A stretch of DNA of 64,000 nucleotides from positions 2,914,001-2,978,000 of the forward strand of contig NZ_CP087997.1 in assembly GCF_021044565.1 (NCBI RefSeq), read 5' to 3'. Origin of the DNA: Subtercola endophyticus (GTDB lineage Bacteria > Actinomycetota > Actinomycetes > Actinomycetales > Microbacteriaceae). Positions 1 to 64,000 of the stretch are shown here, one piece after another (position 1 is the stretch's first letter; every line of letters starts with the position of its first letter). The position numbers and the translations under genes were made by a program. The notes beneath the pieces were generated by a model that was given only the letters and a program-made list of their open reading frames with translations, was not told where the DNA came from and made no database searches.

Positions 1-607
1 GGGTCTGCTGGTTCGGCCAGTCTTTGATCGACTCGGCGAGGTAGGTGTACGCGGCGGGGTTCGAACTCGCGACCTTGGCCAGGCCCGGCATCACGCGCTG
101 CAGGTAGAGCGAGTAGCCGAGTCTGATCGGAGTGATCGGGGGCGTACTGAATTCGCAGATCACGATGCGCCCGCCGGGCTTGGTCACCCGGTAGAGCTCG
201 GCGAGAGCCACACGCGGTTCGACGATGTTGCGCAGGCCGAACGAGATGGTCACGGCGTCGAACTCGTCGTCGTCGAAAGGCAGGTTCATGCCGTCGGCCA
301 CCACGAACTCGACCCGGGGGTTACCGGCCTGCTGGCGCTTGCCCACCTCGATCATTCCGGGCGAGAAGTCGGCCGCGACGACCTGCGCGCCACTCTTGGC
401 GAGCGAGGCGCTCGAGGTTCCGGTTCCGGCGGCGAGGTCGAGAATGCGTTCGCCCCACTCGGGTTCGACCGCCTTCGTCGTGGCGACACGCCACAGAAAC
501 GCGTTTCCCACCGAGAGCACGTTGTTCGTACGGTCGTAATGGGTCGACACGTCGTCGAACATCGCAGAAACCTGCGCGGGCTGCTTGCTGAGGTCGGCCT
601 TGGACAC
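1..607 (-). CDS. menG: Demethylmenaquinone methyltransferase, 3' end cut by window edge
   Basis: Catalyses the last step of menaquinone synthesis, SAM-dependent C-methylation of the naphthoquinone ring. The 202 visible codons show the UbiE/MenG signature FDDVSTHYDRTN at about residues 18-29, the SAM loop LDLAAGTGT at about 57-65 and the family motif TPPITPIRLGY. Roughly the last 40 residues of the usual ~245 lie outside the window. The GTG at 605-607 is chosen because a -10 box lies six bases upstream and no Shine-Dalgarno is visible, which suggests a leaderless mRNA. Functionally it belongs with menF, menD, menA, menE and menC in the next 11 kb, although it is transcribed away from menF. Confidence 0.93.
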   Translation of the reverse strand, partial: MSKADLSKQPAQVSAMFDDVSTHYDRTNNVLSVGNAFLWRVATTKAVEPEWGERILDLAAGTGTSSASLAKSGAQVVAADFSPGMIEVGKRQQAGNPRVEFVVADGMNLPFDDDEFDAVTISFGLRNIVEPRVALAELYRVTKPGGRIVICEFSTPPITPIRLGYSLYLQRVMPGLAKVASSNPAAYTYLAESIKDWPNQQT

Positions 608-613
608 CCCCAC

Positions 614-619
614 AGTTTA
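614..619 (-). promoter_or_regulatory. -10 box of leaderless menG promoter
   Basis: TAAACT on the minus strand, six bases before the GTG start. No clear -35 was identified. Confidence 0.5.
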
Positions 620-729
620 CGGGGCACCTCCGCCGCACTCGGCAAAGGCTCAGGATGCCCGCAGCGGGCTTGCGGCGGAGGCCCCCGCGTGCAAGCGCCG
701 CCTTTCACCTCGCGGATTCGATCGAATTC

Positions 730-771
730 GCGAAAAAGCCCCCAAAACTCGACGGGAAGGGGCTTTTTCGC
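730..771. repeat. Dispersed palindrome, copy 1
   Basis: Perfect 13-base arms GCGAAAAAGCCCC (730-742) and GGGGCTTTTTCGC (759-771). The A-tract/T-tract layout resembles a bidirectional terminator, but it lies between divergent genes (menG and aldO), where a terminator is not obviously needed. The same core recurs at 2314-2375, 4910-4975 and 39394-39441. The rest of the 307-base interval from 608 to 914 holds only this and the 16-bp tandem repeat. Confidence 0.75.
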
Positions 772-844
772 AAAGTGGATTGCGGATGTGGGGTGGGGGG
801 CGGAGGCACGGGGCATCCGGATACGATGTAACGATTCAAATCGC

Positions 845-908
845 GAGACACAGAGCGTGCGAGACACAAAGCATGCGAGACACAGAGCATACGAGACACA
901 GAGCAGGG
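845..908. repeat. Four tandem copies of a 16-bp GAGACACAGAGC repeat
   Basis: Units at 845-860, 861-876, 877-892 and 893-908 all begin GAGACACA and differ mainly in the last four bases. The array ends at the ribosome binding site of the alditol oxidase gene, so it is the 5' leader or promoter region of that gene. A second 16-bp array that also begins with GAGA lies at 18841-18931. Confidence 0.85.
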
Positions 909-914
909 GTAACA

Positions 915-2183
915 ATGGCGTCGACGGTCGGGCCGAACTGGGCAGGCACCTACGAATTCGGGGCCGCGCGCCTGCACACACCCCGAAGCACGGCAGAGGT
1001 GCAAGAGATCGTCGCCGCCTCGCCGCGAGTGCGCTCGCTCGGCACCCGGCACTCGTTCAACGACATCGCCGACAGCACCGGCGACCTCGTCAGCCTCGTC
1101 GACCTGCCCCCCGAGGTCTCGATCGATGCGGATGCACGTACCGTCACGGTCGCCGCCGGAACACGTTACGGCGCTCTCGCCGTCGCCCTGCAGGCCGAGG
1201 GCTGGGCGCTGCACAACATGGGCTCGCTGCCGCACATCTCCGTCGCCGGAGCAGTCTCGACCGCCACCCACGGCTCCGGAAACCGCAACGGCAACCTCGC
1301 CACGGCCGTCGCGGGGCTCGAGTTCGTCGCGGGCAGGGGTGAGCTCGTGAGCGTGACCCGCGAACATCCGGCCTTCGCCGGCATGGTCGTCTCGCTCGGC
1401 GCCCTCGGCGTGATCACCCGCGTCACCCTGGACATTCAGCCCACCTTCGACGTGCGGCAAGACGTCTACATCGACCTGCCGTGGGATGCCCTGCTGGAGT
1501 CGTTCGAAGAGGTGACGGGCAGCGCCTACAGCGTGAGCGTCTTCACGAACTGGCTCGGCGACACGGCCGAGGGTCTGTGGCTGAAGACCCGGCTCGTCGA
1601 CGGAGAGCCCCGCTCGCTGCCCGGGACGCTCTTCGGCGCGACCGCGTCGGTGTCGAAGGCCACCTCGCCGGCCGACGAGGGCCGCGACAACACCACCGTG
1701 CAGGGCGGGGTTCCGGGTCCCTGGTCGGAGCGACTGCCGCACTTTCGGTTCGACGCGACGCCGAGCAACGGCGACGAGATTCAGAGCGAGTTCTTCATCG
1801 ACCGCGCGCACGCACCCGCGGCGCTCAGCGTGCTCCGTTCGATGGGATCACGCATCGCGCCGCACCTGCTCGTCACCGAGCTGCGCACGGTCGCCCAGGA
1901 TGAGCTGTGGCTGAGCATGGCGTACGGGCGGCCTTCGCTGGGCATCCACTTCACCTGGAAGAACGACCCGGCGGGCGTGTACGCGCTGCTGCCCGACATC
2001 GAGGCCGCCCTCGCGCCCTTCGGCGCCCGGCCGCACTGGGGCAAGGCGTTCACGGCGAGCGCCGCGGCCATCGCCCCGCTCTACGAGCGCCTGCCCGACT
2101 TCGCCGCCCTCGCCGCCCTCTACGACCCCGACCGCCAGTTTCGCAACGCCTACCTCTCCCGCGTGCTAGCCCTGCCCCAGTAG
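915..2183 (+). CDS. aldO: Alditol (xylitol) oxidase, FAD-dependent
   Basis: Oxidises the terminal hydroxyl of alditols such as xylitol or sorbitol using O2, giving the aldose and H2O2. The 422 residues match the length and order of Streptomyces AldO. GTRHSF near residues 43-48 places His46 where the covalent 8-alpha-histidyl-FAD link sits, the PP-loop region has SLPHISVAGA and THGSG, and PHWGK lies near the C-terminus. The ATG at 915 is preceded by AGGGG; longer in-frame extensions would run through the 16-bp tandem repeats and are unlikely. It stands alone, followed by a CT-rich tract and a palindrome. Confidence 0.82.
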   Translation: MASTVGPNWAGTYEFGAARLHTPRSTAEVQEIVAASPRVRSLGTRHSFNDIADSTGDLVSLVDLPPEVSIDADARTVTVAAGTRYGALAVALQAEGWALHNMGSLPHISVAGAVSTATHGSGNRNGNLATAVAGLEFVAGRGELVSVTREHPAFAGMVVSLGALGVITRVTLDIQPTFDVRQDVYIDLPWDALLESFEEVTGSAYSVSVFTNWLGDTAEGLWLKTRLVDGEPRSLPGTLFGATASVSKATSPADEGRDNTTVQGGVPGPWSERLPHFRFDATPSNGDEIQSEFFIDRAHAPAALSVLRSMGSRIAPHLLVTELRTVAQDELWLSMAYGRPSLGIHFTWKNDPAGVYALLPDIEAALAPFGARPHWGKAFTASAAAIAPLYERLPDFAALAALYDPDRQFRNAYLSRVLALPQ

Positions 2184-2188
2184 CCCGC

Positions 2189-2312
2189 GCCCTCCCTCCC
2201 TCCCTCCCTCCCTCCTCCCTCCCTCCTCCCCCTCTCGCCCTCGTCGCTCCCCCCCTCTCTCCCTCCCTCTCGCCCTCCTCCCTCCCGCCCTCTCTCCCTC
2301 CCTCCCCCGCAA
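2189..2312. repeat. CT-rich low-complexity tract (CCCT/CCTC repeats)
   Basis: About 125 bases of nearly pure pyrimidine on the plus strand just after the aldO stop. The minus strand contains many consecutive GGGA/GGAGG runs, so it could form a G-quadruplex or a triplex. No gene is seen in it. Confidence 0.85.
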
Positions 2313-2313
2313 A

Positions 2314-2375
2314 CCTCGACTTTGCGAAAAAGCCCCAAAGAATTGGCTTTTGGGGGCCTTTTCGCAAAGTCGAGG
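2314..2375. repeat. Dispersed palindrome, copy 2
   Basis: Perfect 17-base outer arms, CCTCGACTTTGCGAAAA (2314-2330) and TTTTCGCAAAGTCGAGG (2359-2375), with a partly paired GC-rich interior. It lies between the co-directional aldO and menF and may end aldO transcription. The outer arms extend well beyond what a terminator needs. Confidence 0.8.
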
Positions 2376-2449
2376 CACCGGAGTCGGACACGCGTGTGGG
2401 CAACGTGCAAGGGGGCGGGGCGGTGGGCTGGCGCCCAGGCTGGGGCGCG

Positions 2450-2455
2450 TAGCCT
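2450..2455 (+). promoter_or_regulatory. -10 box of leaderless menF promoter
   Basis: TAGCCT, then six bases, then the GTG at 2462. No ribosome binding site intervenes. Confidence 0.5.
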
Positions 2456-2461
2456 TTATTC

Positions 2462-3823
2462 GTGATCGAAACTGCACAGGCGACCCGGCTGTACGTCGAA
2501 ACCCGGGCGGTGAGCGACATCAAGCTGCTGATTCCGCTGCTGGATGCCCGGCATCCCCAACTCTGGATTCGCAAGGGCCAGGGCATGGCAGGCCTCGGCA
2601 CCGCGCTGCGCCTCGAGTTCTCGGGCCCCGATCGGTTCACCGATGCCTGCGCCGCATGGCGTGAGGTGGCCGCCGCCGCGACGGTGAACGACCCGATCGC
2701 CGCACCCGGCACCGGGCTCATCGCGTTCGGCACGTTCGCCTTCTCGGCACGGTCGGCCGAGACGAGCGTGCTCATCGTTCCCGAGGTGGTCATCGGCAAA
2801 CGCGACGGGGTGTTCTGGGTCACGCGCACGCGCGTGCTGGCCGAGGGCGAGCAGGCTCCGGATGCCCGGGGCGGCGTCTCAGGCCTGACGGGCCTTATCG
2901 CAACGGTGACGGCGAAGTCGGGCTCTCGCAGCGGTTCGGGTGCCGGCACTGCCGCCGGGCATCCGCTGCCCGCAGACGTACCCCCCGCGACCTCGTTCGG
3001 GCCCGAGTACCGCCTGACGCTGCTGCCCGGCGCCGCCACTCCCGACACGTACCGCGCCGCGGTCGAGACCGCCGTCGGCCGCATCAACGCCGGCGAGCTC
3101 GAGAAGGTCGTTCTCGCTCGCGATCTCGTGGGGCATCTGCCTGCGGATTCCGACCTGCGGCGCGTGCTGCTCGACCTCGCGCTCGGCTACCCCGACTGCT
3201 ACACGTTCGCCGTCGACGGCCTCGTCGGTTCGAGCCCCGAGACCCTCGTGCGCGTCGACCACGGCACGGTCTACGCGCGCGTGCTCGCCGGAACCATCTC
3301 GCGCGGCCGCGATGCAGAGGCCGACCACGATCAGGCGGTCGCCCTCGCCACGAGCTCGAAAGACCTCGACGAGCACCGCTTTGCGGTTGCCAGTGTGATG
3401 ACCGCGCTCGCCCCGCATTCGACAACCGTGATCGCGAGCGAAATTCCGTTCACTCTGAAGCTGCCGAACCTCTGGCACCTGGCGAGCGACGTCGAAGGCA
3501 CGCTCAGCGATGGTTCGACCTCGCTCGACCTCATCGCGGCCCTGCACCCCACAGCGGCGGTGGCGGGCACGCCGACACCGGATGCCCTGCGGCTCATCGA
3601 CGAACTGGAACCCTTCGACCGCGGCCGCTACGCGGGCCCGGTCGGCTGGGTCGGCGCCGACGGCGACGGCGAGTGGGCGGTCGCGCTGCGCTGCGCCCAA
3701 GTCGACGACGACGGCACGATCACGGCCTACGCGGGCGCGGGAATCGTCTCGGAATCGAACCCCGAGCACGAATTCCTCGAGACGCGCATGAAGTTCCGCC
3801 CCATCGTCGAGGCGTTCGCGTAG
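2462..3823 (+). CDS. menF: Isochorismate synthase
   Basis: Converts chorismate to isochorismate, the first committed step of menaquinone synthesis. The 453-residue protein has the chorismate-binding fold in its C-terminal half, including the LEKVVLARD-type segment, VGSSPETLV, and the terminal signature EFLETRMKFRP. The GTG start at 2462 has a -10 box six bases upstream. The next step, MenD, is encoded 1.2 kb downstream on the other strand. The alternative of a salicylate or anthranilate enzyme is less likely given the men neighbours. Confidence 0.92.
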   Translation: MIETAQATRLYVETRAVSDIKLLIPLLDARHPQLWIRKGQGMAGLGTALRLEFSGPDRFTDACAAWREVAAAATVNDPIAAPGTGLIAFGTFAFSARSAETSVLIVPEVVIGKRDGVFWVTRTRVLAEGEQAPDARGGVSGLTGLIATVTAKSGSRSGSGAGTAAGHPLPADVPPATSFGPEYRLTLLPGAATPDTYRAAVETAVGRINAGELEKVVLARDLVGHLPADSDLRRVLLDLALGYPDCYTFAVDGLVGSSPETLVRVDHGTVYARVLAGTISRGRDAEADHDQAVALATSSKDLDEHRFAVASVMTALAPHSTTVIASEIPFTLKLPNLWHLASDVEGTLSDGSTSLDLIAALHPTAAVAGTPTPDALRLIDELEPFDRGRYAGPVGWVGADGDGEWAVALRCAQVDDDGTITAYAGAGIVSESNPEHEFLETRMKFRPIVEAFA

Positions 3824-3851
3824 GCACCCGCCCCGGGCATCCACAGCCGAA

Positions 3852-4796
3852 TCAGGTCGCGGCGAGGCGGCGCTTCTGCTCGTCGATGTCGAAGTCGGCA
3901 GAGGGCCAGCTCTGGCCGAGGTTCCGCAGTGCATCCAGCAGCAGGTGCTGCACCGCCAGTCGCGCGTACCACTTGCGATTGGCGGGAATCACGTGCCAGG
4001 GCGCGGTCGGCGTCGACGTCTTCTCGAACACGGTCTGGTAGGCGTCTTGGTAGGGGTTCCAGAGCAGGCGCGAGTCGATGTCGTTGGGGTTGAACTTCCA
4101 GTACTTGTCGGGGCGCTCGAGGCGCTCGGCGAGGCGCGTCTTCTGCTCGTCGGCGCTGATGTTGAGCATCACCTTGATCACGGTGGTGCCGTGTGCGACC
4201 AGTTCCGACTCGAAGTCGTTGATCTGCCGGTACCGCTCCTCGATGACCTCGGGCGCGGCGAGTTCGAGCACCTTGCCGGCGAGCACGTCTTCGTAGTGTG
4301 AACGGTCGAAGACGCCGATGTGGCCCGGTGTCGGCAACTGCTTGCGGATGCGCCACAGAAAGTCGTGCTCGAGCTCTTCGGGCGTCGGCTTCTTGAAGCT
4401 CGCGTGCTGCACGCCCTGGGGGTCGACCAGCCCGACCACGTGCCGCACGATTCCGCCTTTGCCCGAGGAATCCATGCCCTGCAGCACCAGCAGAATCGAC
4501 CGCTCGTCGCCGAAGAGGCTGTTGGCGAAGAACTTCTCTTGCAGCAGGCCCATCTCCGGCGCGTCGGTGATCAGGGCCGCGGCGCCGTCGGCCTTGCTGC
4601 CGTCGAATGCGGGCGTGGCGCTCGGGTCGCTGCCGGCCAGCGTGAAACCCGCGCCGGCTCGCAACAGGGGCGCCGGGTCTTCGCTCCAGGTCTTCACGGG
4701 CTTTGCGGACTTCTCGGGCTTTGCGGACTTCTCGGGCTTTGCACCCTTCTCCGGCTTCGCGGCTTTTGCGGAGCTCTCTGGCTTGTCAGGCTTCAT
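3852..4796 (-). CDS. Polyphosphate kinase 2 (PPK2) family protein
   Basis: Predicted to transfer phosphate between polyphosphate and nucleotides. The 314-residue protein has the PPK2 Walker A-like motif GMDSSGKGG at about 107-115, the GVFDRSHYEDVL segment and the family's C-terminal WHVIPANRKWYAR. The first 35 residues are an Ala-Lys-Pro-Glu-Lys repeat (AKPEK three times plus variants), a basic disordered tail absent from most relatives. ATG 4796 is chosen because GAAGGG precedes it by nine bases; an upstream ATG at 4835 lacks a ribosome binding site. It sits between menF and menD without an obvious functional link. Confidence 0.9.
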   Translation of the reverse strand: MKPDKPESSAKAAKPEKGAKPEKSAKPEKSAKPVKTWSEDPAPLLRAGAGFTLAGSDPSATPAFDGSKADGAAALITDAPEMGLLQEKFFANSLFGDERSILLVLQGMDSSGKGGIVRHVVGLVDPQGVQHASFKKPTPEELEHDFLWRIRKQLPTPGHIGVFDRSHYEDVLAGKVLELAAPEVIEERYRQINDFESELVAHGTTVIKVMLNISADEQKTRLAERLERPDKYWKFNPNDIDSRLLWNPYQDAYQTVFEKTSTPTAPWHVIPANRKWYARLAVQHLLLDALRNLGQSWPSADFDIDEQKRRLAAT

Positions 4797-4909
4797 GGCG
4801 TTCGCCCTTCGTCGGCGGCCGTGCCGCGTCGTCATCGTCGGGTTCAGGCTACGCCGCTCGTGCTCACTGCCCAAAGCGACACCCACCGCCGAGCCCTGCA
4901 CACTCTGCG

Positions 4910-4975
4910 AGCATCGACTTTGCGAATAAGCCCCCAAGAATCGTCGGGAACAGGCTTTTTCGCAAAGTCGATGCT
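4910..4975. repeat. Dispersed palindrome, copy 3
   Basis: Arms of 23 bases (4910-4932 and 4953-4975) pair with one mismatch around the shared core TTTGCGAAtAAGCC/GGCTTTTTCGCAAA. It lies between menD (ends 5006) and ppk2, both on the minus strand, so it could terminate menD. Confidence 0.8.
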
Positions 4976-5005
4976 GCGCGAGGGTGAAGATACGTGCGGC
5001 GCGGG

Positions 5006-7291
5006 TCAGCGCAGGAGTGGCACCTCGAGGATGGCGGGGCCCGTCACGGGGGCCGTGAGGGCGCTGTCGAGTTCGCTGCGGGTGGTCGCGCGGGAGTAGT
5101 CCCAGCCGTAGGCCGCGGCGAGCGCGGCGAGATCGACATTCTGCGGCGTGTTCATGACCCGATCGAACGCTGCCCTATCGGCGCTGGCAGCGACTTCGAG
5201 CGTGTCGAAGATGGTGCCGCCGCCGTCGTTGCCGACAACGAGCTGGATGCGCGGCAGCCGCTCCCCTACTCCGAACAGCAGGCTGCCCACGTCGTGCAGC
5301 AGGGTGAGATCGCCGAGCAGCACGCGGGTTACGCCGGTCTGGGCAGCCAGAGCGGATGATCGGGGTTCCGCTCGGGCAGAGCTCGCCCGTTCGGCCAGGG
5401 CCACGCCACGGCCACCGCCACTGCCGCTGCCGCTGCCACTGTGGCGATTTTCGCGCAGCGAGCCCGGAGTACGTTGGCTCGCCAGGGCGATTCCGGTCGC
5501 CGTCGCGATCGTGCCGTCGATACCGGCCAACCCCCGGTTGGAGTGCACACTGATCTTCTTGCCCGGCGCCCACCGATCAAGATCGCGAATCAGCCGCGAC
5601 GCGCCGAGCACCAGCCGATCGTGCGGCCAGGTCGCCCGCCAGACGGCCAGCCCGAGCATCCGCCGCGTGATGGGTGCACGCAGCGCGGCCAGCTCGTTCA
5701 CCCGGTATTCGCGGCGCTCGGCGATATCGGCCGATCGGGCCGCGTGGATGTTCGGCGGCGCCACATCGTCGGGCTCCTCTTCGAGCAGCGCTCGACTGGT
5801 CAGCACCCACTCGCGCAGCCAGGCGCGGTCGGCGGCGGCGCGCTCGGCGCCATCGGACTCGGCACGAGCACCCCACCCTGCACCAGCACCCGACCCGCCA
5901 CCAGCACCCGACCCGCCACGAGCACCCACCTCGGCACCAGCACCCGACCCGCCACGAGCACCCACCTCGGCACCAGCACCCGCCCCGCCACGAGCACCCA
6001 CCTCGGCACCAGCACCCGCCCCGGCATGAGCACCCGACGTGCCAGAAGCATCCGAATCGCCACGGGCACCCACCCCGGCGTGAGCATCCGACGCGCCAGA
6101 AGCATCCGAATCGCCGGAAGCACCGACCCGACCATCGTCGGCCGGCGCCACGGTCGCCCGCTCGGCGAACCTGCTCACGCGGTGCCCGGGGTTGAACACC
6201 CCGAGGTCGTCGGCCGCATGACCCACCACCACGACCTCGACCTCATCACGCAGCAGCAGCGCGGGAACCTCCCGAGACAGCGACGGATGCCCGAACACCA
6301 CCGCTCGCTCGACCCGCCCGCCGAACTCAGGGTCAGCGAGCAACTCCCGATAGGCGACCACGAGGTTGCGCCCGAACCGCGACCCGCTCGATACCTCCGC
6401 GATGAGCGGCCAGCCGCCCTCGTGCGCGAGTTGCTCGGGTGCCGGGCCGGAGCCGTGCCCGGCGATCACGATCGTGCGGGGGCCACGAGACAACTCAAGC
6501 GGCGTCGCGTCGGAAGCACGGGGAGCGCCGGCACCGCTGCGAGCCACAGCAGCGCGGGCAGCGTCTGCCGCGACGTGATGCGGCCCAGCCTGATCCGGCC
6601 CAACCTGATCCGGCCCGGCCTGATCCGGCCCGGCCTGATCCGGCCCGACCTGATCCGAACCGTCGAGCCCCAGCTCGGTGAGGTCGGGCACCACGCCTGA
6701 AAGAGGCTCACGCAGCTGCAGATTCACGTGCACCGGGCCGGGCGCGCGGCTGGCGGAACGGGCATCCATCGCCGAAGGCTCACCCAGCGCAACGGCCCAG
6801 GCTCGCCGAGCGATGTCACGCGCAAGTTCGGGCTCGTTGGGCGCACCAATGGGAGCAGCGACGTCGAACTCGGCCCGGATGAAGCGGCCGAAGATGCCGG
6901 GCTGCCACGTGGTCTGGTTGCTGCCGGTTCCGCGCAGTTCGTCGGGGCGGTCTGACGTGATGAGGATGATCGGCACGTTCGAGTGGCTGGCCTCGAGCAC
7001 GGCGGGCAAGAGGTTGGCTACCGCGGTTCCCGATGTCGTGACGACGAGGGCCGGGCGTGCCGTTTCGACGCCGAGGCCCAGGGCAGTGAATCCGGCGCTG
7101 CGTTCGTCGAGGCGCACCTGCAGGTCGAGAATGCGGGCACGATCGAACTCGGCGAGGATGAGTGCCAGGGCTTGCGAGCGTGATCCAGGCGCGACGATGG
7201 CGTCGGTTGCTCCGAGTCGAGCGAATTCGCTCAGAATCGCCAGCGAAAACGCGGCGGCGGGGCTCTCAGGCGCCGGCTCGGCCGCCGTCAC
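5006..7291 (-). CDS. menD: MenD (SEPHCHC synthase) with two repeat insertions
   Basis: Thiamine-diphosphate enzyme that joins 2-oxoglutarate to isochorismate in menaquinone synthesis. Family motifs APGSRSQAL (N-terminus), TSDRPDELRGTGSNQ (about residue 120) and the ThDP/Mg site VVGNDGGGTIF (C-terminus) are intact. At 761 residues it is some 150-200 longer than usual. The excess comes from two low-complexity insertions between domains: a five-residue GPDQA repeat (about residues 210-235) and a long Gly-Ala-rich AGAEVGARGG-type repeat (about 385-475). The GTG start overlaps the stop of the upstream PLDc_N-domain gene by four bases, which indicates translational coupling. Confidence 0.93.
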   Translation of the reverse strand: MTAAEPAPESPAAAFSLAILSEFARLGATDAIVAPGSRSQALALILAEFDRARILDLQVRLDERSAGFTALGLGVETARPALVVTTSGTAVANLLPAVLEASHSNVPIILITSDRPDELRGTGSNQTTWQPGIFGRFIRAEFDVAAPIGAPNEPELARDIARRAWAVALGEPSAMDARSASRAPGPVHVNLQLREPLSGVVPDLTELGLDGSDQVGPDQAGPDQAGPDQVGPDQAGPHHVAADAARAAVARSGAGAPRASDATPLELSRGPRTIVIAGHGSGPAPEQLAHEGGWPLIAEVSSGSRFGRNLVVAYRELLADPEFGGRVERAVVFGHPSLSREVPALLLRDEVEVVVVGHAADDLGVFNPGHRVSRFAERATVAPADDGRVGASGDSDASGASDAHAGVGARGDSDASGTSGAHAGAGAGAEVGARGGAGAGAEVGARGGSGAGAEVGARGGSGAGGGSGAGAGWGARAESDGAERAAADRAWLREWVLTSRALLEEEPDDVAPPNIHAARSADIAERREYRVNELAALRAPITRRMLGLAVWRATWPHDRLVLGASRLIRDLDRWAPGKKISVHSNRGLAGIDGTIATATGIALASQRTPGSLRENRHSGSGSGSGGGRGVALAERASSARAEPRSSALAAQTGVTRVLLGDLTLLHDVGSLLFGVGERLPRIQLVVGNDGGGTIFDTLEVAASADRAAFDRVMNTPQNVDLAALAAAYGWDYSRATTRSELDSALTAPVTGPAILEVPLLR

Positions 7292-7647
7292 CGCTCGGTT
7301 CTGCCGTTGTCGGTTCGTTTGTCGGGGTCGTCGTTCTCGGCGAACTGCTGCTCGAGCTCACGAAGCTGCGCTTCGGAGACCGGATCGGCCCGCAGGGCGC
7401 CCAAGAACTCCGGGTCGTCGTCGGGCCCGACCGTACGGTACTGCACCTGGCGTTTCGACGACTTGCGACCGCGCCCGATGAGAAACCACAAGATGCCGCC
7501 GACCACCGGAAACAACAGCACGATGAACACCCAAGCGACCTTCGGGAGCCCCCGAACTCGGGTTCGGGCGAACAGAATGCAGTCGACGAGCGCGTACACG
7601 TAGAAAGCCACCGCAACCGCGACGAGACCAACCAAGAGACGAGCCAT
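7288..7647 (-). CDS. PLDc_N-domain small membrane protein
   Basis: 119 residues with two membrane helices (about 5-25 and 35-57), the second ending in the LWFLIGRG motif typical of the phospholipase D nuclease N-terminal (PLDc_N) domain, then a charged cytoplasmic tail. The catalytic HKD domain is absent, as in many short actinobacterial members of unknown function. ATG 7647 has a -10 box six bases upstream; a TTG two codons earlier is less likely. It is the promoter-proximal gene of a two-gene unit with menD (GTGA overlap). Confidence 0.75.
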   Translation of the reverse strand: MARLLVGLVAVAVAFYVYALVDCILFARTRVRGLPKVAWVFIVLLFPVVGGILWFLIGRGRKSSKRQVQYRTVGPDDDPEFLGALRADPVSEAQLRELEQQFAENDDPDKRTDNGRTER

Positions 7648-7653
7648 AATCAA

Positions 7654-7659
7654 ACCTTA
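7654..7659 (-). promoter_or_regulatory. -10 box of leaderless PLDc_N-menD promoter
   Basis: TAAGGT on the minus strand, six bases before ATG 7647. Confidence 0.5.
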
Positions 7660-7736
7660 CGCCCTGCGAATGCGCAGAAACCCACTCGTGAGATTGTGCA
7701 CGGGAGGCTCGCAGAAAGCGATCAGAACCGCCTCTG

Positions 7737-7742
7737 TAAGCT
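7737..7742 (+). promoter_or_regulatory. -10 box of leaderless DUF4229 promoter
   Basis: TAAGCT, six bases before the GTG at 7749. GAGGAG between them is too close to the start to serve as a ribosome binding site. Confidence 0.5.
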
Positions 7743-7748
7743 GAGGAG

Positions 7749-8057
7749 GTGAAAACTGGTCGCACCTGGGTCGTCTATACGCTGATTCGCATCGGCATCT
7801 TCGCCGTGGTGCTCGCAATCCTTCTCGTGACGCAGATGACGCCGTGGATCGCGGCCGTCATCGCCGCCGTCATCTCGCTCTGCGCGTCGTACATCTTCTT
7901 GCGCAAACCGCGCGAAGAACTGGCCAACGGGCTCTTCGAGGCCCGACACGGAACCGCGAAGCCGGCCCCCCGTGCAGCCGAGAAGCCCGGGTCAGACGAA
8001 GACCTCGAAGACACGGTGGTCGAGCACGCCGACGACGGCACGAAGCCCCAGCCCTAG
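7749..8057 (+). CDS. DUF4229 small membrane protein
   Basis: 102 residues: two hydrophobic helices (about 8-26 and 31-49), the FLRKPREE junction, then an acidic disordered tail. This matches the actinobacterial DUF4229 family, which is often found next to menaquinone genes and has no assigned function. It is divergent from the PLDc_N gene and convergent with menA. The GTG start fits the family's short N-terminus and the leaderless promoter. Confidence 0.72.
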   Translation: MKTGRTWVVYTLIRIGIFAVVLAILLVTQMTPWIAAVIAAVISLCASYIFLRKPREELANGLFEARHGTAKPAPRAAEKPGSDEDLEDTVVEHADDGTKPQP

Positions 8058-8083
8058 AACGTCAGCGCCCTAGAACGTCAGCG
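8052..8083. repeat. 16-bp tandem duplication at the DUF4229/menA convergence
   Basis: CCCTAGAACGTCAGCG occurs twice in tandem (8052-8067, 8068-8083). Each copy holds a CTAG that can supply a stop codon on either strand; DUF4229 ends in the first copy and menA in the second. Confidence 0.8.
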
Positions 8084-9050
8084 CCGCTGCCAGCCCGAGG
8101 CCGAACAGCAGCCCCATGAAGCTGGTGAGCTTCAGCGCGAGAATGAACTCCTTCGCCGTCTTGCCCGTCAGCACGATGAGAATCGCGGGCAGCGACAGCA
8201 GCAGCGTGAAGAACACCAGTGGCGCCAGCGGGAACAAGAACGAGAACAGCAGCAGAATCGCATACGCCAGCAGCAAGAACACCACGAACACGATGCGCGA
8301 GGCACGCTGGCCGAGCAGCACGGCGAGCGTGCGCTTCTTCGCCACCCGGTCTTGCTCGATGTCGCGGATGTTGTTGACCATCAGTACTGCGCACGCGATG
8401 AACCCGGCGGCGGCCCCCGCCAACAGGCTCTCGACGTTGTACGTTCCCGACAGGATGTACGTGGTGCCCACCGTGGCCACCAGCCCGAAGAAGATGAACA
8501 CGAACACTTCGCCGAGCCCGTAGTACCCGTACGGACGCTTGCCGCCCGTATAGAAGTACGCCGCCGCGATGGCAATGGCACCCGGAATCAGCAGCCACCA
8601 CTGCTGGGTCAGCAGAACGATGGCCACCCCGCAGGCAGCTCCCAGCGCGAAGAACACCAGAGCGACGGCCAGCACCCGTTTCGGATTCGCCACGCCCGAA
8701 CCGGTGAGCCGGGGCGGCCCGACCCGGAATTCGTCGGTTCCGCGCACCCCGTCGGAGTAGTCGTTCGAGTAGTTCACGCCGATCTGCAAGAACAACGCGA
8801 CACCGAGGCACAGCAGCGCGAGACCCCAGTCGAGCGACCCGAGCCGGTTGAGGCCGCCCACGACACCGTCGCCCGTGATCAGTGTCGCGGCCCCGATACC
8901 GAGCGCGACAGGCGCGATCGCGAGCGGGAGGGTGCGGATGCGCGCTCCCGCGATCCACATCGCCGGGGTCGGCTTCGTCAATTTGTTCGGCGCAGAGTGC
9001 TGCCTCTTGCCTGCCGGGTGACCGGACTTTCTTCGCTTGGTTTGCGCCAC
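8070..9050 (-). CDS. menA: 1,4-dihydroxy-2-naphthoate polyprenyltransferase
   Basis: Integral membrane UbiA-family enzyme that prenylates DHNA to demethylmenaquinone, the substrate of MenG. The 326 residues contain about eight hydrophobic helices. The first Asp-rich motif NDYSDGVRGTD (near residue 95) and the second NNIRDIEQD (near 225) bind Mg-diphosphate. The basic 30-residue N-terminus is cytoplasmic. The GTG start at 9050 has TAGAAT six bases upstream. It lies in the men cluster between DUF4229 and menE. Confidence 0.94.
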   Translation of the reverse strand: MAQTKRRKSGHPAGKRQHSAPNKLTKPTPAMWIAGARIRTLPLAIAPVALGIGAATLITGDGVVGGLNRLGSLDWGLALLCLGVALFLQIGVNYSNDYSDGVRGTDEFRVGPPRLTGSGVANPKRVLAVALVFFALGAACGVAIVLLTQQWWLLIPGAIAIAAAYFYTGGKRPYGYYGLGEVFVFIFFGLVATVGTTYILSGTYNVESLLAGAAAGFIACAVLMVNNIRDIEQDRVAKKRTLAVLLGQRASRIVFVVFLLLAYAILLLFSFLFPLAPLVFFTLLLSLPAILIVLTGKTAKEFILALKLTSFMGLLFGLGLAAALTF

Positions 9051-9056
9051 CCGAAG

Positions 9057-9062
9057 ATTCTA
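9057..9062 (-). promoter_or_regulatory. -10 box of leaderless menA promoter
   Basis: TAGAAT on the minus strand, six bases before GTG 9050. Confidence 0.55.
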
Positions 9063-9118
9063 CCGAGCGCGGCCGCGACTCCCGCTGTGCGCAGGGTGTC
9101 GACTCATCCGGCTCGCGT

Positions 9119-10366
9119 TCAGGCGACGTGTCCGAGGGCACGCGCCACGGCCATGCGGTCGGGCTTGCCCGAGCTGAGGGTGGGCACAGCGTCGAGCAGC
9201 ACGATGCGTGAAGGCGCGGCCGGGCGCCCGACAGCGTCGGTCACGGCAGCCTGCAGCAGGGCGAGCGAGCCCTCACCGAACGGCCCGCTGGTCACCACTA
9301 CCGAAGTCTGCCCCCACTTCTCACTCGGCTGCGAAACCACGATCGCCGTCTGAAAACCCTCGAACGATTGCACGACCCGTTCGACCCGGTCGAGCGCGAC
9401 CTTGATGCCGCCCGAGATGATCACATTGTCGAGCCGACCCGACACCGAGACCTGGATGCCCGCGGGCCCGCTCGTCACCTCGCCGCCGTCGTCGGTGCGG
9501 TACCAGCGCCGCCCCGCATCGGAGTAGAACTTGCGGGCCGTCAGCTCCTCGTCGCCGAGGTATCCCTCGGCCAGCATGGGGCCCGAGAGCTCGAGTTCGC
9601 CGGCCGTGGTGCGGGCGACGGCTTGCCCGATGGGATGCCCGTCGTAGACACATCCGCCGCTGGTCTCGCTCGATCCGTACGTTCGCTTCACCTTGAGGCC
9701 GAGATCGGTCGCGCGGGTGAACAACGCGGCGGGTACCGCCTGCCCACCGATGAGCAGTGCATCCAGTCGCCGAAGGGAGGCGCGGATGCCCGTGTCGCTC
9801 TCGGCCGCATCGACGAGTCTGGCGAGCTGGGCCGGCACGATCGACGAGAACGTCAGTTCTGCGGTGAGCTCGTCGACGAGTTCGGCGAACGCGCGGGCTC
9901 CGAAGCTGCCCGGCGGCATCACCAGCGGGCGGGTCGCGGCGACGATCGAGCGGATCAGCACCTGCATTCCCGCGATGTAGTGCGTCGGCAACGCAAGCAC
10001 CCACTGCCCCGGGCCGCCGAGCTCGGACTCGGTCGCCCCGGCACTGGCGAGCAGGGCGTCGGCACTGAGCGCTACCCGCTTGGGCAGCCCCGAGCTGCCC
10101 GACGTCTCCACGACGAGGGCGACGTTCTTGACTACCTCGGTCGGCAGCGGGGGCGCCGTCGGCAGCGCGAGGGCCCCGGTCTGGGCGGGTGCGCCGGAAT
10201 CTGCACCGCGATCGGCACCGAACGTCGACCCGGCGTGCCGCGCCCGTGAGGCTTGCTTCACCTCACGCGGCAGTATCGCGGGGCCGGTTCCGCTCAGCGC
10301 GGCCCGCACGGCGACCGACATCTCTGCCGGGTCGACCGCCGGCACAACCTCGAGTCGTCTCGTCAT
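9119..10366 (-). CDS. menE: o-Succinylbenzoate-CoA ligase
   Basis: Adenylates o-succinylbenzoate and forms its CoA thioester. The 415 residues show the adenylate-forming signatures ETSGSSGLPK (ATP loop, near residue 88), TYGSSETSGG and YRTDDGG, with the C-terminal catalytic lysine in the SSGKPDR segment. It is shorter than typical ~450-residue MenE at the N-terminus, as is common in actinobacteria. ATG 10366 has TAGGCT six bases upstream. It is divergent from menC, which makes its substrate, with 70 bases between. Confidence 0.92.
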   Translation of the reverse strand: MTRRLEVVPAVDPAEMSVAVRAALSGTGPAILPREVKQASRARHAGSTFGADRGADSGAPAQTGALALPTAPPLPTEVVKNVALVVETSGSSGLPKRVALSADALLASAGATESELGGPGQWVLALPTHYIAGMQVLIRSIVAATRPLVMPPGSFGARAFAELVDELTAELTFSSIVPAQLARLVDAAESDTGIRASLRRLDALLIGGQAVPAALFTRATDLGLKVKRTYGSSETSGGCVYDGHPIGQAVARTTAGELELSGPMLAEGYLGDEELTARKFYSDAGRRWYRTDDGGEVTSGPAGIQVSVSGRLDNVIISGGIKVALDRVERVVQSFEGFQTAIVVSQPSEKWGQTSVVVTSGPFGEGSLALLQAAVTDAVGRPAAPSRIVLLDAVPTLSSGKPDRMAVARALGHVA

Positions 10367-10372
10367 CTCCCC

Positions 10373-10378
10373 AGCCTA
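10373..10378 (-). promoter_or_regulatory. -10 box of leaderless menE promoter
   Basis: TAGGCT on the minus strand, six bases before ATG 10366. Confidence 0.55.
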
Positions 10379-10436
10379 AATCTCCGTCACGGGCATCCGA
10401 CCGCCCGCGCCGCCCGTATTCGCGTCACAATGGGGC

Positions 10437-11480
10437 ATGGCCACACCGCACCACGCCCCACCCGCGCACACCCTACCCACCCTCGCCGACCTCCTTGGCA
10501 GCGCCAGCGTCGTCTCGCTTCCGTTGCACACGAGATTCCGGGGGGTGGATGCCCGTGAAGCTGTGATTCTGCGCGGCCCCGAAGGCGCCACCGAATTCTC
10601 CCCGTTCGTGGAGTACGACGACGTCGAAGCCCTGGCCTGGCTCGCCGGCGCCATCGACTTCGGCTGGACCACGCCGCCCCCACCACTGCGCGACCGCATC
10701 GCGGTGAACGCCACCCTTCCCGCCGTGGGCCCGTCCGAAGTCGCAGCGGTACTCGACCGGTACCCGGGTTGCCGCACCATCAAGGTGAAAGTCGCCGAGC
10801 GCGGCCAGACGCTCGACGACGACATCGCGCGGGTGCGCGAAGCCCGCGCCTACCTCGGCACGAGCGGCCGCATCCGACTCGACGCCAATGGCGGCTGGAA
10901 CGTCGATGAGGCCGAGCACGCCATCCACGCCCTCGCCGAGTTCGACCTCGAATACGTTGAGCAGCCGTGCGCGAGCGTCGATGATCTCTGGGAGATCCGC
11001 CAGCGCGTGAAGTACATGGGCATTCCGGTCGCGGCAGACGAGAGTGTGCGAAAAGTGGAGGATCCGCTGGAGGTGGCGCGCCGGGGTGCCGCCGATGTGC
11101 TGGTCATCAAGGCGCAACCGCTAGGGGGCATCCACTCGGCCCTCGACATCGTCGAGCGCGCCGGGCTGCCGGTGGTCGTCTCTTCAGCGCTCGATACGTC
11201 AATCGGAATCGCGATGGGCGCACACCTCGCGGCCAGTATTCCGAATCTGGAATACGATTGCGGGCTTGCCACGGCGGCGCTTCTGGCCGCCGACGTGACA
11301 GCCGAACCGCTCGTGCCCGTCGACGGATCTATCGCGGTCACCCGCCCGGTACTCGACGAGTCGCTCGTTCAGAAGAGCCTCGCTACCGCCGAGCGTGATG
11401 CGTGGTGGCGCGATCGCCTCTCCCGCGTCTACGGCCTGCTCACCGAGTTCAGCGACACCAAGGGCCGCCACTGCGCGTGA
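10437..11480 (+). CDS. menC: o-Succinylbenzoate synthase
   Basis: Enolase-superfamily dehydratase making o-succinylbenzoate from SHCHC. Across 347 residues the expected catalytic elements are visible: KVKV (acid/base Lys), LDANGGW (Mg Asp), EQP and ADES (Mg ligands) and IKAQPLGG (second Lys). ATG 10437 lies just after CACAATGGGGC; the -10 to start spacing of five is tight but compatible with a short or absent leader. Its stop is 12 bases from the stop of ccsB on the other strand. Confidence 0.93.
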   Translation: MATPHHAPPAHTLPTLADLLGSASVVSLPLHTRFRGVDAREAVILRGPEGATEFSPFVEYDDVEALAWLAGAIDFGWTTPPPPLRDRIAVNATLPAVGPSEVAAVLDRYPGCRTIKVKVAERGQTLDDDIARVREARAYLGTSGRIRLDANGGWNVDEAEHAIHALAEFDLEYVEQPCASVDDLWEIRQRVKYMGIPVAADESVRKVEDPLEVARRGAADVLVIKAQPLGGIHSALDIVERAGLPVVVSSALDTSIGIAMGAHLAASIPNLEYDCGLATAALLAADVTAEPLVPVDGSIAVTRPVLDESLVQKSLATAERDAWWRDRLSRVYGLLTEFSDTKGRHCA

Positions 11481-11492
11481 CCGCGGCCGGGC

Positions 11493-12596
11493 CTACAGCC
11501 CCGAGTACGAGTGCAACCCGTGAAAGAACACGTTCACGACGCCGAAGTTGAACAGCACGGCTCCGAAGCCGATGATGGCCAGCCACGCCGACCGTGATCC
11601 GCGCCAACCGCGCGTCGCCCGAGCGTGGATGTAGCCGGCGTACATGACCCAGATGATGAAGGTCCAGACCTCTTTGGTGTCCCAGCCCCAGTAGCGCCCC
11701 CAGGCCCGCTCGGCCCACACGGCACCGGCGATCAGCGTGAAGGTCCAGAACACGAACCCGACGATGTTCACGCGATAGGCGAGATTCTCGAGCCGAGTCG
11801 AATCCGGCAACGACGCCAAGAACTTCAGCTTCAGAAACTTCAGCGCAGAGCCCGAGTTCTCGCGTCGAGCCTGCAGCAACTGGATGCCCGACAGCGCAAA
11901 TCCGAGCGCGAAGAACGCGGTGCCGAGGCTCGCCACGAACACGTGGATGACCAGCCACGCCGACTGCAGCGCCGGCGGCAGCGGCGCGATGACCACGTAG
12001 TAGTTCACCGTCGAGATGCCCAGCAGCACCAGCACGAGACCGCTGATGAACGTGCCGAGGAAGCGCAGGTCGACCCGGGTGTTCACCACCAAGAAGACGC
12101 CGACGATCAGCACCGTACCGGTCATCGAGAACTCGTACATGTTGGCCCACGGCACCCGCTGGGCCGCAATGCCGCGCAGTATGTCGGCGACGACCTCGAG
12201 TGTGAAGCCGAGAATCGTGAACGCCATACCGAGCCGCAGGCTCAGCGACCGCTTCGAAACAGAACCGTCTGCAGCGACCCGGCCGCCCTTCAGGCCGCCC
12301 GCACCGCCCCCGGATGCCGCACTCTTCGTCTTCGAAGGCGCGAGGGTGATCGTGTCAGCGCCCGCCGCAGCACTGGCTGCCGGCGCAGAATCGGCCTGAC
12401 CCGCTGCGCCCGCTGCCGCCCCGACCGTCTCGAGCACCTTCGGCGCGGTCGTGACCGTTCCGTCGACGGCGACCTTGTTGCCGGCCGAGACTTGAGCCGA
12501 ACGGCGAGCGAGGTCAAGAGCGAACGCGATGAACGCAGCCGCGTAGACCACCATCGCGGCGTACAGAAAGAAGATCGAATACTCGTCGAGTGTCAC
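11493..12596 (-). CDS. ccsB: Cytochrome c biogenesis protein CcsB/ResC (haem handling)
   Basis: Multi-spanning partner of ResB in System II cytochrome c maturation; it carries haem to the outside and ligates it to apocytochrome. The 367 residues include about eight helices and the WGWDTKEVW tryptophan-rich haem motif near residue 300, with flanking conserved His positions. A 60-residue Ala/Gly-rich cytoplasmic loop after the first helix is unusual and looks disordered. The GTG start has TAGGCT six bases upstream. It lies last in the resA-ccdA-resB-ccsB block. Confidence 0.9.
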   Translation of the reverse strand: MTLDEYSIFFLYAAMVVYAAAFIAFALDLARRSAQVSAGNKVAVDGTVTTAPKVLETVGAAAGAAGQADSAPAASAAAGADTITLAPSKTKSAASGGGAGGLKGGRVAADGSVSKRSLSLRLGMAFTILGFTLEVVADILRGIAAQRVPWANMYEFSMTGTVLIVGVFLVVNTRVDLRFLGTFISGLVLVLLGISTVNYYVVIAPLPPALQSAWLVIHVFVASLGTAFFALGFALSGIQLLQARRENSGSALKFLKLKFLASLPDSTRLENLAYRVNIVGFVFWTFTLIAGAVWAERAWGRYWGWDTKEVWTFIIWVMYAGYIHARATRGWRGSRSAWLAIIGFGAVLFNFGVVNVFFHGLHSYSGL

Positions 12597-12602
12597 AGTG
12601 TA

Positions 12603-12608
12603 AGCCTA
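12603..12608 (-). promoter_or_regulatory. -10 box of leaderless ccsB promoter
   Basis: TAGGCT on the minus strand, six bases before GTG 12596. This gives ccsB its own promoter inside the cluster. Confidence 0.5.
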
Positions 12609-12651
12609 AGTGTTTGTCGTCTGTGGAGGAACGTCGCTGTGAGTATTGGAA

Positions 12652-14331
12652 TCACAGCGTTTGGGAATCACCGAGCCCCGGCGAATCGCCCAGCGCAGTG
12701 GTGTGGCGCTCCGCGATATCGGCCACAGCCGCGACCAGCCGGGGGTCTTCACCGCGAGCGAGGCCCGCGTATTCCAGGCTCAACGATCCGTCGGTGTTCT
12801 CAGAGGCCTTGACCCACACGCGTCGACGGGGAATGAACAAGGAGATCAGCAGGCCCGCGAGGCCCGACGCCGCGAACAGCAGCACCCAGCCCTGGGTCGG
12901 ATCGTGGTGAATGTCGAGCGAGGCGTACCGCTGAACGGCATCGAAGCTGATGGTGCCCATTCCGTTCGGCAGCGCCTGGCTGTCGCCCGGCTTGAGTTCG
13001 ATCGAGTCGACTCCCGTCGTGCCACCGGTCAGCTGCGTCATCTTGTCGGTGTCGAGCGAGTACACCGAGGTCGGCACTCCGCCGTTCAAGCCGAGGTCGC
13101 CGTCGTAGACGTTGAGCGTCAGAACCGGGTAGTCGTCGTCGGGGTACGTGGAGTAGAACGCCCCCGTCGTCGAGGTGGCCTGGGTGGGGTAGAAGAACCC
13201 GATCATGCCGATCTGTGTGGCCAGGCCATCCGGAATCTTGACGACACCGATACTGGTGAGGTTCGCGTCTTGCGGCAAGAACGGCACCGAATCGGTGAAA
13301 ACGACCTTGCCGGTCGGGTCTTTCACCGTGATCGTGGGCGCGTATCCGTTGCCCAAGAGATAGACGTCGGTGCCGCCGATGCTCAGCGGCGAGTTGACCT
13401 TGATGTCGGACTGCTGAGCGGCCCCGCCGCGCTCTTGCGTGGTCACGTCGGCGTTGTAGTCGGTGGGCTGGCCGAACGCGCCGTCGGCCTTCGTCTCATA
13501 CGTGGCCGTGAACTGATCGAGCTTGATCGTGTACGGGTCGAGCGCGGTCTCGTTGAAAAATCGGCCCGGGTTGAACGAGTCGTAGGCGCTCAACGTATTG
13601 ACGAACGTCTGGCCTCCCGCAACCACCACCCGCTGCCCGCTGTAACCGAATCCGCCGCCGAGCCCGACGGTGATGAGGATGCCCACCAGAGCGGCGTGAA
13701 AAATGAGGTTGCCCGTTTCGCGCGCGTAGCCGCGCTCGGCCGACACCGACGCGGTCTCGAGTCCGTTCTTACCCGGAGCGCTGAACACGACGGCGCGGTA
13801 GCCCGACTTACGCAGGATCTTGCGGGCGGACTCGATCGCGGCGACCGCACCCACGGCCTCGCCCTCGGCGACCGGCTCGACCGTGCGCTTCTGAAACCCG
13901 GCGAGGCGCGAGAGCCGGGCGGGTGTGCGCGGCGGCTTCGCCCGCAGAGCGTCGAAGTGGTGCTTGGCCCGAGGAACGACACAGCCCACCAGCGAGATGA
14001 ACAACAAGAGGTAGATGGCCGAGAACCAGACCGATGTGTAGACGTCGAATGCCTGCACCTTGTCGAGAATGGGAGCGAGCGTGGGGTTGTCGACGAAGTA
14101 CTGGGTGACGCCGTTCGGGTCGGCGGCACGCTGCGGAACCAGCGAGCCGGGCACCGCAGCGAGCGCGAGCAGCAACAGCAGGAACAGCGCGGTGCGCATG
14201 CTGGTGAGCTGCCGCCAGAACCAGCGGATCCAGCCGACGAAGCCGAGCTTGGGCTGAACGATCGTGCCGTCGTCGTCGGGGGCGGGCGCCTGTGGCGCCG
14301 GCGAATCGAAATGATCAGATGGCCGGGACAA
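12652..14331 (-). CDS. resB: ResB-like cytochrome c biogenesis protein
   Basis: Forms the System II haem lyase complex with CcsB. The 559 residues have an N-terminal membrane helix (MRTALFLLLLL, near 45), a second and third helix near 100 and 190, a large extracytoplasmic domain and a final helix followed by a short basic tail, which is the usual ResB layout. The first start in this frame is a TTG at 14331 overlapping the ccdA stop by 17 bases; no good ribosome binding site is seen, so the exact start is uncertain. Translational coupling to ccdA is likely. Confidence 0.88.
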   Translation of the reverse strand: MSRPSDHFDSPAPQAPAPDDDGTIVQPKLGFVGWIRWFWRQLTSMRTALFLLLLLALAAVPGSLVPQRAADPNGVTQYFVDNPTLAPILDKVQAFDVYTSVWFSAIYLLLFISLVGCVVPRAKHHFDALRAKPPRTPARLSRLAGFQKRTVEPVAEGEAVGAVAAIESARKILRKSGYRAVVFSAPGKNGLETASVSAERGYARETGNLIFHAALVGILITVGLGGGFGYSGQRVVVAGGQTFVNTLSAYDSFNPGRFFNETALDPYTIKLDQFTATYETKADGAFGQPTDYNADVTTQERGGAAQQSDIKVNSPLSIGGTDVYLLGNGYAPTITVKDPTGKVVFTDSVPFLPQDANLTSIGVVKIPDGLATQIGMIGFFYPTQATSTTGAFYSTYPDDDYPVLTLNVYDGDLGLNGGVPTSVYSLDTDKMTQLTGGTTGVDSIELKPGDSQALPNGMGTISFDAVQRYASLDIHHDPTQGWVLLFAASGLAGLLISLFIPRRRVWVKASENTDGSLSLEYAGLARGEDPRLVAAVADIAERHTTALGDSPGLGDSQTL

Positions 14332-15058
14332 AACCGGTGATCACCGCCTGCAGTTGGTAGGTCCAGATGGTCCAGAGGCCGCTCACCATCAGAATGCCGA
14401 TGACGACCAGGCCCGCACCCCCCAGAATGTTGATGGCTCGAATATGCCGCTTCAGGAATTTGACGGTGTGCGTCATCCAGTTGAGCCCGAGGGCGACTAA
14501 GAGAAACGGAATTCCGAGACCGAGGCAGTAGAAGAGGCCGAGCAAAGCGCCGCTCGCCGCCGAACCGCCGGTGAGGCTGAGGGCCTGGATCGCGCCGAGC
14601 GTCGGTCCGATGCACGGGGTCCAGCCCAGGCCGAAGACGATGCCGAGGATGGGCGCACCGGCGAGGCCGGTGGCGGGGCGCCACGACGGCTTGAAGGTGC
14701 GCTGCATGAAGCTGAACTGCCCGATGAACACCAGCCCGAGCAGAATCACGACGACGCCGAGCACGCGGGTGATGACGTCGCCCCAGACGAGAAGCCAGAC
14801 GCCGAGCGCGCCGAAGAGAGCGGATGCCGAGACGAACACCAGCGAGAACCCGAGCACGAACAGGCTGATGCCGAGCAGAACGCGGCGGCGATTGCGTGCC
14901 GCGCTCGGATCGCTCAAGCCCCCGACGTAGGCCAGATAGCCCGGCACCAGAGGCAGAACGCAGGGAGAAGCGAACGAGACCAAGCCGGCCAGCATCGCGA
15001 TGGGAATCGCCACGATGAGCTGGCCGTTCAGAACCGCATTGGCGAACGGATTGACCAC
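14315..15058 (-). CDS. ccdA: Cytochrome c biogenesis/thiol transporter CcdA
   Basis: Moves reducing equivalents across the membrane to ResA. The 247 residues have six helices and both redox cysteines in their usual contexts, ASPCVLPLVPGY (helix 1) and GWTPCIGPTL (helix 4). The GTG start lies four bases after the resA stop, and the gene overlaps resB, so resA-ccdA-resB form one coupled unit. Confidence 0.92.
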   Translation of the reverse strand: MVNPFANAVLNGQLIVAIPIAMLAGLVSFASPCVLPLVPGYLAYVGGLSDPSAARNRRRVLLGISLFVLGFSLVFVSASALFGALGVWLLVWGDVITRVLGVVVILLGLVFIGQFSFMQRTFKPSWRPATGLAGAPILGIVFGLGWTPCIGPTLGAIQALSLTGGSAASGALLGLFYCLGLGIPFLLVALGLNWMTHTVKFLKRHIRAINILGGAGLVVIGILMVSGLWTIWTYQLQAVITGFVPAI

Positions 15059-15062
15059 GCGG

Positions 15063-15674
15063 TCAGCTCTTCTCAGCGACAGCGTCGCCGATCAGCGTGT
15101 CGAGAATGTCGGGAGCGGTCGCCTGGCCCAGGATGCGCGCGGCGACCCGGCCCTTCTTGTCGATGACGAGCGTGGTGGGCACCGCATCCGGAGCCACCTG
15201 CCCGCTCAGTGCCAGCTGCACGGCGCCGTTGGTGTCGATGACGGAGTTGTACGTGATGCCGAACGAGGTGTCGAACGCCACGGCGGTGGCCGGCTGGTCA
15301 CGCACGTTCACACCGAGAAAAGTCGCGCCGTTGCCGGTGTACTTGGCGTTCAGCTTCTGCAGCGCCGGTGCCTCGGCTCGGCACGGGGCGCACCCGGCGT
15401 ACCAGAAGTTCAGCACCAGCACCTGGCCGAGGTACTTGCTGGAATCGACGGCGGAGCCGTCTTGCGTGGTGCCCGTGAAGTTCACCACGGCACCACGGTT
15501 CTCTGCGGCGATCTCGGTCACCGTGCCGTCACCGGCGATGTACTGCTTGTTGTCGCCGTTACGGTACTGGTCTGCAAGAGGATCGCTCGAGCATCCGGCG
15601 AGTACGCCCAACGCCAGAGCGGCAGCCGTCACCGCAAGAAGGGTACGTCGAAGCTTCACGTCAGACCGCTCCAT
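15063..15674 (-). CDS. resA: ResA/TlpA-like thioredoxin-fold lipoprotein
   Basis: Extracytoplasmic thiol-disulfide oxidoreductase that keeps apocytochrome c haem-binding cysteines reduced. It has a lipoprotein signal with lipobox LAGC (Cys28 from the ATG), a thioredoxin fold with the active site WYAGCAPC, and the cis-proline segment DAVPTTLVID. The ATG at 15674 overlaps the preceding phosphatase gene by 14 bases and is preceded by GCCGAGG. The GTG at 15659 would give a more typical signal peptide (MKLRRTLL) and is a real alternative. Confidence 0.88.
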   Translation of the reverse strand: MERSDVKLRRTLLAVTAAALALGVLAGCSSDPLADQYRNGDNKQYIAGDGTVTEIAAENRGAVVNFTGTTQDGSAVDSSKYLGQVLVLNFWYAGCAPCRAEAPALQKLNAKYTGNGATFLGVNVRDQPATAVAFDTSFGITYNSVIDTNGAVQLALSGQVAPDAVPTTLVIDKKGRVAARILGQATAPDILDTLIGDAVAEKS

Positions 15675-16305
15675 CGTCGACGGCCTCGGCCAAGAGGTCT
15701 GCGGCCGGGTCTTCGTAGCCGACCTCGACGAACAGCCCGCCGATTCGTTCGAAGGTGGTGATACTCGAAAGATTGCACCGTCGCTTGCGCGGATCGTGCC
15801 AGAGGTGCTCGCCGGCCACCTTGAGGTGTGTCGCCCAGATGGGCAGCTGGTGGCTGACCATGATCACGTCGTCGCCTTCGACCGAATCGAAGGCATCGTT
15901 CATGGCCGCGAGCATGCGTGTGGTGACGCTGGTGTAGGCCTCGCCCCAGCTCGGCTTGAACGGATTGGCGACCCACGACCAGTTCTTCGGGTTGCGCAGC
16001 GCTTTGTTGCGCATCTGTGGGCTCATGCCCTCGAACTTGTTGGTCGGCTCGATGATGCGCGGCTCGGTCTGGATCGGCAGGTCGAACGCCACCTGCTGAG
16101 GAGCGGCCGATTCTTGGGCACGCTGCAGAGGCGACGCGAAGAGCGCCGAAACCGGGCGATCGCGAGCCACGAGTTCGTCTGCAGCGGACTGCGCGATCTG
16201 CCGGCCGAGGTCGGAGAGGCCGAATCCGGGCAGGCGGCCGTACAGAACGTGCTCGGGATTGAAGACCTCGCCGTGACGCACGAGATGAAGTTGGCTGGCT
16301 ACCAC
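15661..16305 (-). CDS. Histidine phosphatase family protein
   Basis: 214-residue phosphoglycerate mutase-like phosphatase. The catalytic phosphohistidine is in HLVRHGEV near the N-terminus, the second arginine is in ASPLQRAQES, and the second His is in IMVSHQLPIW. The substrate is unknown. The GTG at 16305 follows TAAACT by seven bases and has no ribosome binding site, so it is probably leaderless. It leads the resA-ccdA-resB operon, a conserved actinobacterial arrangement. Much longer readings in this frame cover aspS on the other strand and are not real. Confidence 0.86.
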   Translation of the reverse strand: MVASQLHLVRHGEVFNPEHVLYGRLPGFGLSDLGRQIAQSAADELVARDRPVSALFASPLQRAQESAAPQQVAFDLPIQTEPRIIEPTNKFEGMSPQMRNKALRNPKNWSWVANPFKPSWGEAYTSVTTRMLAAMNDAFDSVEGDDVIMVSHQLPIWATHLKVAGEHLWHDPRKRRCNLSSITTFERIGGLFVEVGYEDPAADLLAEAVDDGAV

Positions 16306-16312
16306 GCCACAT

Positions 16313-16318
16313 AGTTTA
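16313..16318 (-). promoter_or_regulatory. -10 box of leaderless phosphatase-resA operon promoter
   Basis: TAAACT on the minus strand, seven bases before GTG 16305. Confidence 0.5.
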
Positions 16319-16455
16319 CGGAGCGTAGAAGTCACGAAGCTGCTCAGCACCTGAACGCTGCATAAGTAATGAAGCAGAGCTACACAATCACCGCAATAAA
16401 AAGCGATTGTGCTGAATGGTTGTCGCGGCAAAAATAGACGATGAAAGGACTTCTC

Positions 16456-16587
16456 ATGGCACTCATCATCTTCCTCAGCATTTTCGGGCTCATCGCCCTC
16501 GTAGGCATTGTCGCGGCAATCATCCAGACCGCGACCGACGGCTACGGCCGCGTTGCGAACCGCGCCTACTTCCGTCGTCTGCCGTAA
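16456..16587 (+). CDS. 43-residue single-pass membrane protein
   Basis: Short gene with a strong ribosome binding site (GAAAGGA, seven bases before the ATG at 16456). It encodes one hydrophobic helix (residues 3-23) and a basic tail ending AYFRRLP. An in-frame ATG at 16441 overlaps the ribosome binding site and is less likely. It sits alone between the phosphatase operon and aspS. No function can be assigned; the composition fits a small membrane-associated regulator or accessory subunit. Confidence 0.6.
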   Translation: MALIIFLSIFGLIALVGIVAAIIQTATDGYGRVANRAYFRRLP

Positions 16588-16636
16588 GGGCCGGGCGTAG
16601 GAGTCGCTTCCCGTCGGGCTCTTCGGCACGACCGCG

Positions 16637-16642
16637 TAGACT
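16637..16642 (+). promoter_or_regulatory. -10 box of aspS promoter
   Basis: TAGACT, eight bases before the GTG at 16651, leaving no room for a ribosome binding site. Confidence 0.45.
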
Positions 16643-16650
16643 AGCTCCCC

Positions 16651-17979
16651 GTGACTGAACGTGTACTCATCAAAGATCTCGCTGCTCTCAACGACGGCCC
16701 CGTAAGCGTTTCGGGCTGGGTCGAGACCGTTCGAGACCAGAAGAAGGTGCAGTTCGTCGTTCTGCGCGACGAGAGCGGTGCGGTTCAGCTCGTCAACCCG
16801 CGCAACTCCGACGCCGACGGCGTGGTCATCGCCGACGAGCCCGCCACCACGATCTCGGCTCTCACTCAAGGGTCGTTCGTCAGCGTCACCGGCCAGCTGA
16901 AGCACGACGAGCGAGTCAAGCTCGGCGGCATCGAGGTCAAGCTCGACTCGCTCACCGTTGCCACGCTGGCGAACCCCGAGACGCCGATCGCACCCGACAG
17001 CGGCATCGACAAGCGCATGGACTGGCGTTTTCTCGACCTGCGCGTTCCGCGCAACGCGCTCATCTTCCGCATTCAGACGACGCTCGAGCACGCCTTTCGC
17101 ACGTATTGGATCGAGCACGACTTCGTCGAGATCCACACCCCCAAGCTCATGGCCAGCCCGTCGGAGTCGAACGCCGAGCTGTTCAAGCTCGACTACTTCG
17201 ACACCACCGCATACCTCGCGCAGAGCCCGCAGTTCTTCAAGCAGATGGCGCAGTCTGCCGGCTTCGGCAAGATCTTCGACATCGGCCCGGTGTTCCGCGC
17301 CGACCCGTCGTTCACCTCGCGGCATGCCACCGAGTACACGGGCGTCGACGCCGAGATCAGCTGGATCGACAGCCACGAAGACGTCATGCGTATGCAAGAA
17401 GAGTTGCTCGTCGCCGGTTTCACCGCGGTTGCGGCCAAACACGGCGCCGAGATCAAAGAGCTCTTCGACGTCGACGTGGTGGTGCCGAGCATTCCGTTCC
17501 CGCGCATTCCGCTGCTCGAGGCAAAAGAGATCGTTGCAGCGCGCGGACACGTGGTCGACCGCAACGACGACGACATGGACCCCGAGGGCGAGCGGCAGAT
17601 CGCCGCGTATGCGTACGAGACGTTCGGTCACGAGTTCGTTTTTCTCACGGACTACCCTGCGAGCATCCGGCCGTTCTACCACATGCGCAATGACGAGAAC
17701 CCGGGCCTCACCAAGAGCTACGATCTCATCTACCGCGGCACCGAGATCACGACCGGGGCGCAGCGCGAGCACCGCGTCGACGTTCTCGAGGCGCAGGCTG
17801 TCGAGAAGGGCCTCGAGCCCGAACAACTCGACTACTACTTCGACTTCTTTCGTTACGGCGTGCCGCCGCACGGCGGTTTCGGAATGGGCCTCGCCCGTGT
17901 GCTGATGCTCATGCTGCACCAGGGCAACCTGCGCGAGGTCACGTACCTCTTTCGCGGCCCGACCCGCCTGCAGCCCTAG
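16651..17979 (+). CDS. aspS: Aspartate-tRNA ligase, archaeal/eukaryotic-type
   Basis: Charges tRNA(Asp), possibly also tRNA(Asn), with aspartate. The 442 residues have an N-terminal OB-fold anticodon domain (about 15-100) and the class II core with motif 2 FRADPSFTSRHATEYT and motif 3 GGFGMGLARVLML. It lacks the ~150-residue GAD insertion of ordinary ~590-residue bacterial AspRS, so it belongs to the short archaeal-like class. Whether it is discriminating, or is the only AspRS in the genome, cannot be told here. The GTG start sits eight bases after a -10 box. Confidence 0.92.
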   Translation: MTERVLIKDLAALNDGPVSVSGWVETVRDQKKVQFVVLRDESGAVQLVNPRNSDADGVVIADEPATTISALTQGSFVSVTGQLKHDERVKLGGIEVKLDSLTVATLANPETPIAPDSGIDKRMDWRFLDLRVPRNALIFRIQTTLEHAFRTYWIEHDFVEIHTPKLMASPSESNAELFKLDYFDTTAYLAQSPQFFKQMAQSAGFGKIFDIGPVFRADPSFTSRHATEYTGVDAEISWIDSHEDVMRMQEELLVAGFTAVAAKHGAEIKELFDVDVVVPSIPFPRIPLLEAKEIVAARGHVVDRNDDDMDPEGERQIAAYAYETFGHEFVFLTDYPASIRPFYHMRNDENPGLTKSYDLIYRGTEITTGAQREHRVDVLEAQAVEKGLEPEQLDYYFDFFRYGVPPHGGFGMGLARVLMLMLHQGNLREVTYLFRGPTRLQP

Positions 17980-18016
17980 CGCAGGAGCCCGCGCGCCGAC
18001 GCGGGGGAGAGTTCGC

Positions 18017-18757
18017 TCAGTCAACGACGGTCCAATCGGTCGCAGCGATGACGACGGTGGAGAGATAGCGCAGGCCCACCGTCGATGCGGCCAGTTTCAT
18101 CACGTCGCGTAATGCCCGCAGCTCTTCGCGCCGCTCCTCACCGACCAGCCCTCGCCCGCCCGCCGCTACGACACTCGGATGCTCGACAACCGCCAGCGCG
18201 AACGCGCTGCCACCCCGGTAGAGCACCTCGTGCAGCACCCGCGGAACGACAGACGGAATGCTCTCACCGGTGCCGTCACCTTCACCGTGCGCGAGTGCGA
18301 CCACCACTCGCACCCGCAGCTCGTCGTCGGCCACCACGACGTAGGTCGACGGCGACGCTGACGGCAGCGACGGGGGCGGAGACGGCGTACGCATCGCGAC
18401 GAACGCACGCACCACGTCGACGAGGTCGCCGGGCTGCTCGATCTGCCGGCCCGGAAGCGGGTCGTAGGCGCGGCGCCAGAGCTCCGACACCGCGACCACC
18501 CGCCCTGCGGTCGCGATGCCGACGCCCATGAGCGCACGCAACTCGCGCACCGTCATCACCATCAGCTCATGCACCCCGCCAGCCTGGGCGAGCAGGGATG
18601 CGGCGCTGTCGAGCACGTTCACGCCCGGCAGGCCGGTGCCGAGTACCAACGCCACAAGCTCGGCATCACTCAGCCCCGCGGGGCCGAGGCGCTGCAGCTT
18701 TTCGCGCGGACGGTCACCGGGCGGGGCGGCCCAGAGTGATTCGCGAGTCGATTTCAT
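18017..18757 (-). CDS. RadC-like (UPF0758) protein with degenerate JAMM motif
   Basis: 246 residues with the RadC layout: N-terminal PREKLQRLGPAGLSDAELVALVLGTG-type helix-hairpin region and a C-terminal JAB domain. The metal-binding HxHPSG..xxS signature of typical RadC is not present; the corresponding region reads VVEHPSVVAAGG, so a Zn-dependent hydrolase activity is doubtful. The ATG at 18757 has TAGCGT six bases upstream; an upstream TTG falls inside the spacer and is rejected. A 16-bp tandem repeat lies further upstream. Confidence 0.78.
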   Translation of the reverse strand: MKSTRESLWAAPPGDRPREKLQRLGPAGLSDAELVALVLGTGLPGVNVLDSAASLLAQAGGVHELMVMTVRELRALMGVGIATAGRVVAVSELWRRAYDPLPGRQIEQPGDLVDVVRAFVAMRTPSPPPSLPSASPSTYVVVADDELRVRVVVALAHGEGDGTGESIPSVVPRVLHEVLYRGGSAFALAVVEHPSVVAAGGRGLVGEERREELRALRDVMKLAASTVGLRYLSTVVIAATDWTVVD

Positions 18758-18763
18758 GGCCAA

Positions 18764-18769
18764 ACGCTA
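18764..18769 (-). promoter_or_regulatory. -10 box of leaderless radC-like promoter
   Basis: TAGCGT on the minus strand, six bases before ATG 18757. Confidence 0.5.
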
Positions 18770-18840
18770 CCGAGCGGGCATCCGCCGCCCTGGGCCTCAG
18801 CTCAGATCTGTGCACAACTCCCGCGCGAAGCAAGCCTCTG

Positions 18841-18931
18841 GAGAACCACAGATGCGGAGAACCTCCGATGCGGAGAAACTCAGATGCGGAATTACTCAGA
18901 TGCGGAAAGACTCCGATGTCGAGTGACTCAG
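18841..18931. repeat. Five and a half tandem copies of a 16-bp GAGAAnnnCnGATGCG repeat
   Basis: Units start at 18841, 18857, 18873, 18889 and 18905, with a partial one at 18921. The last units run up to and into the stop of the Dabb-domain gene (18928). The period matches the 16-bp array upstream of aldO and both units begin GAGA, but the rest of the sequence differs. It lies between two co-directional genes. Confidence 0.85.
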
Positions 18932-19227
18932 ACCTCGTAGTCGATGGCCGCACGCACCGCGACCAGCGGCTTGATGCCCGAGCTCACGCGCACGTGATCG
19001 GGGTGCACCTGGTAGGTGTCGAGTGCCGCATGATCGGCGAACTCCGAGACGAGCACCACGTCGGCGTTGCCCGGCGTCACGTTGACGTCGATGCCCATGC
19101 TGAGCGACTGGATCTCGGGAATCAGCGGGATCAGCGACTCGAGCTGTGCCGCGATCCAGGCCGCCTGCTCGGCGCGCTGCTCGGCCGATTCGGCGGCCAG
19201 TTTGAACGTGACGATGTGGCGGATCAT
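18928..19227 (-). CDS. Dabb (stress-responsive A/B barrel) domain protein
   Basis: 99 residues beginning MIRHIVTFK, the usual start of Dabb proteins, which form dimeric alpha/beta barrels. Also seen are the GIDVNV and LVSEFADHAALDTYQVHPDH segments, the latter being the family signature. The role is unknown; relatives are stress-linked or bind small ligands. The start overlaps the stop of the upstream glutaredoxin-like gene by four bases (ATGA), so the two are coupled. Confidence 0.85.
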   Translation of the reverse strand: MIRHIVTFKLAAESAEQRAEQAAWIAAQLESLIPLIPEIQSLSMGIDVNVTPGNADVVLVSEFADHAALDTYQVHPDHVRVSSGIKPLVAVRAAIDYEV

Positions 19228-19493
19228 GAAACCCCTAACAAGGCGGTGGTGAGACGAGCCGGGTCGACCCGCCAGAAGGTGTGCACTTTGCCGTTGATCA
19301 TGATCACCGGAATGTCTTCGACGTGCTCGTCGAAGAGCGCCGGATCGTCGAGAATCGAGAGTTCGCTCATGACGATCTCGGGCGCATCGGCCCGCGATTC
19401 GACGGCGGCGACCACGGCCTTGATCACGTCGCGGGCGTCGTCGCAGAGATGGCAGCCAGGCTTGCCGATGAGGGTGAGTTCAGCGCGGGGCAC
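19224..19493 (-). CDS. Glutaredoxin-like (DUF836) protein
   Basis: 89 residues with the redox motif GKPGCHLCDDA near the N-terminus (CxxC) and the cis-proline segment VEDIPVIMING. It probably acts as a small cytoplasmic thiol-disulfide carrier. The GTG at 19493 has TAGGCT six bases upstream. It is the first gene of a two-gene unit with the Dabb protein. Confidence 0.86.
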   Translation of the reverse strand: MPRAELTLIGKPGCHLCDDARDVIKAVVAAVESRADAPEIVMSELSILDDPALFDEHVEDIPVIMINGKVHTFWRVDPARLTTALLGVS

Positions 19494-19499
19494 CCGTCA

Positions 19500-19505
19500 A
19501 GCCTA
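19500..19505 (-). promoter_or_regulatory. -10 box of leaderless glutaredoxin-Dabb promoter
   Basis: TAGGCT on the minus strand, six bases before GTG 19493. Confidence 0.55.
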
Positions 19506-19611
19506 CGCGGCGCTGCGGCGAGATAGCATCGACGAGTACCCAGATGACGACCGCGAGCGCCTCGTCACCAGCACTGCACAGCGGAACGGCAGAAAAGCAG
19601 AAGGGGAACCG

Positions 19612-20418
19612 ATGACGCGCGACGTCGACACGAACCACGGAAACGCCGCCGAGCCCCCGGTCATCGCCTTCTTCGACATCGACAACACTCTGATTCGCGG
19701 CGCCACCGTGTATCTCGTGGGCATGGGCGCCTGGCGTCTCAAACTGCTGAAGCTGTCTGACGTGCTCTCGTTCACCTGGCAGCAGGCGCGGTTCATCGCT
19801 GTCGGCGAGAACATGCGGCACACCGAGAAGGCCAAGGGCCGCACCCTGCAGATGCTCGCCGGTCACACCGAGGCCGAACTGCGTGAGCTCGGCGAAGAGG
19901 TCTACCAACGCCAGATCGAGGCCCGGCTGTGGCCCGAGGTCGTCGAGCGCGCCGAGAAGCATCTGCGTGACGGCCACGAGGTCTGGCTGCTCTCGGCGAC
20001 CGCAGAGATCGTGGCAGAGGTGATCGCCGAACGGCTCGGCTTCACCGGCGCATGCGCGACCCGGTTCGAGACGGTCGACGGCGTGTTCACGGGGCGTCTC
20101 GACGGGCCGATGGTGCACGCAGAAGAGAAGGCCGACGCTGCCGCCCGGCTCGCCAACTCCAGCGGTGCACGCCTCGAAGACTGCTGGGCGTACTCCGACT
20201 CGAGCAACGACCTGCCGCTCTTGAGCGCGGTCGGGCATCCGGTCGCCGTGAACGCCGACGCAGCGCTACTGCGAGAAGCGACGACCCGAGGATGGCCGGT
20301 GTTGCGCCTGAAATGGCGGCGACACGCAAAAAGCGCCAGACCTCACGGTCTGACGCCCGAAGCAGAACCGAACCTCGAAGCAGATGCCCCCAGCACACCA
20401 CGCGGTGCGAAGGGATGA
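19612..20418 (+). CDS. HAD-IB family phosphatase
   Basis: 268 residues with HAD motif I FFDIDNTL (nucleophile Asp), motif II LLSAT, and motifs III/IV in the WAYSDSSNDLPLL region (Asp pair). It is SerB-like, but its length and the VYLVGMGAWRLKLLKL helix near residue 45 fit the actinobacterial HAD-IB membrane-associated group. The true substrate is unknown. ATG 19612 follows GAAGGGGA. The basic C-terminal tail is disordered. It is divergent from the glutaredoxin-Dabb pair. Confidence 0.86.
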   Translation: MTRDVDTNHGNAAEPPVIAFFDIDNTLIRGATVYLVGMGAWRLKLLKLSDVLSFTWQQARFIAVGENMRHTEKAKGRTLQMLAGHTEAELRELGEEVYQRQIEARLWPEVVERAEKHLRDGHEVWLLSATAEIVAEVIAERLGFTGACATRFETVDGVFTGRLDGPMVHAEEKADAAARLANSSGARLEDCWAYSDSSNDLPLLSAVGHPVAVNADAALLREATTRGWPVLRLKWRRHAKSARPHGLTPEAEPNLEADAPSTPRGAKG

Positions 20419-20440
20419 CAGATGCTTCGAAAGCGGTGCT

Positions 20441-20539
20441 CTACTTCTTGTTGCGACGCTGGTGACGCGTCTTACGCAGCAGCTTGCGGTGCTTCTTTTT
20501 GGCCATGCGCTTACGACGCTTTTTGATGACGGAACCCAC
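20441..20539 (-). CDS. bS22-type small basic ribosomal protein (AURKAIP1/COX24 domain)
   Basis: Only 32 residues, with 20 Arg, Lys or His, starting MGSVIKKRRKRMAKKKHRK and ending RHQRRNKK. This is the nearly invariant actinobacterial protein described as bS22 in mycobacterial 30S subunits. The GTG at 20539 is used, with GAGG six to nine bases upstream. It is too short for most gene finders. Confidence 0.9.
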   Translation of the reverse strand: MGSVIKKRRKRMAKKKHRKLLRKTRHQRRNKK

Positions 20540-20682
20540 TGATACCTCACAAGATTTGGGTTGGGCTACGCAGAACACGCGGCCGAGAAGGAAAAATTGC
20601 CTCGGAGCAGTCTAGCGCACCACGGCGTGTCTGCTGGCGTCAGCCCGCCAGCCGACGCCTGGTGGGGCCGGCGGATGCCCGG

Positions 20683-20895
20683 TCAGGCCTGCGACGCGGT
20701 CTCGCCGTGCTGGCTGGCCGGCGTTTCGATGGCGCTCTGCACCGCCGTCTCGGGCACGCGGAACGAACGCCCGAAGCGAATGGCCGGCAGATCACCCGAG
20801 TGCACCATGCGGTAGACCGTCATCTTGGACACCCGCATCATGTCGGCCACCTCGGCGACCGTCAGAAAACGAACATCCGACAAGTCGTTCGGCAT
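20683..20895 (-). CDS. BldC/excisionase-like helix-turn-helix protein
   Basis: 70 residues; the MerR-like winged HTH VRFLTVAEVADMMRVSKMTVYRMVHSG-type segment occupies residues 8-35, followed by the LPAIRFGRSFRVPE wing. It is a conserved single-domain actinobacterial DNA-binding protein. ATG 20895 has AGGAAG seven bases upstream. A GTTACC...GGTAAC inverted repeat just upstream may be its own operator. Confidence 0.85.
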   Translation of the reverse strand: MPNDLSDVRFLTVAEVADMMRVSKMTVYRMVHSGDLPAIRFGRSFRVPETAVQSAIETPASQHGETASQA

Positions 20896-20925
20896 GGCTT
20901 CCTGTCTCGCGGTCGGCGGCTTGGT

Positions 20926-20949
20926 GTTACCTGTGTGATAACTGGTAAC
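20926..20949. promoter_or_regulatory. GTTACC-N12-GGTAAC inverted repeat upstream of the HTH gene
   Basis: Arms at 20926-20931 and 20944-20949, next to a minus-strand TAGAGT (20948-20953) that could be the -10 box of the HTH gene. The position suits an operator; the assignment is inferred only from symmetry and placement. Confidence 0.35.
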
Positions 20950-20983
20950 TCTAGGGGTAGGTGTGAGTCGCTGTAAAGCGAAT

Positions 20984-21526
20984 TCAGTCGCTGCCTCGAG
21001 CGATGGTGGGAAAACGCCGCGCAGCCCCCCCGAACAGGGCGCGGGCACGTTCCGCGGCGGCTGCGGCGCGCTGGCCGGCCACCTCGCCGACCTTCGCGGC
21101 CGAAGACTTGGCCGACGTCACGGCAGCCTCGGCTTTCGACACCAGCTCGTCGAGTTCGTCTTCGAAATCGAGGCCGTCTTCGTCGAGGCCTTCGTCGAAG
21201 TCGGCGCTCAGAAACGGAATGAGCCAGTCTTCGACCTCTTCGAGCGGAGCCGCGTCGAGCGCGTAGTAGCGGTGCTGGCCCACCTCACGAACGGTGACGA
21301 GGCCGGAGTCGCGCAGCACTTTGAGGTGCTTCGAGACGGTCGGCTGACTCAGCTCGAGCAGCGCCACCAGCTCTGACACGCTGACCTCGCCGAGGGGCGC
21401 GCTCGCGCCCTCCGCACCTTCTGCTGCTGCAGCGTCGTCGATGTCTGACGCGACATACCGTTCCAGAAGCAGCGAGAGCACGTGGCGCCGCGTGGGGTCA
21501 GCTATCACAGAGAAAATGTCGGCCAT
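20984..21526 (-). CDS. ArsR/SmtB-type winged-helix regulator
   Basis: 180 residues. The N-terminal half is an ArsR-like winged helix with DPTRRHVLSLL, the recognition helix LSQPTVSKHLKVLRDSGLV and REVGQHRYYALD. No CxCxxC metal site is visible, so it is unlikely to be a classical metal sensor. The C-terminal 70 residues are acidic then Ala-rich and look coiled or disordered. ATG 21526 has TACCCT six bases upstream. It is divergent from ktrB and could regulate K+ uptake; that link is inference. Confidence 0.85.
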   Translation of the reverse strand: MADIFSVIADPTRRHVLSLLLERYVASDIDDAAAAEGAEGASAPLGEVSVSELVALLELSQPTVSKHLKVLRDSGLVTVREVGQHRYYALDAAPLEEVEDWLIPFLSADFDEGLDEDGLDFEDELDELVSKAEAAVTSAKSSAAKVGEVAGQRAAAAAERARALFGGAARRFPTIARGSD

Positions 21527-21532
21527 GGCTAC

Positions 21533-21538
21533 AGGGTA
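21533..21538 (-). promoter_or_regulatory. -10 box of leaderless ArsR-type regulator promoter
   Basis: TACCCT on the minus strand, six bases before ATG 21526. Confidence 0.5.
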
Positions 21539-21614
21539 GTTGCTCTCGGCGTGTTGTGGCATCTGCGTGCGCGGTGCCAAGCTGGAGCCTGTACACGACA
21601 GGGCAGGGGTGCGC

Positions 21615-23075
21615 ATGCCGGAGGGCCAGCGGATGCCCGACCCTCGTCGTGCGGTGAAGGGGCCCCGGTATAGCGGCCCCCGGGCATCCACTCGCGTTCG
21701 CGATGCCGTCGACTCGTTCTCGGGCCGGTCGCCGGCCCGATTCGCCACGCTCATCTTTCTCTTCTTGATCGCGCTGTTCACCTTCTTGTTCACGCTGCCG
21801 ATCTCGAGCAGCAGCGGTAGAGGCACGGGATTCGCCGATTCACTCTTCACCGCTGTTTCGGTGATCTGCGTGACCGGGCTCTCGACCGTCGACATGGCCA
21901 CGCACTGGTCGCTCTTCGGAGAGGTGCTCATCTATATCGGAGTGCAGATCGGCGCCCTCGGGGTTCTCACGGTCGCCTCGCTGCTCGGCCTGGTCATTTC
22001 GCGGCGGCTCGGGCTGCGCTCACGGTTGCTGGCGGCGGGCGAAGCCGATCCGTCGCGAAACGTCTCGGGCGGGCGGGCGGCGGTGCGCCTCGGCGACGTC
22101 GGCGGCCTGCTGGCCACGGTCGCGGTCAGCGCCCTCGTCATCGAGTTCGTGCTGGCTGTACTGATTTTTCCGCGGATGCTCGTGGCGGGCATCCCCCCGG
22201 TGCAGGCCGCGCTGCAGAGCTTCTACTACTCGGCGATGGCGTTCACCAACACGGGGTTCACTCCCAACGCGGAGGGGCTCACGCCGTTCGCAACGGACTA
22301 CTACTTTCTGGGCATCCTGATGCTGGGAGTGTTTCTGGGCAGCATCGGATTCCCCGTGATCTACGCATTCTCACGGGCCATACGAACGCGCGGGCGGCAG
22401 CGCTGGTCGCTGCACGTGAAGCTCACTGTGATCACCTCGCTGATTCTGCTGGGCGGCGGCGCGCTGGTCTACTTCGGGCTCGAGTTCTCGAACCCGGGCA
22501 CGTTCGGACCGCTCGGGTTCGGCGACAAGCTGTTCCAGTCGCTGTTCTTGTCGACGATGACCCGGTCGGGCGGGTTCGCCACGATCGACATCGATCACCT
22601 GAACGGGTCGAGCATGCTCGTCACCGACATGCTGATGTTCATCGGCGGAGGCTCGGCCTCTACCGCCGGCGGCATCAAGGTGACGACGATCGCCGTGCTG
22701 TTTCTGGCGGCGGTCGCCGAGGCGCGCGGCAACGATCCCATTCAAGCGTTCCGCCGGCGTATTCCGGTCGACATTCTGCGCTTGGCGGTCAGCGTGGTGC
22801 TGTGGGGTGCGACCACGGTGGCGGTCGCGACCATCGTCATTCTGCAGATCACCGGCGCTTCGCTCGACGATGTGCTCTTCGATGTGATCTCGGCGTTCGG
22901 CACCTCGGGGCTCTCGACCGGACTCACCGCCCGACTGCCCGACGCGGGCATCTACATCATGGCCGGCGTCATGTTCATGGGTCGCATTGGTACAGTGACG
23001 TTCGCGGCGGCCCTGGCCTCGCGGCAGAGCCGGCAGCTGTACCTGAACCCCGAAGAGAGGCCGATCGTTGGCTAG
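21615..23075 (+). CDS. ktrB: KtrB/TrkH potassium channel subunit
   Basis: 486-residue membrane subunit of a Na+-dependent K+ uptake system. Four MPM repeats are visible, each with a selectivity-filter glycine: VTGLSTVD, TNTGFTP, TRSGGFAT and GTSGLSTG. The N-terminal ~35 residues are basic and Pro-rich. ATG 21615 follows CAGGGG by about five bases; an ATG at 21633 is an alternative. Its 3' end overlaps ktrA by eight bases. Confidence 0.93.
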   Translation: MPEGQRMPDPRRAVKGPRYSGPRASTRVRDAVDSFSGRSPARFATLIFLFLIALFTFLFTLPISSSSGRGTGFADSLFTAVSVICVTGLSTVDMATHWSLFGEVLIYIGVQIGALGVLTVASLLGLVISRRLGLRSRLLAAGEADPSRNVSGGRAAVRLGDVGGLLATVAVSALVIEFVLAVLIFPRMLVAGIPPVQAALQSFYYSAMAFTNTGFTPNAEGLTPFATDYYFLGILMLGVFLGSIGFPVIYAFSRAIRTRGRQRWSLHVKLTVITSLILLGGGALVYFGLEFSNPGTFGPLGFGDKLFQSLFLSTMTRSGGFATIDIDHLNGSSMLVTDMLMFIGGGSASTAGGIKVTTIAVLFLAAVAEARGNDPIQAFRRRIPVDILRLAVSVVLWGATTVAVATIVILQITGASLDDVLFDVISAFGTSGLSTGLTARLPDAGIYIMAGVMFMGRIGTVTFAAALASRQSRQLYLNPEERPIVG

Positions 23076-23760
23076 GCAGTCCCCGTCACATCCTCGTCGC
23101 GTACCGGTCGACGCGCCCGTGCTCGTCATCGGGCTCGGCCGATTCGGTTCGGCGGCCGCCTCGAAGCTCGAACAGCTCGGCCGCGAGGTGCTCGTCATCG
23201 ACACCGACCCGCTGCTGGTGCAGAAGTGGGCCGACAAGGTGACGCACGCGGTACAAGCGGATGCCCGTGACCTCGATGCTCTCAAACAGATCGGCGGGCG
23301 CGATTTCTCGGTGGCGATCGTCGCCGTCGGGGCTTCGCTCGAGGGCAGCGTGGTCATCACAGCGAACCTGGTCGACCTCGGCATTCCGCAGATCTGGGCG
23401 AAGGCCATGTCGCCCTCGCACGGCACGATTCTCGAACGCATCGGTGCCAATCACGTGATCTACGCCGAGGCGGAGGCGGGCGACCGGCTGGCCCACCTGG
23501 TGTCGGGGCAAGTGCTCGACTTCATCGAGTTCGACGATGAGCTCTCGGTCGCGAAGCTGCGGCCTCCGCTCGTGGCGCAGGGAGCCGAGATTCAGACGCT
23601 CGGGCTGCGGCGTAAGTACGGCGTCACGATCGTGGGGGTGCGGTCGCCCGCCGCGCCCTTCGTCTACGCCAGTTCAGACACGGTTGTAGGGCCGGAAGAC
23701 TTCATCGTGGTGGCGGGTACCGCCGCAGACGTCGACGCGTTTGCGCGCTTGGCTCGCTAG
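23068..23760 (+). CDS. ktrA: KtrA/TrkA potassium channel gating subunit
   Basis: 230-residue cytoplasmic RCK protein that binds ATP/ADP or NAD(H) and gates KtrB. The Rossmann motif VIGLGRFGSAAA is near residue 20 and is followed by a typical TrkA-C domain from about residue 145. It uses a rare TTG start preceded by AGAGAGG and overlapping the ktrB stop by eight bases, so expression is coupled. Its stop shares the palindromic CTAG with the proC stop. Confidence 0.93.
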   Translation: MARQSPSHPRRVPVDAPVLVIGLGRFGSAAASKLEQLGREVLVIDTDPLLVQKWADKVTHAVQADARDLDALKQIGGRDFSVAIVAVGASLEGSVVITANLVDLGIPQIWAKAMSPSHGTILERIGANHVIYAEAEAGDRLAHLVSGQVLDFIEFDDELSVAKLRPPLVAQGAEIQTLGLRRKYGVTIVGVRSPAAPFVYASSDTVVGPEDFIVVAGTAADVDAFARLAR

Positions 23761-24605
23761 CCGGCAGCGAGTTCGCGAGCTCGGGCCAGTGCCGCGTCAG
23801 TGGCCTCGATGAAGAGGTCGTCGAGGTGGGCATCCTGCAGCACAGAGAGCGCGCGCTCGGTGGTGCCCTTCGGGCTGGTGACCTGGATGCGCAGTTGTTC
23901 GGGCGTGGAACCCGACTGGCGCAGGAGCTCGGTTGCACCAATAAAGGTGCCGTTCACGAGCAGAGCCGCCTGCTCAGCGGAGAAGCCTTTCTCCACAGCC
24001 GCGGCCGTCAGCATTTCTATCAACAGAAACACGTATGCGGGCCCTGAGCCAGAGATGGTGCTGAGAGCATCGAGCTGTGATTCTTCTACCTCCAGCACCT
24101 CCCCCACCGTCGAGAACAAGCGCTTCACTACGTCGAGCTGTGCGGCCGTCGAGCGCGTGCCCGCGCTCACCCCCGTGACGGCGCGGCCCACGCTCGCCGG
24201 CGTGTTCGGCATCGAGCGGATGACCGCCACCTCGCTGGGCAGATGCTGCTCGAACGTGGCCACGGTGACTCCGGCCGCGACGCTGACGATCACCGCGCCC
24301 GGCTTCAGCGCTGGAGCGATTTCGTCGAGCAGATCGGCCACCATGTAGGGCTTGACCGCGACGAGCACAATATCGGCGCCCTCAACTGCGTCGAGGTTGG
24401 CCTTCGGGTTGTCGTCGGTGATGAGGGATTTCACCCGGTTGTCTTCAGGAAGCCGTGCGGCGCTTGCGGCGGTGCGGTTGGTCACGCGGATGGGCCCGTC
24501 GACATTCACATTCGGAGCGAGCAGTCCGCTCAGAATCGCGCGACCCATCGACCCGATTCCGAGAATGGAGACGGCGGGAAGCGAAACGTTCGAAGACTCG
24601 GTCAT
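23757..24605 (-). CDS. proC: Pyrroline-5-carboxylate reductase
   Basis: Last step of proline synthesis, NADPH-dependent reduction of P5C. The 282 residues have the dinucleotide motif LGIGSMGRAIL, the VKPYMV segment, RSMPNTPASVG and the C-terminal signature ISGSGPAYVF. ATG 24605 has TAGGAT six bases upstream, within a palindromic CCTAGG that could also serve the divergent CDF gene. Its stop overlaps that of ktrA. Confidence 0.94.
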   Translation of the reverse strand: MTESSNVSLPAVSILGIGSMGRAILSGLLAPNVNVDGPIRVTNRTAASAARLPEDNRVKSLITDDNPKANLDAVEGADIVLVAVKPYMVADLLDEIAPALKPGAVIVSVAAGVTVATFEQHLPSEVAVIRSMPNTPASVGRAVTGVSAGTRSTAAQLDVVKRLFSTVGEVLEVEESQLDALSTISGSGPAYVFLLIEMLTAAAVEKGFSAEQAALLVNGTFIGATELLRQSGSTPEQLRIQVTSPKGTTERALSVLQDAHLDDLFIEATDAALARARELAAG

Positions 24606-24611
24606 GCGACC

Positions 24612-24617
24612 ATCCTA
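24612..24617 (-). promoter_or_regulatory. -10 box of leaderless proC promoter
   Basis: TAGGAT on the minus strand, six bases before ATG 24605. The surrounding ATCCTAGGAT is palindromic and may be shared by the divergent gene. Confidence 0.5.
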
Positions 24618-24673
24618 GGATTGAGTTGATCACTCATCGACTCTCAGCAACCACGAAAGAACAGGTCTCTCAC

Positions 24674-25636
24674 GTGAGCACATCGGGCGGCAGCAGAGCG
24701 ATTCTGGCGGCACTCGGCGCAAACGTCGGCATCGCCATCATCAAGTTCGCCGCGTTCCTCATCTCGGGTTCATCGTCGATGCTCGCAGAGAGCGTGCACT
24801 CGCTGGCTGATTCGGGCAACCAGGTGCTGCTGCTGCTGGGCGGCCGCAAGTCCCGCAAAGAGGCTGACATCGAGCATCCGTTCGGGTATGGGCGCGAGCG
24901 GTACGTCTACGCGTTCGTGGTCTCGATCATCCTGTTCTCCGTCGGCGGTGTGTTCTCGCTCTACGAAGGAGTCGAGAAGATCACGCACCCGCACCCCCTC
25001 GAGGCTCCGTGGGTTCCGATCGTCGTGCTCGTTGCGGCCATGGTTCTCGAAGGGTTCTCGCTGCGCACCGCTATGAAAGAGAGCAACCACACCCGTGGAA
25101 AGCAGAGCTGGGTGCAGTTCGTTCGGCGGGCGAAGGCTCCGGAATTGCCCGTCGTGCTGCTCGAAGACGTGGCGGCCCTCACCGGTCTGGCGTTCGCTTT
25201 TGTCGGAATTCTGCTCACGATCATCACCGACAACAGCGTCTTCGACGGCATCGGCACGCTGGCGATCGGCACCCTGCTGGTCGCCGTCGCCGTTGTTCTC
25301 GGCATCGAGACCAAGAGCCTCCTGGTCGGCGAGGGCGCGAGCGTCGTCGACGTGGCGGCGATCTACGACGCCATCGACTCCGGCCACGACGTCGAGCGCG
25401 TGATCCACATGAAGACGCTCTACCTCGGCCCCGACGAGCTGATGGTGGCGGCGAAGATCGCACTGCCGGCCACGGCCCGACTCGACGACGTCGCGAAAAC
25501 CATCAATGCGGTCGAAGCGCGAATTCGTGAGGCCGTTCCCATTGCGCGGGTCATCTACATCGAACCCGATGTCTATGTCGAGCAGACCAACCCTGCCACG
25601 CCGACCGAGGCGATCGTCATCAAGGCGTCGGACTAG
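24674..25636 (+). CDS. Cation diffusion facilitator (CDF) family transporter
   Basis: 320 residues with about six membrane helices. Metal-site residues are in AESVHSLADSGNQ (helix 2, His and Asp) and LLEDVAALTG (helix 5, Asp). The cytoplasmic ferredoxin-like domain is the last ~85 residues. It probably exports Zn, Fe or Mn by proton antiport; the metal cannot be told. The GTG at 24674 follows AACAGG. Its stop shares CTAG with the tadA stop. Confidence 0.9.
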   Translation: MSTSGGSRAILAALGANVGIAIIKFAAFLISGSSSMLAESVHSLADSGNQVLLLLGGRKSRKEADIEHPFGYGRERYVYAFVVSIILFSVGGVFSLYEGVEKITHPHPLEAPWVPIVVLVAAMVLEGFSLRTAMKESNHTRGKQSWVQFVRRAKAPELPVVLLEDVAALTGLAFAFVGILLTIITDNSVFDGIGTLAIGTLLVAVAVVLGIETKSLLVGEGASVVDVAAIYDAIDSGHDVERVIHMKTLYLGPDELMVAAKIALPATARLDDVAKTINAVEARIREAVPIARVIYIEPDVYVEQTNPATPTEAIVIKASD

Positions 25637-26133
25637 TCGAGTTCGTCGGGCCTGGCGGTGTCGCCGCCGCGGAAGAAGTCCGTGAGCAGCGCGGCGCATT
25701 CGTCAGCCCTGACTCCCGCGAACACCTCGACCCGGTGGTTCAGCCTGCGATCGCGCAGCACGTCGTAGACCGACCCTGCCGCCCCGGCCTTCTCGTCCCA
25801 TGCCCCGAACACAACCGTCTCGACCCGTGCCGCGAGAATCGCGCCGGCGCACATCACGCACGGCTCGAGGGTGACGACTAGGGTGGTGCCGGGCAATTGC
25901 CACGTGCCCGCTTCGCGGGCGGCCGCGCGCAAGGCGACGATCTCGGCGTGGGCGGTGGGGTCTGAGTCTTGTTCCCGTTCGTTGCGGCCTACCGCGAGAA
26001 CGTCTCCCGAGGCATCGAGCAGCAGTGCGCCGACGGGTACATCGCCGGAACGCGAGGCCCCGGCAGCCGCGGCGAGGGCAGCGAGCATCCAATGGTCGTG
26101 TTGGGCGGAGGCCGGGAAAACCGCGTCGTGCAC
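25633..26133 (-). CDS. tadA: tRNA adenosine(34) deaminase
   Basis: Converts A34 to inosine in tRNA(Arg)-ACG. The 166 residues contain the zinc deaminase motifs HAEIVAL (His ligand and catalytic Glu) and PCVMCAG (two Cys). The GTG start follows GGGAGG by about six bases. It is divergent from upp, with a TTGACA-like minus-strand box at 26178-26183. Confidence 0.9.
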   Translation of the reverse strand: MHDAVFPASAQHDHWMLAALAAAAGASRSGDVPVGALLLDASGDVLAVGRNEREQDSDPTAHAEIVALRAAAREAGTWQLPGTTLVVTLEPCVMCAGAILAARVETVVFGAWDEKAGAAGSVYDVLRDRRLNHRVEVFAGVRADECAALLTDFFRGGDTARPDELD

Positions 26134-26219
26134 CTCGCGCCTCCCTCTCTCTTCCTGAAACCTCGACGCCCGTTACTGTCAAGCACCGCCCGGCCCTGCG
26201 TTGAGCGACCCTCGAACGG

Positions 26220-26225
26220 TAGGTT
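26220..26225 (+). promoter_or_regulatory. -10 box of leaderless upp promoter
   Basis: TAGGTT, six bases before ATG 26232. Confidence 0.5.
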
Positions 26226-26231
26226 TACTTT

Positions 26232-26864
26232 ATGCGAGTACACGTTGCCGACCACCCGCTCATCACGCACAAACTCACTGTGCTGCGAGACAAGAACACC
26301 CCGTCGGCGACCTTCCGCGCCTTGACCGAAGAGCTCGTCACGCTGCTGGCCTACGAAGCGACGCGGAATGTGCGCGTCAACGAGGTCACGATCCAGACTC
26401 CGGTCGCCCAAACCACCGGCGTCGCGCTGAGTGAGCCCCGCCCGCTCGTGGTGCCGATTCTGCGCGCCGGGCTCGGCATGCTCGAGGGCATGGTCAAACT
26501 CGTTCCCACGGCCGAGGTCGGGTTTCTCGGCATGGTGCGAAACGAAGAGACGCTGAAGCCGTCGACCTACGCCGAGCGGCTGCCCGACGATCTCTCCGAT
26601 CGGCAGTGCTTCGTGCTCGATCCGATGCTCGCCACGGGCGGGTCGTTGGGGGCCGCCATCGAGTTCCTGTTCGACCGCGGTGCGATCGATGTCACGGCGA
26701 TCTGTCTGCTCGGCGCTCCCGAAGGCGTCGCGGCGCTCGAAAAGCGCACCGAGGGGCGCGACGTCACGCTGGTGCTCGGAGCTTTGGATGAACGGCTCAA
26801 CGAGCAGGGATACATCGTGCCGGGCCTCGGCGACGCCGGTGACCGCCTGTACGGTCTCGCGTAG
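26232..26864 (+). CDS. upp: Uracil phosphoribosyltransferase
   Basis: Salvages uracil to UMP with PRPP. At 210 residues it has the usual length. Motifs [14 protein letters not shown], the PRPP loop DPMLATGGS and the C-terminal [15 protein letters not shown] uracil-binding segment are intact. ATG 26232 has a -10 box six bases upstream. The next gene is a short peptide with its own promoter, so upp is probably monocistronic. Confidence 0.96.
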
Positions 26865-26920
26865 CTGACACTCGTTCTGGTGTCTTCGCAAACTTTAATG
26901 CTGCTAATCGCGCAAAATAT

Positions 26921-26957
26921 TTGACGCGCACGCCGGTTTTTTGCTTTACTCGAAGTT
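26921..26957 (+). promoter_or_regulatory. Sigma-70-type promoter driving a leaderless short peptide
   Basis: TTGACG at 26921-26926, an 18-base spacer, TTTACT at 26945-26950, seven bases, then ATG 26958. This is the clearest two-box promoter in the window, in an AT-rich stretch. Confidence 0.65.
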
Positions 26958-27059
26958 ATGTATGACAACGTGCCTTCCACTGCTGCCGCTTCGGCCTTTG
27001 GGAACGCCGGCATGATGATGCCCGGCGCCGTTGCCATGCCCTGTCGAATGTGTCGCTGA
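26958..27059 (+). CDS. Leaderless 33-residue Met/Cys peptide, possible regulatory leader
   Basis: The ATG is the predicted transcription start of a strong promoter. The peptide is Ala/Met-rich, contains GMMMPG and ends in PCRMCR, with Cys codons TGT in the last five positions. It lies 218 bases before a winged-helix regulator gene in the same direction. Leaderless short ORFs with Cys codons at their end act as cysteine-responsive attenuators in mycobacteria; this one has only two Cys codons and a longer gap, so the comparison is a hypothesis. No similarity to a characterised peptide is recognised. Confidence 0.55.
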   Translation: MYDNVPSTAAASAFGNAGMMMPGAVAMPCRMCR

Positions 27060-27277
27060 CGAGAAACGTCTTCACCAAAGACATCCCCTCGCTGAGTTCG
27101 GCCGCAGCGCTCTCGCGTCTCTGACGCACCTGCCGGTCGAACTCCCGAAAGACCCACATCCCGGTCTCTCGCACCCGGGCCCGTCGTCGCTGATGGGTCT
27201 AGCCACTCGACATCTCTGCACAGAACGCTCCGTCACTCATTGACGGCTGTGCGCATCATCGCCAAAGGACTTCTCCC

Positions 27278-28030
27278 GTGTCAATCGCCCAGCTCAAGAC
27301 CCCGCTCGCCACTTCGTACACCGCTCCTGCCGTCGCTTCGCGAGCCGCACACCCCGCCGCCGCTACCGGTGCGGCAGCCGCATCGGCACCTGTCGCTGGC
27401 GGAGCCGCCCCGCACATCCGCGCCGTTCCCGCCGGCACCGAGGCTCGCGGCTTCGTGCTCTACGTGGGAATCGACGAAGAGAAAGCCGAGCACGACGGCA
27501 CCGAGCTCGGTTCGATCGTCGCCCAGATCAAGGCCCTCGTCGCCCAGCTCGCGCCGAGTTCAGAGACCTACGCCGCCGTGGCGTTGGCTCCCCGCGGCTC
27601 AGGCGGACGCGACGTCGACGTCGTCCGCCTCGCCCTGCAAGACCCCGCCGCTCTCGCCAAGCACCGCCAGACCCCCGAACCCGCCGACCGCGCACACGAT
27701 GGCGTCGTCATCGACCTCTCGCGCAAGCGCGTACTGCTCGACAACGAGTCGGCGAACCTCACCTACAAGGAGTTCGAACTGCTGCAGTACCTCGTTCTTC
27801 GCGAGGGCCGCACCATCGAGCGCGCCGAGCTGATCTCGGCGCTCTGGAGCTCGGGCGACGACGACATCCCCAACGAGCGCACCATCGACGTGCACGTTCG
27901 CCGTCTGCGCTCCAAGCTCGGCAGCTACGAAGACATCGTGCGCACCGTTCGCGGCGTCGGCTACCGCTTCGACCGCCACGCCGACGTCTCGGTGCGCCAG
28001 ACCAGCACACCTTCGCCCGACCTGTTCTGA
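27278..28030 (+). CDS. Winged-helix (OmpR/PhoB-type) DNA-binding protein without receiver domain
   Basis: 250 residues. The C-terminal domain (about 143-240) is a trans-reg-C winged helix with LTYKEFELLQYLV, NERTIDVHVRRLRSKL and VRGVGYRF. The N-terminal 145 residues are an Ala-rich stretch followed by an unassigned alpha/beta segment. The DD..K receiver pattern is not seen, so this is not a classical response regulator. The GTG at 27278 follows AAAGGA by eight bases. Upstream is the leaderless peptide; downstream is the structured repeat region. The target genes are unknown. Confidence 0.8.
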   Translation: MSIAQLKTPLATSYTAPAVASRAAHPAAATGAAAASAPVAGGAAPHIRAVPAGTEARGFVLYVGIDEEKAEHDGTELGSIVAQIKALVAQLAPSSETYAAVALAPRGSGGRDVDVVRLALQDPAALAKHRQTPEPADRAHDGVVIDLSRKRVLLDNESANLTYKEFELLQYLVLREGRTIERAELISALWSSGDDDIPNERTIDVHVRRLRSKLGSYEDIVRTVRGVGYRFDRHADVSVRQTSTPSPDLF

Positions 28031-28036
28031 ATTGAA

Positions 28037-28148
28037 TTGGCGCGCCGCCGCCTCTGCGGCGCGCAGTGCGACTGGATGCCCGTTCCCCAGTATTGGCCGC
28101 TACCACCATTGAACGCGACGAGCGTCGTCGCCGCGTTCAATCGACCAC
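28037..28148 (+). repeat. Two-hairpin structured repeat, copy A
   Basis: Hairpin 1 is GCGCGCCGC (28040-28048), loop CGCCTCT, GCGGCGCGC (28056-28064). Hairpin 2 is ATTGAACGCG (28108-28117) and CGCGTTCAAT (28132-28141) around an ACGAGCG loop. GTGCGACTGG and TTGGCCGCTACCA lie between. Two more full copies are at 39228-39341 and, inverted, 39472-39585. Outer stem bases differ between copies but stay paired. The 640-base gap 28031-28670 holds this, a solo hairpin, a terminator and an AT-rich stretch, and no gene that I can support. Confidence 0.8.
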
Positions 28149-28274
28149 GCTTTGGCGCGCCGCCGCCCCGTGGACAGCGTGAGGGCGGTAGAGCTCTAAT
28201 AAGGCCGTTATAGCTGCCGCTATTGCGTCGTAACGACCTCCTAAGCGTCCGAGCCGGTCGCGCGCGAGCCGGTC

Positions 28275-28299
28275 GTGCGCCGCAGAGGCGGCGGCGCAC
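28275..28299 (-). repeat. Solo hairpin 1 of the structured repeat family
   Basis: GTGCGCCGC-AGAGGCG-GCGGCGCAC, the inverted orientation of hairpin 1 with the same loop and different outer pairs. The rest of the repeat is not recognisable beside it. Immediately after, a 22-base GCGGCGGCGCACnAATCAAAA segment is repeated twice. Confidence 0.7.
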
Positions 28300-28341
28300 G
28301 AATCAAAACGCGGCGGCGCACAAATCAAAAGCGGAACAGAC

Positions 28342-28376
28342 AAGGCCCGGTCGTAGAGGCTAACGACCGGGCCTTT
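28342..28376. terminator. Intrinsic terminator hairpin
   Basis: 13-bp perfect stem, AAGGCCCGGTCGT (28342-28354) and ACGACCGGGCCTT (28363-28375), eight-base loop, followed by T-rich sequence. The A/T ends allow use in both directions. It could terminate the regulator transcript running through the repeat region. Confidence 0.8.
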
Positions 28377-28459
28377 CCCTTGCACCAAGAGTGTCCTGCA
28401 ATCACATTCCGCGCTTCGCTGCCACAGCAAACAACTAACGCTCTTGAACTATATAACGG

Positions 28460-28486
28460 TTGCGTAACGACGAGCAAGTTATGCAA
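28460..28486. promoter_or_regulatory. AT-rich inverted repeat, possible operator
   Basis: TTGCGTAAC (28460-28468) and GTTATGCAA (28478-28486) pair 8 of 9 around nine bases, in a locally AT-rich stretch (about 28430-28510) upstream of the SnoaL-like gene. No partner is known. Confidence 0.3.
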
Positions 28487-28670
28487 TCGTTATTTTCCTA
28501 AGGATTTGCCTAGAGTCCTTCCCGCGTCACGTCACTCGCCACGGCTCGCTGAACGAGCGGGGGGTGTCCTAGGTGCGCGGCACCCAGGATGCCGCACCCT
28601 TCCTCGCCGGTATGGAAGCGGGCAGTGTTGATGGTGGGCCGGACGGGCCTCCATGAGGGAAGGTTCGAAG

Positions 28671-29027
28671 ATGCTTGAGAAGGCTGATGTTGAGACGTGG
28701 GTTGCCGGCTATCTCACGGCGTGGACGACGTGCGCACCGGCGGACATCGCCGCGCTGTTCACCGTCGATGCCGAGCAGCACGAACGGCCCTATGAGACCG
28801 ACTGGATCGGCTGCGAGGCGATCATCGCCGGCTGGCAGTTTCGCGCAAAATGGCAAGAGGGTGGATGGACGTTCACCTGGGAGCTGCTGAAGATCGCCGG
28901 CGACACCTTCGTACTCAGCGGCACCGGCGTCTACACGGAGCTGGGAACGTTCGACAACCTCTGGGTCGTCACCCTCGATGACGACGGAAAATGCACCTCG
29001 TTCCAGATGTGGAACAACGAAATCTAA
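28671..29027 (+). CDS. SnoaL/NTF2-like domain protein
   Basis: 118 residues predicted to form the cone-shaped NTF2 fold: N-terminal helix VETWVAGYLTAWTT, ALFTVDAEQHERPY, the central GCEAIIAGWQFR helix and strands ending FQMWNNEI. Members can be cyclases, isomerases or ligand-binding proteins, and the substrate here is unknown. ATG 28671 is preferred over 28653 because GGGAAGG lies eight bases before it. It is convergent with the XRE regulator; their ends overlap by four bases. Confidence 0.8.
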   Translation: MLEKADVETWVAGYLTAWTTCAPADIAALFTVDAEQHERPYETDWIGCEAIIAGWQFRAKWQEGGWTFTWELLKIAGDTFVLSGTGVYTELGTFDNLWVVTLDDDGKCTSFQMWNNEI

Positions 29028-29884
29028 GCCCCAGCCCCGCGTGTCTCCGTCACGTGCAGCGTCCCGAGCAGGGCCAGGGCGCCCGCGCTTGCGCTGCCGG
29101 GCGCGGGAGTGCCGACGAGCAGTTGCTGGCCGGGCGCGTCCCGCACGTCGAACGTTTGATAAGTGAGTTCGATGCGCCCGACGTGCGGATGCACGAAGAC
29201 CTTGTACGCCCGTGCCAGACCGCCGACCGTCTGGTCGTCCCACAGTGCACGGAATTCTTCCACCTGGAGCATGTCTGTCACCAGCGAGGCGATCGCGGGA
29301 TCGTGCGGATCAAAGCCTGCGTTCAGCCGGAGGGCGTGCACCGTCGCCCGCGTCACGGTCGCCCACTCCACGAATACCGATCTGGCTTCAGGGTGGAGGA
29401 ACAGAACCCTCACCATGTTCAGCGGTGCCTCGTCATGAGGATCGTCGAACGGCGCTAGTAAAGCTGCAGCCACGGTGTTGGTCGCAAGGATGTCGAATGA
29501 CGGCCCGAGCACGTACGCCGCGGCAGCCGGAAAGGAGTCCAGTAGCACGAGCAACGACGGGTCGACACGATCGCGGGAACGGCCGGCGCGCGGCTGGGGG
29601 TTCATGCCGGCGAGTCGATACAGATGGCCTCGTGCATCCGGGGTCAGCCGCAGCGCCCGGCCGATCGCATCCAGAACCTGGGAGGAGGGGCTGCGTTCCC
29701 GACCCTGCTCGAGGCGGGCGTAGTAGTCCGCACTGACTCCCGCCAGCACAGCGACTTCTTCGCGGCGAAGACCCGCGACCCGACGAGTTCCCCTGCCGCC
29801 CACAAGACCCGCCTCGTCAGGATCAAGCCCACGGCTCGCCCGCAGAAAATCACCGAGCACGTTGTCAGCGGAAGACCTGTTCAT
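29024..29884 (-). CDS. XRE-family regulator with MmyB-like ligand-binding domain
   Basis: 286 residues. The N-terminal HTH has RRVAGLRREEVAVLAGVS and YYARLEQGR (about residues 30-65), typical of the actinobacterial MmyB-like group. The C-terminal ~180 residues (from DPSLLVLLDSFP) are the MmyB PAS-like domain, ending in LTYQTFDVRDAPGQQLLVGTP. It probably represses or activates a neighbouring oxidoreductase. ATG 29884 follows TACGCT by seven bases, so a leaderless message is likely. It is divergent from merR, so either regulator could control the shared 118-base region. Confidence 0.87.
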   Translation of the reverse strand: MNRSSADNVLGDFLRASRGLDPDEAGLVGGRGTRRVAGLRREEVAVLAGVSADYYARLEQGRERSPSSQVLDAIGRALRLTPDARGHLYRLAGMNPQPRAGRSRDRVDPSLLVLLDSFPAAAAYVLGPSFDILATNTVAAALLAPFDDPHDEAPLNMVRVLFLHPEARSVFVEWATVTRATVHALRLNAGFDPHDPAIASLVTDMLQVEEFRALWDDQTVGGLARAYKVFVHPHVGRIELTYQTFDVRDAPGQQLLVGTPAPGSASAGALALLGTLHVTETRGAGA

Positions 29885-29891
29885 ATGTCCG

Positions 29892-29897
29892 AGCGTA
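29892..29897 (-). promoter_or_regulatory. -10 box of leaderless XRE regulator promoter
   Basis: TACGCT on the minus strand, seven bases before ATG 29884. Confidence 0.45.
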
Positions 29898-29967
29898 GTT
29901 GCGGTCGCCGTGACCAAAGATTCGCCTCCGAACGAATCAATTTCGTACCTTTGCCGAATCTGCCTTG

Positions 29968-29985
29968 ACTTGAAGCGCTTTAAGT
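29968..29985. promoter_or_regulatory. Candidate MerR operator
   Basis: 18-base palindrome ACTTGAAGCGCTTTAAGT with one mispaired position, overlapping a TTGACT -35-like box (29965-29970) and ending a few bases before the GGAGG of merR. Dyads of this kind between promoter elements are typical MerR-family sites. Confidence 0.5.
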
Positions 29986-30002
29986 ATCGGAGGCTTGGCA
30001 CC

Positions 30003-30479
30003 ATGACGTCACGAACAACAGAACGGGCCCCCGGCCGGTTCACCATCCAGGAGGTTTCACGACGTACTGGGGTGAGCGAGCCCACACTGCGGTACTACGA
30101 GAAGATCGGGCTCCTCGGGCCGATCGAACGCGACGAGAGCAGCCGGCACCGCCGCTACACCACACGAACCGTGGAGACGATCGAGTCGCTCGGCTGCTTG
30201 CGATCGGCGGGGATGCGTGTCGAAGACATGCGGCACTACCTCCGGCTCCTCGAACGCGGAGACGACGCAGCCGTCGAACAGCGCGAACTGTTCGCCACCC
30301 ACGCCCACCGGCTTTCAGACGAGATAGCCGGCCTCCAACTGCGGCTCATTTACCTCCAACGCAAAGCCGACATGTGGGATGCCCGTGATCGCGGAGACGC
30401 GGATGCGGAGTTTCAGGCAACCCGTGACGTCATCCAAGCAGCAGAACAGATCTCAACCCAAGCAAAAGGAACACCATGA
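30003..30479 (+). CDS. MerR-family regulator
   Basis: 158 residues. The N-terminal MerR HTH contains FTIQEVSRRTGVSEPTLRYYEK, followed by the wing SRHRRYTTRTVETIESL and GCLRSAGMRVEDMRHYL. A dimerisation coiled coil spans about 100-130. No cysteine metal-binding loop is seen, so it probably senses an organic effector. ATG 30003 has GGAGG nine bases upstream. It overlaps the following epimerase gene by four bases and likely controls it through the palindrome at 29968-29985. Confidence 0.88.
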   Translation: MTSRTTERAPGRFTIQEVSRRTGVSEPTLRYYEKIGLLGPIERDESSRHRRYTTRTVETIESLGCLRSAGMRVEDMRHYLRLLERGDDAAVEQRELFATHAHRLSDEIAGLQLRLIYLQRKADMWDARDRGDADAEFQATRDVIQAAEQISTQAKGTP

Positions 30480-31549
30480 ACACCCCCTCCACCACCAGCC
30501 AGACCAGCCAGACCAGCCAGACCAGCCAGACCACGGTGCTCGTCACCGGAGGCACCGGCTACGTCGGCGGCCACACCATCGCGCGTCTGCTGCGCGACGG
30601 CTACACAGTCCGCACCACCGTGCGCGCCAAAGATCGCGAAGGCGAGGTGCTCGCTACGCTTGCTGGATCCGGCATCGATTCCGAGGGCCGGCTGCAGTTC
30701 ACAGTCGCAGACCTAGCGTCTGACAGCGGCTGGGCCGATGCGGCGCACGGTGTCGACTACGTGCTCCACGTCGCATCCCCGTTCCCGCCCTCCATCCCGG
30801 AGAACGACGACGAGATCATCGTTCCTGCACGCGACGGGGCCCTCCGCGTCTTGGCAGCAGCCCGGGACGCCGGGGTGAAGAGAGTTGTCATGACCTCCTC
30901 GTTCGCCGCGATCGGTTACAGCCGCAAGCCCAGCGCCGACTACACCGAAGCCGACTGGACCAATCCCGACGACGACAACACCGCCTACATCAAATCCAAG
31001 ACCATCGCCGAGCGCGCAGCCTGGGACTTCATCGAAGCCAAAGGCGGAGCCCTCGAACTGACCGTCATCAACCCCACCGGCATCTTCGGTCCGCTGCTCA
31101 ACGACCACCTCTCCACATCCATCGGTCTTGTGAAGGCGATGCTCGACGGGCTCATGCCCGCCGTGCCGCGCATGTACTTCGGTGTCGTCGACGTGCGCGA
31201 CGTCGCCGACATCCACGTCCTCGCCATGACCAACCCGGCCGCAGCAGGACAACGATTCATCGCCACTAGCGACGAATCCAGCAGCTTCTTCGGGCTCGCG
31301 CAACTGCTCGCCCAACACCTCGGAGACGCGGGTGCGAAGCTCCCCACCCTCGAACTCACCGACGACCAAGTCCGTGAGGCGGCGAAAACGAACCCGGGGC
31401 TGAAAGAGGCCGCAGGGCAACTCGGCCAGAACCCCGTCATCAGCAACCAGAAGGCCAAGACCGTGCTCGGCTGGCAGCCGCGGTCAGCAGACGACACGAT
31501 CATCGATACTGCTGACAGTCTCACAGAGCGAGGTCTGATCTCCGAGTAG
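30476..31549 (+). CDS. NAD(P)-dependent epimerase/dihydroflavonol reductase-like SDR
   Basis: 357-residue extended SDR. Rossmann motif TGGTGYVGG near residue 26, HVASPFPPS, active-site serine in VMTSSFAAIGYS, and catalytic YIKSK. The overall pattern resembles dihydroflavonol-4-reductase or methylglyoxal reductase relatives; the substrate is unknown. The N-terminus carries four SQT triplets encoded by a nine-base tandem repeat. ATGA overlap with merR means co-translation, and its expression is presumably induced by the MerR ligand. Confidence 0.87.
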   Translation: MNTPSTTSQTSQTSQTSQTTVLVTGGTGYVGGHTIARLLRDGYTVRTTVRAKDREGEVLATLAGSGIDSEGRLQFTVADLASDSGWADAAHGVDYVLHVASPFPPSIPENDDEIIVPARDGALRVLAAARDAGVKRVVMTSSFAAIGYSRKPSADYTEADWTNPDDDNTAYIKSKTIAERAAWDFIEAKGGALELTVINPTGIFGPLLNDHLSTSIGLVKAMLDGLMPAVPRMYFGVVDVRDVADIHVLAMTNPAAAGQRFIATSDESSSFFGLAQLLAQHLGDAGAKLPTLELTDDQVREAAKTNPGLKEAAGQLGQNPVISNQKAKTVLGWQPRSADDTIIDTADSLTERGLISE

Positions 31550-31557
31550 CTCTGTGC

Positions 31558-31583
31558 GCGACACGTCAACCCCGTGCATCCAT
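31558..31583 (+). repeat. 26-bp direct repeat, left copy
   Basis: GCGACACGTCAACCCCG then TGCATCCAT; differs at one base from the copy at 32498-32523. The two copies enclose the NYN gene and its terminator (940 bp from start to start). Confidence 0.8.
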
Positions 31584-31635
31584 TTAACAAAGCCTCGGGG
31601 ATCCAAGCCCGTCTCTAAACACACAACTAATGATC

Positions 31636-31641
31636 TATGCT
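31636..31641 (+). promoter_or_regulatory. -10 box of NYN gene if leaderless
   Basis: TATGCT, seven bases before the GTG at 31649. It overlaps the alternative ATG at 31637, so only one of the two starts can be right. Confidence 0.35.
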
Positions 31642-31648
31642 CATCTAT

Positions 31649-32383
31649 GTGAAGATCGGCGTGTATGTTGATGGCTTCAATCTCTACTACGGAGGTCGTG
31701 GCATCTGTGGTCGATCTACTGCAGGGTGGCGATGGCTCGACATTCGAGGCCTCGTTGTCGATCTGATCAAGACGCATTCTCAGTGGGCTGACGCTGAGAT
31801 CGAAGACGTCGTTTTCTGCACCGCTCGAGTCAGTGGCTCAAGTAATCCGAAAGGCCAGCGGGAGCAGGATGTTTATCTCAGGGCGCTCCAGCACGCGGGG
31901 TCGGCCAGCGTCATCAGCTTCGGGAATTACGTCGCTCGCGTCGCAACCGCGCCGTTGGCAATTGCCGGCCGCAACGGCAAACCGGTGATCTCGAATCCTC
32001 GGTGGCCACTGATGGTACAAGACGGCTCAGAAAACGACGTGCCAGGTGCGCGATTCATGGCCTCAGTCGCCCGGCGGGAAGAAAAGGGCTCGGATGTCAA
32101 CGTCGCGTCTCACCTTCTCATTGATGTTCTTTCCGGCGGCCTGGATGCGGCGGTCGTGATCTCGAACGACAGTGATCTAGCCTTTCCGATCTCCTTCGTG
32201 CGAGGCCGAGTTCCTGTCGGTCTCGTGAATCCGACAAAGGGGTACCGAGCTGGCAAGCTGGCTGCTAACTCTTCGGACGGGGTGGGCAACCACTGGTGGT
32301 ACCAACTCCGGGCATCCGACTGGTACGAGCATCAGCTTGCGCCGGCTCTTGGCTCTCGCATCACGAAGCCAGCGGAGTGGTGA
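31649..32383 (+). CDS. NYN-domain (LabA/DUF88-like) putative RNase
   Basis: 244 residues with a PIN-like NYN fold. Acidic metal-site residues are in [12 protein letters not shown] (near the N-terminus) and [12 protein letters not shown] (near 170), with [14 protein letters not shown] between. Such proteins are predicted nucleases or RNA-binding factors, sometimes found in mobile or defence contexts. The GTG at 31649 gives a leaderless fit and starts at the first strand; an ATG at 31637 adds four residues and has no ribosome binding site either. It is less GC-biased than its neighbours and lies between 26-bp direct repeats, which suggests acquisition. Confidence 0.8.
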
Positions 32384-32408
32384 TCACTGGTATTGTGGAC
32401 CCACACCA

Positions 32409-32435
32409 CCCGGCCCCTCAGGGGCCGGGTTTTTT
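32409..32435 (+). terminator. Intrinsic terminator of the NYN gene
   Basis: CCCGGCCCC, loop TCA, GGGGCCGGG, then six T. It starts 25 bases after the NYN stop. Confidence 0.92.
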
Positions 32436-32497
32436 CGTCCCTGAAGATCCCCCAGTTGCGCTCAGATCAGCCCCTCTTGCCCGAGGCTACGGAATCG

Positions 32498-32523
32498 GCG
32501 ACACGTCAACCCCGGGCATCCAT
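32498..32523 (+). repeat. 26-bp direct repeat, right copy
   Basis: GCGACACGTCAACCCCG then GGCATCCAT. Its last four bases overlap the inverted repeat upstream of marR. Confidence 0.8.
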
Positions 32524-32535
32524 ACGCCCGTATGG
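32520..32535. promoter_or_regulatory. Candidate MarR operator
   Basis: CCATACG-CC-CGTATGG, perfect seven-base arms, lying about 40 bases before the MarR start and upstream of TAATCT (32549-32554), a likely -10 box. Placement suggests autoregulation. Confidence 0.5.
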
Positions 32536-32573
32536 TCCTGGAGCGGCCTAATCTGTATGGGAGAGGTGCAGTG

Positions 32574-33116
32574 ATGACGGAGAATGAGCGGGTCGCCGAG
32601 AAGACGATCGAAAGGGTGTCGCCGGTTTCGGCATGGGAGGCGCTGTTTCGCGCCCAGGTCACTGTCATGCGAAAGCTTGCCGAAGACTTTCCCTCGCATG
32701 TGATCTCGCTCACCGAGTACGACGTCATGTACACCCTGTCGATTCAAACCCATCGGCGCATGCGCATTCGCGACCTGAACAGCCGCACCCTGCTCACGCA
32801 GCCGAGCGTCTCGCGGCTCGTCGACCGCCTCACCGCTAAGGGCCTGTTGTCGAAGTCTGTCGACCCGTCTGACGGGCGCGGAACCATCGTCACCCTCACC
32901 GACCAGGGCTTCGAGGTGTACCGGGATGCCGCGCGGGTGCACGGCCGCTCCATCACCGGGCAGATGACCATGGCGCTCGACCCCGACGAACTCGCCCAGC
33001 TTCAGGCGCTCTGCGACAAGCTGCGCATCGGCGTCAGCGGCGGAAACGACGACTGCGTCATCGACCCCGACGCGTCAGACCCCGGTGCTGCGGCCGACGC
33101 GCCCGGGGCGCCGTGA
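32574..33116 (+). CDS. MarR-family regulator
   Basis: 180 residues with a winged helix: VISLTEYDVMYTLS, recognition region LLTQPSVSRLVDRLTAKGLL, and wing SVDPSDGRGTIVTLTDQG. The acidic C-terminal tail is disordered. The ATG at 32574 is seven bases after GGGAGAGG; the adjacent GTG at 32571 is possible. It overlaps the photolyase gene by four bases (GTGA), so it may control light or redox repair functions; this is inferred from linkage only. Confidence 0.9.
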   Translation: MTENERVAEKTIERVSPVSAWEALFRAQVTVMRKLAEDFPSHVISLTEYDVMYTLSIQTHRRMRIRDLNSRTLLTQPSVSRLVDRLTAKGLLSKSVDPSDGRGTIVTLTDQGFEVYRDAARVHGRSITGQMTMALDPDELAQLQALCDKLRIGVSGGNDDCVIDPDASDPGAAADAPGAP

Positions 33117-34492
33117 CACCGAGCACCGCAGGCTCGCCCACACTCGTCTGGTTTCGCGACGATCTGCGCGTGGCCGATCATCCGGCCCTGCACGCGGCGG
33201 TCGAGCGCGGCGAACGCATCGTATGCGTCTACGTCTTCGACGAAGTGAGCGAGGGCATCCGCCCGCTCGGCGACGCGTCGAAGTGGTGGTTGCACCACTC
33301 GCTCGTGGCGCTTGCGGGCGAACTGGATGCCCGGGGCCTCGCCCTCACGCTGCGCTCCGGCCCCGCGGCCGAGGTCGTCGCAGAACTTGCGGCAGCAACG
33401 AACGCCGGTGCCGTGTATTGGAATCGCCGCTACGGACTAGCCGAACGCCAGCTCGACACCGCACTCAAGGCCGAGCTGAAAGCCCAGGGCATCGAAGCAC
33501 GCAGCTTTCAGGCGAACGTACTTTTCGAGCCGTGGACTCTGCAGACCGGCCAAGGCCAGCCCTACCGCGTCTTCACGCCGTTCTGGAAGGCCTGCCTCGG
33601 CGTTCCAGCGCCGCGCAAGCCGCTGCCGGCGCCCAGCGCCGAGACGGTGGCGAAGCTCGGAACGCCGGGCGGGCATCCGCACTCCGAGCGCCTCGACGAC
33701 TGGCACCTGCTCCCCGAGCATCCTGACTGGGCCAGGGGCCTGCGTGACGCGTGGCAGCCGGGCGAGAAGGCCGCTCACGCCCAGCTGCGTGACTTCACGG
33801 CGCACAAGCTCGCCGAGTACCTGCACGACCGCGATCACCCCGCAGAAGACGCCACCTCGCGAATGTCGCCGCGGCTGCGCTGGGGCGAGATGAGCCCGTT
33901 CCAGCTATGGCACTCCGTCGATCATCAGGCGCCTGGCGCCGCAGGCTTTCTGCGTGAGCTCGGTTGGCGTGAGTTCGCCTATCACTTGCTCTACAACTTC
34001 CCCGAGATCACCCACGAGAACATGCGCCCGGCCTTCAACGCCATGCCGTGGCGAAAGCCCATCGACGACGAACTCGAGCGCTGGCAGCAGGGCCGCACGG
34101 GCATCCCGCTCGTCGACGCCGGCATGCGCGAGCTCTGGCAGACGGGCGTGATGCATAACCGCATCCGCATGGTCGCAGCGTCGTTTCTGGTGAAGAACCT
34201 GCTGCTCGACTGGCGCATCGGCGAGGCCTGGTTCTGGGACACACTGGTCGATGCCGACCCCGCGAGCAACGCGATGAACTGGCAGTGGGTGGCCGGGTCG
34301 GGCGTGGATGCCGCACCCTACTTTCGCGTCTTCAACCCCGAGTTGCAGCAGAAGAAGTTCGACCCCCGCGGCGAGTACGTGGCCCGGTTCGTGCCCGAGT
34401 ACGCAACGAACGAGTACCCCGCCCCGATGGTGGACCTCGGCGAATCGCGCAAGCGCGCCCTCGCGGCCTACGACGTGATCCGCGGATCGTAG
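33113..34492 (+). CDS. phr: Deoxyribodipyrimidine photolyase
   Basis: Repairs UV-induced pyrimidine dimers with light via FADH-. At 459 residues it is a class I CPD photolyase/cryptochrome. It begins PTLVWFRDDLRVADHPAL, the FAD-domain signatures WREFAYHLLYNFP, TGIPLVDAGMRELWQTG and MHNRIRMVAASFLVKNLL are intact, and the Trp-rich WDTLVDADPASNAMNWQW is present. The GTG start overlaps marR. A cryptochrome role cannot be excluded by sequence alone. Confidence 0.94.
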   Translation: MTPSTAGSPTLVWFRDDLRVADHPALHAAVERGERIVCVYVFDEVSEGIRPLGDASKWWLHHSLVALAGELDARGLALTLRSGPAAEVVAELAAATNAGAVYWNRRYGLAERQLDTALKAELKAQGIEARSFQANVLFEPWTLQTGQGQPYRVFTPFWKACLGVPAPRKPLPAPSAETVAKLGTPGGHPHSERLDDWHLLPEHPDWARGLRDAWQPGEKAAHAQLRDFTAHKLAEYLHDRDHPAEDATSRMSPRLRWGEMSPFQLWHSVDHQAPGAAGFLRELGWREFAYHLLYNFPEITHENMRPAFNAMPWRKPIDDELERWQQGRTGIPLVDAGMRELWQTGVMHNRIRMVAASFLVKNLLLDWRIGEAWFWDTLVDADPASNAMNWQWVAGSGVDAAPYFRVFNPELQQKKFDPRGEYVARFVPEYATNEYPAPMVDLGESRKRALAAYDVIRGS

Positions 34493-34603
34493 CCGAGTAG
34501 GTGGCCCTAGAGGGGCCAGGTGCGAGCGCCGCCGGGCATCCTGTTTTCTGGCGCAGTCGCCGGGAGGCGCACTAGATTGGGGTGATAACGGAAAGGGCAA
34601 CTC

Positions 34604-35200
34604 ATGGGCATCTTTTCACCAGGCTTCGTCGGCCGTCGGCGCGACGCGAACCCGCTGCTGCCGCCCGGGCAGTACGAGGTCTCGAACTTTCCGGTGCTGT
34701 CTGCCGGGCCGACACCGAAGATCAACCTCGACGACTGGGCGTTCTCGATCAGGGCCGGCAACGGCGACCTGAAAGCGTGGAACTGGCAGACGCTCATGGC
34801 GCAGCCCATCGAGCAGTTCACCGTCGACCTGCACTGCGTCACGCGCTGGTCGCAGTTCGGAATGGGCTGGCGCGGCGTCTCCCTCGACGTGCTGCTCGAC
34901 GGTGTCGACACCTCGACGACTCCGTACGCGATGGCGGGCTGCTATGGCGGATACACGACCAACGTGCGCATGTCAGACCTGCTCGGCGGAAAAGCCTGGG
35001 TCGCCTTCGAGTTCGACGGCAAGCCGCTCGCCCCCGAGCACGGCGGCCCAGCGCGGCTGCTCATCCCGCACCTCTACCTCTGGAAGAGCGCCAAGTGGCT
35101 CAACAGCCTGACCCTGATGGATCACCACGAGCTCGGCTTCTGGGAGATGTACGGTTACAACGACATCGGCGATCCCTGGAAAGAAGAAAGATACAGTTGA
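34604..35200 (+). CDS. Molybdopterin-dependent sulfite oxidase-like oxidoreductase
   Basis: 198 residues of the YedY/sulfite oxidase fold. The Mo-ligating cysteine is in DLHCVTRWSQFG, and CYGGYTTN and GGPARLLIPHLYLWKSAKW follow as in short MsrP-like proteins. No Tat or Sec signal is visible, so it appears cytoplasmic, unlike YedY. ATG 34604 has AAAGGG nine bases upstream. The gene 13 bases downstream encodes a ferredoxin-reductase-like protein, its probable electron partner. The substrate is unknown. Confidence 0.86.
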   Translation: MGIFSPGFVGRRRDANPLLPPGQYEVSNFPVLSAGPTPKINLDDWAFSIRAGNGDLKAWNWQTLMAQPIEQFTVDLHCVTRWSQFGMGWRGVSLDVLLDGVDTSTTPYAMAGCYGGYTTNVRMSDLLGGKAWVAFEFDGKPLAPEHGGPARLLIPHLYLWKSAKWLNSLTLMDHHELGFWEMYGYNDIGDPWKEERYS

Positions 35201-35213
35201 GCAGGGTCGCTTA

Positions 35214-35948
35214 GTGGTCGACTGGCACATGGCGCGCGTCGCCGAGATTCACGAAGAGACCGCCACAGCGCGTTCGCTGCGACTGAAGATCGACGAGTGG
35301 CCCGGGCAGCTTTCGGGGCAGCACCTCGACATCCGCGTGACCGCACCCGATGGGTACCAGGCGTCGCGTGAGTACTCGATCGCCTCGGGGGCGTCGACAG
35401 ATGGGGATGCCCTGGTCGAGGTCTCGGTCGAAGAACTGCCCGATGGCGAGCTCTCGCCGTACCTGGTGCGCGGAGTCGAGGTGGGCGACATGCTCGAGGT
35501 GCGAGGTCCCGTCGGCGGATACTTCGTGTGGCGACCGGAGCAACCCGAACCCGTGCAACTCATCGCCGGCGGGTCGGGCGTCGTGCCGCTGATGTCGATG
35601 TTGCGCACCCATGCTGCTGCCGGGCATCCGACGCCCATGCGGCTGCTCTACTCGGTGCGCGCGCCACAGTTCGTGTTCTACATGGACGAGTTCATGCAGC
35701 TTGCAGAGCAGTCGAACGACAGCGTCATGCTCGACTATGCCTACACTCGCGAGGCGCCCGAGGGCTGGGCTCGCTCGGTCGGCAGGCTCACCCGCGACGA
35801 GGTCATCAAACTGACCCTGCCGCCGGAGCAGAACCCGATCACCTACATCTGCGGCCCGAACAGTTTTGTCGAGAACATCGCGATGTGGATGGTCGACCTC
35901 GGCCACCCCGCCGAACGGGTGCGTACCGAGCGTTTCGGGGGCGCCTAG
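35214..35948 (+). CDS. FAD/NAD(P)-binding ferredoxin reductase-like protein
   Basis: 244 residues with the FNR fold: FAD motif SREYSIAS near residue 60, GPVGGYFVW, NAD(P) motif LIAGGSGVVPLMSML and the C-terminal YICGPNSFVENI. No [2Fe-2S] domain is fused. It probably passes electrons between NAD(P)H and the sulfite-oxidase-like protein encoded just upstream. It uses a GTG start, with only a weak upstream GCAGGG; translational coupling is likely. Confidence 0.87.
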   Translation: MVDWHMARVAEIHEETATARSLRLKIDEWPGQLSGQHLDIRVTAPDGYQASREYSIASGASTDGDALVEVSVEELPDGELSPYLVRGVEVGDMLEVRGPVGGYFVWRPEQPEPVQLIAGGSGVVPLMSMLRTHAAAGHPTPMRLLYSVRAPQFVFYMDEFMQLAEQSNDSVMLDYAYTREAPEGWARSVGRLTRDEVIKLTLPPEQNPITYICGPNSFVENIAMWMVDLGHPAERVRTERFGGA

Positions 35949-35952
35949 ACCG

Positions 35953-36720
35953 TCAACTCAGGTGCTCGGCGAAGAAGGCGTCGATGCGCTGCCAGGCGTC
36001 AGCGGCCGCCTCGGGGTTGGGGCCGGCTCCGAGAATCACGGCGGTGAGCGGACGCATGGCCGCGGGGCCCGTCGGCGCATCGTTCAGAAACGAGTGGCCC
36101 GCCTTTGCGTACTGTTTGACGTTGTGCGGCACACCCTGACGTGACAGTTCGGCAGCCAGCTTCGCCGCCGCTCCCTGCTGCGTGAAGTCACGAGCGCCGT
36201 AGCTGGCGACGATCGGGCACGGGTCGGTGAGCACCTTCGCGAGATCGCGCGGCGGCGGCCCGTAGTTGACGCTGGCGGCGTCGAATCCGCGGCCCGAAGC
36301 CGCGACGAGGGCGAACGCACCGCCCATGCAGAAGCCGAGGATGCCGATCTTTCCGGTGCAGTCTTCGCGCGCGGCGAGATACGCCCGCGCCGCCTCGACG
36401 TCGACCCACGCGCGGCCCTCGCCGCTGGTGATCGCGGCGAATGTGGCACGAATGCAGTGCCGCACTCCGCCGTCGACGAAGAGGTCGGGCATCAGAACGA
36501 GAAAGCCGGCCGCGGCCATCCTGTCGACCTGCCTGCGCATCACGTCGGTCATGCCGAACGCCTCGAACACCATGACGACCGCCGGCCAGGGGCCTTCGCC
36601 CGCCGGCACAGCCAGCACACCATAGAGCCCCGGGCTCATGCCCGGCAGATCTGCGCCACTCAGGTCGACATCGGTGACGGTCACGCCGCGGTGGGGGGTG
36701 GATGCTCGTTCGGCGCTCAT
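35953..36720 (-). CDS. Dienelactone hydrolase family protein
   Basis: 255-residue alpha/beta hydrolase. The catalytic triad is visible: nucleophile Cys in GFCMGGAFAL, Asp in YGARDFTQQ, His in KAGHSFLND. The early VMVFEAFGM matches the dienelactone hydrolase glutamate region. The natural substrate is unknown. ATG 36720 follows GAGGGAG. It is convergent with the FNR-like gene with four bases between. Confidence 0.9.
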   Translation of the reverse strand: MSAERASTPHRGVTVTDVDLSGADLPGMSPGLYGVLAVPAGEGPWPAVVMVFEAFGMTDVMRRQVDRMAAAGFLVLMPDLFVDGGVRHCIRATFAAITSGEGRAWVDVEAARAYLAAREDCTGKIGILGFCMGGAFALVAASGRGFDAASVNYGPPPRDLAKVLTDPCPIVASYGARDFTQQGAAAKLAAELSRQGVPHNVKQYAKAGHSFLNDAPTGPAAMRPLTAVILGAGPNPEAAADAWQRIDAFFAEHLS

Positions 36721-36814
36721 GGGTGCTCCCTCGGTTGGTGAAATCCTAGGCGGTCGCGCCGAGAGAAGCGTTGCCTGAACGAGTCGACCCGAGCAAGCCC
36801 AGCAGCGAAGCGCC

Positions 36815-37858
36815 TCAGGCCAGCGTCGCGATGTCGATCACGAAGCGGTAGCGCACATCCGAGGCGAGCACACGTTCGTAGGCCTCGTTGATCTGATCGG
36901 CCGAGATGATTTCGACCTCGGGCGCGATGCCGTGCTCGGCGCAGAAGTCGAGCATCTGCTGTGTCTCCGCGATGCTGCCGATGCTCGACCCGGCGAACGA
37001 ACGGCGGTTGCCGAACAGGCGAAAGACGGCGACCGGCAGCGCCTCGGGCGGCGCGCCGACGCTGACCAGCGTGCCATCCAGTCTCAGCAATCCGAGGTAG
37101 GCGTTGATGTCGATGACCGCGCTCACCGTGTTGATGATCAGATCGAAGCTGTTACGCAGGTCTTTGAGGGTCGCCGGGTCGCTCGTGGCGTAGTAGTGGT
37201 CGGCGCCGAGGCGCAGCCCGTCGTCTTTTTTGCTCAGCGACTGCGAGAGAACCGTCACCTCGGCCCCCATCGCATGGGCGATCTTCACGGCCATGTGCCC
37301 GAGGCCGCCCATGCCGACAACGGCGACGCGCTTGCCGGGCCCAGCGTTCCAGTGCGCGAGCGGCGAATACGTGGTGATACCAGCGCAGAGCAGCGGCGCA
37401 GCGGCCTCATACGGGATGCTCTGCGGCACCTTCAGCACGAAGTCTTCGACGACCACGATGTGGGTCGAGTACCCGCCCTGGGTGATGCTGCCGTCGCGGT
37501 CGACCGAAGCGTAGGTTCCCGTGTTGCCGTTGAGGCAGTAGTTCTCGGCACCGGCGAGGCAGTTCTCGCACTCACGGCACGAGTTGACCATGCAGCCGAC
37601 GCCGACACGGTCGCCCACGGCGTGCAGGGTCACGGCGCTTCCGACCTCAGTAACGGTGCCCACGATCTCGTGCCCGACGGTGAGCGGGTAGACCATGTCG
37701 CCCCATTCACCCCGCACGGTGTGAATGTCGGAGTGACAGATGCCTGCGTAGGCGATCTCGATGAGCACGTCGTTCGGGCCGACAGGGCGTCGCTCGATGG
37801 TGGTCTTGACGAGCGGTTCGGTGGCAGAAACAGCGGCATAAGCGGCGACGGTAGACAC
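36815..37858 (-). CDS. Zinc-dependent NAD(P)-alcohol dehydrogenase
   Basis: 347-residue medium-chain dehydrogenase. Catalytic zinc region GICHSDIH and GHEIVGTV; structural zinc cysteines in [16 protein letters not shown]; dinucleotide motif [13 protein letters not shown]. It resembles the YahK/AdhC-type aldehyde reductases acting on cinnamyl or aliphatic aldehydes. GTG 37858 is chosen because GGAGA precedes it; the frame stays open upstream through GC-rich repeats without plausible protein. Confidence 0.92.
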
Positions 37859-38059
37859 AGGTCTCCTCGGGAAGAAAGTCGGGTGGCGGTGAATCCAGTC
37901 TTTCATCCCGAAGCCGGCTCGGGCGCCGCGTCGGGGGTACTGATAGACCCTGCCGAGGTCGGAGTTGACCGCCCACCCACCGGCGAACCAGCGAAACTGA
38001 TCGTGCCTCGAAGTCGAAGCCCACGTTCTCGGCGTCGGCCGCGTAGCGCACGAGGGCAG

Positions 38060-38134
38060 GCACGGCGCCGCACGGCACGACACGGCACGGCGCCGCACGG
38101 CACGACACGGCACGGCGCTGCACGGGGCACCGCA
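38060..38134. repeat. 25-bp minisatellite, three copies
   Basis: Two exact 25-base units (38060-38084, 38085-38109) of GCACGGCGCCGCACGGCACG plus ACACG, then a diverged third. It lies in the 611-base gap 37859-38469, which otherwise holds no gene I can support; a TAGACT box near 38438 may be the promoter of the EEP-family gene. Confidence 0.85.
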
Positions 38135-38469
38135 CCCACGCTGCACGATAGCGGGCGGCCCCGGCTCCGCAGCTGAACCCTGCCTGCCGCTGCGGGCACC
38201 GAGGCCGCCCGTGTTCACCCGCCGAGCAGAACCCGTGGCCAGGGGCAATTGGGACCCGAGCCCACCGAGCCTGAGAGAAGCTGGAGCACCCGAATGCCCT
38301 GCAGCACCTCATTCTCAACGAAGTGTACTGAGCATATCTCACCTGTGTTCCAAGAGCAAACCGGTGAGCGCGTTAACTCCGAATGAAGAATGTGCCCGGG
38401 CATCCTGCTGGCACCGCACCCCCAGTGAAGCTCGTTAGACTGAAATGAGTACAGGCTGGGGCACGACCG

Positions 38470-39222
38470 TTGGGCGGTTTCGAACTGAAGATCATGAGCT
38501 ACAACCTGCGCAGGCATTCGGCGACCGCCGAGCTGGCGCGGTTGATCGAGCGATACCCCGTCGACGCGCTGACCCTGCAAGAAGGTGACGGCGTGCGCAT
38601 GCCCACCGAGATCGGCGATCTCAAGCTGGCCAGCGCCACGTACAAGAGCGAGCTCGGCCTGGCGATCTACTACCGCCCCGAGCGCTTCACCGCGCTCGAC
38701 TCGCACGCGTTTGCGCTGCGTAAAGCGATGCACGACCGCATGCTGCTGCCCGGAATCGAGCGCCTGTTGACCACGCACCTGGTCGACACCGAGACGGGTC
38801 AAGACGTTCAGCTCGCCTCTTTTCACGCGTCGCCCCTGTCGGCCACGAACATGCTGCGTCGCCGCCAGATCAAGTCTGCGCTCACGCATCTCGACGCGCT
38901 GAACACCGACGCGCCGACGCTCATGGCCGGTGACTTCAACTACCCGGTGCTGCGTAACAAGCTGATCCGACAGGTCGAGTCGGCCGGGTACTCGCTGTCG
39001 TTGAGCGACGGCCCCACGTACTTCTATACCAAGTCGATCGCGTACCACTTCGACTTTCTCACCTCGAAGGGCCTCGACATCCAGCTCGTAGAGACCCTCC
39101 CCCAGGGCCTCAGCGACCACCGCCCCATCATGGTGACCGCCGAGATTCTGAAGCGCGCAGCCCTCCAGAATCCCCCCGAGCCCGCCACCCACACGGGCCC
39201 CCTCTTCGACGAAGTCGACTGA
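38470..39222 (+). CDS. Endonuclease/exonuclease/phosphatase (EEP) family protein
   Basis: 250-residue DNase I-like fold. Catalytic landmarks: MSYNLRRH (Asn), LQEGDG (Glu, Mg), MAGDFNYP (Asp/Asn) and SDHRPIM (Asp-His) near the C-terminus. The substrate, nucleic acid or phospholipid, cannot be told. A TTG at 38470 matches homologue-like MGGFxLKxMSYN starts; the internal ATG at 38494 would truncate the first strand. Its stop is six bases before a structured repeat. Confidence 0.85.
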   Translation: MGGFELKIMSYNLRRHSATAELARLIERYPVDALTLQEGDGVRMPTEIGDLKLASATYKSELGLAIYYRPERFTALDSHAFALRKAMHDRMLLPGIERLLTTHLVDTETGQDVQLASFHASPLSATNMLRRRQIKSALTHLDALNTDAPTLMAGDFNYPVLRNKLIRQVESAGYSLSLSDGPTYFYTKSIAYHFDFLTSKGLDIQLVETLPQGLSDHRPIMVTAEILKRAALQNPPEPATHTGPLFDEVD

Positions 39223-39227
39223 ATACA

Positions 39228-39341
39228 TTGGTTCGCCGCCGCCTCTGCGGCGAACGGTGCGACTGGTATCGGGTGGCTCGAGTGTTGGCCGCTACCAACG
39301 CGTGACGCGACGAGCGCGGTCGCCGCGTCACGCCGACCTCG
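39228..39341 (+). repeat. Two-hairpin structured repeat, copy B-left
   Basis: Hairpin 1 GTTCGCCGC (39231-39239), loop CGCCTCT, GCGGCGAAC (39247-39255). Hairpin 2 GCGTGACGCG (39300-39309) and CGCGTCACGC (39324-39333). TGCGACTGG and GTTGGCCGCTACCA are conserved between them. It forms an inverted pair with 39472-39585 in the 389-base convergent gap 39223-39611. Confidence 0.85.
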
Positions 39342-39393
39342 TTCGGGTCGCCGCCGATTCTGGGCTCACGTGTCGGCACCCGCCCACATCCAT

Positions 39394-39441
39394 TTTGCGA
39401 AAAAGCACCTAAACCCCTTCGGGTAGGTGCTTTTTCGCAAA
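39394..39441. terminator. Dispersed palindrome, copy 4, at a convergent junction
   Basis: 18-base arms TTTGCGAAAAAGCACCTA (39394-39411) and TAGGTGCTTTTTCGCAAA (39424-39441) with an inner ACCC/GGGT pair. A strong bidirectional terminator, placed midway between two converging genes and between two inverted structured repeats. Confidence 0.85.
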
Positions 39442-39471
39442 GTCGATCTTGAAATCCAAGGACAGGCCAAA

Positions 39472-39585
39472 CGAGGTCGGCGGAACGCGGCGACCGCGCT
39501 CGTCGCGTTCCGCGTCGGTAGCGGCCAACACACCAACCACCCCGAACCAGTCGCACCGTTTGCCGCAGAGGCGGCGGCAAACCAA
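39472..39585 (-). repeat. Two-hairpin structured repeat, copy B-right (inverted)
   Basis: In plus orientation: hairpin 2 GCGGAACGCG (39480-39489) and CGCGTTCCGC (39504-39513), then hairpin 1 GTTTGCCGC (39558-39566), AGAGGCG, GCGGCAAAC (39574-39582). It is closer to copy B-left than to copy A. Confidence 0.85.
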
Positions 39586-39611
39586 CCAGCACAGGGCGGC
39601 GCATCAACGAA

Positions 39612-41276
39612 TCAGCGCAGTATTTTACCCGGGTTCAGGTTGTTGCCGGGGTCGACCGCCGTGAACATGCCCCGCACCAGGTCGGCGCCGGCCGGGGAGA
39701 TGTCTTGCTCGGTCCACTGCGAGTGCTCGACTCCCACGCTGTGGTGGTGCGAGAGCGTCGCGCCCGAGTCGATGAAGGCCTGCTGGATGGCCGACTTCAC
39801 CACGTCGTACTGCGCCAACGGATCGACGCCATCGTGCGTGAACGCGAACGTGAAGTAGAGGCACGCGCCCGAGTGCATCGAGTGCGAGAGGTGGCACATG
39901 ATCCAGCCGTCGACACCGATCTCGCCGTAGGCCTTGTTGGCGGCGGCGAACACGTTGTCGTACAGCGGCTTGAGCTTCGACCAGGGCGCAGCTGTCTCTG
40001 ACACGTCTGCCGCGGCACCGCGGTCGAGCAGGAAGTCGCGGAGGTACGGCGTGTCGAACTTCTTCTGGTCGTACAGCGCGCCCGGGCCCTTGCCCAGGGT
40101 AATGGCGCCGTGCTTCTTCATGACGTCGCCGACGACCGACTTCTGGTGGGCAACGTTCGCTGCCGTGCCCTCGTAGCCGATGAACGAGAGGCAGACCTCG
40201 TCGAGGTTCCAGCCGCGACGCTGCAGAAACGCGAACAGCGCCTTCTGCACCTGGCCGCTGATGCCGTGCGATGCCTTCGAGGTGGAGAACGAGAAGGCGG
40301 TCTCACGGGCATCCGACACCCTGGTGATCGACGGGGCGGCGTCGCTCTTGTTGATGTCGTGCATCGCGGCGAGCCCCGCGTCCCAGTCGCGGAACAAATA
40401 CCCGATGACCTCGCGCTTGGCGGGCAGCTTGTGCACCTGAACCGTGGCCTCGGTGATGACGCCGAGGCGGCCCTCGCTGCCGAGAATGGCCTCGCGCACG
40501 CTCGGCCCGGTGGCCGACGACGGAATCGGCCGAACGACGAGCAGCTTGCCCGGCTGAACCACGCGCAGGCCCTTGGTGATCTCGGCGATGTCGCCGTACT
40601 TGTCGCTCTGCATACCCGACGAGCGGGTGGCGATCCACCCGCCGAGCGTGGAGTAGGTGAAGCTGTCTGGCTGGTGCCCCATGGTCCAGCCGCGTGCGTT
40701 CAGCTGCTCTTCCATGTCGGGGCCGAGCACGCCGGCCTGAATCACCGCAAGACCCGAGTACTCGTCGATGTCGAGCACGCGCGACATGCGGCCCATGTCG
40801 AGCGAGATGACGGGGCGCGTCTCGGTGGCGATCGGCTCGAGCGAACCGACGATGTTGCTGCCCCCGCCGAACGGAATGATGACCGCGTCGCTGGCCACAG
40901 CGAGGTCGACGATGCGCTGCGTCGCGCTCTCGTCTGCCGGGTAGACCACCACGTCGGGGATGCGCGGCAGCACGCTGGCGCGCAGGCGAATCAGGTCGCG
41001 GATGCTCTTTCCGTACGTGTGCACGACGCGCTCTTCGTCGTCTTTCGTGGCGTATTCGGGCCCGACGATGAGCGTCAGCGCATCGAACAGCTCGTCAGGA
41101 GCCTGGCTGGCAGGAACCTCGAGCTCGTCGAACGAAATCGGCGGAACCGGCTCTTTCCACACGTCGATTCCGACGGCATTCACGACGAACGGCGCGAACC
41201 CGGGCTTGTCTTCGTGGTGAAAACCCACACCTTCGACGCCCCAGCCCCACCATTTCATGTGCTTGACGTCGGTCAT
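39612..41276 (-). CDS. Alkyl-dihydroxyacetonephosphate synthase (AGPS)-like flavoenzyme
   Basis: 554 residues matching AGPS from end to end. It has the N-terminal WWGWG, the FAD PP-loop IIPFGGGSNIVGS, the GHQPDSFTYSTLGGWIATRSSG core, EGRLGVITEA, GACLYFTFAF (Tyr474, catalytic Tyr position) and SHHHSVG (His510-512, the triple His of AGPS). AGPS exchanges the acyl group of acyl-DHAP for a fatty alcohol, forming the ether bond. A glycolate or lactate oxidase is less likely given the HHH motif. ATG 41276 overlaps the acyltransferase stop by four bases; it is the last gene of a three-gene operon. Confidence 0.82.
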   Translation of the reverse strand: MTDVKHMKWWGWGVEGVGFHHEDKPGFAPFVVNAVGIDVWKEPVPPISFDELEVPASQAPDELFDALTLIVGPEYATKDDEERVVHTYGKSIRDLIRLRASVLPRIPDVVVYPADESATQRIVDLAVASDAVIIPFGGGSNIVGSLEPIATETRPVISLDMGRMSRVLDIDEYSGLAVIQAGVLGPDMEEQLNARGWTMGHQPDSFTYSTLGGWIATRSSGMQSDKYGDIAEITKGLRVVQPGKLLVVRPIPSSATGPSVREAILGSEGRLGVITEATVQVHKLPAKREVIGYLFRDWDAGLAAMHDINKSDAAPSITRVSDARETAFSFSTSKASHGISGQVQKALFAFLQRRGWNLDEVCLSFIGYEGTAANVAHQKSVVGDVMKKHGAITLGKGPGALYDQKKFDTPYLRDFLLDRGAAADVSETAAPWSKLKPLYDNVFAAANKAYGEIGVDGWIMCHLSHSMHSGACLYFTFAFTHDGVDPLAQYDVVKSAIQQAFIDSGATLSHHHSVGVEHSQWTEQDISPAGADLVRGMFTAVDPGNNLNPGKILR

Positions 41277-42112
41277 GCGGCTCCTTGCTTCGGGTTGTCG
41301 TTGCTGTTGTCGTTCTCGGCGCCGTCTGACTGCGCCACACTCGGATGATCGTGCACATTGGTGCCGGCATTGGCAGCTTGAAGCGCCTTCTGGCCGGCGT
41401 GCAGCTCGCGCACCGTCTTCTCGATGCGCTTGTTGAACTGTTCGACGGTCTCACCCTCGCCCGCGACGAGCGGGTCGCCGAAGGCCACGTACACGGGCGG
41501 ACGACCGGGCACGGGCCAGTTGCGGCCGCGCGGCATGGCTTCGGTCGCACCGACGAGTGCCATCGGGATGCACGGGATGCCCGCCTTCATGCAGAGCGCA
41601 GCGGCGCCCGCCTTGAAGGGAGCGATCGTGCCGTCTTTCGACCGGGTTCCTTCGGGAAAGACCAGCAGCGGAACGCCACGGCTGAGGAGCTTGCCCGTGA
41701 ACCCGTTGGACTTCGCGTTGGCGCTGCGATCGACCGGAAAGGCGTTGAAGAAGAGGGCGGTGAGGCCTTTGCGCCACCAGACGTCGAAGAAGTAGTCCGC
41801 GGCGGCCGCGGCGGCCAGGTAGCGCGAAAGCCTGCTGGGCATCGAGCCCAGAATGAGCGGCGCGTCGAGGTGGCTGGAGTGGTTCGCGACCACGATGTAG
41901 GCGCCGTGCACGTCTTTGACCTTCTCGCGCCCGGTGATGTTGACCTGCACCAACGACCAGATGGTCGGTTTCAGCAGCAGGCGCTGCGCCACGAACCGAG
42001 CACCCGCTTGGGCCTTGGACGTATAACGGTTGCCGAACTCCACCTGCCCAGCGTACTCAATAGGCGCGGGGAACCGAAACGCGCTCAGGTCGCGCGCAGA
42101 AATGCGCTCCAC
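41273..42112 (-). CDS. PlsC-type lysophospholipid/glycerolipid acyltransferase
   Basis: 279 residues with the acyltransferase motifs NHSSHLD (HX4D catalytic), NAFPVDRS, FPEGTRSKDG and CIPMALVGA. It has a hydrophobic N-proximal segment and a disordered acidic tail. It could acylate DHAP or 1-alkyl-glycerol-3-phosphate. The GTG start at 42112 is preceded by an unclear promoter or leader. It lies between the SDR and AGPS-like genes, overlapping the latter by four bases. Confidence 0.88.
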   Translation of the reverse strand: MERISARDLSAFRFPAPIEYAGQVEFGNRYTSKAQAGARFVAQRLLLKPTIWSLVQVNITGREKVKDVHGAYIVVANHSSHLDAPLILGSMPSRLSRYLAAAAAADYFFDVWWRKGLTALFFNAFPVDRSANAKSNGFTGKLLSRGVPLLVFPEGTRSKDGTIAPFKAGAAALCMKAGIPCIPMALVGATEAMPRGRNWPVPGRPPVYVAFGDPLVAGEGETVEQFNKRIEKTVRELHAGQKALQAANAGTNVHDHPSVAQSDGAENDNSNDNPKQGAA

Positions 42113-42134
42113 GCTACGACCGGTACAATTTGTG

Positions 42135-42905
42135 TCAGTGAGCCCTGCTTGACGAGATGCGCCCCGAGATCGACCGGATGGTGCTGCGCGGCAGGTGCCG
42201 AGTGAAGAACGTCAAGAATTTGAATCGTGCAGAAGGGATCGAGATGACTTTGCCCTTCGCCACATCGGCCAGGCAGTCGGCGACGAGCTCGTCGACGTCG
42301 ATCCAGAGAAATTTCGGAATCGACGACTCTCGTATGCCTGCACGTTCATGGAACTCGGTGTGCACCCAGCCCGGCTGCAGCGCCGTGACTTGCACGCCGC
42401 TTCCTTTCAACTCGACGGCGAGGCCCTCGGTATACGAGGTCACCCACGCTTTGATGGCCGAGTAGCTGCCCATCGTGATGTTTCCCGCCACACTCGAGAT
42501 GTTGATGATGGTGCCCGTGCCGCGTGAACGCATGGCGCGCCCCGCCGCTGCCCCCAGCAGCAGCACCGCGCGACCCATGACGTTGAGCGCCCGCTCGTGC
42601 GGAGTGGTGTCTTCGGCCAGAAGCGACGTATGGATGCCGAAACCCGCGTTGTTGACCAGAATGCCGATCGGGTTCTCAGCACGTTCGAGCAGCGCGGCGA
42701 CCCGCAGCACGTCGTCACGATTCTCCATGTCGGCCGAAACCGTCTCGACTTCGACCCCGAAGGCGTGGCGCAGTTGCGCCGCCGTCTCGGCCAGCCGGCC
42801 CTCGTCGCGCGCCACGAGAACGAGGTTGTCACCTCGCTCTGCGAAGGCGCGTGCGAACGCGGCACCGATACCCGATGTGCCACCTGTGACTAAAGCCGTA
42901 ACCAT
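42135..42905 (-). CDS. Short-chain dehydrogenase, candidate acyl/alkyl-DHAP reductase
   Basis: 256-residue classical SDR: TGGTSGIG cofactor loop, NNAGFG, active Ser in INISSVAGN, and YSAIKAW. A basic hydrophobic C-terminal stretch (KFLTFFTRHLPRSTIR) suggests membrane association, as in the DHRS7B group that reduces acyl/alkyl-DHAP. That role fits the neighbouring AGPS-like and PlsC genes but is inferred. The ATG at 42905 has TATCTT seven bases upstream; a TTG three codons earlier is rejected. It is the first gene of the minus-strand operon. Confidence 0.85.
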   Translation of the reverse strand: MVTALVTGGTSGIGAAFARAFAERGDNLVLVARDEGRLAETAAQLRHAFGVEVETVSADMENRDDVLRVAALLERAENPIGILVNNAGFGIHTSLLAEDTTPHERALNVMGRAVLLLGAAAGRAMRSRGTGTIINISSVAGNITMGSYSAIKAWVTSYTEGLAVELKGSGVQVTALQPGWVHTEFHERAGIRESSIPKFLWIDVDELVADCLADVAKGKVISIPSARFKFLTFFTRHLPRSTIRSISGRISSSRAH

Positions 42906-42912
42906 GGCAACC

Positions 42913-42918
42913 AAGATA
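42913..42918 (-). promoter_or_regulatory. -10 box of leaderless SDR-PlsC-AGPS operon promoter
   Basis: TATCTT on the minus strand, seven bases before ATG 42905, in the 102-base divergent gap between the two lipid operons. Confidence 0.45.
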
Positions 42919-43007
42919 CGTCACCGCAGCGAACGACTACTGTGCAACTGGAGAAATCCTGCCGCACCACACGTCTCACCTCTTCCCACTCGCCCTGGAG
43001 GCACCCG

Positions 43008-43880
43008 ATGACCGATCCGCACAAGGCCGAACGAGAGCTGATCGGCGACTTCGACATTCGCGCCTACACGCGCACGGCGGCCGGCAGCCACGCAGACTCC
43101 CTTCCGCTCGAGGCCTTCGCCGAGCATCCACTCGCCGCGAAAACGTTGCGGGCGATCGCGTACCTGCGCGACCTCGAGCGCTTCACCATGCACCACATGC
43201 GCGATGTGCTGGTCACTCCGTCGCACAAGGATGCCCGGCTCACCGCTTTTCTGGCGACCTGGGCCTTCGAGAAGTACTGGATCGCCGACGCTTTCGACCG
43301 CATTCTGGCGGCGCACAGCACTTTTGTGCCCGTCAAGAACCGCGCGCGCCTGAGAATCGTGCGGTTCGGGCGCGAATTCGTCGACCGCGTGTCACCCATC
43401 TTCACGGCCATTCGAGCGAACCTGATCGGCGAAGACTTCATCTCGATTCACGTCACGCGGGGTTTCATCGATGAACTCGTCAGCCGCGCGACCTACAGCG
43501 AGATCGTGCGAAGAGACCCGAACACGGCACTGAAAGACGTTCTGACGGCCTTTCAGCAGCTGCGCAACCGTCATTTGCAGTTTTTCGAAGGCGAAACTCT
43601 GCGCCGACTGGAAGAATCGACTTCGGCTCGAAAGCTCACCCACTCATCGTTGAAGCGTTCGTGGGCTCCGACCGGCACGAACGAACAAGCAACCCAGGAG
43701 ACCCGATTCATGATGACCTATCTGTTCGGCGACGCCGACGGGCGCGCTGACATCGCGGCCATCGACCGGGTCATCGACACCCTGCCGGGGCAGCGCGGGC
43801 TGGCTGTGATGAGCAAAGCGGCTCGACGTTTCGGTGTGAAGGGTCTCGGCAACTCCGCCGGCACGAGGGCTACCGCGTGA
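43008..43880 (+). CDS. Ferritin-like paralogue lacking diiron ligands
   Basis: 290 residues clearly paralogous to the diiron protein at 48714-49508: both have MRD(V/M)LVTPSH(K/R)D and a matching helix pattern. Of the six expected iron ligands, ExxH of helix 2 has become K..I (KYWI for EFWH) and the Glu of the last helix is Arg (RNRH for EARH); three remain. It is therefore probably a non-catalytic partner or scaffold. ATG 43008 has GGAGG six bases upstream. It opens the plus-strand lipid operon and overlaps the reductase gene by four bases. Confidence 0.72.
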   Translation: MTDPHKAERELIGDFDIRAYTRTAAGSHADSLPLEAFAEHPLAAKTLRAIAYLRDLERFTMHHMRDVLVTPSHKDARLTAFLATWAFEKYWIADAFDRILAAHSTFVPVKNRARLRIVRFGREFVDRVSPIFTAIRANLIGEDFISIHVTRGFIDELVSRATYSEIVRRDPNTALKDVLTAFQQLRNRHLQFFEGETLRRLEESTSARKLTHSSLKRSWAPTGTNEQATQETRFMMTYLFGDADGRADIAAIDRVIDTLPGQRGLAVMSKAARRFGVKGLGNSAGTRATA

Positions 43881-46291
43881 GCCCGCGCACTCCCGCGTTC
43901 AGGCCCCTCGAGGGCCAGCACATCATGCTCACCGGAGCCACGGGCTTCGTCGGGCAGGCCATTCTCGAGAAGCTGCTCGCCGACTACCCGACCACCCGGG
44001 TGACGTTGCTCATCCGGCCGAAGGGCTCGCTCACCGGCCAGGCCCGGCTGAAGAGTCTGCTGCGCAAGCCGGTGTTCTCGAAGTGGCGCGAGCGTGTCGG
44101 CCAAGACGAGGTCGACCGTGCGGCCGTCGAGCGCATCACCGTGGTCGAATCGACGATGGGCGATGTGGCCTCACTGCCGTCGGATCTCGACGTGCTGATC
44201 CACAGCGCCTCGACGGTGTCGTTCGACCCGCCCATCGACGAGGCGTTCAAGACCAACGTCGGCGGAGCAGTCGGCCTCTACGAGGCACTGCTGCGCACCG
44301 GATCCGACCCGCACGTGGTGCACGTCTCGACGGCATACGTCGGCGGAATCCGCAAGGGCACCACGGTTGAGGCGTCGCTGAAGCACACGGTCGACTGGCG
44401 CGCAGAAATGGCCGCCGCACTCGCCGCTCGTACGGAGGTCGAGGCGGCGTCGCGCCGCCCCGAAACCCTGCGCAAGCTCATCGCCGAGGCCCGCACGGTA
44501 TCGGGCAAGGTCGGCCCGCAAGCCGTTGCCGCTGCGGCAGAAGAAGGCCGCATCGCCTGGGTGACGGCGCGCCTTGTCGACTACGGCCGCGTGCGTGCGC
44601 AGAGCCTGGGCTGGGCCGACGTCTACGCGCTCACCAAGTCGATGAGCGAACGTGTCGCCGAAGAGCTCTGGTTCGGCAACGGTCACCGCCTCTCGGTGGT
44701 GCGCCCCGCCATCATCGAGAGCGCACTGCGTCACCCGTACCCGGGCTGGATCGACGGCTTCAAGGTCGCCGACCCGCTGATCATCGCCTACGGTCGCGGG
44801 CTGCTGCCCGAGTTTCCGGGCCTGCCCGACAGCGTGCTCGACATCATTCCCGTCGACATCGTGGTCAACGCCACCCTCGCCGTGGCCGCGAACCCGGCGC
44901 CGCGCGACGAACCCAAGTACTTTCACCTGAGTTCGGGCGGCCGCAATCCGCTCACCTTCCGCGACATCTACGAGAACGTGCTCACGTACTTTCGGGCGAA
45001 TCCGATTCCGGATGACCAGCGGGGCCACATCCGCGCGCCACTCTGGGCGTTCCCGGGTGCCCGCGCCATCGCTCGCAGCCTGAAATTCGGCGAGCGCACC
45101 AACAAGTACGCGCAGCGCGCCCTGCTGCGCCTGCCGTCGAGCAGCGTCACGCGTAACTGGCAACGCCAGGTCTCGTCGCGGCAGACCGACCTCGAACTGC
45201 TGCGGGCCTATTCCGACCTGTACCAGAACTACACCCAGACCGAGATCATCTACGACGACAGCAAGACGGCGGAGCTGAACGACACGCTGCCCGAGGCGCA
45301 GCTCGAGAAGTTCGGCTTCGACGCCACCGACATCGACTGGGACCACTACCTGCAGCAGGTGCACTTTCCGGCGATCACGACGCTCATGCGCACGTTCAGC
45401 TCCCGGCCGCGAGCGAAGGTGCAGAAGGAGAAGCCGCTGCCGCACACCGAGAACGCGGCGGCATTCTTCGACCTCGAAGGCACGGTTCTCGCGACCAACA
45501 TCATCGAGCAGTACCTCTGGGTGCGATTGGCGAGCCTCGACCGTTCGAAATGGCCGCGCGAGCTCACCAACCTGTTCAGTTCGCTGCCGCGCTACATCGC
45601 TGCCGATCGGCGCGATCGCGGCGAGTTCCTCCGTACATTCCTCAGACGGTATGAAGGGGTCGACGAAGCTGCGTTGCGCTCGCTGATCCACGATTCCATC
45701 GGCGATGTGCTGCTGCAGCGCATCCGCCCCGAAGCTGTGCGCCAGATTCGCAAGCATCGCGAGGCCGGTCATCGCACGATTCTCGTCACCGGTGCCGTCG
45801 ATGTGTTCACCGAGCCGTTCGCCTCCCTCTTCGACGAGGTGGTCGCCAGTTCGATGCATGCCAAAGACGGCATATGGACGGGTTACCTCTCCAAGCCGCC
45901 GCTCGTCGACGAGGCGCGCGCGGCCTGGCTGCGCCTGTATGCCGAACGCGAGGGCATCGACCTCGCCAAGTCGTACGCGTACGGAGACTCGCACGCCGAC
46001 CGCGCCTGGCTCGAACTCGTCGGTCACCCGCAAGCCGTGAATCCCGATGCCGCGCTCTACCAGCACGCCACGGTCAAGCACTGGCGCATCCACCAGTGGA
46101 ACGACCAGGCCCGTTCGCGGCTCAACACCATCGACGAGCTCGTGCGCGGTGACATGGCGAGCATCACGCACGCCCCGGCGCACACCGGGGCCGACGGAGC
46201 GCCGTCGCCGACCCTCACCGCGGCACTCGCCGCCCCCACCGACCTCGCCGCCGAACCGGCCACCGACAGCCCGAAAGAGACCCACGCATGA
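43877..46291 (+). CDS. Fatty acyl reductase-like SDR fused to a HAD-IB phosphatase
   Basis: 804 residues. Residues 1 to about 380 form a male-sterility/FAR-type extended SDR: LTGATGFVGQ (18-27), LIHSAS, VSTAYVGG and catalytic YALTK. This is followed by a linker and, from about 530, a HAD domain with nucleophile FFDLEGT, TGAVDVF and YGDSHAD. The SDR half would reduce acyl-CoA or acyl-ACP to aldehyde or alcohol; the HAD half may remove a phosphate from a lipid intermediate. Fatty alcohol is what AGPS needs. The GTG start and the ATGA at its end overlap both neighbours. Confidence 0.84.
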   Translation: MSPRTPAFRPLEGQHIMLTGATGFVGQAILEKLLADYPTTRVTLLIRPKGSLTGQARLKSLLRKPVFSKWRERVGQDEVDRAAVERITVVESTMGDVASLPSDLDVLIHSASTVSFDPPIDEAFKTNVGGAVGLYEALLRTGSDPHVVHVSTAYVGGIRKGTTVEASLKHTVDWRAEMAAALAARTEVEAASRRPETLRKLIAEARTVSGKVGPQAVAAAAEEGRIAWVTARLVDYGRVRAQSLGWADVYALTKSMSERVAEELWFGNGHRLSVVRPAIIESALRHPYPGWIDGFKVADPLIIAYGRGLLPEFPGLPDSVLDIIPVDIVVNATLAVAANPAPRDEPKYFHLSSGGRNPLTFRDIYENVLTYFRANPIPDDQRGHIRAPLWAFPGARAIARSLKFGERTNKYAQRALLRLPSSSVTRNWQRQVSSRQTDLELLRAYSDLYQNYTQTEIIYDDSKTAELNDTLPEAQLEKFGFDATDIDWDHYLQQVHFPAITTLMRTFSSRPRAKVQKEKPLPHTENAAAFFDLEGTVLATNIIEQYLWVRLASLDRSKWPRELTNLFSSLPRYIAADRRDRGEFLRTFLRRYEGVDEAALRSLIHDSIGDVLLQRIRPEAVRQIRKHREAGHRTILVTGAVDVFTEPFASLFDEVVASSMHAKDGIWTGYLSKPPLVDEARAAWLRLYAEREGIDLAKSYAYGDSHADRAWLELVGHPQAVNPDAALYQHATVKHWRIHQWNDQARSRLNTIDELVRGDMASITHAPAHTGADGAPSPTLTAALAAPTDLAAEPATDSPKETHA

Positions 46292-47823
46292 GCAGACCAG
46301 GCTTCGTTCTGAGCGTCGACGCCCAGACCCCGCCCCTCGTCGTATTCCAGGGCGAAAAAGTGCTGCTGCAGCGGCTGCCGAGCGGGTCGAGTGTGCTCTA
46401 CCCGCCCGAGGCGCTGCCGGGCATCCAGCAGCTCGACGCCGAGATCAGCGAAGCACTCGCCGACCCGGTCGAGAGTGAACCACTCTCCGCGCTGCTGAAG
46501 CGCGGGTCGCGCGTGACGATCGTGTTCGACGACCTCTCGCAGCCCATCACCTCTCGAACGGCTCCGGACGTTCGAGCGCGCGTCATCGAACGAGTACTCG
46601 AGCTGGCCGCCGCCGCCGGGGTCGACGATGTCGAACTGATCGCCGCCACGGGCCTGCGCCGCCGGCTCACGCCGTACGACCTGCAGAAGGTGCTCGGCGA
46701 GCGGGTCTTCGCCTCGTTCTTTCCCGAGCAACTGCACAGCCACGACGCCGAAGACGGCAATGTGGTCACCGTCGGCACGGCCGCCGACGGAACGCCGATC
46801 GAGATCAACGCCCGCGTCGTGTCGAGCGATCTGGTCATCTCGGTGCGCCTCGCCACCGCCGTGGCGAACGAGGGGGCGCCTGCCGTCGCCACCAAGCTCG
46901 CCAGTGCCCGCACGGCTCGGGCGCTCAACTCGCCACTCGCCGGGCCAGAAGCAGCGGCATCCTACGAATCGCTCGTCGACACGATCGGCGAGACCGCGAC
47001 CGTGTTCACCATCGACGTGACGCTCACCCCCGAGCCCACCGGGCCCGCCACGGCGTTTCTCAGCAAGCGCGAACGCGAGTGGAGCATCACCGACCGGGCG
47101 CTCTCGGCGGGCATCCAGCTCGCGACGAAGGTGCTGCCGAGCCGGGCGCGCGTCGGCCTCACCCAGGTGTCTGGTGTCGGGTTCGGCGTCACATCGGTGC
47201 TGGCCGGCAAGCCGAGCGCCGTGCATCCGCTCACCGAGAGCTTCTTGGCGCAGCAGCAGGTCGGCGAGGTCGACTCGGCCGCCGATGTGGCCATCTTCGG
47301 CATTCCGAATCCCACCGGCGTGGGCGCTACGCTCAACCCAGTGACGGCGGCGAGCCTGGGGCTCGGCCAGATCTTCAACGGGTCGACCGCGGCCCCCGTG
47401 GTGCGGCCGGGTGGCACGGCGATCTTCTACCACCCGCTGACGCCGTGGTTCCACCCGCTGTACAACCCGGCCTACGTCGACTTCTTCGCCGAGGCGCTGA
47501 GTGCGACGACCGACCCCGCGCAACTCTCGGCCGAGTTCGAGACGCGGTTCGCGACCGACCCGTGGTACCGGCACCTCTACCAGACGAGCTACGCGCACCA
47601 CGCGCTGCATCCGTTCCACGCCTGGTACTCGGCGGCACCGGCCATCGACTACCTCGGCGAGATCATCTTCGTCGGCGGCAATCTCGAGTCCACGCGGCGC
47701 CTGGGCTTCAAGGCCGCGACGACGCTCAACGATGCGCTCGAGATGGCGTCGGATTCGGTCGGGCTCGAGCCGTCGATCACGTACGTGCACGGCGCGCCGG
47801 TGAGCATCTCCGAGGTGAGCTGA
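46288..47823 (+). CDS. LarA (lactate racemase)-like protein
   Basis: 511 residues. The N-terminal domain shows the LarA/DUF2088 hallmark VTIVFDDLSQPI near residue 78, then ELIAATGLRR, HSHDAEDG (a His in the catalytic-His region) and DGTPIEINARV. The second half is longer than in LarA and His/Tyr-rich (FYHPLTPWFHPLY, SYAHHALHPFHAWY). The lysine/His motif that anchors the Ni-pincer cofactor in true LarA is not evident, so racemase activity is uncertain. It is coupled to both neighbours (ATGA and TGATG). Its role in lipid synthesis is unknown. Confidence 0.68.
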   Translation: MSRPGFVLSVDAQTPPLVVFQGEKVLLQRLPSGSSVLYPPEALPGIQQLDAEISEALADPVESEPLSALLKRGSRVTIVFDDLSQPITSRTAPDVRARVIERVLELAAAAGVDDVELIAATGLRRRLTPYDLQKVLGERVFASFFPEQLHSHDAEDGNVVTVGTAADGTPIEINARVVSSDLVISVRLATAVANEGAPAVATKLASARTARALNSPLAGPEAAASYESLVDTIGETATVFTIDVTLTPEPTGPATAFLSKREREWSITDRALSAGIQLATKVLPSRARVGLTQVSGVGFGVTSVLAGKPSAVHPLTESFLAQQQVGEVDSAADVAIFGIPNPTGVGATLNPVTAASLGLGQIFNGSTAAPVVRPGGTAIFYHPLTPWFHPLYNPAYVDFFAEALSATTDPAQLSAEFETRFATDPWYRHLYQTSYAHHALHPFHAWYSAAPAIDYLGEIIFVGGNLESTRRLGFKAATTLNDALEMASDSVGLEPSITYVHGAPVSISEVS

Positions 47824-48545
47824 TGGGCGTTCCGTCGCGGGCGACCGTGCGGCTGCTGGTGAATCCGGTCGTGCGCGGGCGGGAGTACCTCAGCGAGCTT
47901 CCGGGTCCGTTCATCTTCGTAGCGAATCATCCGAGCGAACTGGATGCTCCGCTGCTCGCTCTCGTGCTCGCGCGTATCGCGCCGCGGCTGGTGGCGGTGG
48001 GCGCTGCTCCACAGACCGGAGCGCGCGGAGCTTTCGAGAGCGCACTCGGCCTGCGCTCCGCTGGGCGGCTGGCCGGGCTACTGAACCGCGGAGTCAGCGT
48101 GCTGCTCTTTCCGGAGAACGACCGTGCCGACGACGGAACGCTGACACCGTTCAATCTCGGGGCTGCTCGGCTGGGCATCCAGACCGGCGTGCCGATCGTG
48201 CCGGTGGCGCTCTCAGGCACCTACCGGGCCCTTCCGCCGTGGCGACACCTGCCCGAAACCTCGCGGCCTCGGGTGAACGTGGTATTCGGGCGGCCAATCC
48301 GGCCCGACGCCGGCTCCGAACCCTCTGCAGTGAACGACGACATCGTGACGGCGATCACACTCGGAATGGCCGAAGTGAAAAACGGCTGGTACGGGGCGTT
48401 GCGAGCCGAAGCCGAAGGAACGTTGGTGGCGGCCGGCAGTGCAAGCGATGAGGGTGGCGCCGAGACTGGCACTGCGCGCTGGCGCCGCATCTGGAAAGCG
48501 ACCGCTCCCGATGAGGTGCAACGCCGAACGGTGTGGGTGAAGTAA
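47823..48545 (+). CDS. PlsC-type acyltransferase
   Basis: 240 residues with NHPSELDAP (HX4D), LLFPENDRADDG (FPEG-like, with Gly replaced by Asn) and VPIVPVALSGTY. It is distinct from the copy at 41273-42112. It could acylate the second position of an alkyl or acyl glycerol phosphate. ATG 47823 shares its A with the stop of the LarA-like gene (TGATG). It is the last gene of the coupled run; 168 bases follow before the diiron gene. Confidence 0.85.
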   Translation: MGVPSRATVRLLVNPVVRGREYLSELPGPFIFVANHPSELDAPLLALVLARIAPRLVAVGAAPQTGARGAFESALGLRSAGRLAGLLNRGVSVLLFPENDRADDGTLTPFNLGAARLGIQTGVPIVPVALSGTYRALPPWRHLPETSRPRVNVVFGRPIRPDAGSEPSAVNDDIVTAITLGMAEVKNGWYGALRAEAEGTLVAAGSASDEGGAETGTARWRRIWKATAPDEVQRRTVWVK

Positions 48546-48713
48546 GAGCGCCGAGTCAACTGACAGCCCTTGAATCGCACATGTTTTCATATCGCGCAAA
48601 TTTCCAGCTAGACGCAGCAGAATAGTTACTAACCCGTAGACAGCACGGGTGAGAAAACGACAGAAACGGGAGGATGAGGCCGACACGCGAACTGCGTCAC
48701 GCCTCCAGTGCTC

Positions 48714-49508
48714 ATGGCCTTCGATATCGACAGCTACACCAAGACGAGCAAGAACGTGGCGTGGGAAGACCTCGACTTCGAAGACTTTCGCACGAATCCG
48801 TTGCCGCCCGACACTCTGCGGGTCATCCGCTACATGGCCGACGTCGAGTACCACACGGTCTGCTACATGCGCGACATGCTCGTCACGCCTTCGCACCGCG
48901 ACCAAGACGTGACCGGGTTCATGACCATGTGGAACCGCGAGGAGTTCTGGCACGGCGAGGCCCTGGCCGACGTGCTGCGCATGCACGACATCACTCTCGA
49001 GTTCGACGAACTCAAGTCGAAGCGCCTCAAGCTCGGCTGGAAGGACCGCATCGACCCGGTCAAGCAGTCGGTGCTGTCGAACCTCGTCGGCAAAGACTTC
49101 ATCGGCGTGCACATGATCTGGGGTGCAGCCAACGAGTGGTCGGCCGTTGCCGCCTACAAGCGCCTGGCCGAGATCGAGGGAAACCCGGTGCTCGCAGAGC
49201 TGCTCAAGCGCATCGCGATGCAAGAGGCCCGGCACGTGGCGTTCTACGCCACCCAGGCCCGTGAGCGCCTCGGCAAGAGCGTGGTTGCACAGAAGTTCGC
49301 TCGGTTCGCGCTCGGCAAGTTCTGGGGCCCGGTCGGCTCGACCATCATGGACAAGACCGAGGTCAAACACGTGATGGGCCACATCTTCGGCGGCCCCGAG
49401 GGGCGCAAGGCCATCAACGCCATCGACGCCCACATCGCCAAGATGCCGGGCCTCGGCGGCCTCACGATCGTGGCCGACTCGCTCGACGCGAACGGCATCG
49501 CGGCGTAA
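48714..49508 (+). CDS. Ferritin-like diiron protein, candidate lipid desaturase/oxygenase
   Basis: 264 residues of a four-helix diiron fold with all six canonical ligands in order: Glu45 (DVEYH), Glu77 and His80 (EEFWH), Glu141 (ANEWS), Glu171 and His174 (QEARH). This is the pattern of acyl-ACP desaturases and related O2-activating enzymes, not of iron-storage ferritin. The ATG at 48714 lacks a good ribosome binding site; a GTG two codons upstream is possible, and GGGAGG at 48668 belongs to another frame. It is followed three bases after its stop by the DAG-kinase-like gene. Confidence 0.78.
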   Translation: MAFDIDSYTKTSKNVAWEDLDFEDFRTNPLPPDTLRVIRYMADVEYHTVCYMRDMLVTPSHRDQDVTGFMTMWNREEFWHGEALADVLRMHDITLEFDELKSKRLKLGWKDRIDPVKQSVLSNLVGKDFIGVHMIWGAANEWSAVAAYKRLAEIEGNPVLAELLKRIAMQEARHVAFYATQARERLGKSVVAQKFARFALGKFWGPVGSTIMDKTEVKHVMGHIFGGPEGRKAINAIDAHIAKMPGLGGLTIVADSLDANGIAA

Positions 49509-49511
49509 CTG

Positions 49512-50672
49512 ATGGAGCGGGGGTCTGGCGGTCGGGGTGCTGGCGGTCGGGGTGCTGACCGTCTTCCGTTTGCGGCGATCGTCTACAACCCGACCAAGGT
49601 CGACCTGCGCCGGCTGCGTCCGCTCGTCGAGAAGGTGGAGGCCGAGCGCGGCTGGGCACCCAGTCTGTGGGCCGAGACCACCGTCGCCGACCCTGGCGAG
49701 GCAGCCTCGGCACAACTGCTCGCGCACGTGCCGACACCGAGCGTGCTGATCGCCGTCGGGGGCGACGGAACCGTCAGCGCGGTCGCCCAGGCGCTGGTGT
49801 CGCGAACTTCGCAGAGCTCGCAACGGCTTCAGGGCGCAGGCGCTTCCGTCTCGCGCGACGGTGCGGTTGAGCATCCGGCCCCCGCTTTGCCAGCAGGTGA
49901 GCAGGTGACTGCCCCCGACACTCGTGAACTCTCGGTGGGGGTGCCGCTGGGCATCCTGCCGGCCGGAACCACCAACTTGTTCGCGCGGGCTCTCGGGCTT
50001 CCGTTGCGCAGCCACAAGAAAGCCCTGCTCGCCGCGTTCAGCGACACGGTTCGCACCGTCGACGTGGGGCGAGTGGATGCCCGGCTCGAGTCGGGCGCAA
50101 CGCTGAGCCGCGCGTTCATGGTCATGGCAGGTATGGGCGTCGACGCCCAGATGGTGGTCAACACCTCGGCGCGGGGCAAGAGCGCGCTCGGCTGGACAGG
50201 GTACATCGCCGCCATTGTGGGCTCGTTCGTGACGAATCGCCGCTTCGACCTCTCGTACACGCTCGACGGAGACGCTCTCGCTGCCGCCCCGGCGCACACG
50301 ATCGTGGTGGGCAATGCGGGGGTGCTGCCGGCGGGCATCCGCATGATTCCGGGGGCGCGCATCGACGACGGGCTGCTCGATGTGGTCGTACTGCGCCCGA
50401 GCGGATTCGCGCAGTGGACCCACGCGCTCGGCTGGTTCGTGCGCACCAACACTCCCGCGCTTCCACGCCGGGCCGCGGGCCGGGCAGCGGCCGACGGCTC
50501 TGCGCCCGTGGTGTCGGCCGCGGTGACACACTCGCGCGCGACCACCGTGTCGTGGTCTGCCGGCCCCGCCCAAGACTTCGAGATCGACGGCGAGCACCTC
50601 GGCCGCGTCACCTCTGCCGACGCCCACATCGAGCCCGCCGCCCTGCGCGTGCGCGGCAGCGTCGCGCCGTGA
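49512..50672 (+). CDS. Diacylglycerol kinase/sphingosine kinase-like protein
   Basis: 386 residues of the DAGK catalytic family: VYNPTK at the N-terminus, IAVGGDGTVSAVAQ (ATP-binding GGDGT), LGILPAGTTNLFAR and DDGLLDVVVLRP. A 50-residue low-complexity stretch interrupts the first domain. It would phosphorylate a diacyl- or alkyl-acyl-glycerol or a similar lipid alcohol. ATG 49512 lies three bases after the diiron gene stop and begins with a Gly-Arg-rich segment; a later start is possible. It closes the lipid cluster. Confidence 0.87.
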   Translation: MERGSGGRGAGGRGADRLPFAAIVYNPTKVDLRRLRPLVEKVEAERGWAPSLWAETTVADPGEAASAQLLAHVPTPSVLIAVGGDGTVSAVAQALVSRTSQSSQRLQGAGASVSRDGAVEHPAPALPAGEQVTAPDTRELSVGVPLGILPAGTTNLFARALGLPLRSHKKALLAAFSDTVRTVDVGRVDARLESGATLSRAFMVMAGMGVDAQMVVNTSARGKSALGWTGYIAAIVGSFVTNRRFDLSYTLDGDALAAAPAHTIVVGNAGVLPAGIRMIPGARIDDGLLDVVVLRPSGFAQWTHALGWFVRTNTPALPRRAAGRAAADGSAPVVSAAVTHSRATTVSWSAGPAQDFEIDGEHLGRVTSADAHIEPAALRVRGSVAP

Positions 50673-50783
50673 CCCCGGTTGCATGAGAGCTCGTCGTGAC
50701 GTATGCTCAATTCAGCGGTTGGCTCTAGCCGACCGAAGTGAACTCGGTAGCCTTCCGGACGGTCGGTGAGCCGAGTTTCGCGC

Positions 50784-51434
50784 TTAACGGGTGCTCGCCG
50801 ATCCGCGTTGCGACGTAGGTTCGTCGACATCGACATCGACATCGACTGAGCACGTAATCAGCGGCGAGACTCGTCGGCGCCAATCGCCTCCTCGAGCTAC
50901 ACACCACGCGACAGCGTCGGAAACCCACAAAAGCGGTTCGTCTGCCGATGTCTCGTGTCCATATGTCGCGTGCGACGCGGAACGCGATTTCGTCAATTCG
51001 TGAAACAGAATGCGGCGGTCGAACTTTTCAATGGAGTAGTCGCGTTCGAGAATGATTCTGCTGACGTGCGACTGCACTGCGTAACGCGCCACCGCAGCTA
51101 GACATCGCTCTCGCGCGACCAGCTCGTCTTTTTCATCGCTGCGGTAGACGGTCACCGACAGGTTCAGCTGTGCGAACTGCGAGAGAATAAGCCGACGACG
51201 CGAATCCCCCTCTTTCACAAAGTGAACGCGACGCTGCCCGGATTTTCGGAGCCGTGCTACGGCCTTTCTGGCGTCTGCACAACGACCCTCCGAGACCTGC
51301 GTCGCAACGATGAAGTAGCTGCTTCCCTTGCTCTCATCGAGAAAGAGAACGGTCACGTCGTGGCACCTCTCCTGGTCCGGCCGCTCGACCGGTGCGCGCG
51401 GCAGATCAACCTTATCTGAGCGTTGCTCACTCAT
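50784..51434 (-). CDS. DUF3800-like protein (RNase H-fold)
   Basis: 216 residues. VTVLFLDESKGSSYF matches the DUF3800 Asp-Glu-Ser motif, HFVKEGDSRR, ILERDYSIEKFD and the C-proximal VSDAVAWCVARGGDWRR match the second acidic region. Family members are predicted nucleases often near mobile or defence genes. The C-terminus ends in a VDVDVDVDE run encoded by a six-base repeat. ATG 51434 has CAGG eight bases upstream; an ATG at 51449 adds five residues. It is divergent from recQ, starting 35 bases away. Confidence 0.72.
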   Translation of the reverse strand: MSEQRSDKVDLPRAPVERPDQERCHDVTVLFLDESKGSSYFIVATQVSEGRCADARKAVARLRKSGQRRVHFVKEGDSRRRLILSQFAQLNLSVTVYRSDEKDELVARERCLAAVARYAVQSHVSRIILERDYSIEKFDRRILFHELTKSRSASHATYGHETSADEPLLWVSDAVAWCVARGGDWRRRVSPLITCSVDVDVDVDEPTSQRGSASTR

Positions 51435-51457
51435 TTCTGACCTGTGCATAAGGTGAG

Positions 51458-51463
51458 TAGCCT
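51458..51463 (+). promoter_or_regulatory. -10 box of leaderless recQ promoter
   Basis: TAGCCT, six bases before GTG 51470. Confidence 0.5.
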
Positions 51464-51469
51464 CAGATT

Positions 51470-53269
51470 GTGGGCAATGCGACGAGCGCAGAGGGCGACC
51501 ACGAGGTGGCGCGGGTCGCACGCGAGGTGTTCGGGTGGGGCGCGCTGCGGTCCGGGCTCGGTGAGGCGATGCGCACACTCATCGAGGGGCGGGATGTGCT
51601 GGCGATCATGCCGACGGGGTACGGCAAGTCGTCGATCTATGAGGTCACGGGCACGGTGCTCGGCGGTGTGACGATCGTGGTGTCACCGCTCATCGCGCTG
51701 CAAGAAGATCAGGTGCGCACGCTCACGGCGGTAGCAGATGCTCCCCCGGCCGTCGCCGTCAACTCGAGCCATGGGCAGGCCGCCGCCCGGGCCGCCTGGC
51801 GGCGCATCGAGCAAGGGCGGGCGGGGTTCATCTTTCTCGCTCCCGAGCAGTTGGCGAATGAGGATGTACGAGACCGGCTCCGCGCCCTGCCGGTCAGGCT
51901 GTTCGTGGTCGACGAGGCGCACTGCGTCTCCTCGTGGGGGCACGACTTCAGGCCGGACTACCTGCAGTTGGGCGACGCGATCGAGACTCTCGGGCATCCA
52001 CCCGTCTTGGCGATGACGGCGACCGGGGCGTCTCCGGTGCGCGACGAGATCGTCGAGCGGCTGGGGCTCACGAACCACCGGCTGATCGCGCGCGGCTTCG
52101 ACCGGCCGAACCTGCATCTCGCGGTAGTGCGGCACGAGACAGACGCCGACAAGCGGCGGTCCGTGCGCGAGCAGGTCGAGCGGCTCGAGGGCGTCGGTCT
52201 CATCTACGTTCCCACCCGCCACGACACGCAGCTGTACTCGGGCGAGTTGGTTGAGGCGGGCATCCGCTCGGCCGGCTACAACGGCGGAATGCCTGCATCC
52301 GAGCGCGAAGAAGTTTACGAGCGGTTCATCGCCGACGAGCTCGACGTGGTGGTCGCGACCAGCGCATTCGGAATGGGAATCGACAAGTCCGACGTGAGAT
52401 TCGTCGTGCACGCGGCCGTCACCGACTCGATCGACAGCTACTACCAGGAGATCGGCCGCGCGGGCCGTGACGGCGAAGCCGCGAACGTCACCCTGCACTA
52501 CCGGCCAGAAGACTTCGCGCTCACGAGCTTCTTCGAGGGCGGCGCACCCGACGACGCCCAGGTGCGCCGGATGTTCGGGGCCATCGCCGAGCATCCGGGG
52601 CTCTCACGGGCCGAACTCGCCACCGAACTCGATACGCACGAGCGCGCCATCACCCGGCTGCTCGGCCTGCTCGAAGACGCCGGGGTGGTCGTGGCGGCGG
52701 CGGATGGTCTGACCGCCGCCACTGCAACCGGCACCGCCGTTCTGGGCACCGCCGTGCCGGGCACCGCCGTGCCGGGCACCGCCGTTCTGGACACCGCCGT
52801 GCCGGGCACCGCCGTGCCGGCCAGCACCGGCCCGGCCAGCACGGGCCTGGGCAGCACCGGCACGATCACCGCCGACGAGGCCGTCGCCCGCACCGCGCAG
52901 CACGCCGCCTCACGCCAGCGGGTCGAGCACTCGCGGGCCGCGATGATGCGGGAGTACGCCGAGACGCGCTCGTGCCGGCGCCAGGTGCTGCTCGGCTACT
53001 TCGGCGAGAATCTGCCCGAGCCGTGCGGCAACTGCGACACCTGCGACTCGGGCAGCGCCTACGAGCACGCTGAATCGACAGCCCGCGCGTCGTTCGCGGT
53101 CGATGAGCACGTCACCCACGCCTCCTGGGGCGACGGCGTGGTGATGCGGGTAGAGGCCGACCGGATCACCGTGTTCTTCGAACGAGAGGGATACCGCGTG
53201 CTCTCCATCGCAGATGCCACGCGCTTTCATCTGCTGAGCGTGACCCCTTCGGCACCACCCACGCAGTGA
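51470..53269 (+). CDS. RecQ-family ATP-dependent DNA helicase
   Basis: 599 residues. Walker A MPTGYGKSS, VVSPLIALQEDQ, DEAH box FVVDEAHCVSSWGHDFRPDY, motif V ATSAFGMGIDKSDVRF and motif VI YQEIGRAGRDG are all present. The RecQ zinc site is CRRQVLLGYFG with CGNCDTC. There is no HRDC domain, so it is a short RecQ. Between the helicase core and the zinc region (about residues 418-464) is a GTAVP pentapeptide repeat encoded by a 15-base minisatellite. The GTG at 51470 follows a -10 box by six bases. Confidence 0.92.
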   Translation: MGNATSAEGDHEVARVAREVFGWGALRSGLGEAMRTLIEGRDVLAIMPTGYGKSSIYEVTGTVLGGVTIVVSPLIALQEDQVRTLTAVADAPPAVAVNSSHGQAAARAAWRRIEQGRAGFIFLAPEQLANEDVRDRLRALPVRLFVVDEAHCVSSWGHDFRPDYLQLGDAIETLGHPPVLAMTATGASPVRDEIVERLGLTNHRLIARGFDRPNLHLAVVRHETDADKRRSVREQVERLEGVGLIYVPTRHDTQLYSGELVEAGIRSAGYNGGMPASEREEVYERFIADELDVVVATSAFGMGIDKSDVRFVVHAAVTDSIDSYYQEIGRAGRDGEAANVTLHYRPEDFALTSFFEGGAPDDAQVRRMFGAIAEHPGLSRAELATELDTHERAITRLLGLLEDAGVVVAAADGLTAATATGTAVLGTAVPGTAVPGTAVLDTAVPGTAVPASTGPASTGLGSTGTITADEAVARTAQHAASRQRVEHSRAAMMREYAETRSCRRQVLLGYFGENLPEPCGNCDTCDSGSAYEHAESTARASFAVDEHVTHASWGDGVVMRVEADRITVFFEREGYRVLSIADATRFHLLSVTPSAPPTQ

Positions 53270-53325
53270 CGGTGCGCGTGTACGCTGCCAGTGCACGACC
53301 CGTCACGCACAAAGGAGCAGCAACG

Positions 53326-53616
53326 ATGACCACCGTCAAGAAGCCCGTCGGCATGAGCAACAACCACTTCGATACGCTTTCGCAGATCTTTCAGCACCCC
53401 ACGAGCCACAACATCGAGTGGCGCGCCGTGCTCTCGCTGCTCGAAGAGCTCGGCACCGCCGAGGAGCGGCACGACGGCAAGTTCCACGTGACACTGGGCG
53501 ACGAAACCGAGATCTTCGACCGGCCGCGCGACAAAGACATCGACGTGCAGATGGTGGTCGACCTGCGCCGGATGCTCAGCGGCGCCGGTTACGGACCCGA
53601 GCCCACCGAAGCCTGA
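53326..53616 (+). CDS. Conserved small protein, HicA-like
   Basis: 96 residues: SNNHFDTLSQIFQHPTSHNIEWRAVLSLLEELGT, then HDGKFHVTLGDETEIFDRPRDKDID. The DGKFxVTLGxET/DRPRxKDID pattern recalls a double-stranded RNA-binding-like HicA fold; there is no adjacent HicB-type gene, so a toxin role is doubtful. ATG 53326 has AAAGGAG eight bases upstream. A strong stem-loop follows 50 bases after the stop. Confidence 0.7.
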   Translation: MTTVKKPVGMSNNHFDTLSQIFQHPTSHNIEWRAVLSLLEELGTAEERHDGKFHVTLGDETEIFDRPRDKDIDVQMVVDLRRMLSGAGYGPEPTEA

Positions 53617-53666
53617 GCCGTCTCGCCGGCTGCGGCGGTCGGCGGCAGGCGCGCGACAGCGACACT

Positions 53667-53708
53667 TTCGGACGAGATGAGCCGCCGGGGCGGCCGCTCT
53701 CGTCCGAA
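53667..53708. repeat. Perfect 11-bp stem-loop
   Basis: TTCGGACGAGA (53667-53677) and TCTCGTCCGAA (53698-53708) with a GC-rich, partly paired 20-base interior. There is no U-tract, so it may be a processing or retro-regulatory structure, or a weak terminator, between two co-directional genes. Confidence 0.7.
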
Positions 53709-53752
53709 GACGTCGCTCTCAATGGCGCCGGGCGGCGCCGGGCGGGCGACGA

Positions 53753-53758
53753 TAGGGT
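53753..53758 (+). promoter_or_regulatory. -10 box of second histidine phosphatase gene
   Basis: TAGGGT, seven bases before ATG 53766. GGAGGGG fills the gap and could also serve as a ribosome binding site if transcription starts further upstream. Confidence 0.4.
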
Positions 53759-53765
53759 GGAGGGG

Positions 53766-54434
53766 ATGCGGTTATTACTGATTCGACACGGCCAGACGAT
53801 CGACAATGTGCGCGGGGCACTCGGAACCGTCGTTCCGGGCCCGCCGCTCACCGAGCTGGGTGAGACGCAGGCGGCGGCGATTCCCGGGGCACTCGAGGGC
53901 GAGCGGATCGACGCGATCTACGTGTCGACGATGCTGCGCACCCACCTCACGGCGGCACCTCTCGCTGCGGCACGCGGGCTCGCGCCGGTCGTGGTCGACG
54001 GCCTGCAGGAGATCGACGCCGGCAGCCTCGAGCAGCGCAATGACGAGGATGCAATCCGCGCGTACATGGGTACGATCTTCGCCTGGTGGACCGACTTCTC
54101 GGCCCGCATTCCGGGCGGCGAAGACGGCGCCGAGTTCTACGGCAGATACGACGGCGCGATCGAATCCATCGCGCGAAAGCACGCGGGCGAGCCCAACAGC
54201 ACCGTCGCGATCGTCAGCCACGGGGCCGCGATCAGGGCGTGGGCCTCGTTCACGTCGCAGAATCTCGACGCGGACTTCAGCCGCGAGCATCCGCTCGAGA
54301 ACACCGGCATGGTGATGCTCGAAGGCTCGCCCGACGCGGGCTGGGTCACCACCGAGTGGGCCGGCGAACCGCTCGGCGGCGCTCAGCTCGAAGACCAGGC
54401 CGCACCCGACCCTACGGGCGAGGCGACGGCCTGA
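53766..54434 (+). CDS. Histidine phosphatase family protein
   Basis: 222 residues: LLLIRHGQTIDNVRG (phosphohistidine), STMLRTHLTAAPLA, EIDAGSLEQRND and IVSHGAAIRAW (second His). It resembles cofactor-independent small-molecule phosphatases of the PhoE/GpmB type; the substrate is unknown. The disordered C-terminus is rich in Gly, Ala and Asp. It is not closely similar to the phosphatase at 15661-16305. Confidence 0.9.
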   Translation: MRLLLIRHGQTIDNVRGALGTVVPGPPLTELGETQAAAIPGALEGERIDAIYVSTMLRTHLTAAPLAAARGLAPVVVDGLQEIDAGSLEQRNDEDAIRAYMGTIFAWWTDFSARIPGGEDGAEFYGRYDGAIESIARKHAGEPNSTVAIVSHGAAIRAWASFTSQNLDADFSREHPLENTGMVMLEGSPDAGWVTTEWAGEPLGGAQLEDQAAPDPTGEATA

Positions 54435-54494
54435 CCGGATGCCCGGCGAGACGCCGACCCACACATTCGGATGCCCGGGGCAGGGTGACGCAGA

Positions 54495-54707
54495 CTACTC
54501 GTCGACCCCGACCAGAACGTCGGACGCCTTGATGACGGCATAGGCAGCCGACCCGACCGTGAGCCCGAGGTCGTCGACGGCCTCGTTCGTGATCGACGCG
54601 GTGACGATGGCGCCGCCGCCGATGTCGATTCGTACGTGCGAGGTGGTGGCACCCTTCGTCACTTCGACGATGGTGCCGGTGAGCTGGTTGCGTGCGCTGA
54701 GCTTCAT
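54495..54707 (-). CDS. Mop/TOBE-domain molybdate-binding protein (molbindin)
   Basis: 70 residues, a single Mop domain: MKLSARNQLTGTIVEVTKGATTSHVRID-type start, then IVTASITNEAVDDLGL and AAYAVIKASDVLVG. Such proteins oligomerise to store or sense molybdate or tungstate. ATG 54707 has GAAGGA eight bases upstream. It fits the Mo-cofactor genes 3 kb away, although the SipW operon lies between. Confidence 0.93.
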   Translation of the reverse strand: MKLSARNQLTGTIVEVTKGATTSHVRIDIGGGAIVTASITNEAVDDLGLTVGSAAYAVIKASDVLVGVDE

Positions 54708-54734
54708 GGGGTTCCTTCTTTCGCTGCCTCGACC

Positions 54735-54898
54735 CTAGGGTGTGATGCTGAACTCTGCACCGGCTACGCGGCGCGTCTCGTGGCGGCCTGCAGCGTTCTC
54801 ATCGTCGGCCGCACTTCCAGTGCGACCTCCTCTTCGGCCTTGCAGGCCACCACGATCCGAGCCGCTCGCTCAGCACAGAGTTCAGCATCACACCCTAG
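54735..54898. mobile_element. 164-bp MITE-like element with perfect 23-bp terminal inverted repeats
   Basis: The arms 54735-54757 (CTAGGGTGTGATGCTGAACT then CTG) and 54876-54898 are exact reverse complements. Inside, about 25 further bases on each side pair with some 85% identity, and the centre has the hairpin CGCACT-TCC-AGTGCG. The ends are flanked by CTAG/TA, compatible with a TA or CTAG target duplication. No ORF is inside. The right arm supplies the last codons and the stop of the SipW-like gene. Confidence 0.7.
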
Positions 54899-55571
54899 CG
54901 GCCTTGCGCTTGCGGCGTCGGTCGCGCAGCTCGGAGATGCCCATGAAGATCGCGTAGCCGAATAAGAGCACCACCAGGGCGGGAACGATGAACGCCCGCG
55001 ACGGCCCGGTGATCCAGGTATTGACGTACCCGATCCACGGAATGTCGTACCAGAGCACGCCGCGAATCTGCACCTGCTGAACGGGGTTCGGGTCGGCCAG
55101 GTCGTTGTTGTCACCCTTCGTGATGAACGTGGTGCTGCCGTCGCTCGCGATAGTGCGGGAGACGACCCGGTGGCTCACCACAGCCGGCTTGCCCGAATCG
55201 ATCTGATAGGTCACGACCTGGCCGATGCGGATGTCGTCGACGTCGACGGGGCGGATGACGATGAGTGTGCCCGGCGGCAGCCCCGGTTCCATCGACTGGG
55301 TGAGCACCGTCAGCGCCTCGCCCCCGCTCAGCTTGGGAATCACGATGACGACCACCGCGATGGCCAGAATCAGAATGAGCACCGCCACACTGAGGGCCGA
55401 GCCGAGGTAGTAGAGAAAGCTGCGCTCGGGCGGCAGAAAACGGTGCCGCGGGCCCTTCGGCACGGCGGCAGCGGCAGCGGCGGAAGCACCGGTGGAAGCG
55501 GCACCACCACCAGTACCACCGGTGGAAGCGGCACTGCGGTCACCGGCGGCAGAGGATGCGTCGAGCGTCAT
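54888..55571 (-). CDS. SipW/ER-type signal peptidase I
   Basis: 227 residues with a disordered 45-residue N-terminus, a membrane helix at about 55-78, catalytic Ser93 in TQSMEPG, His134 in VVSHRVV (His replacing the Lys of ordinary bacterial enzymes, as in SipW), FITKGDNND with Asp154, and a second helix near the C-terminus. SipW enzymes process TasA-type fibre proteins. Its start overlaps the preceding gene by four bases. The final residues and stop codon lie in the terminal arm of the 164-bp inverted-repeat element, so the C-terminus may have been altered. Confidence 0.88.
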   Translation of the reverse strand: MTLDASSAAGDRSAASTGGTGGGAASTGASAAAAAAVPKGPRHRFLPPERSFLYYLGSALSVAVLILILAIAVVVIVIPKLSGGEALTVLTQSMEPGLPPGTLIVIRPVDVDDIRIGQVVTYQIDSGKPAVVSHRVVSRTIASDGSTTFITKGDNNDLADPNPVQQVQIRGVLWYDIPWIGYVNTWITGPSRAFIVPALVVLLFGYAIFMGISELRDRRRKRKAARV

Positions 55572-56497
55572 GCGGGGCAGTTCACGTGCTCGAGGATGAC
55601 GCCGATGATGCCCGCGTTGCCGGTGAGCGTGATGGGCAGGCCCGGCGACGTCGTGCCGTACTGCGTCTCGGTCGCCTTCACCAGAAGCGCCTGGGGGCTC
55701 ACCCCGAGGTCGGCCCACATCACGTCGACGCTGGTCGTCGTGCTCGACTTCATCACCGTGCCGGCCGGCGAGCGGACGAGCTGGTAGCTCAGTCCCGTGC
55801 CCGTCGTGCCCGCTGTCGGCGCCGTCCACGACAGCGTCACGTACGACTGAAGCAACCCGAGAATCAACTGGGTTTTCGGCGTGCAGGTGAGCCCCGACGG
55901 ATCCGCCGTGCGGAAAACGCTCTGGGTGAAGGCCGCGCCGGGTGCCGCCGCGCTCCATTGGGTGCCCACCCGGCCCGTCATCGTCAACGTCACGGCCGAC
56001 GAGAGACCCTGCGATGCTGCGACCGTCGTGCCGAGGCTCGTGGCGGCGCAGAGCACGAAACTCGCGGCGGGCACGGCGCTGGTCGCCGCGCCCGGCAGGG
56101 CGGGCAGCGCAGCCAGTGTTCCGGTCGTGGCCACGCCGGCCCCGGTCGGCACGGTTGCCTGGCAGACGCCGCCCACGGCCATCCACAATGACAGAGTCAC
56201 GTTCGCTGCCGGAAGCGTTCCGGTGAGCGCCGCCGAGAGCGTGTAGGCGAGGGGTGCGGTGCCGGTGTTAGTCACGGTGAGCGGCGCGACGATGACGGGC
56301 GAGGCCGCCGCGACCTGGAACTTATAGCTCGTGGCGAGCGCGCTGGTTCCGGTCAGGGTGGAGGTAGCAGTCGCCGCTGTCGACGCGGCCGAGAGGTTCT
56401 GCGGGCCCGCCGTCCAGCTCGCCGAGGCGCCGCTGGAGGCGAAAAACACCAGAAAGACCACAAGAACACCCAGTGTCGCCAGGCGCGCGCGGTTCAC
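55568..56497 (-). CDS. Exported Ala/Thr-rich protein, probable SipW substrate
   Basis: 309 residues. A signal-like helix (LATLGVLVVFLVFFASSGASASW) is followed by the alternate-type cleavage region SASWTAGPQN. The rest is Thr/Ser/Ala-rich beta structure in two parts, the second (from about residue 215) resembling an Ig/fibronectin-like domain (LSYQLVRSPAGT). Two cysteines at each end could form a disulfide. It is translationally coupled to sipW downstream and to the gene upstream, which points to a cell-surface or fibre component. Confidence 0.72.
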   Translation of the reverse strand: MNRARLATLGVLVVFLVFFASSGASASWTAGPQNLSAASTAATATSTLTGTSALATSYKFQVAAASPVIVAPLTVTNTGTAPLAYTLSAALTGTLPAANVTLSLWMAVGGVCQATVPTGAGVATTGTLAALPALPGAATSAVPAASFVLCAATSLGTTVAASQGLSSAVTLTMTGRVGTQWSAAAPGAAFTQSVFRTADPSGLTCTPKTQLILGLLQSYVTLSWTAPTAGTTGTGLSYQLVRSPAGTVMKSSTTTSVDVMWADLGVSPQALLVKATETQYGTTSPGLPITLTGNAGIIGVILEHVNCPA

Positions 56498-57057
56498 GGC
56501 TGCGTTCCGTCGATGGTCACGATCACGGTGGCGCTGAGGTTCTGCGCCGTGTTGTCCGCGCTGGTCGCGAGAGCGATCGAGACGCAGAGCGGAGCGCTCG
56601 AACCGGCTGCGACGGTGGTGGCGAGCGATCCTGCGGCCCACGTAGCGGCTGTGCCCGTCCAGGTGGGCGTCACGGTGCCGGCCGTGCACGCTGCGGCGGT
56701 TCCCGGCCCGACACCGATGGTGAGGGCCGAGCTGAAGGCGGTGGCGGGCGTTCCCGCCGAGAGCCCGGTGACGCGCAGGGCCAACGGCGTGTTGCCGGTG
56801 TTGGCCAGCGTGACTGCACCCGTCACTGTTCCTCCCGGGTACAGCCTCGCGGTCGACATGGCGAGCGCCGAGCTGACCGAGAGCGCCGCGGTGCCCGATT
56901 GCACGCTGACGGGGCCGCTGGCGTTCGCCGATGAATTCCAGAGCGCGAACGTTCCGCCCGCGCCCAGCACCGCAGCCACGACGATCGCCCCCGCCGTGAT
57001 GGCGGCGAAGGCGAACGTTCGAGGTACGGAACCGGCGGTGCGGGCGGAACGGGCCAC
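56494..57057 (-). CDS. TasA/camelysin-like exported protein
   Basis: 187 residues: an N-terminal helix (TFAFAAITAGAIVVAAVLGAG) followed by TFALWNSSANASG, the alternate-type signal typical of SipW substrates. The mature part is a beta-rich domain with LYPGGTVTGAVTLANTGNTPL, which recalls the WxPG-type motif of TasA relatives, and three cysteines. The start codon is probably a GTG at 57057. It overlaps the following gene by four bases. Confidence 0.75.
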   Translation of the reverse strand: MARSARTAGSVPRTFAFAAITAGAIVVAAVLGAGGTFALWNSSANASGPVSVQSGTAALSVSSALAMSTARLYPGGTVTGAVTLANTGNTPLALRVTGLSAGTPATAFSSALTIGVGPGTAAACTAGTVTPTWTGTAATWAAGSLATTVAAGSSAPLCVSIALATSADNTAQNLSATVIVTIDGTQP

Positions 57058-57076
57058 GAAAGAGCCGCGGTTCGAG

Positions 57077-57649
57077 CTACACCTGGCTCAGTGTCACCGT
57101 GAGGTTGGCAAGGCTCACGCTGCCGACCTTCGTCGTGTTCTCGAACCCGGCGGTCGTCGACTTCGGGAAGGTGATGGTGACGACCACGTCGACGGTCTGC
57201 GAGATTCCGGCGGACCCGGGTGTGATGGTGTACGTCGGGCTTGTGCCCGTGATGCCGGTTCCGGTTGCGGTCAGAACGGCCGTCGAGGTGAGGTACGCGG
57301 CGAGGGCCACGTCGGCCGGTTTGGCCGAGTCGCTGGCGGTGATGGCTGCCGCACCCAGCCCGAGGGTTGCGACGAGGTTGTTTCCGGTCGCGGTGATCGC
57401 CATGGTCTTCTTGTAGGTCAGCACGTCGCCCGGAACGATGAGGTAACCGGTCAGGCTGATCGGCGTCGAGCCGCCGTTGATCGTCCACACGCCGGCAGGG
57501 CCGGGATCGGTGACGAGCAGGTTGCCCGAGACGATCGATGCACCCGAGATGGTCTGCGACGAGTTCCAGTACGCGAAGGTACCTGCCCCACCCAGAAGCA
57601 GCGCGATTCCGGCTGCCGCCGCGATGGCCCCTTTGACGATTTTCTTCAT
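57077..57649 (-). CDS. Alternate-type signal peptide surface protein (TasA-like)
   Basis: 190 residues: MKKIVKGAIAAAAGIALLL signal helix, then GTFAYWNSSQTISGASI, the SipW-type cleavage signature. The mature domain contains LIVPGDVLTYKKTMAITATGNN, typical of TasA/camelysin, and is Thr/Ala-rich. Likely a secreted fibre or biofilm protein. The ATG at 57649 follows a GGGGGG run by seven bases; a start five codons upstream is less likely. It is the first gene of the four-gene SipW operon. Confidence 0.8.
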   Translation of the reverse strand: MKKIVKGAIAAAAGIALLLGGAGTFAYWNSSQTISGASIVSGNLLVTDPGPAGVWTINGGSTPISLTGYLIVPGDVLTYKKTMAITATGNNLVATLGLGAAAITASDSAKPADVALAAYLTSTAVLTATGTGITGTSPTYTITPGSAGISQTVDVVVTITFPKSTTAGFENTTKVGSVSLANLTVTLSQV

Positions 57650-57733
57650 GTGAATTCCCCCCAAGTAACGACCTCTAGACGAAGTCTTGGATGATCATGC
57701 TCAACCCGCTCGCAGAAGTACATGTGCATCGCC

Positions 57734-57761
57734 CAACGTGTCGCGAGGCGGCGGCACGTTG
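57734..57761. promoter_or_regulatory. CAACGTG-N14-CACGTTG inverted repeat
   Basis: Perfect seven-base arms (57734-57740, 57755-57761) in the gap between the SipW operon start and the moeA stop. It could be an operator for the fibre operon or a weak terminator of moeA; only symmetry supports it. Confidence 0.3.
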
Positions 57762-57782
57762 TCGCGGAAACGAGCGCCGAGG

Positions 57783-59216
57783 CTAGCGCCAGGGCAGAGC
57801 GAGGGATGTCGCGACGGCGCCGGCGGCCAGACCGCCGGAGGGCACTTCGAGCAATCCGTCGGCATCGGCAAGACCACGCATCATCGCTGACCCGTTACGT
57901 TCGCTCGGCGCTGCCCCGCCCTCGACGAACGAGAAGGGAATCACAAGGGTCGTTCCGTCGCGTCCGGCATGCGCTTGTGCAACCTGCACGGTCTGCAGCG
58001 GGGGCACAGGGCGCCCGGCGCACGCGGCGATGAGCGGCACGGCCACGCAGATGAGGCCGACCATCGCGGCGAGCGGATTTCCGGGTAACCCGACCACGAA
58101 ACATCCATTCGCCGCCCGGGCGAAGATGGTAGGGCCGCCCGGCCGCATGGCGATACCGTCGAACACGATGTTCGCCCCGATGTTCTGCAGGGCATCCCGA
58201 ACGTAGTCGACGCTGGAATGGCCGGTGCCGCCGGTCGTTATGACGATGTCGGCGTCTCGGATGCCCGCTTCAAGTGCGGCGACCGTGCTCGAGAGCGTGT
58301 CGTGGGCCCGTTGCCTGCCTCGCACGTCGGCACCGAGCAGCGTGAGCAGCCCGGGCAGCTGAACTCCGAAAGTGTCGCGCACCCGGCCCGCAGCCGGCCG
58401 GCCGCACTCGACGACCTCGTCACCCGTGAAGACGAAACGCACGACCGGTCGACGAACCACCGTCAGCTCGTCGACGGAGCTGAGTGCCGCCACGGCGATG
58501 TGTACCGGGTTCAGAATCGTGCCGGCCGCGATCATCGTCTCGCCGCTTCGGGCCTCCTCCCCGGCACGCCGAATGTGCTGCCCGTCGAAGGGCTCGCCGG
58601 GGCGGGCATGCGCGGCGAGGTCGAGACGGTTTCCGTTGACAAGAGCGAGCTCGCTTCGTAACACGCTCGTCGCGCCCGCCGGAATCGTTGCACCGGTCAC
58701 GATGGGCAACGCGGTTGCGGGTGCGAGAGCCGTTGCGACGGGGGCGGATTCGGGCCCGGGATCGGGATCGGTTCCGGGATCGGGATCGGGTCCGGGCTGG
58801 GGCTCGAGAATGCGCCACGGGGCAGCACCGCTGACCGCCCAGCCGTCCATAGCAGAAGACGCGAAGTGTGGAATGTCGTACGGCGCCACGAGGTCGTCGG
58901 CCAGAACGCGGCCGAGGGCATCCGGCAGCGCGACCGTGTCGGTACCGCGCGGCGTGCCGAGGGCCGCGGCGAGGCTGCGCGCTTCGCGCCAGGTGATCGA
59001 CCGGTGGGGTGCGGACGGACTGGTCGGCTCTGCGCGCTCGGTCTTCTCGGTCTGCCCGGTCTGCGCGGTCTGCCCGGTCTGCGCGGTCTGCTCGGTCTGC
59101 TCGGTCTGCCCAGCGCGCTCTGCGCGTTCGGTCTGCTCGGTCTGCCCGGCGTGCTCGGCGTGCTCGGTCTGCACGGCGGGCTTTACCTGCACGGCGCGCT
59201 CGAAACGTTCAGGCAC
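57783..59216 (-). CDS. moeA: Molybdopterin molybdotransferase
   Basis: Inserts molybdate into adenylated molybdopterin. The core is complete: DALGRVLADDLVAPYDIPHFASSAMDGWA, FTGDEVVECG, TTGGTGHSSVDYVRD, and FVVGLPGNPLAAMVG. At 477 residues it is longer than usual because of an N-terminal region of about 55 residues made of QTEQTE/QTGQT repeats, plus a short PDPDPG repeat near residue 145. The GTG at 59216 overlaps the mobA stop by eight bases. A later start without the repeats is conceivable. Confidence 0.93.
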   Translation of the reverse strand: MPERFERAVQVKPAVQTEHAEHAGQTEQTERAERAGQTEQTEQTAQTGQTAQTGQTEKTERAEPTSPSAPHRSITWREARSLAAALGTPRGTDTVALPDALGRVLADDLVAPYDIPHFASSAMDGWAVSGAAPWRILEPQPGPDPDPGTDPDPGPESAPVATALAPATALPIVTGATIPAGATSVLRSELALVNGNRLDLAAHARPGEPFDGQHIRRAGEEARSGETMIAAGTILNPVHIAVAALSSVDELTVVRRPVVRFVFTGDEVVECGRPAAGRVRDTFGVQLPGLLTLLGADVRGRQRAHDTLSSTVAALEAGIRDADIVITTGGTGHSSVDYVRDALQNIGANIVFDGIAMRPGGPTIFARAANGCFVVGLPGNPLAAMVGLICVAVPLIAACAGRPVPPLQTVQVAQAHAGRDGTTLVIPFSFVEGGAAPSERNGSAMMRGLADADGLLEVPSGGLAAGAVATSLALPWR

Positions 59217-60210
59217 CGTGCTCGGCCTGCCACCGTTTGGCGAGAGCCGTGGCGGCGGCGGTAGCGTCGTTCAGCGCGGAAGCCGCATCCGCCCCGGCCG
59301 CGACAGCGAGACCCGTCGCGTACCCGACGAGATAGGTCGTCAACGGCGCAGCCGGGCGAACCACCGCATGGGCCGCGACACCCGCGAGCGCGAGCACCGT
59401 GTCGACGTCGGTCTGTGCGTCGAAAGCGACGTCGGTGGATGATCCGCCGACGCCGAGAGCCGTGACGAGCTCGGCGGCCCACGCCGCGAGCAGGGCTGCC
59501 TGATCGTCGGTGCTCGAGCGGGAGGCGGGGGTGTCGGTCATTACTCCATTTTCGCGCGCGCCGAGCACAGAGTGCATCGTGGTCGCAATTCCGAAGTCGG
59601 CCGCGTCGTCGAACGTGTCGACATCCCGTGTAGAACCGGCCGGAACAGGCACGTCGACCGCCATCAACGAGGACAACAATCGCTTCACCGACAGGTTCGC
59701 GAGCGAACCCGCCTCCCGGGCGAGAGCGACGGCCGCCGAGAGCGCCTCGGTGCGATAGACGGCGGTGAGATATTGCGCACGGCCGTCTTCGTCGACCGCC
59801 ATCGCACCCTGCGCCGCCGGGTCGAGCCGTTCGGCAGCCGCCAGCAGGGCATGCACCGCGGCACCCACCCCGGGCATGTCGCAGGCCAGCACGACGACGA
59901 ACGGTGCGAGCGGGTGCGCTTCGACCAGTACCTCGATCCCGGCCGCGATGCCCGCTGCGGGCCCGGCGAAGGGCGGCGTCTCGCGGGTGACGGCGACGCT
60001 CGCGAGGGAGGCGGCGCGGGGCGCGGCGCCCGCCACGACCGAGGGGTCGCCGACGACGACGATGTGCCGGGCATCCGCCACCGCGTCGAGCGTGCGCTCG
60101 AGCAGCGTCTGCCCTTTGAAGCGCAGCGCCGCCTTCGGCTGACCGCCGAGCCGCGCCGAGCGGCCCCCGGCGAGCACGATCGCCACGAAGTTCGAGGGGG
60201 CAGAGTTCAT
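59209..60210 (-). CDS. mobA: Molybdenum cofactor guanylyltransferase fused to DUF6457
   Basis: 333 residues. Residues 1 to about 200 are MobA: VAIVLAGGRSARLGG with downstream PKAALRFKGQTLLERTL, and VLACDMPGV (metal Asp). Residues from about 225 form a separate alpha-helical DUF6457 domain (LLAAWAAELVTALG, VVRPAAPLTTYLVGYATG, ALNDATAAATALAKRW). The fusion makes MGD or MCD cofactor for the FdhF-like enzyme. ATG 60210 has TATTCT seven bases upstream. It is followed by moeA in one operon. Confidence 0.87.
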   Translation of the reverse strand: MNSAPSNFVAIVLAGGRSARLGGQPKAALRFKGQTLLERTLDAVADARHIVVVGDPSVVAGAAPRAASLASVAVTRETPPFAGPAAGIAAGIEVLVEAHPLAPFVVVLACDMPGVGAAVHALLAAAERLDPAAQGAMAVDEDGRAQYLTAVYRTEALSAAVALAREAGSLANLSVKRLLSSLMAVDVPVPAGSTRDVDTFDDAADFGIATTMHSVLGARENGVMTDTPASRSSTDDQAALLAAWAAELVTALGVGGSSTDVAFDAQTDVDTVLALAGVAAHAVVRPAAPLTTYLVGYATGLAVAAGADAASALNDATAAATALAKRWQAEHGA

Positions 60211-60217
60211 GCCAGCA

Positions 60218-60223
60218 AGAATA
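60218..60223 (-). promoter_or_regulatory. -10 box of leaderless mobA-moeA promoter
   Basis: TATTCT on the minus strand, seven bases before ATG 60210. Confidence 0.5.
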
Positions 60224-60319
60224 GATCGGCCGCCTGAGGCGAGGGCCCTCACCTTCGAAAATCAACCCTGAGAGGCCGCCGCATTGTGCATGCCCGATGC
60301 GGATGCTATGTATGGACAT

Positions 60320-61252
60320 ATGGGTAGGATCACAGCTCGACGCAGAGTCACACGCATCACCGTCGGCGGCCCGACCTCGCGCCGAGAAGACCTGCTCGCG
60401 GTCGAAGAGCCGCTCGAGATCAGGGTGGGCGGAACGGCCCTCGCCATCACGATGCGCACGCCGGGGCACGACTTCGATCTCGCCGCCGGCTTTCTCGTCT
60501 CAGAGGGAGTCATCTCGCAGCAACAGCACTTCAGCGCGGCCCGCTACTGCGCGGGCACCAACGACGATGGCGAGAGCACGTACAACGTGCTCGACGTCAC
60601 GCTCGGTGCAGGCGTGGCGGCCCCCGATCCGAGCCTCGAGCGCAACTTCTACACCACCAGCTCCTGCGGGCTCTGCGGCAAGGCGAGCATCGACGCCGTG
60701 CGAACGCACACGCGTTACACCGTGCACGACGACCCGCTGCAGATCAGCGCCGAGCTGCTGGCGACCTTTCCCGACAAGCTGCGCGCCGAGCAAGACGCAT
60801 TCGACAAGACGGGCGGCCTGCACGCCGCGGCGCTCTTCGACGGAACGACTGGCGAGTTGCTGGTCGTTCGTGAAGACGTCGGCCGGCACAACGCGGTCGA
60901 CAAAGTGATCGGCTGGGCGCTGACGAACGACAAGCTTCCGCTCGCCGGAACCGTGCTCATGGTGTCGGGCCGGGCGAGTTTCGAACTCGTACAGAAGGCG
61001 TCGATGGCGGGCATTCCGCTGCTCGCGGCCGTTTCCGCACCCTCGTCGCTCGCCGTCGGGCTGGCGGCGGAGGTGGGGATGACCGTGGTGGGCTTTCTGC
61101 GCGGGCCGTCGATGGTGGTCTACAGTGCGGAGGCCCGCGTCACGAACGACCCCGGGCATCCGGTCGCCGCCGCCGCCGCGGCCCCCGTCGGCGACGCCCG
61201 CACAGCCGCCACGCCGGCCACCCCCGAACTCGAGAAAGCAGCTGCCCTGTGA
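60320..61252 (+). CDS. fdhD: Formate dehydrogenase sulfurtransferase
   Basis: Passes sulfur from a cysteine desulfurase to the Mo-bis-MGD cofactor, which activates formate dehydrogenases. The 310 residues start MGRITARRRVTRI, as in actinobacterial FdhD; the catalytic cysteines are in SSCGLCGKAS, and REDVGRHNAVDKVIG and VSGRASFELVQKA are family signatures. ATG 60320 is preferred over upstream ATGs by this N-terminus. It overlaps the FdhF-like gene by four bases and is divergent from mobA-moeA. Confidence 0.94.
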   Translation: MGRITARRRVTRITVGGPTSRREDLLAVEEPLEIRVGGTALAITMRTPGHDFDLAAGFLVSEGVISQQQHFSAARYCAGTNDDGESTYNVLDVTLGAGVAAPDPSLERNFYTTSSCGLCGKASIDAVRTHTRYTVHDDPLQISAELLATFPDKLRAEQDAFDKTGGLHAAALFDGTTGELLVVREDVGRHNAVDKVIGWALTNDKLPLAGTVLMVSGRASFELVQKASMAGIPLLAAVSAPSSLAVGLAAEVGMTVVGFLRGPSMVVYSAEARVTNDPGHPVAAAAAAPVGDARTAATPATPELEKAAAL

Positions 61253-63624
61253 GCAAAAAACCGCTGAACGACGGGTCGAGCTACCCCGATCTCGAGGTCG
61301 GGCATCCGAAGCACGAGGCCGTGGGCCTGCCGGGAATCTTTCACTCCATGGAGCCGGCGCTCACCCACCTCGGCCCCGCGCGCACCGCCAAGCTGCTCAC
61401 GTCGATCAACCAGAAAGACGGCTTCGACTGCATGAGCTGCGCCTGGCCAGACCCCGACAAGCGCAAAGCGCTGGAGTTCTGCGAGAACGGCGCCAAGGCG
61501 GTGACCTGGGAGGCGACGCCGGTCACCGTGCCCACCACGTTCTGGGCCGAGAATTCGCTCACCTCTCTGCTCGACAAGTCGGAATACTGGCTCGGCATGC
61601 ACGGCCGCCTCACCGAGCCCGTTTACAAACGCGCCGACAGCGACCACTACGAGCCGATCTCGTGGGATGAGGCGTTCGCGCTCATCGCCTCGCGCCTCAA
61701 CGCGTTGCCCTCGCCCGACAACGCCGCCTTCTACACCAGCGGGCGCACGGCGAACGAGACGGCGTTCGCCTACCAGCTCTTCGTGCGCGCGTTCGGCACG
61801 AACAACTTGCCCGACTGCTCGAACATGTGCCACGAATCCACCGGAACGGCGCTGGGCGAGACCATCGGCATCGGCAAGTCGACCATCGCGTACGACGACT
61901 TCGAGCACACCGACCTCATCATCATCATGGGCCAGAACCCAGGCACAAATCATCCGCGCATGCTCACGGCGCTCGAAGATGCCAAGAAGACCGGGGCCAC
62001 AATTGTCGCCGTGAATCCGCTGCCCGAGGCCGGGCTCTTTCGTTACAAGAACCCGCAGACCGCGCGGGGGCTCATCGGGCACGGCACCGCACTCGCCGAC
62101 CAGTACCTGCAGATCCGGTCGGGCGGCGACATGGCGCTGCTGCAGGCCGTGGCCAAGCGTGTGCTCGACGCCGAAGCCGCCGCCCCCGGTACCGTGCTCG
62201 ACCACGCGTTCCTCTCTTCGTACACTCTGGGACTCGAAGAGCTGAAAGCCCACCTCGCGAACCTCGACGAAGCCGATGTGCTGACCGCGACCGGCCTGTC
62301 GTCAGCGGAGATCGACGAGCTCGCCGACCGCTACATTCGTGCCGATCGCACCATCATCACCTGGGCGATGGGGCTCACCCAGCAGAAGAAGGCCGTCGAG
62401 ACCCTGCGCGACCTGATCAACCTGCTGCTGCTGAAGGGCAACATCGGCAGGCCGGGGGCCGGGGCATCCCCCATCCGCGGCCACAGCAACGTTCAGGGCG
62501 ACCGCACCATGGGCGTCTGGGAACAGATGAGCGACAGCTTTCTCGACAAACTCGGCGCCGAGTTCGAGTTCGAACCGCCGCGTAAACACGGCACGGATGC
62601 CCTGCAGACCATCGAGGCGATGCAGCGCGGTGACATCTCGATCTTCTTCGCGATGGGCGGCAACTTCGTCGGCGCCATCTCCGACACCGCGGCGGCGGAG
62701 GCCGCGATGCGGGGGACCTCGCTCACCGTGCAGGTCTCGACGAAGCTGAACCGGTCGCACGTGGTGACCGGATCCGAGGCGTTGATACTGCCGACGCTCG
62801 GGCGCACGGAGGTCGACGTGCAGGCCACGGGGGCGCAATTCGTTTCGGTGGAAGACAGCGTGTGTGCGGTGCACGGGTCACACGGGCGTATTCCTCCGGT
62901 TGCGCCGGGCATCCTGTCGGAGATCGCGATCGTGTCGCGGCTGGCGCGGGCGACGCTCGGCGCTGGCGCTGGCGCGGCGGCGGGTGCGACAGCGGGTGCG
63001 GCCGGGGGCGGCGCCGGCGCGGCGGATGCTCGCGGGAGCCGCATCGATTGGAAGGGCTTCGAAGACGACTACGACATCATTCGCGAGCACATCTCGCACG
63101 TCGTTCCCGGATTCGAGAACTTCAACGCCGACGTGCGGCGCAAAGGCGGGTTCATTCTGCCGAACGGCCCGCGCGATTCGCGCACATTCAATACAGCGAC
63201 CGGCAAGGCGATGATCACCGTCAATCACCTGGAGCCGATCGTTCGGCCTGAGGGGCGCCTCATTCTGCAGACCATGCGCGCGCACGACCAGTTCAACACC
63301 ACCATCTACAGCCTCAACGACCGGTATCGCGGCATCAAGGCCGGGCGCGATGTGGTGTTCGTGAACCCTCTCGACATTGCCGAGCTGGGCCTCGCCGACG
63401 GGCAGCGCGTCGACATCTACAGCGAGTGGCCGGGCGAGGCGGATCGGGTGCTGCCGAACATCCGTGTCGTGTCGTACCCCACCGCGAAGGGGTGTGCCGC
63501 CGCGTACTATCCGGAGGCGAACGTGCTCATTCCGCTCGCGAGTGCCGCGGATCGCAGCAACACCCCCGTCTCGAAGGCCATTCTCGTTCGCCTCGAGCCG
63601 GTGGGGGCTCTCGTCGCGGGCTGA
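61249..63624 (+). CDS. FdhF/YdeP-like molybdopterin oxidoreductase alpha subunit
   Basis: 791 residues of the CISM superfamily. An N-terminal Fe-S-like cluster set lies in FDCMSCAWPDPDKRKALEFC (residues 63-82); the Mo ligand is probably Cys in NMCHESTG; and LIIIMGQNPGTNHPR, GGNFVGAI and TRFNTATGK-like MPT motifs follow. The family (YdeP, acid resistance; TIGR01701) acts on unknown or formate-like substrates. A 30-residue Gly-Ala linker lies near 568-598. Its dependence on FdhD is suggested by the GTGA overlap. It is not accompanied by beta or gamma subunits here. Confidence 0.9.
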   Translation: MSKKPLNDGSSYPDLEVGHPKHEAVGLPGIFHSMEPALTHLGPARTAKLLTSINQKDGFDCMSCAWPDPDKRKALEFCENGAKAVTWEATPVTVPTTFWAENSLTSLLDKSEYWLGMHGRLTEPVYKRADSDHYEPISWDEAFALIASRLNALPSPDNAAFYTSGRTANETAFAYQLFVRAFGTNNLPDCSNMCHESTGTALGETIGIGKSTIAYDDFEHTDLIIIMGQNPGTNHPRMLTALEDAKKTGATIVAVNPLPEAGLFRYKNPQTARGLIGHGTALADQYLQIRSGGDMALLQAVAKRVLDAEAAAPGTVLDHAFLSSYTLGLEELKAHLANLDEADVLTATGLSSAEIDELADRYIRADRTIITWAMGLTQQKKAVETLRDLINLLLLKGNIGRPGAGASPIRGHSNVQGDRTMGVWEQMSDSFLDKLGAEFEFEPPRKHGTDALQTIEAMQRGDISIFFAMGGNFVGAISDTAAAEAAMRGTSLTVQVSTKLNRSHVVTGSEALILPTLGRTEVDVQATGAQFVSVEDSVCAVHGSHGRIPPVAPGILSEIAIVSRLARATLGAGAGAAAGATAGAAGGGAGAADARGSRIDWKGFEDDYDIIREHISHVVPGFENFNADVRRKGGFILPNGPRDSRTFNTATGKAMITVNHLEPIVRPEGRLILQTMRAHDQFNTTIYSLNDRYRGIKAGRDVVFVNPLDIAELGLADGQRVDIYSEWPGEADRVLPNIRVVSYPTAKGCAAAYYPEANVLIPLASAADRSNTPVSKAILVRLEPVGALVAG

Positions 63625-63665
63625 GCCTGCCTACGCCTCCCCTCGCTCGCGCACTCGCGGTTTCT

Positions 63666-63740
63666 GGCGCTTGCGCGGTACTTCGGCGCTTGCGCGGTAC
63701 TTCGGCGCTTGCGCGGTAGTTCGAAAGGGGCGCTTGCGCC
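63666..63740. repeat. Three 19-bp tandem repeats with GGCGCTTGCGC palindromes
   Basis: Units GGCGCTTGCGCGGTACTTC at 63666-63684 and 63685-63703, a third with one change at 63704-63722, then a solitary perfect hairpin GGCGCTTGCGCC at 63729-63740. It lies downstream of the FdhF-like gene and may act as a REP-like terminator. Confidence 0.85.
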
Positions 63741-63821
63741 AAACGTGCGCGCATACTAACCCCGGGAGGGAGGAGCGCGTGACGCGGTCGTAATGTCGGC
63801 CGTGGCTGGCAGAATTGGCGC

Positions 63822-64000
63822 ATGCCGACCGACGAGTCACCCGCGCCTCCTTCCGCAGCGCCCGGCTCGACCACACCTCCCGCCGCCACAGCAGCCGCCG
63901 CGCCCGCCGCAACCGCCATCCCGGCTCCTGCAGCCGTCCCCACCTCCGCCACCGCCGGCATGCCGGCACCCGCTGCACCGGCCACCGACCCGTTTCGGCA
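63822..64000 (+). CDS. Start of an Ala/Pro-rich protein, cut by window edge
   Basis: 59 codons are visible from ATG 63822. The N-terminus is a disordered Ala/Pro/Thr-rich stretch (MPTDESPAPPSAAPG...) ending ATDPFR, typical of a cytoplasmic tail or linker before a structured domain outside the window. A CAGAAT box six bases upstream, with an extended TG, could give a leaderless message. No function can be assigned. Confidence 0.5.
   Translation, partial: MPTDESPAPPSAAPGSTTPPAATAAAAPAATAIPAPAAVPTSATAGMPAPAAPATDPFR

Follow-up and report, generated by a model that had tools for sequence, protein, structure and literature searches.

Which genes lie behind the dimethyl acetals (DMAs) reported from aerobic Microbacteriaceae? 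PMC5945732 and PMC7472656 trace the compounds in this group to Mannisto et al. 2000, and they reach ~21-29% in four Subtercola species, S. vilae DB165 included (PMC5945732), so the Subtercola DMAs mentioned in an initial annotation of the present locus are real. No genetic explanation of them was found in the open-access literature searched. Here we describe a locus within a 64,000-nucleotide stretch of the Subtercola endophyticus genome (the window, whose numbering is used throughout) that very probably encodes an ether-lipid pathway.

The locus consists of two divergent operons separated by an intergenic gap (42915-43007, by direct reading). The reverse strand encodes an AGPS-like protein (39612-41276; Pfam/NCBIfam), the core acyltransferase PlsC1 (41273-42112; PF01553, 1.2e-22) and an SDR (42135-42914, alternative start 42905; adh_short, 5.2e-39). 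The forward strand begins with psiFe (43008-43880, in an ORF reaching a GTG at 42942), a diiron-protein paralogue without metal ligands, followed by a FAR-HAD fusion (43877-46291; PF07993, 1.2e-43; PF12710, 1.8e-34) with FAR at residues ~11-500 and HAD-IB at ~528-725. Next come a LarA-like predicted pseudoenzyme (46288-47823), the second PlsC-type acyltransferase PlsC2 (47823-48545; PF01553, 2e-13 on the containing ORF, start taken from a TGATG overlap), the soluble diiron protein Fe2 (48714-49508) and a YegS/DAG-kinase-like lipid kinase (49512-50672; PF00781, 4e-16; PF19279, 5e-15). Pfam and NCBIfam searches bore out the gene positions and assignments of the initial annotation, and every gene that it listed is present, but psiFe and the LarA-like gene had been omitted. 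The translational coupling that it described holds at four of the seven within-operon junctions, where stop and start overlap by 4 nt (PlsC1/AGPS, psiFe/FAR-HAD and FAR-HAD/LarA) or 1 nt (LarA/PlsC2), whereas the other three are gapped by 22 nt (SDR/PlsC1), 3 nt (Fe2/kinase) and 168 nt (PlsC2/Fe2). Given the length of this last gap, Fe2 may be driven by a promoter of its own. An Rfam scan of the 64-kb window at gathering thresholds gave zero matches. A reductase-like gene at 35214-35948 was considered as an electron donor and set aside, as it lies behind a molybdopterin oxidoreductase gene ~4 kb off the locus.

By sequence comparison the 39612-41276 protein is an AGPS orthologue, predicted to have alkyl-DHAP synthase activity. 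In a phmmer search of the PDB it matches 2uuu (E = 2.4e-115) and 4bby (5.5e-84), presumably the Dictyostelium-type and a peroxisomal AGPS, respectively, far better than glycolate oxidase 9qgz (1.8e-18). It thus sides with the AGPS structures, and the glycolate/lactate oxidase identity that would have spoken against the pathway is ruled out. Of 57 loci whose AGPS match reaches E<=1e-100, 56 keep Arg413, Tyr474 and His510-512, which we take to be the AGPS catalytic residues, and in the last locus these positions fall outside the best alignment piece; the Tyr and HHH motif noted earlier is thus conserved wherever it is covered. Key residues of the other core enzymes are also kept. His78 and Asp83 of the PlsC1 HX4D motif occur in 60/60 matches at E<=1e-30 (including the PlsC of locus L031), and Tyr151/Lys155 of the SDR in 59/59, the best NCBIfam model of the latter being mycolate reductase (1.1e-47, under cut-off). 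FAR-HAD exceeds the cut-off of TIGR01490 in NCBIfam and matches the fatty acyl-CoA reductase 7eoz in the PDB (1.8e-44); its Y250/K254 and HAD Asp532 are kept in 60/60 matches at E<=1e-100.

Fe2 combines an acyl-ACP desaturase fold with six diiron ligands. Its score against PF03405 (FA_desaturase_2) is 18.5 bits, below the gathering value of 22.7, and all 25 homologues examined give a PF03405 match at E<=0.01. Since Foldseek E-values against 'pdb' are weak (a single match <=0.001), the fold call leans on a VIA second look, which is blind to families missed by Foldseek. The top VIA rows of both the Fe2 and psiFe models are plant acyl-ACP desaturases, tied with others within 1 Z in the case of psiFe. 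The two proteins are 32% identical, and in psiFe the iron ligands are lost, the metal-site glutamates being replaced by lysines. psiFe is a candidate non-catalytic partner subunit in a putative Fe2-psiFe complex. The initial annotation suggested a new vinyl-ether (delta-1') desaturase, with the diiron protein as the candidate; this is reasonable, and is better grounded now by fold, ligand conservation and co-occurrence; we put the chances that Fe2 acts in this way at about even.

Neither CarF/PEDS1 nor PlsA was recognised, in agreement with the earlier reading. PF10520 (Lipid_desat), which we take to be the family of CarF/PEDS1, is not matched by Fe2 and was found neither in the host genome nor in any of 249 Microbacteriaceae genomes, in runs that contained no positive control; the identical search elsewhere found it in 12 of 296 Actinomycetota. 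The CarF-family loci retrieved (L081-L083) are ~3.5 kb each, too short to reveal AGPS linkage. PlsA is presumably a large multidomain protein carrying DUF2229 (PF09989) and HGD-D. DUF2229 was not found in the host genome by a search that rings in 4/14 controls, and HGD-D is present there as two separate single-domain proteins (462 and 408 aa) beside other CoA-metabolism genes. PlsA was thus rejected for this host, the HGD-D pair resembling a separate CoA-linked two-subunit dehydratase. The host does encode one membrane FA_desaturase (PF00487), which could perform the vinyl-ether step.

The initial annotation had proposed a conservation check across Microbacteriaceae, and the genes proved to be strongly co-conserved. 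Among 80 kept Fe2 loci, tblastn finds FAR-HAD in 60 and AGPS in 57 (E<=1e-100), PlsC1 in 60 (E<=1e-30, one being the PlsC of L031) and the SDR in 59 (E<=1e-40). Across the 249 genomes, 69 have both an Fe2-family gene and FAR-HAD, 7 only Fe2, 1 only FAR-HAD and 172 neither, as raw counts ignoring kinship; by genus, likewise ignoring kinship, the numbers are 27, 2, 1 and 55. Genomes with AGPS-like matches at 33-38% identity (G041, G087, G088, G166 and G239) were excluded from the orthologue count, taking it from 74 to 69, and one genome scored as Fe2-family positive among the 69 (G137) has a psiFe copy as its sole match to the Fe2 query.

Not every gene of the Subtercola locus belongs to this core. 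Among the 80 loci, LarA-like matches turn up in the Subtercola and Labedella loci (L001-L009) plus L031, and only in L001-L009 does a kinase match immediately follow Fe2. On this survey PlsC2, the LarA-like protein and the kinase are not core, and PlsC2 and the kinase are best read as Subtercola/Labedella additions; the two PlsC proteins and the DAG kinase counted as pathway parts by the initial annotation are present, but only PlsC1 is a core component. In the window and in L001-L009 the LarA-like ORFs have no internal stops, yet HRR has become RRR, GGPK an EGAP-type sequence, and the HHH stretch is replaced. The lost residues are, we assume, the catalytic His and pincer Lys of the LarA family. 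With these residues replaced, a score of 501 bits against the NF052592 cut-off of 740, and LarC (PF01969) not found in the host genome by a search that rings in 6/14 controls, the protein falls outside the NPN-dependent LarA family (LarAH14/15/16) and is unlikely to be an active racemase in Subtercola.

The identity of AGPS, the co-conservation and the failure to find the CarF family support the plasmalogen-type reading of the initial annotation. Gene identities, catalytic residues, co-conservation, the CarF search and published DMAs in carrier genera are supported by the tools; from them we infer each single reaction, the Fe2-psiFe complex and the desaturase role of Fe2. PlsC1, a candidate DHAP or alkyl-G3P acyltransferase, would acylate DHAP, and FAR-HAD would convert acyl-CoA to a branched fatty alcohol. 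AGPS would exchange the acyl group of acyl-DHAP for this alcohol, and the SDR, a candidate acyl/alkyl-DHAP reductase, would take the resulting alkyl-DHAP to alkyl-G3P. A PlsC (PlsC1 or a general host enzyme) would add the sn-2 acyl chain. Finally, Fe2 with psiFe, drawing on O2 and on electrons from an unlinked donor, would desaturate the alkyl chain by taking away its C1'/C2' hydrogens, and the vinyl ether would yield dimethyl acetals upon acid methanolysis. This whole reading, an aerobic AGPS-based plasmalogen pathway with Fe2 and psiFe as the vinyl-ether desaturase, stands evenly poised in our judgement.

The locus might instead make saturated alkyl ethers, with the vinyl bond introduced by an unlinked enzyme (the PF00487 desaturase or another) and Fe2/psiFe carrying out some other oxidation of that lipid, for instance hydroxylating or desaturating its chain. 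We consider this rather unlikely. Subtercola DMAs and acids are nearly all saturated branched chains in the available table of PMC5945732, so that a chain desaturase would have no visible product; 18:1 is abundant in some of those Subtercola species according to a later MIDI study. Moreover, it is Fe2 and not a membrane desaturase that the locus contains, and Fe2 co-occurs with FAR-HAD across genera (27/2/1/55).

Exceptions to co-conservation weigh against the main reading, and some bear on a less probable alternative, in which Fe2/psiFe acts as a general oxidase of lipids or fatty acids, linked by chance and with no role in ether lipids. Fe2 and psiFe occur without AGPS/FAR-HAD orthologues in two Leifsonia and five Agromyces genomes, and so does the pair in 7 genomes of the 249-genome survey; L056 lay outside this search, and G021, with a 53-residue AGPS piece at 62% and weak matches, was kept out of the ten AGPS-less genomes. 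In seven Jiangella genomes AGPS and FAR-HAD are kept and Fe2 lies elsewhere, with no psiFe seen in the loci examined, and Haloactinopolyspora-type loci have FAR-HAD and Fe2 without AGPS, SDR or psiFe. Stand-alone pairs and unlinked Fe2 would suit chance linkage. However, the stand-alone clade (100 SH-aLRT) is nested inside a locus-bearing group (99 SH-aLRT), so the stand-alone state looks derived, the Jiangella genes co-occur despite being unlinked, and in two genera with genomes both with and without the set (g8 and g16) Fe2 and FAR-HAD come and go together. It is similarly improbable that the DMAs come from fatty aldehydes freed or stored by FAR, with the AGPS locus making minor alkyl lipids and Fe2 acting on aldehydes (deformylation, oxidation).

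Published chemistry of the carriers in part supports the proposed plasmalogen pathway and in part speaks against it. S. vilae DB165 has its own locus (L004). Agreia, with DMAs up to 4% (PMC5945732), carries L069 and has psiFe, and a15:0 aldehyde/DMA is reported for Frigoribacterium faeni and F. adelgis, a genus with loci L074, L076 and L089; for two further Frigoribacterium species, not paired with their own genomes, the available descriptions report no DMA peak. In favour of the pathway, the MIDI 'C14:0 2-OH' turned out to be a15:0 DMA in Kineococcus, and Frondihabitans, said in the available text of PMC5945732 to be DMA-free but to have 14:0 2-OH among its major acids, carries the full core. 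On the other side, F. adelgis and S. lobariae are listed with both peaks side by side, so the labels are not simply interchangeable. In the accessible descriptions S. endophyticus is reported without 2OH-C14:0, Lacisediminihabitans profunda has traces only (the genus core is in L021 and L024), and 14:0 2-OH is not among the major acids of Salinibacterium metalliresistens, the latter two species not being paired with their own genomes.

Like the Myxococcus xanthus/animal pathway (AGPS, FAR1, GNPAT, reductase and CarF/PEDS1; PMC9131029), the Subtercola set combines AGPS, FAR, a PlsC/GNPAT-like acyltransferase and an SDR in an aerobe, but no PF10520 protein was found in the 249 genomes, a soluble diiron pair lies in the locus instead, and the fusion partner of FAR is HAD, not an acyltransferase or ACS domain. 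FAR-like, HAD and acyltransferase functions are also tied to ether lipids in the myxococcal elb operon (ElbD, FAR-ACS-ACP-AT; ElbB, HAD), which in M. xanthus is separate from the AGPS operon (PMC9131029), whereas here FAR and HAD form a single protein without ACS/ACP in a locus adjoining AGPS. The anaerobic PlsA/PlsR (and Ger) reductive pathway shares only the product class, vinyl or alkyl ethers, since the host lacks a detectable DUF2229 and its HGD-D proteins are single-domain. Fe2 itself is 14-19% identical (VIA rows) to plant stearoyl-ACP desaturase and mycobacterial DesA2, both FA_desaturase_2 proteins, but is shorter, lies among ether-lipid genes and has a ligand-less partner paralogue. 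An active alpha with a metal-less beta subunit recalls bacterial multicomponent monooxygenases, although the locus has no regulatory or reductase genes and the complex is putative. As far as the available texts go, reviews name plsA/plsR as the bacterial plasmalogen genes (PMC9702350) and CarF for myxobacteria (PMC9131029). The words 'plasmalogen', 'ether lipid' and 'desaturase' do not occur in the S. vilae genome study (PMC6518244), and the open-access search found neither a description of the locus nor a report tying plasmalogens to a ferritin-like protein.

We tentatively propose, at somewhat less than even confidence, that Actinobacteria have a second O2-dependent vinyl-ether route, in which a soluble Fe2 of acyl-ACP-desaturase descent works as a heteromer with iron-less psiFe, unrelated to membrane CarF/PEDS1 and anaerobic PlsA. 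This route would have spread through aerobic Microbacteriaceae and relatives, and fatty-acid tables would in part list its product wrongly as 2-hydroxytetradecanoic acid. With psiFe, lipid genes are accompanied by a clear example of a conserved pseudoenzyme. The locus is a candidate pathway behind the Microbacteriaceae DMAs that points to Fe2/psiFe for the missing desaturation, and its distribution allows plasmalogen producers to be predicted at genus level. Should Fe2 prove to be the desaturase, a soluble scaffold would have given rise independently to vinyl-ether formation, offering a useful comparison for human PEDS1.

The locus is a conserved aerobic ether-lipid locus and probably makes plasmalogens. 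It sits on the single contig of the 4.32 Mb host genome (the window is C1:2914001-2978000). Domain searches place on the minus strand a candidate acyl/alkyl-DHAP reductase (SDR, 42135-42914), a core acyltransferase (PlsC1, 41273-42112) and an alkyl-DHAP synthase (AGPS, 39612-41276), the last also having PDB matches. On the plus strand lie psiFe (43008-43880), a metal-ligand-less paralogue of the diiron protein; FAR-HAD (43877-46291; domain searches and a PDB match), a fatty acyl-CoA reductase fused to a HAD domain; a LarA-like gene (46288-47823), a second PlsC-type acyltransferase (PlsC2, 47823-48545) and a YegS/DAG-kinase-like lipid kinase (49512-50672), all three from domain searches; and Fe2 (48714-49508), a soluble diiron protein with an acyl-ACP-desaturase fold. 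Fe2 is 100% identical to its homologue in a Subtercola MAG (L001) and 97% identical to that of S. lobariae, which suggests a Subtercola host, and in the family survey Fe2, AGPS and FAR-HAD occur in 5/5 other genomes with the host's genus code. About 4 kb from the locus, with no obvious link to it, a molybdopterin oxidoreductase gene precedes one for an FAD/NAD reductase (34604-35948).

In a PDB comparison the AGPS protein matches solved AGPS chains (2uuu, E 2.4e-115; 4bby, 5.5e-84) far better than glycolate oxidase (1.8e-18 only), agreeing with its initial annotation as AGPS and setting it apart from the glycolate/lactate oxidases. The Arg, Tyr and HHH residues, which we take to have the known AGPS roles, are retained in 56/57 loci, the alignment of the remaining locus not covering them; the catalytic Tyr and HHH motif annotated initially are thus confirmed. 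The FAR domain matches a solved fatty acyl-CoA reductase (E 1.8e-44), and both its Tyr/Lys and the HAD nucleophile Asp position are retained in 60/60 FAR-HAD matches. The second HAD acid, usually Asp, is Glu in 57/60 and His in 3/60 (residue 534 of the product). The HAD domain might dephosphorylate a lipid phosphate, and given these substitutions its phosphatase activity may be altered.

Relatives of Fe2 were collected by scanning genome contigs with 25 aligned homologues. Among the loci of the best 80 of 241 relatives, with flanks of up to 10 kb and some short contigs, tblastn detected FAR-HAD in 60 loci and AGPS in 57 loci at E<=1e-100, SDR in 59 at E<=1e-40, and PlsC1 in 60 at E<=1e-30, counting the L031 PlsC. 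The common order is SDR-PlsC1-AGPS in one direction and psiFe-FAR-HAD-Fe2 in the other, repeated in 9/15 further loci; in two of the remaining six the Fe2-psiFe pair stands ~7 kb away from the other genes, and four contain the pair alone. The predicted co-conservation also holds across 249 Microbacteriaceae genomes: 69 have Fe2-family and FAR-HAD matches (one through psiFe only), 7 have Fe2 only, 1 has FAR-HAD only (an 85% complete genome) and 172 have neither. AGPS orthologues, a count excluding five genomes with 33-38% matches, occur in 69/70 FAR-HAD genomes and in none of the rest. By genus the table is 27/2/1/55 (both, Fe2 only, FAR-HAD only, neither; Fisher p ~1e-18, uncorrected for phylogeny). 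Seven Jiangella genomes contain AGPS and FAR-HAD with Fe2 located elsewhere, that is, co-occurrence without linkage, and psiFe was not seen in the Jiangella loci examined.

Coupling is not strict. Among 24 genomes picked mainly for Fe2 standing alone and searched for AGPS and FAR-HAD, ten (2 Leifsonia, 5 Agromyces, Haloactinopolyspora, one MAG, and Actinopolymorpha, whose 37% match was counted as no orthologue) have no AGPS orthologue, and seven of these (Leifsonia, Agromyces) likewise are missing FAR-HAD. G021, outside the ten, has an AGPS piece of 53 residues only. The loci of Leifsonia, Agromyces and Glaciibacter have psiFe immediately 5' of Fe2, and the other core genes are absent, for Glaciibacter within the locus only. 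The eight entries of these genera form one group in the Fe2 tree (100 SH-aLRT); since this group lies inside Microbacteriaceae that carry the locus (99 SH-aLRT), the pair standing alone appears to be a derived offshoot. Loci with Fe2 and psiFe alone, without AGPS or FAR-HAD in the locus, are L026, L036, L041, L050, L056, L072, L077, L079, L093, L094, L096 and L097, from Leifsonia, Agromyces, Glaciibacter and others.

A second locus type (Haloactinopolyspora alba, L103:145-9338; MAG DX1.bin79, L031:825-10795) contains LarC, LarE, FAR-HAD (66% to the window's), a LarA of the LarAH14/15/16 family that keeps its motifs, PlsC and Fe2; the Haloactinopolyspora locus is split over the ends of two contigs, Fe2 on one and the remaining genes on the other. 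AGPS, SDR and psiFe were not found in this type, in Haloactinopolyspora and the one MAG. Speculatively, an NPN-dependent enzyme could stand in for AGPS and the reductase via transient oxidation of glycerol C2. The window's LarA-like gene is an open frame in which other residues stand in place of the catalytic His, the pincer-Lys region and the His-rich stretch. The cofactor residues are lost, with reading frame intact, in L001-L009 (Subtercola, Labedella) as well, and a domain search found no LarC in the host genome; judged by sequence, the gene is a conserved pseudoenzyme. It is, with PlsC2 and the lipid kinase, a lineage addition; the two PlsC enzymes and DAG kinase first listed as part of the set are present, PlsC2 and the kinase outside the core.

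The known routes to vinyl ethers were as unrecognizable here as initially annotated. PF10520, presumably the family of CarF/PEDS1, was found in 0/249 Microbacteriaceae genomes by a search that detected it in 12/296 Actinomycetota and is thus able to find the family, and DUF2229, which we take to be the PlsA-type domain, is absent from the host genome. The two host HGD-D proteins (462 and 408 aa) are separate and single-domain, with CoA-metabolism-like neighbours. These tandem genes of 2-hydroxyacyl-CoA-dehydratase type (C1:3060726-3063186; L086:6703-9352) are unusual in an aerobe. Desaturation could alternatively be performed by a PF00487 membrane desaturase, of which the host has one. With a reaction order modelled on the animal pathway as outlined in the available part of PMC9131029, we place Fe2 at the putative last step because it is the core's O2-enzyme-like protein, its fold is that of a desaturase, and the searches found no member of the CarF family. 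As first proposed, Fe2 is a candidate vinyl-ether desaturase of a new kind, a strong one though unproven; its activity is predicted, and the Fe2-psiFe pair occurs also without AGPS and FAR-HAD.

The dimethyl acetals (DMAs) initially mentioned for Subtercola are documented, in the accessible part of PMC5945732, as iso/anteiso forms in S. vilae, S. frigoramans, S. boreus and S. lobariae; by our addition of its table, three of whose four Subtercola columns are quoted from earlier work, they sum to ~21-29% of total. The same source gives Agreia 4% at most and describes Frondihabitans without DMAs and with 14:0 2-OH as a major acid. The core (AGPS, PlsC1, SDR, psiFe, FAR-HAD and Fe2) was matched to phenotype in five genera and is present in Subtercola (L001-L008), Agreia (L060, L063, L068, L069), Frigoribacterium (L074, L076, L089), Glaciihabitans tibetensis (L040) and Frondihabitans (L088, whose genus code L087 shares). 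An a15:0 aldehyde/DMA is reported for F. faeni and F. adelgis in the text available of PMC12823222, which has two further Frigoribacterium species without a DMA peak, a genus-level comparison. 'C14:0 2 OH' is listed at 17.0% for F. faeni and 4.2% for G. tibetensis, with traces only in L. profunda, whose genus carries the core in L021 and L024, again a genus-level comparison (PMC7033078, in part). No such major acid is named in the available text on Salinibacterium metalliresistens. S. endophyticus has no 2OH-C14:0 reported in the part of PMC9287328 at hand.

In Kineococcus the MIDI peak 'C14:0 2OH' proved by GC-MS to be anteiso-C15:0 DMA (PMC7472656, excerpt). The MIDI-based 2OH-C14:0 of S. 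boreus (10.4), S. vilae (15.6), S. frigoramans (9.9) and S. lobariae (3.9%) is in line with such misidentification, and the words DMA and dimethyl are absent from the accessible text of their source (PMC9287328). The labels cannot simply be equated, because both peaks occur in the F. adelgis profile (PMC12823222, in part) and the S. lobariae column (PMC5945732, in part). Published 'C14:0 2-OH' in aerobic Microbacteriaceae may in part be misidentified anteiso-C15:0 DMA.
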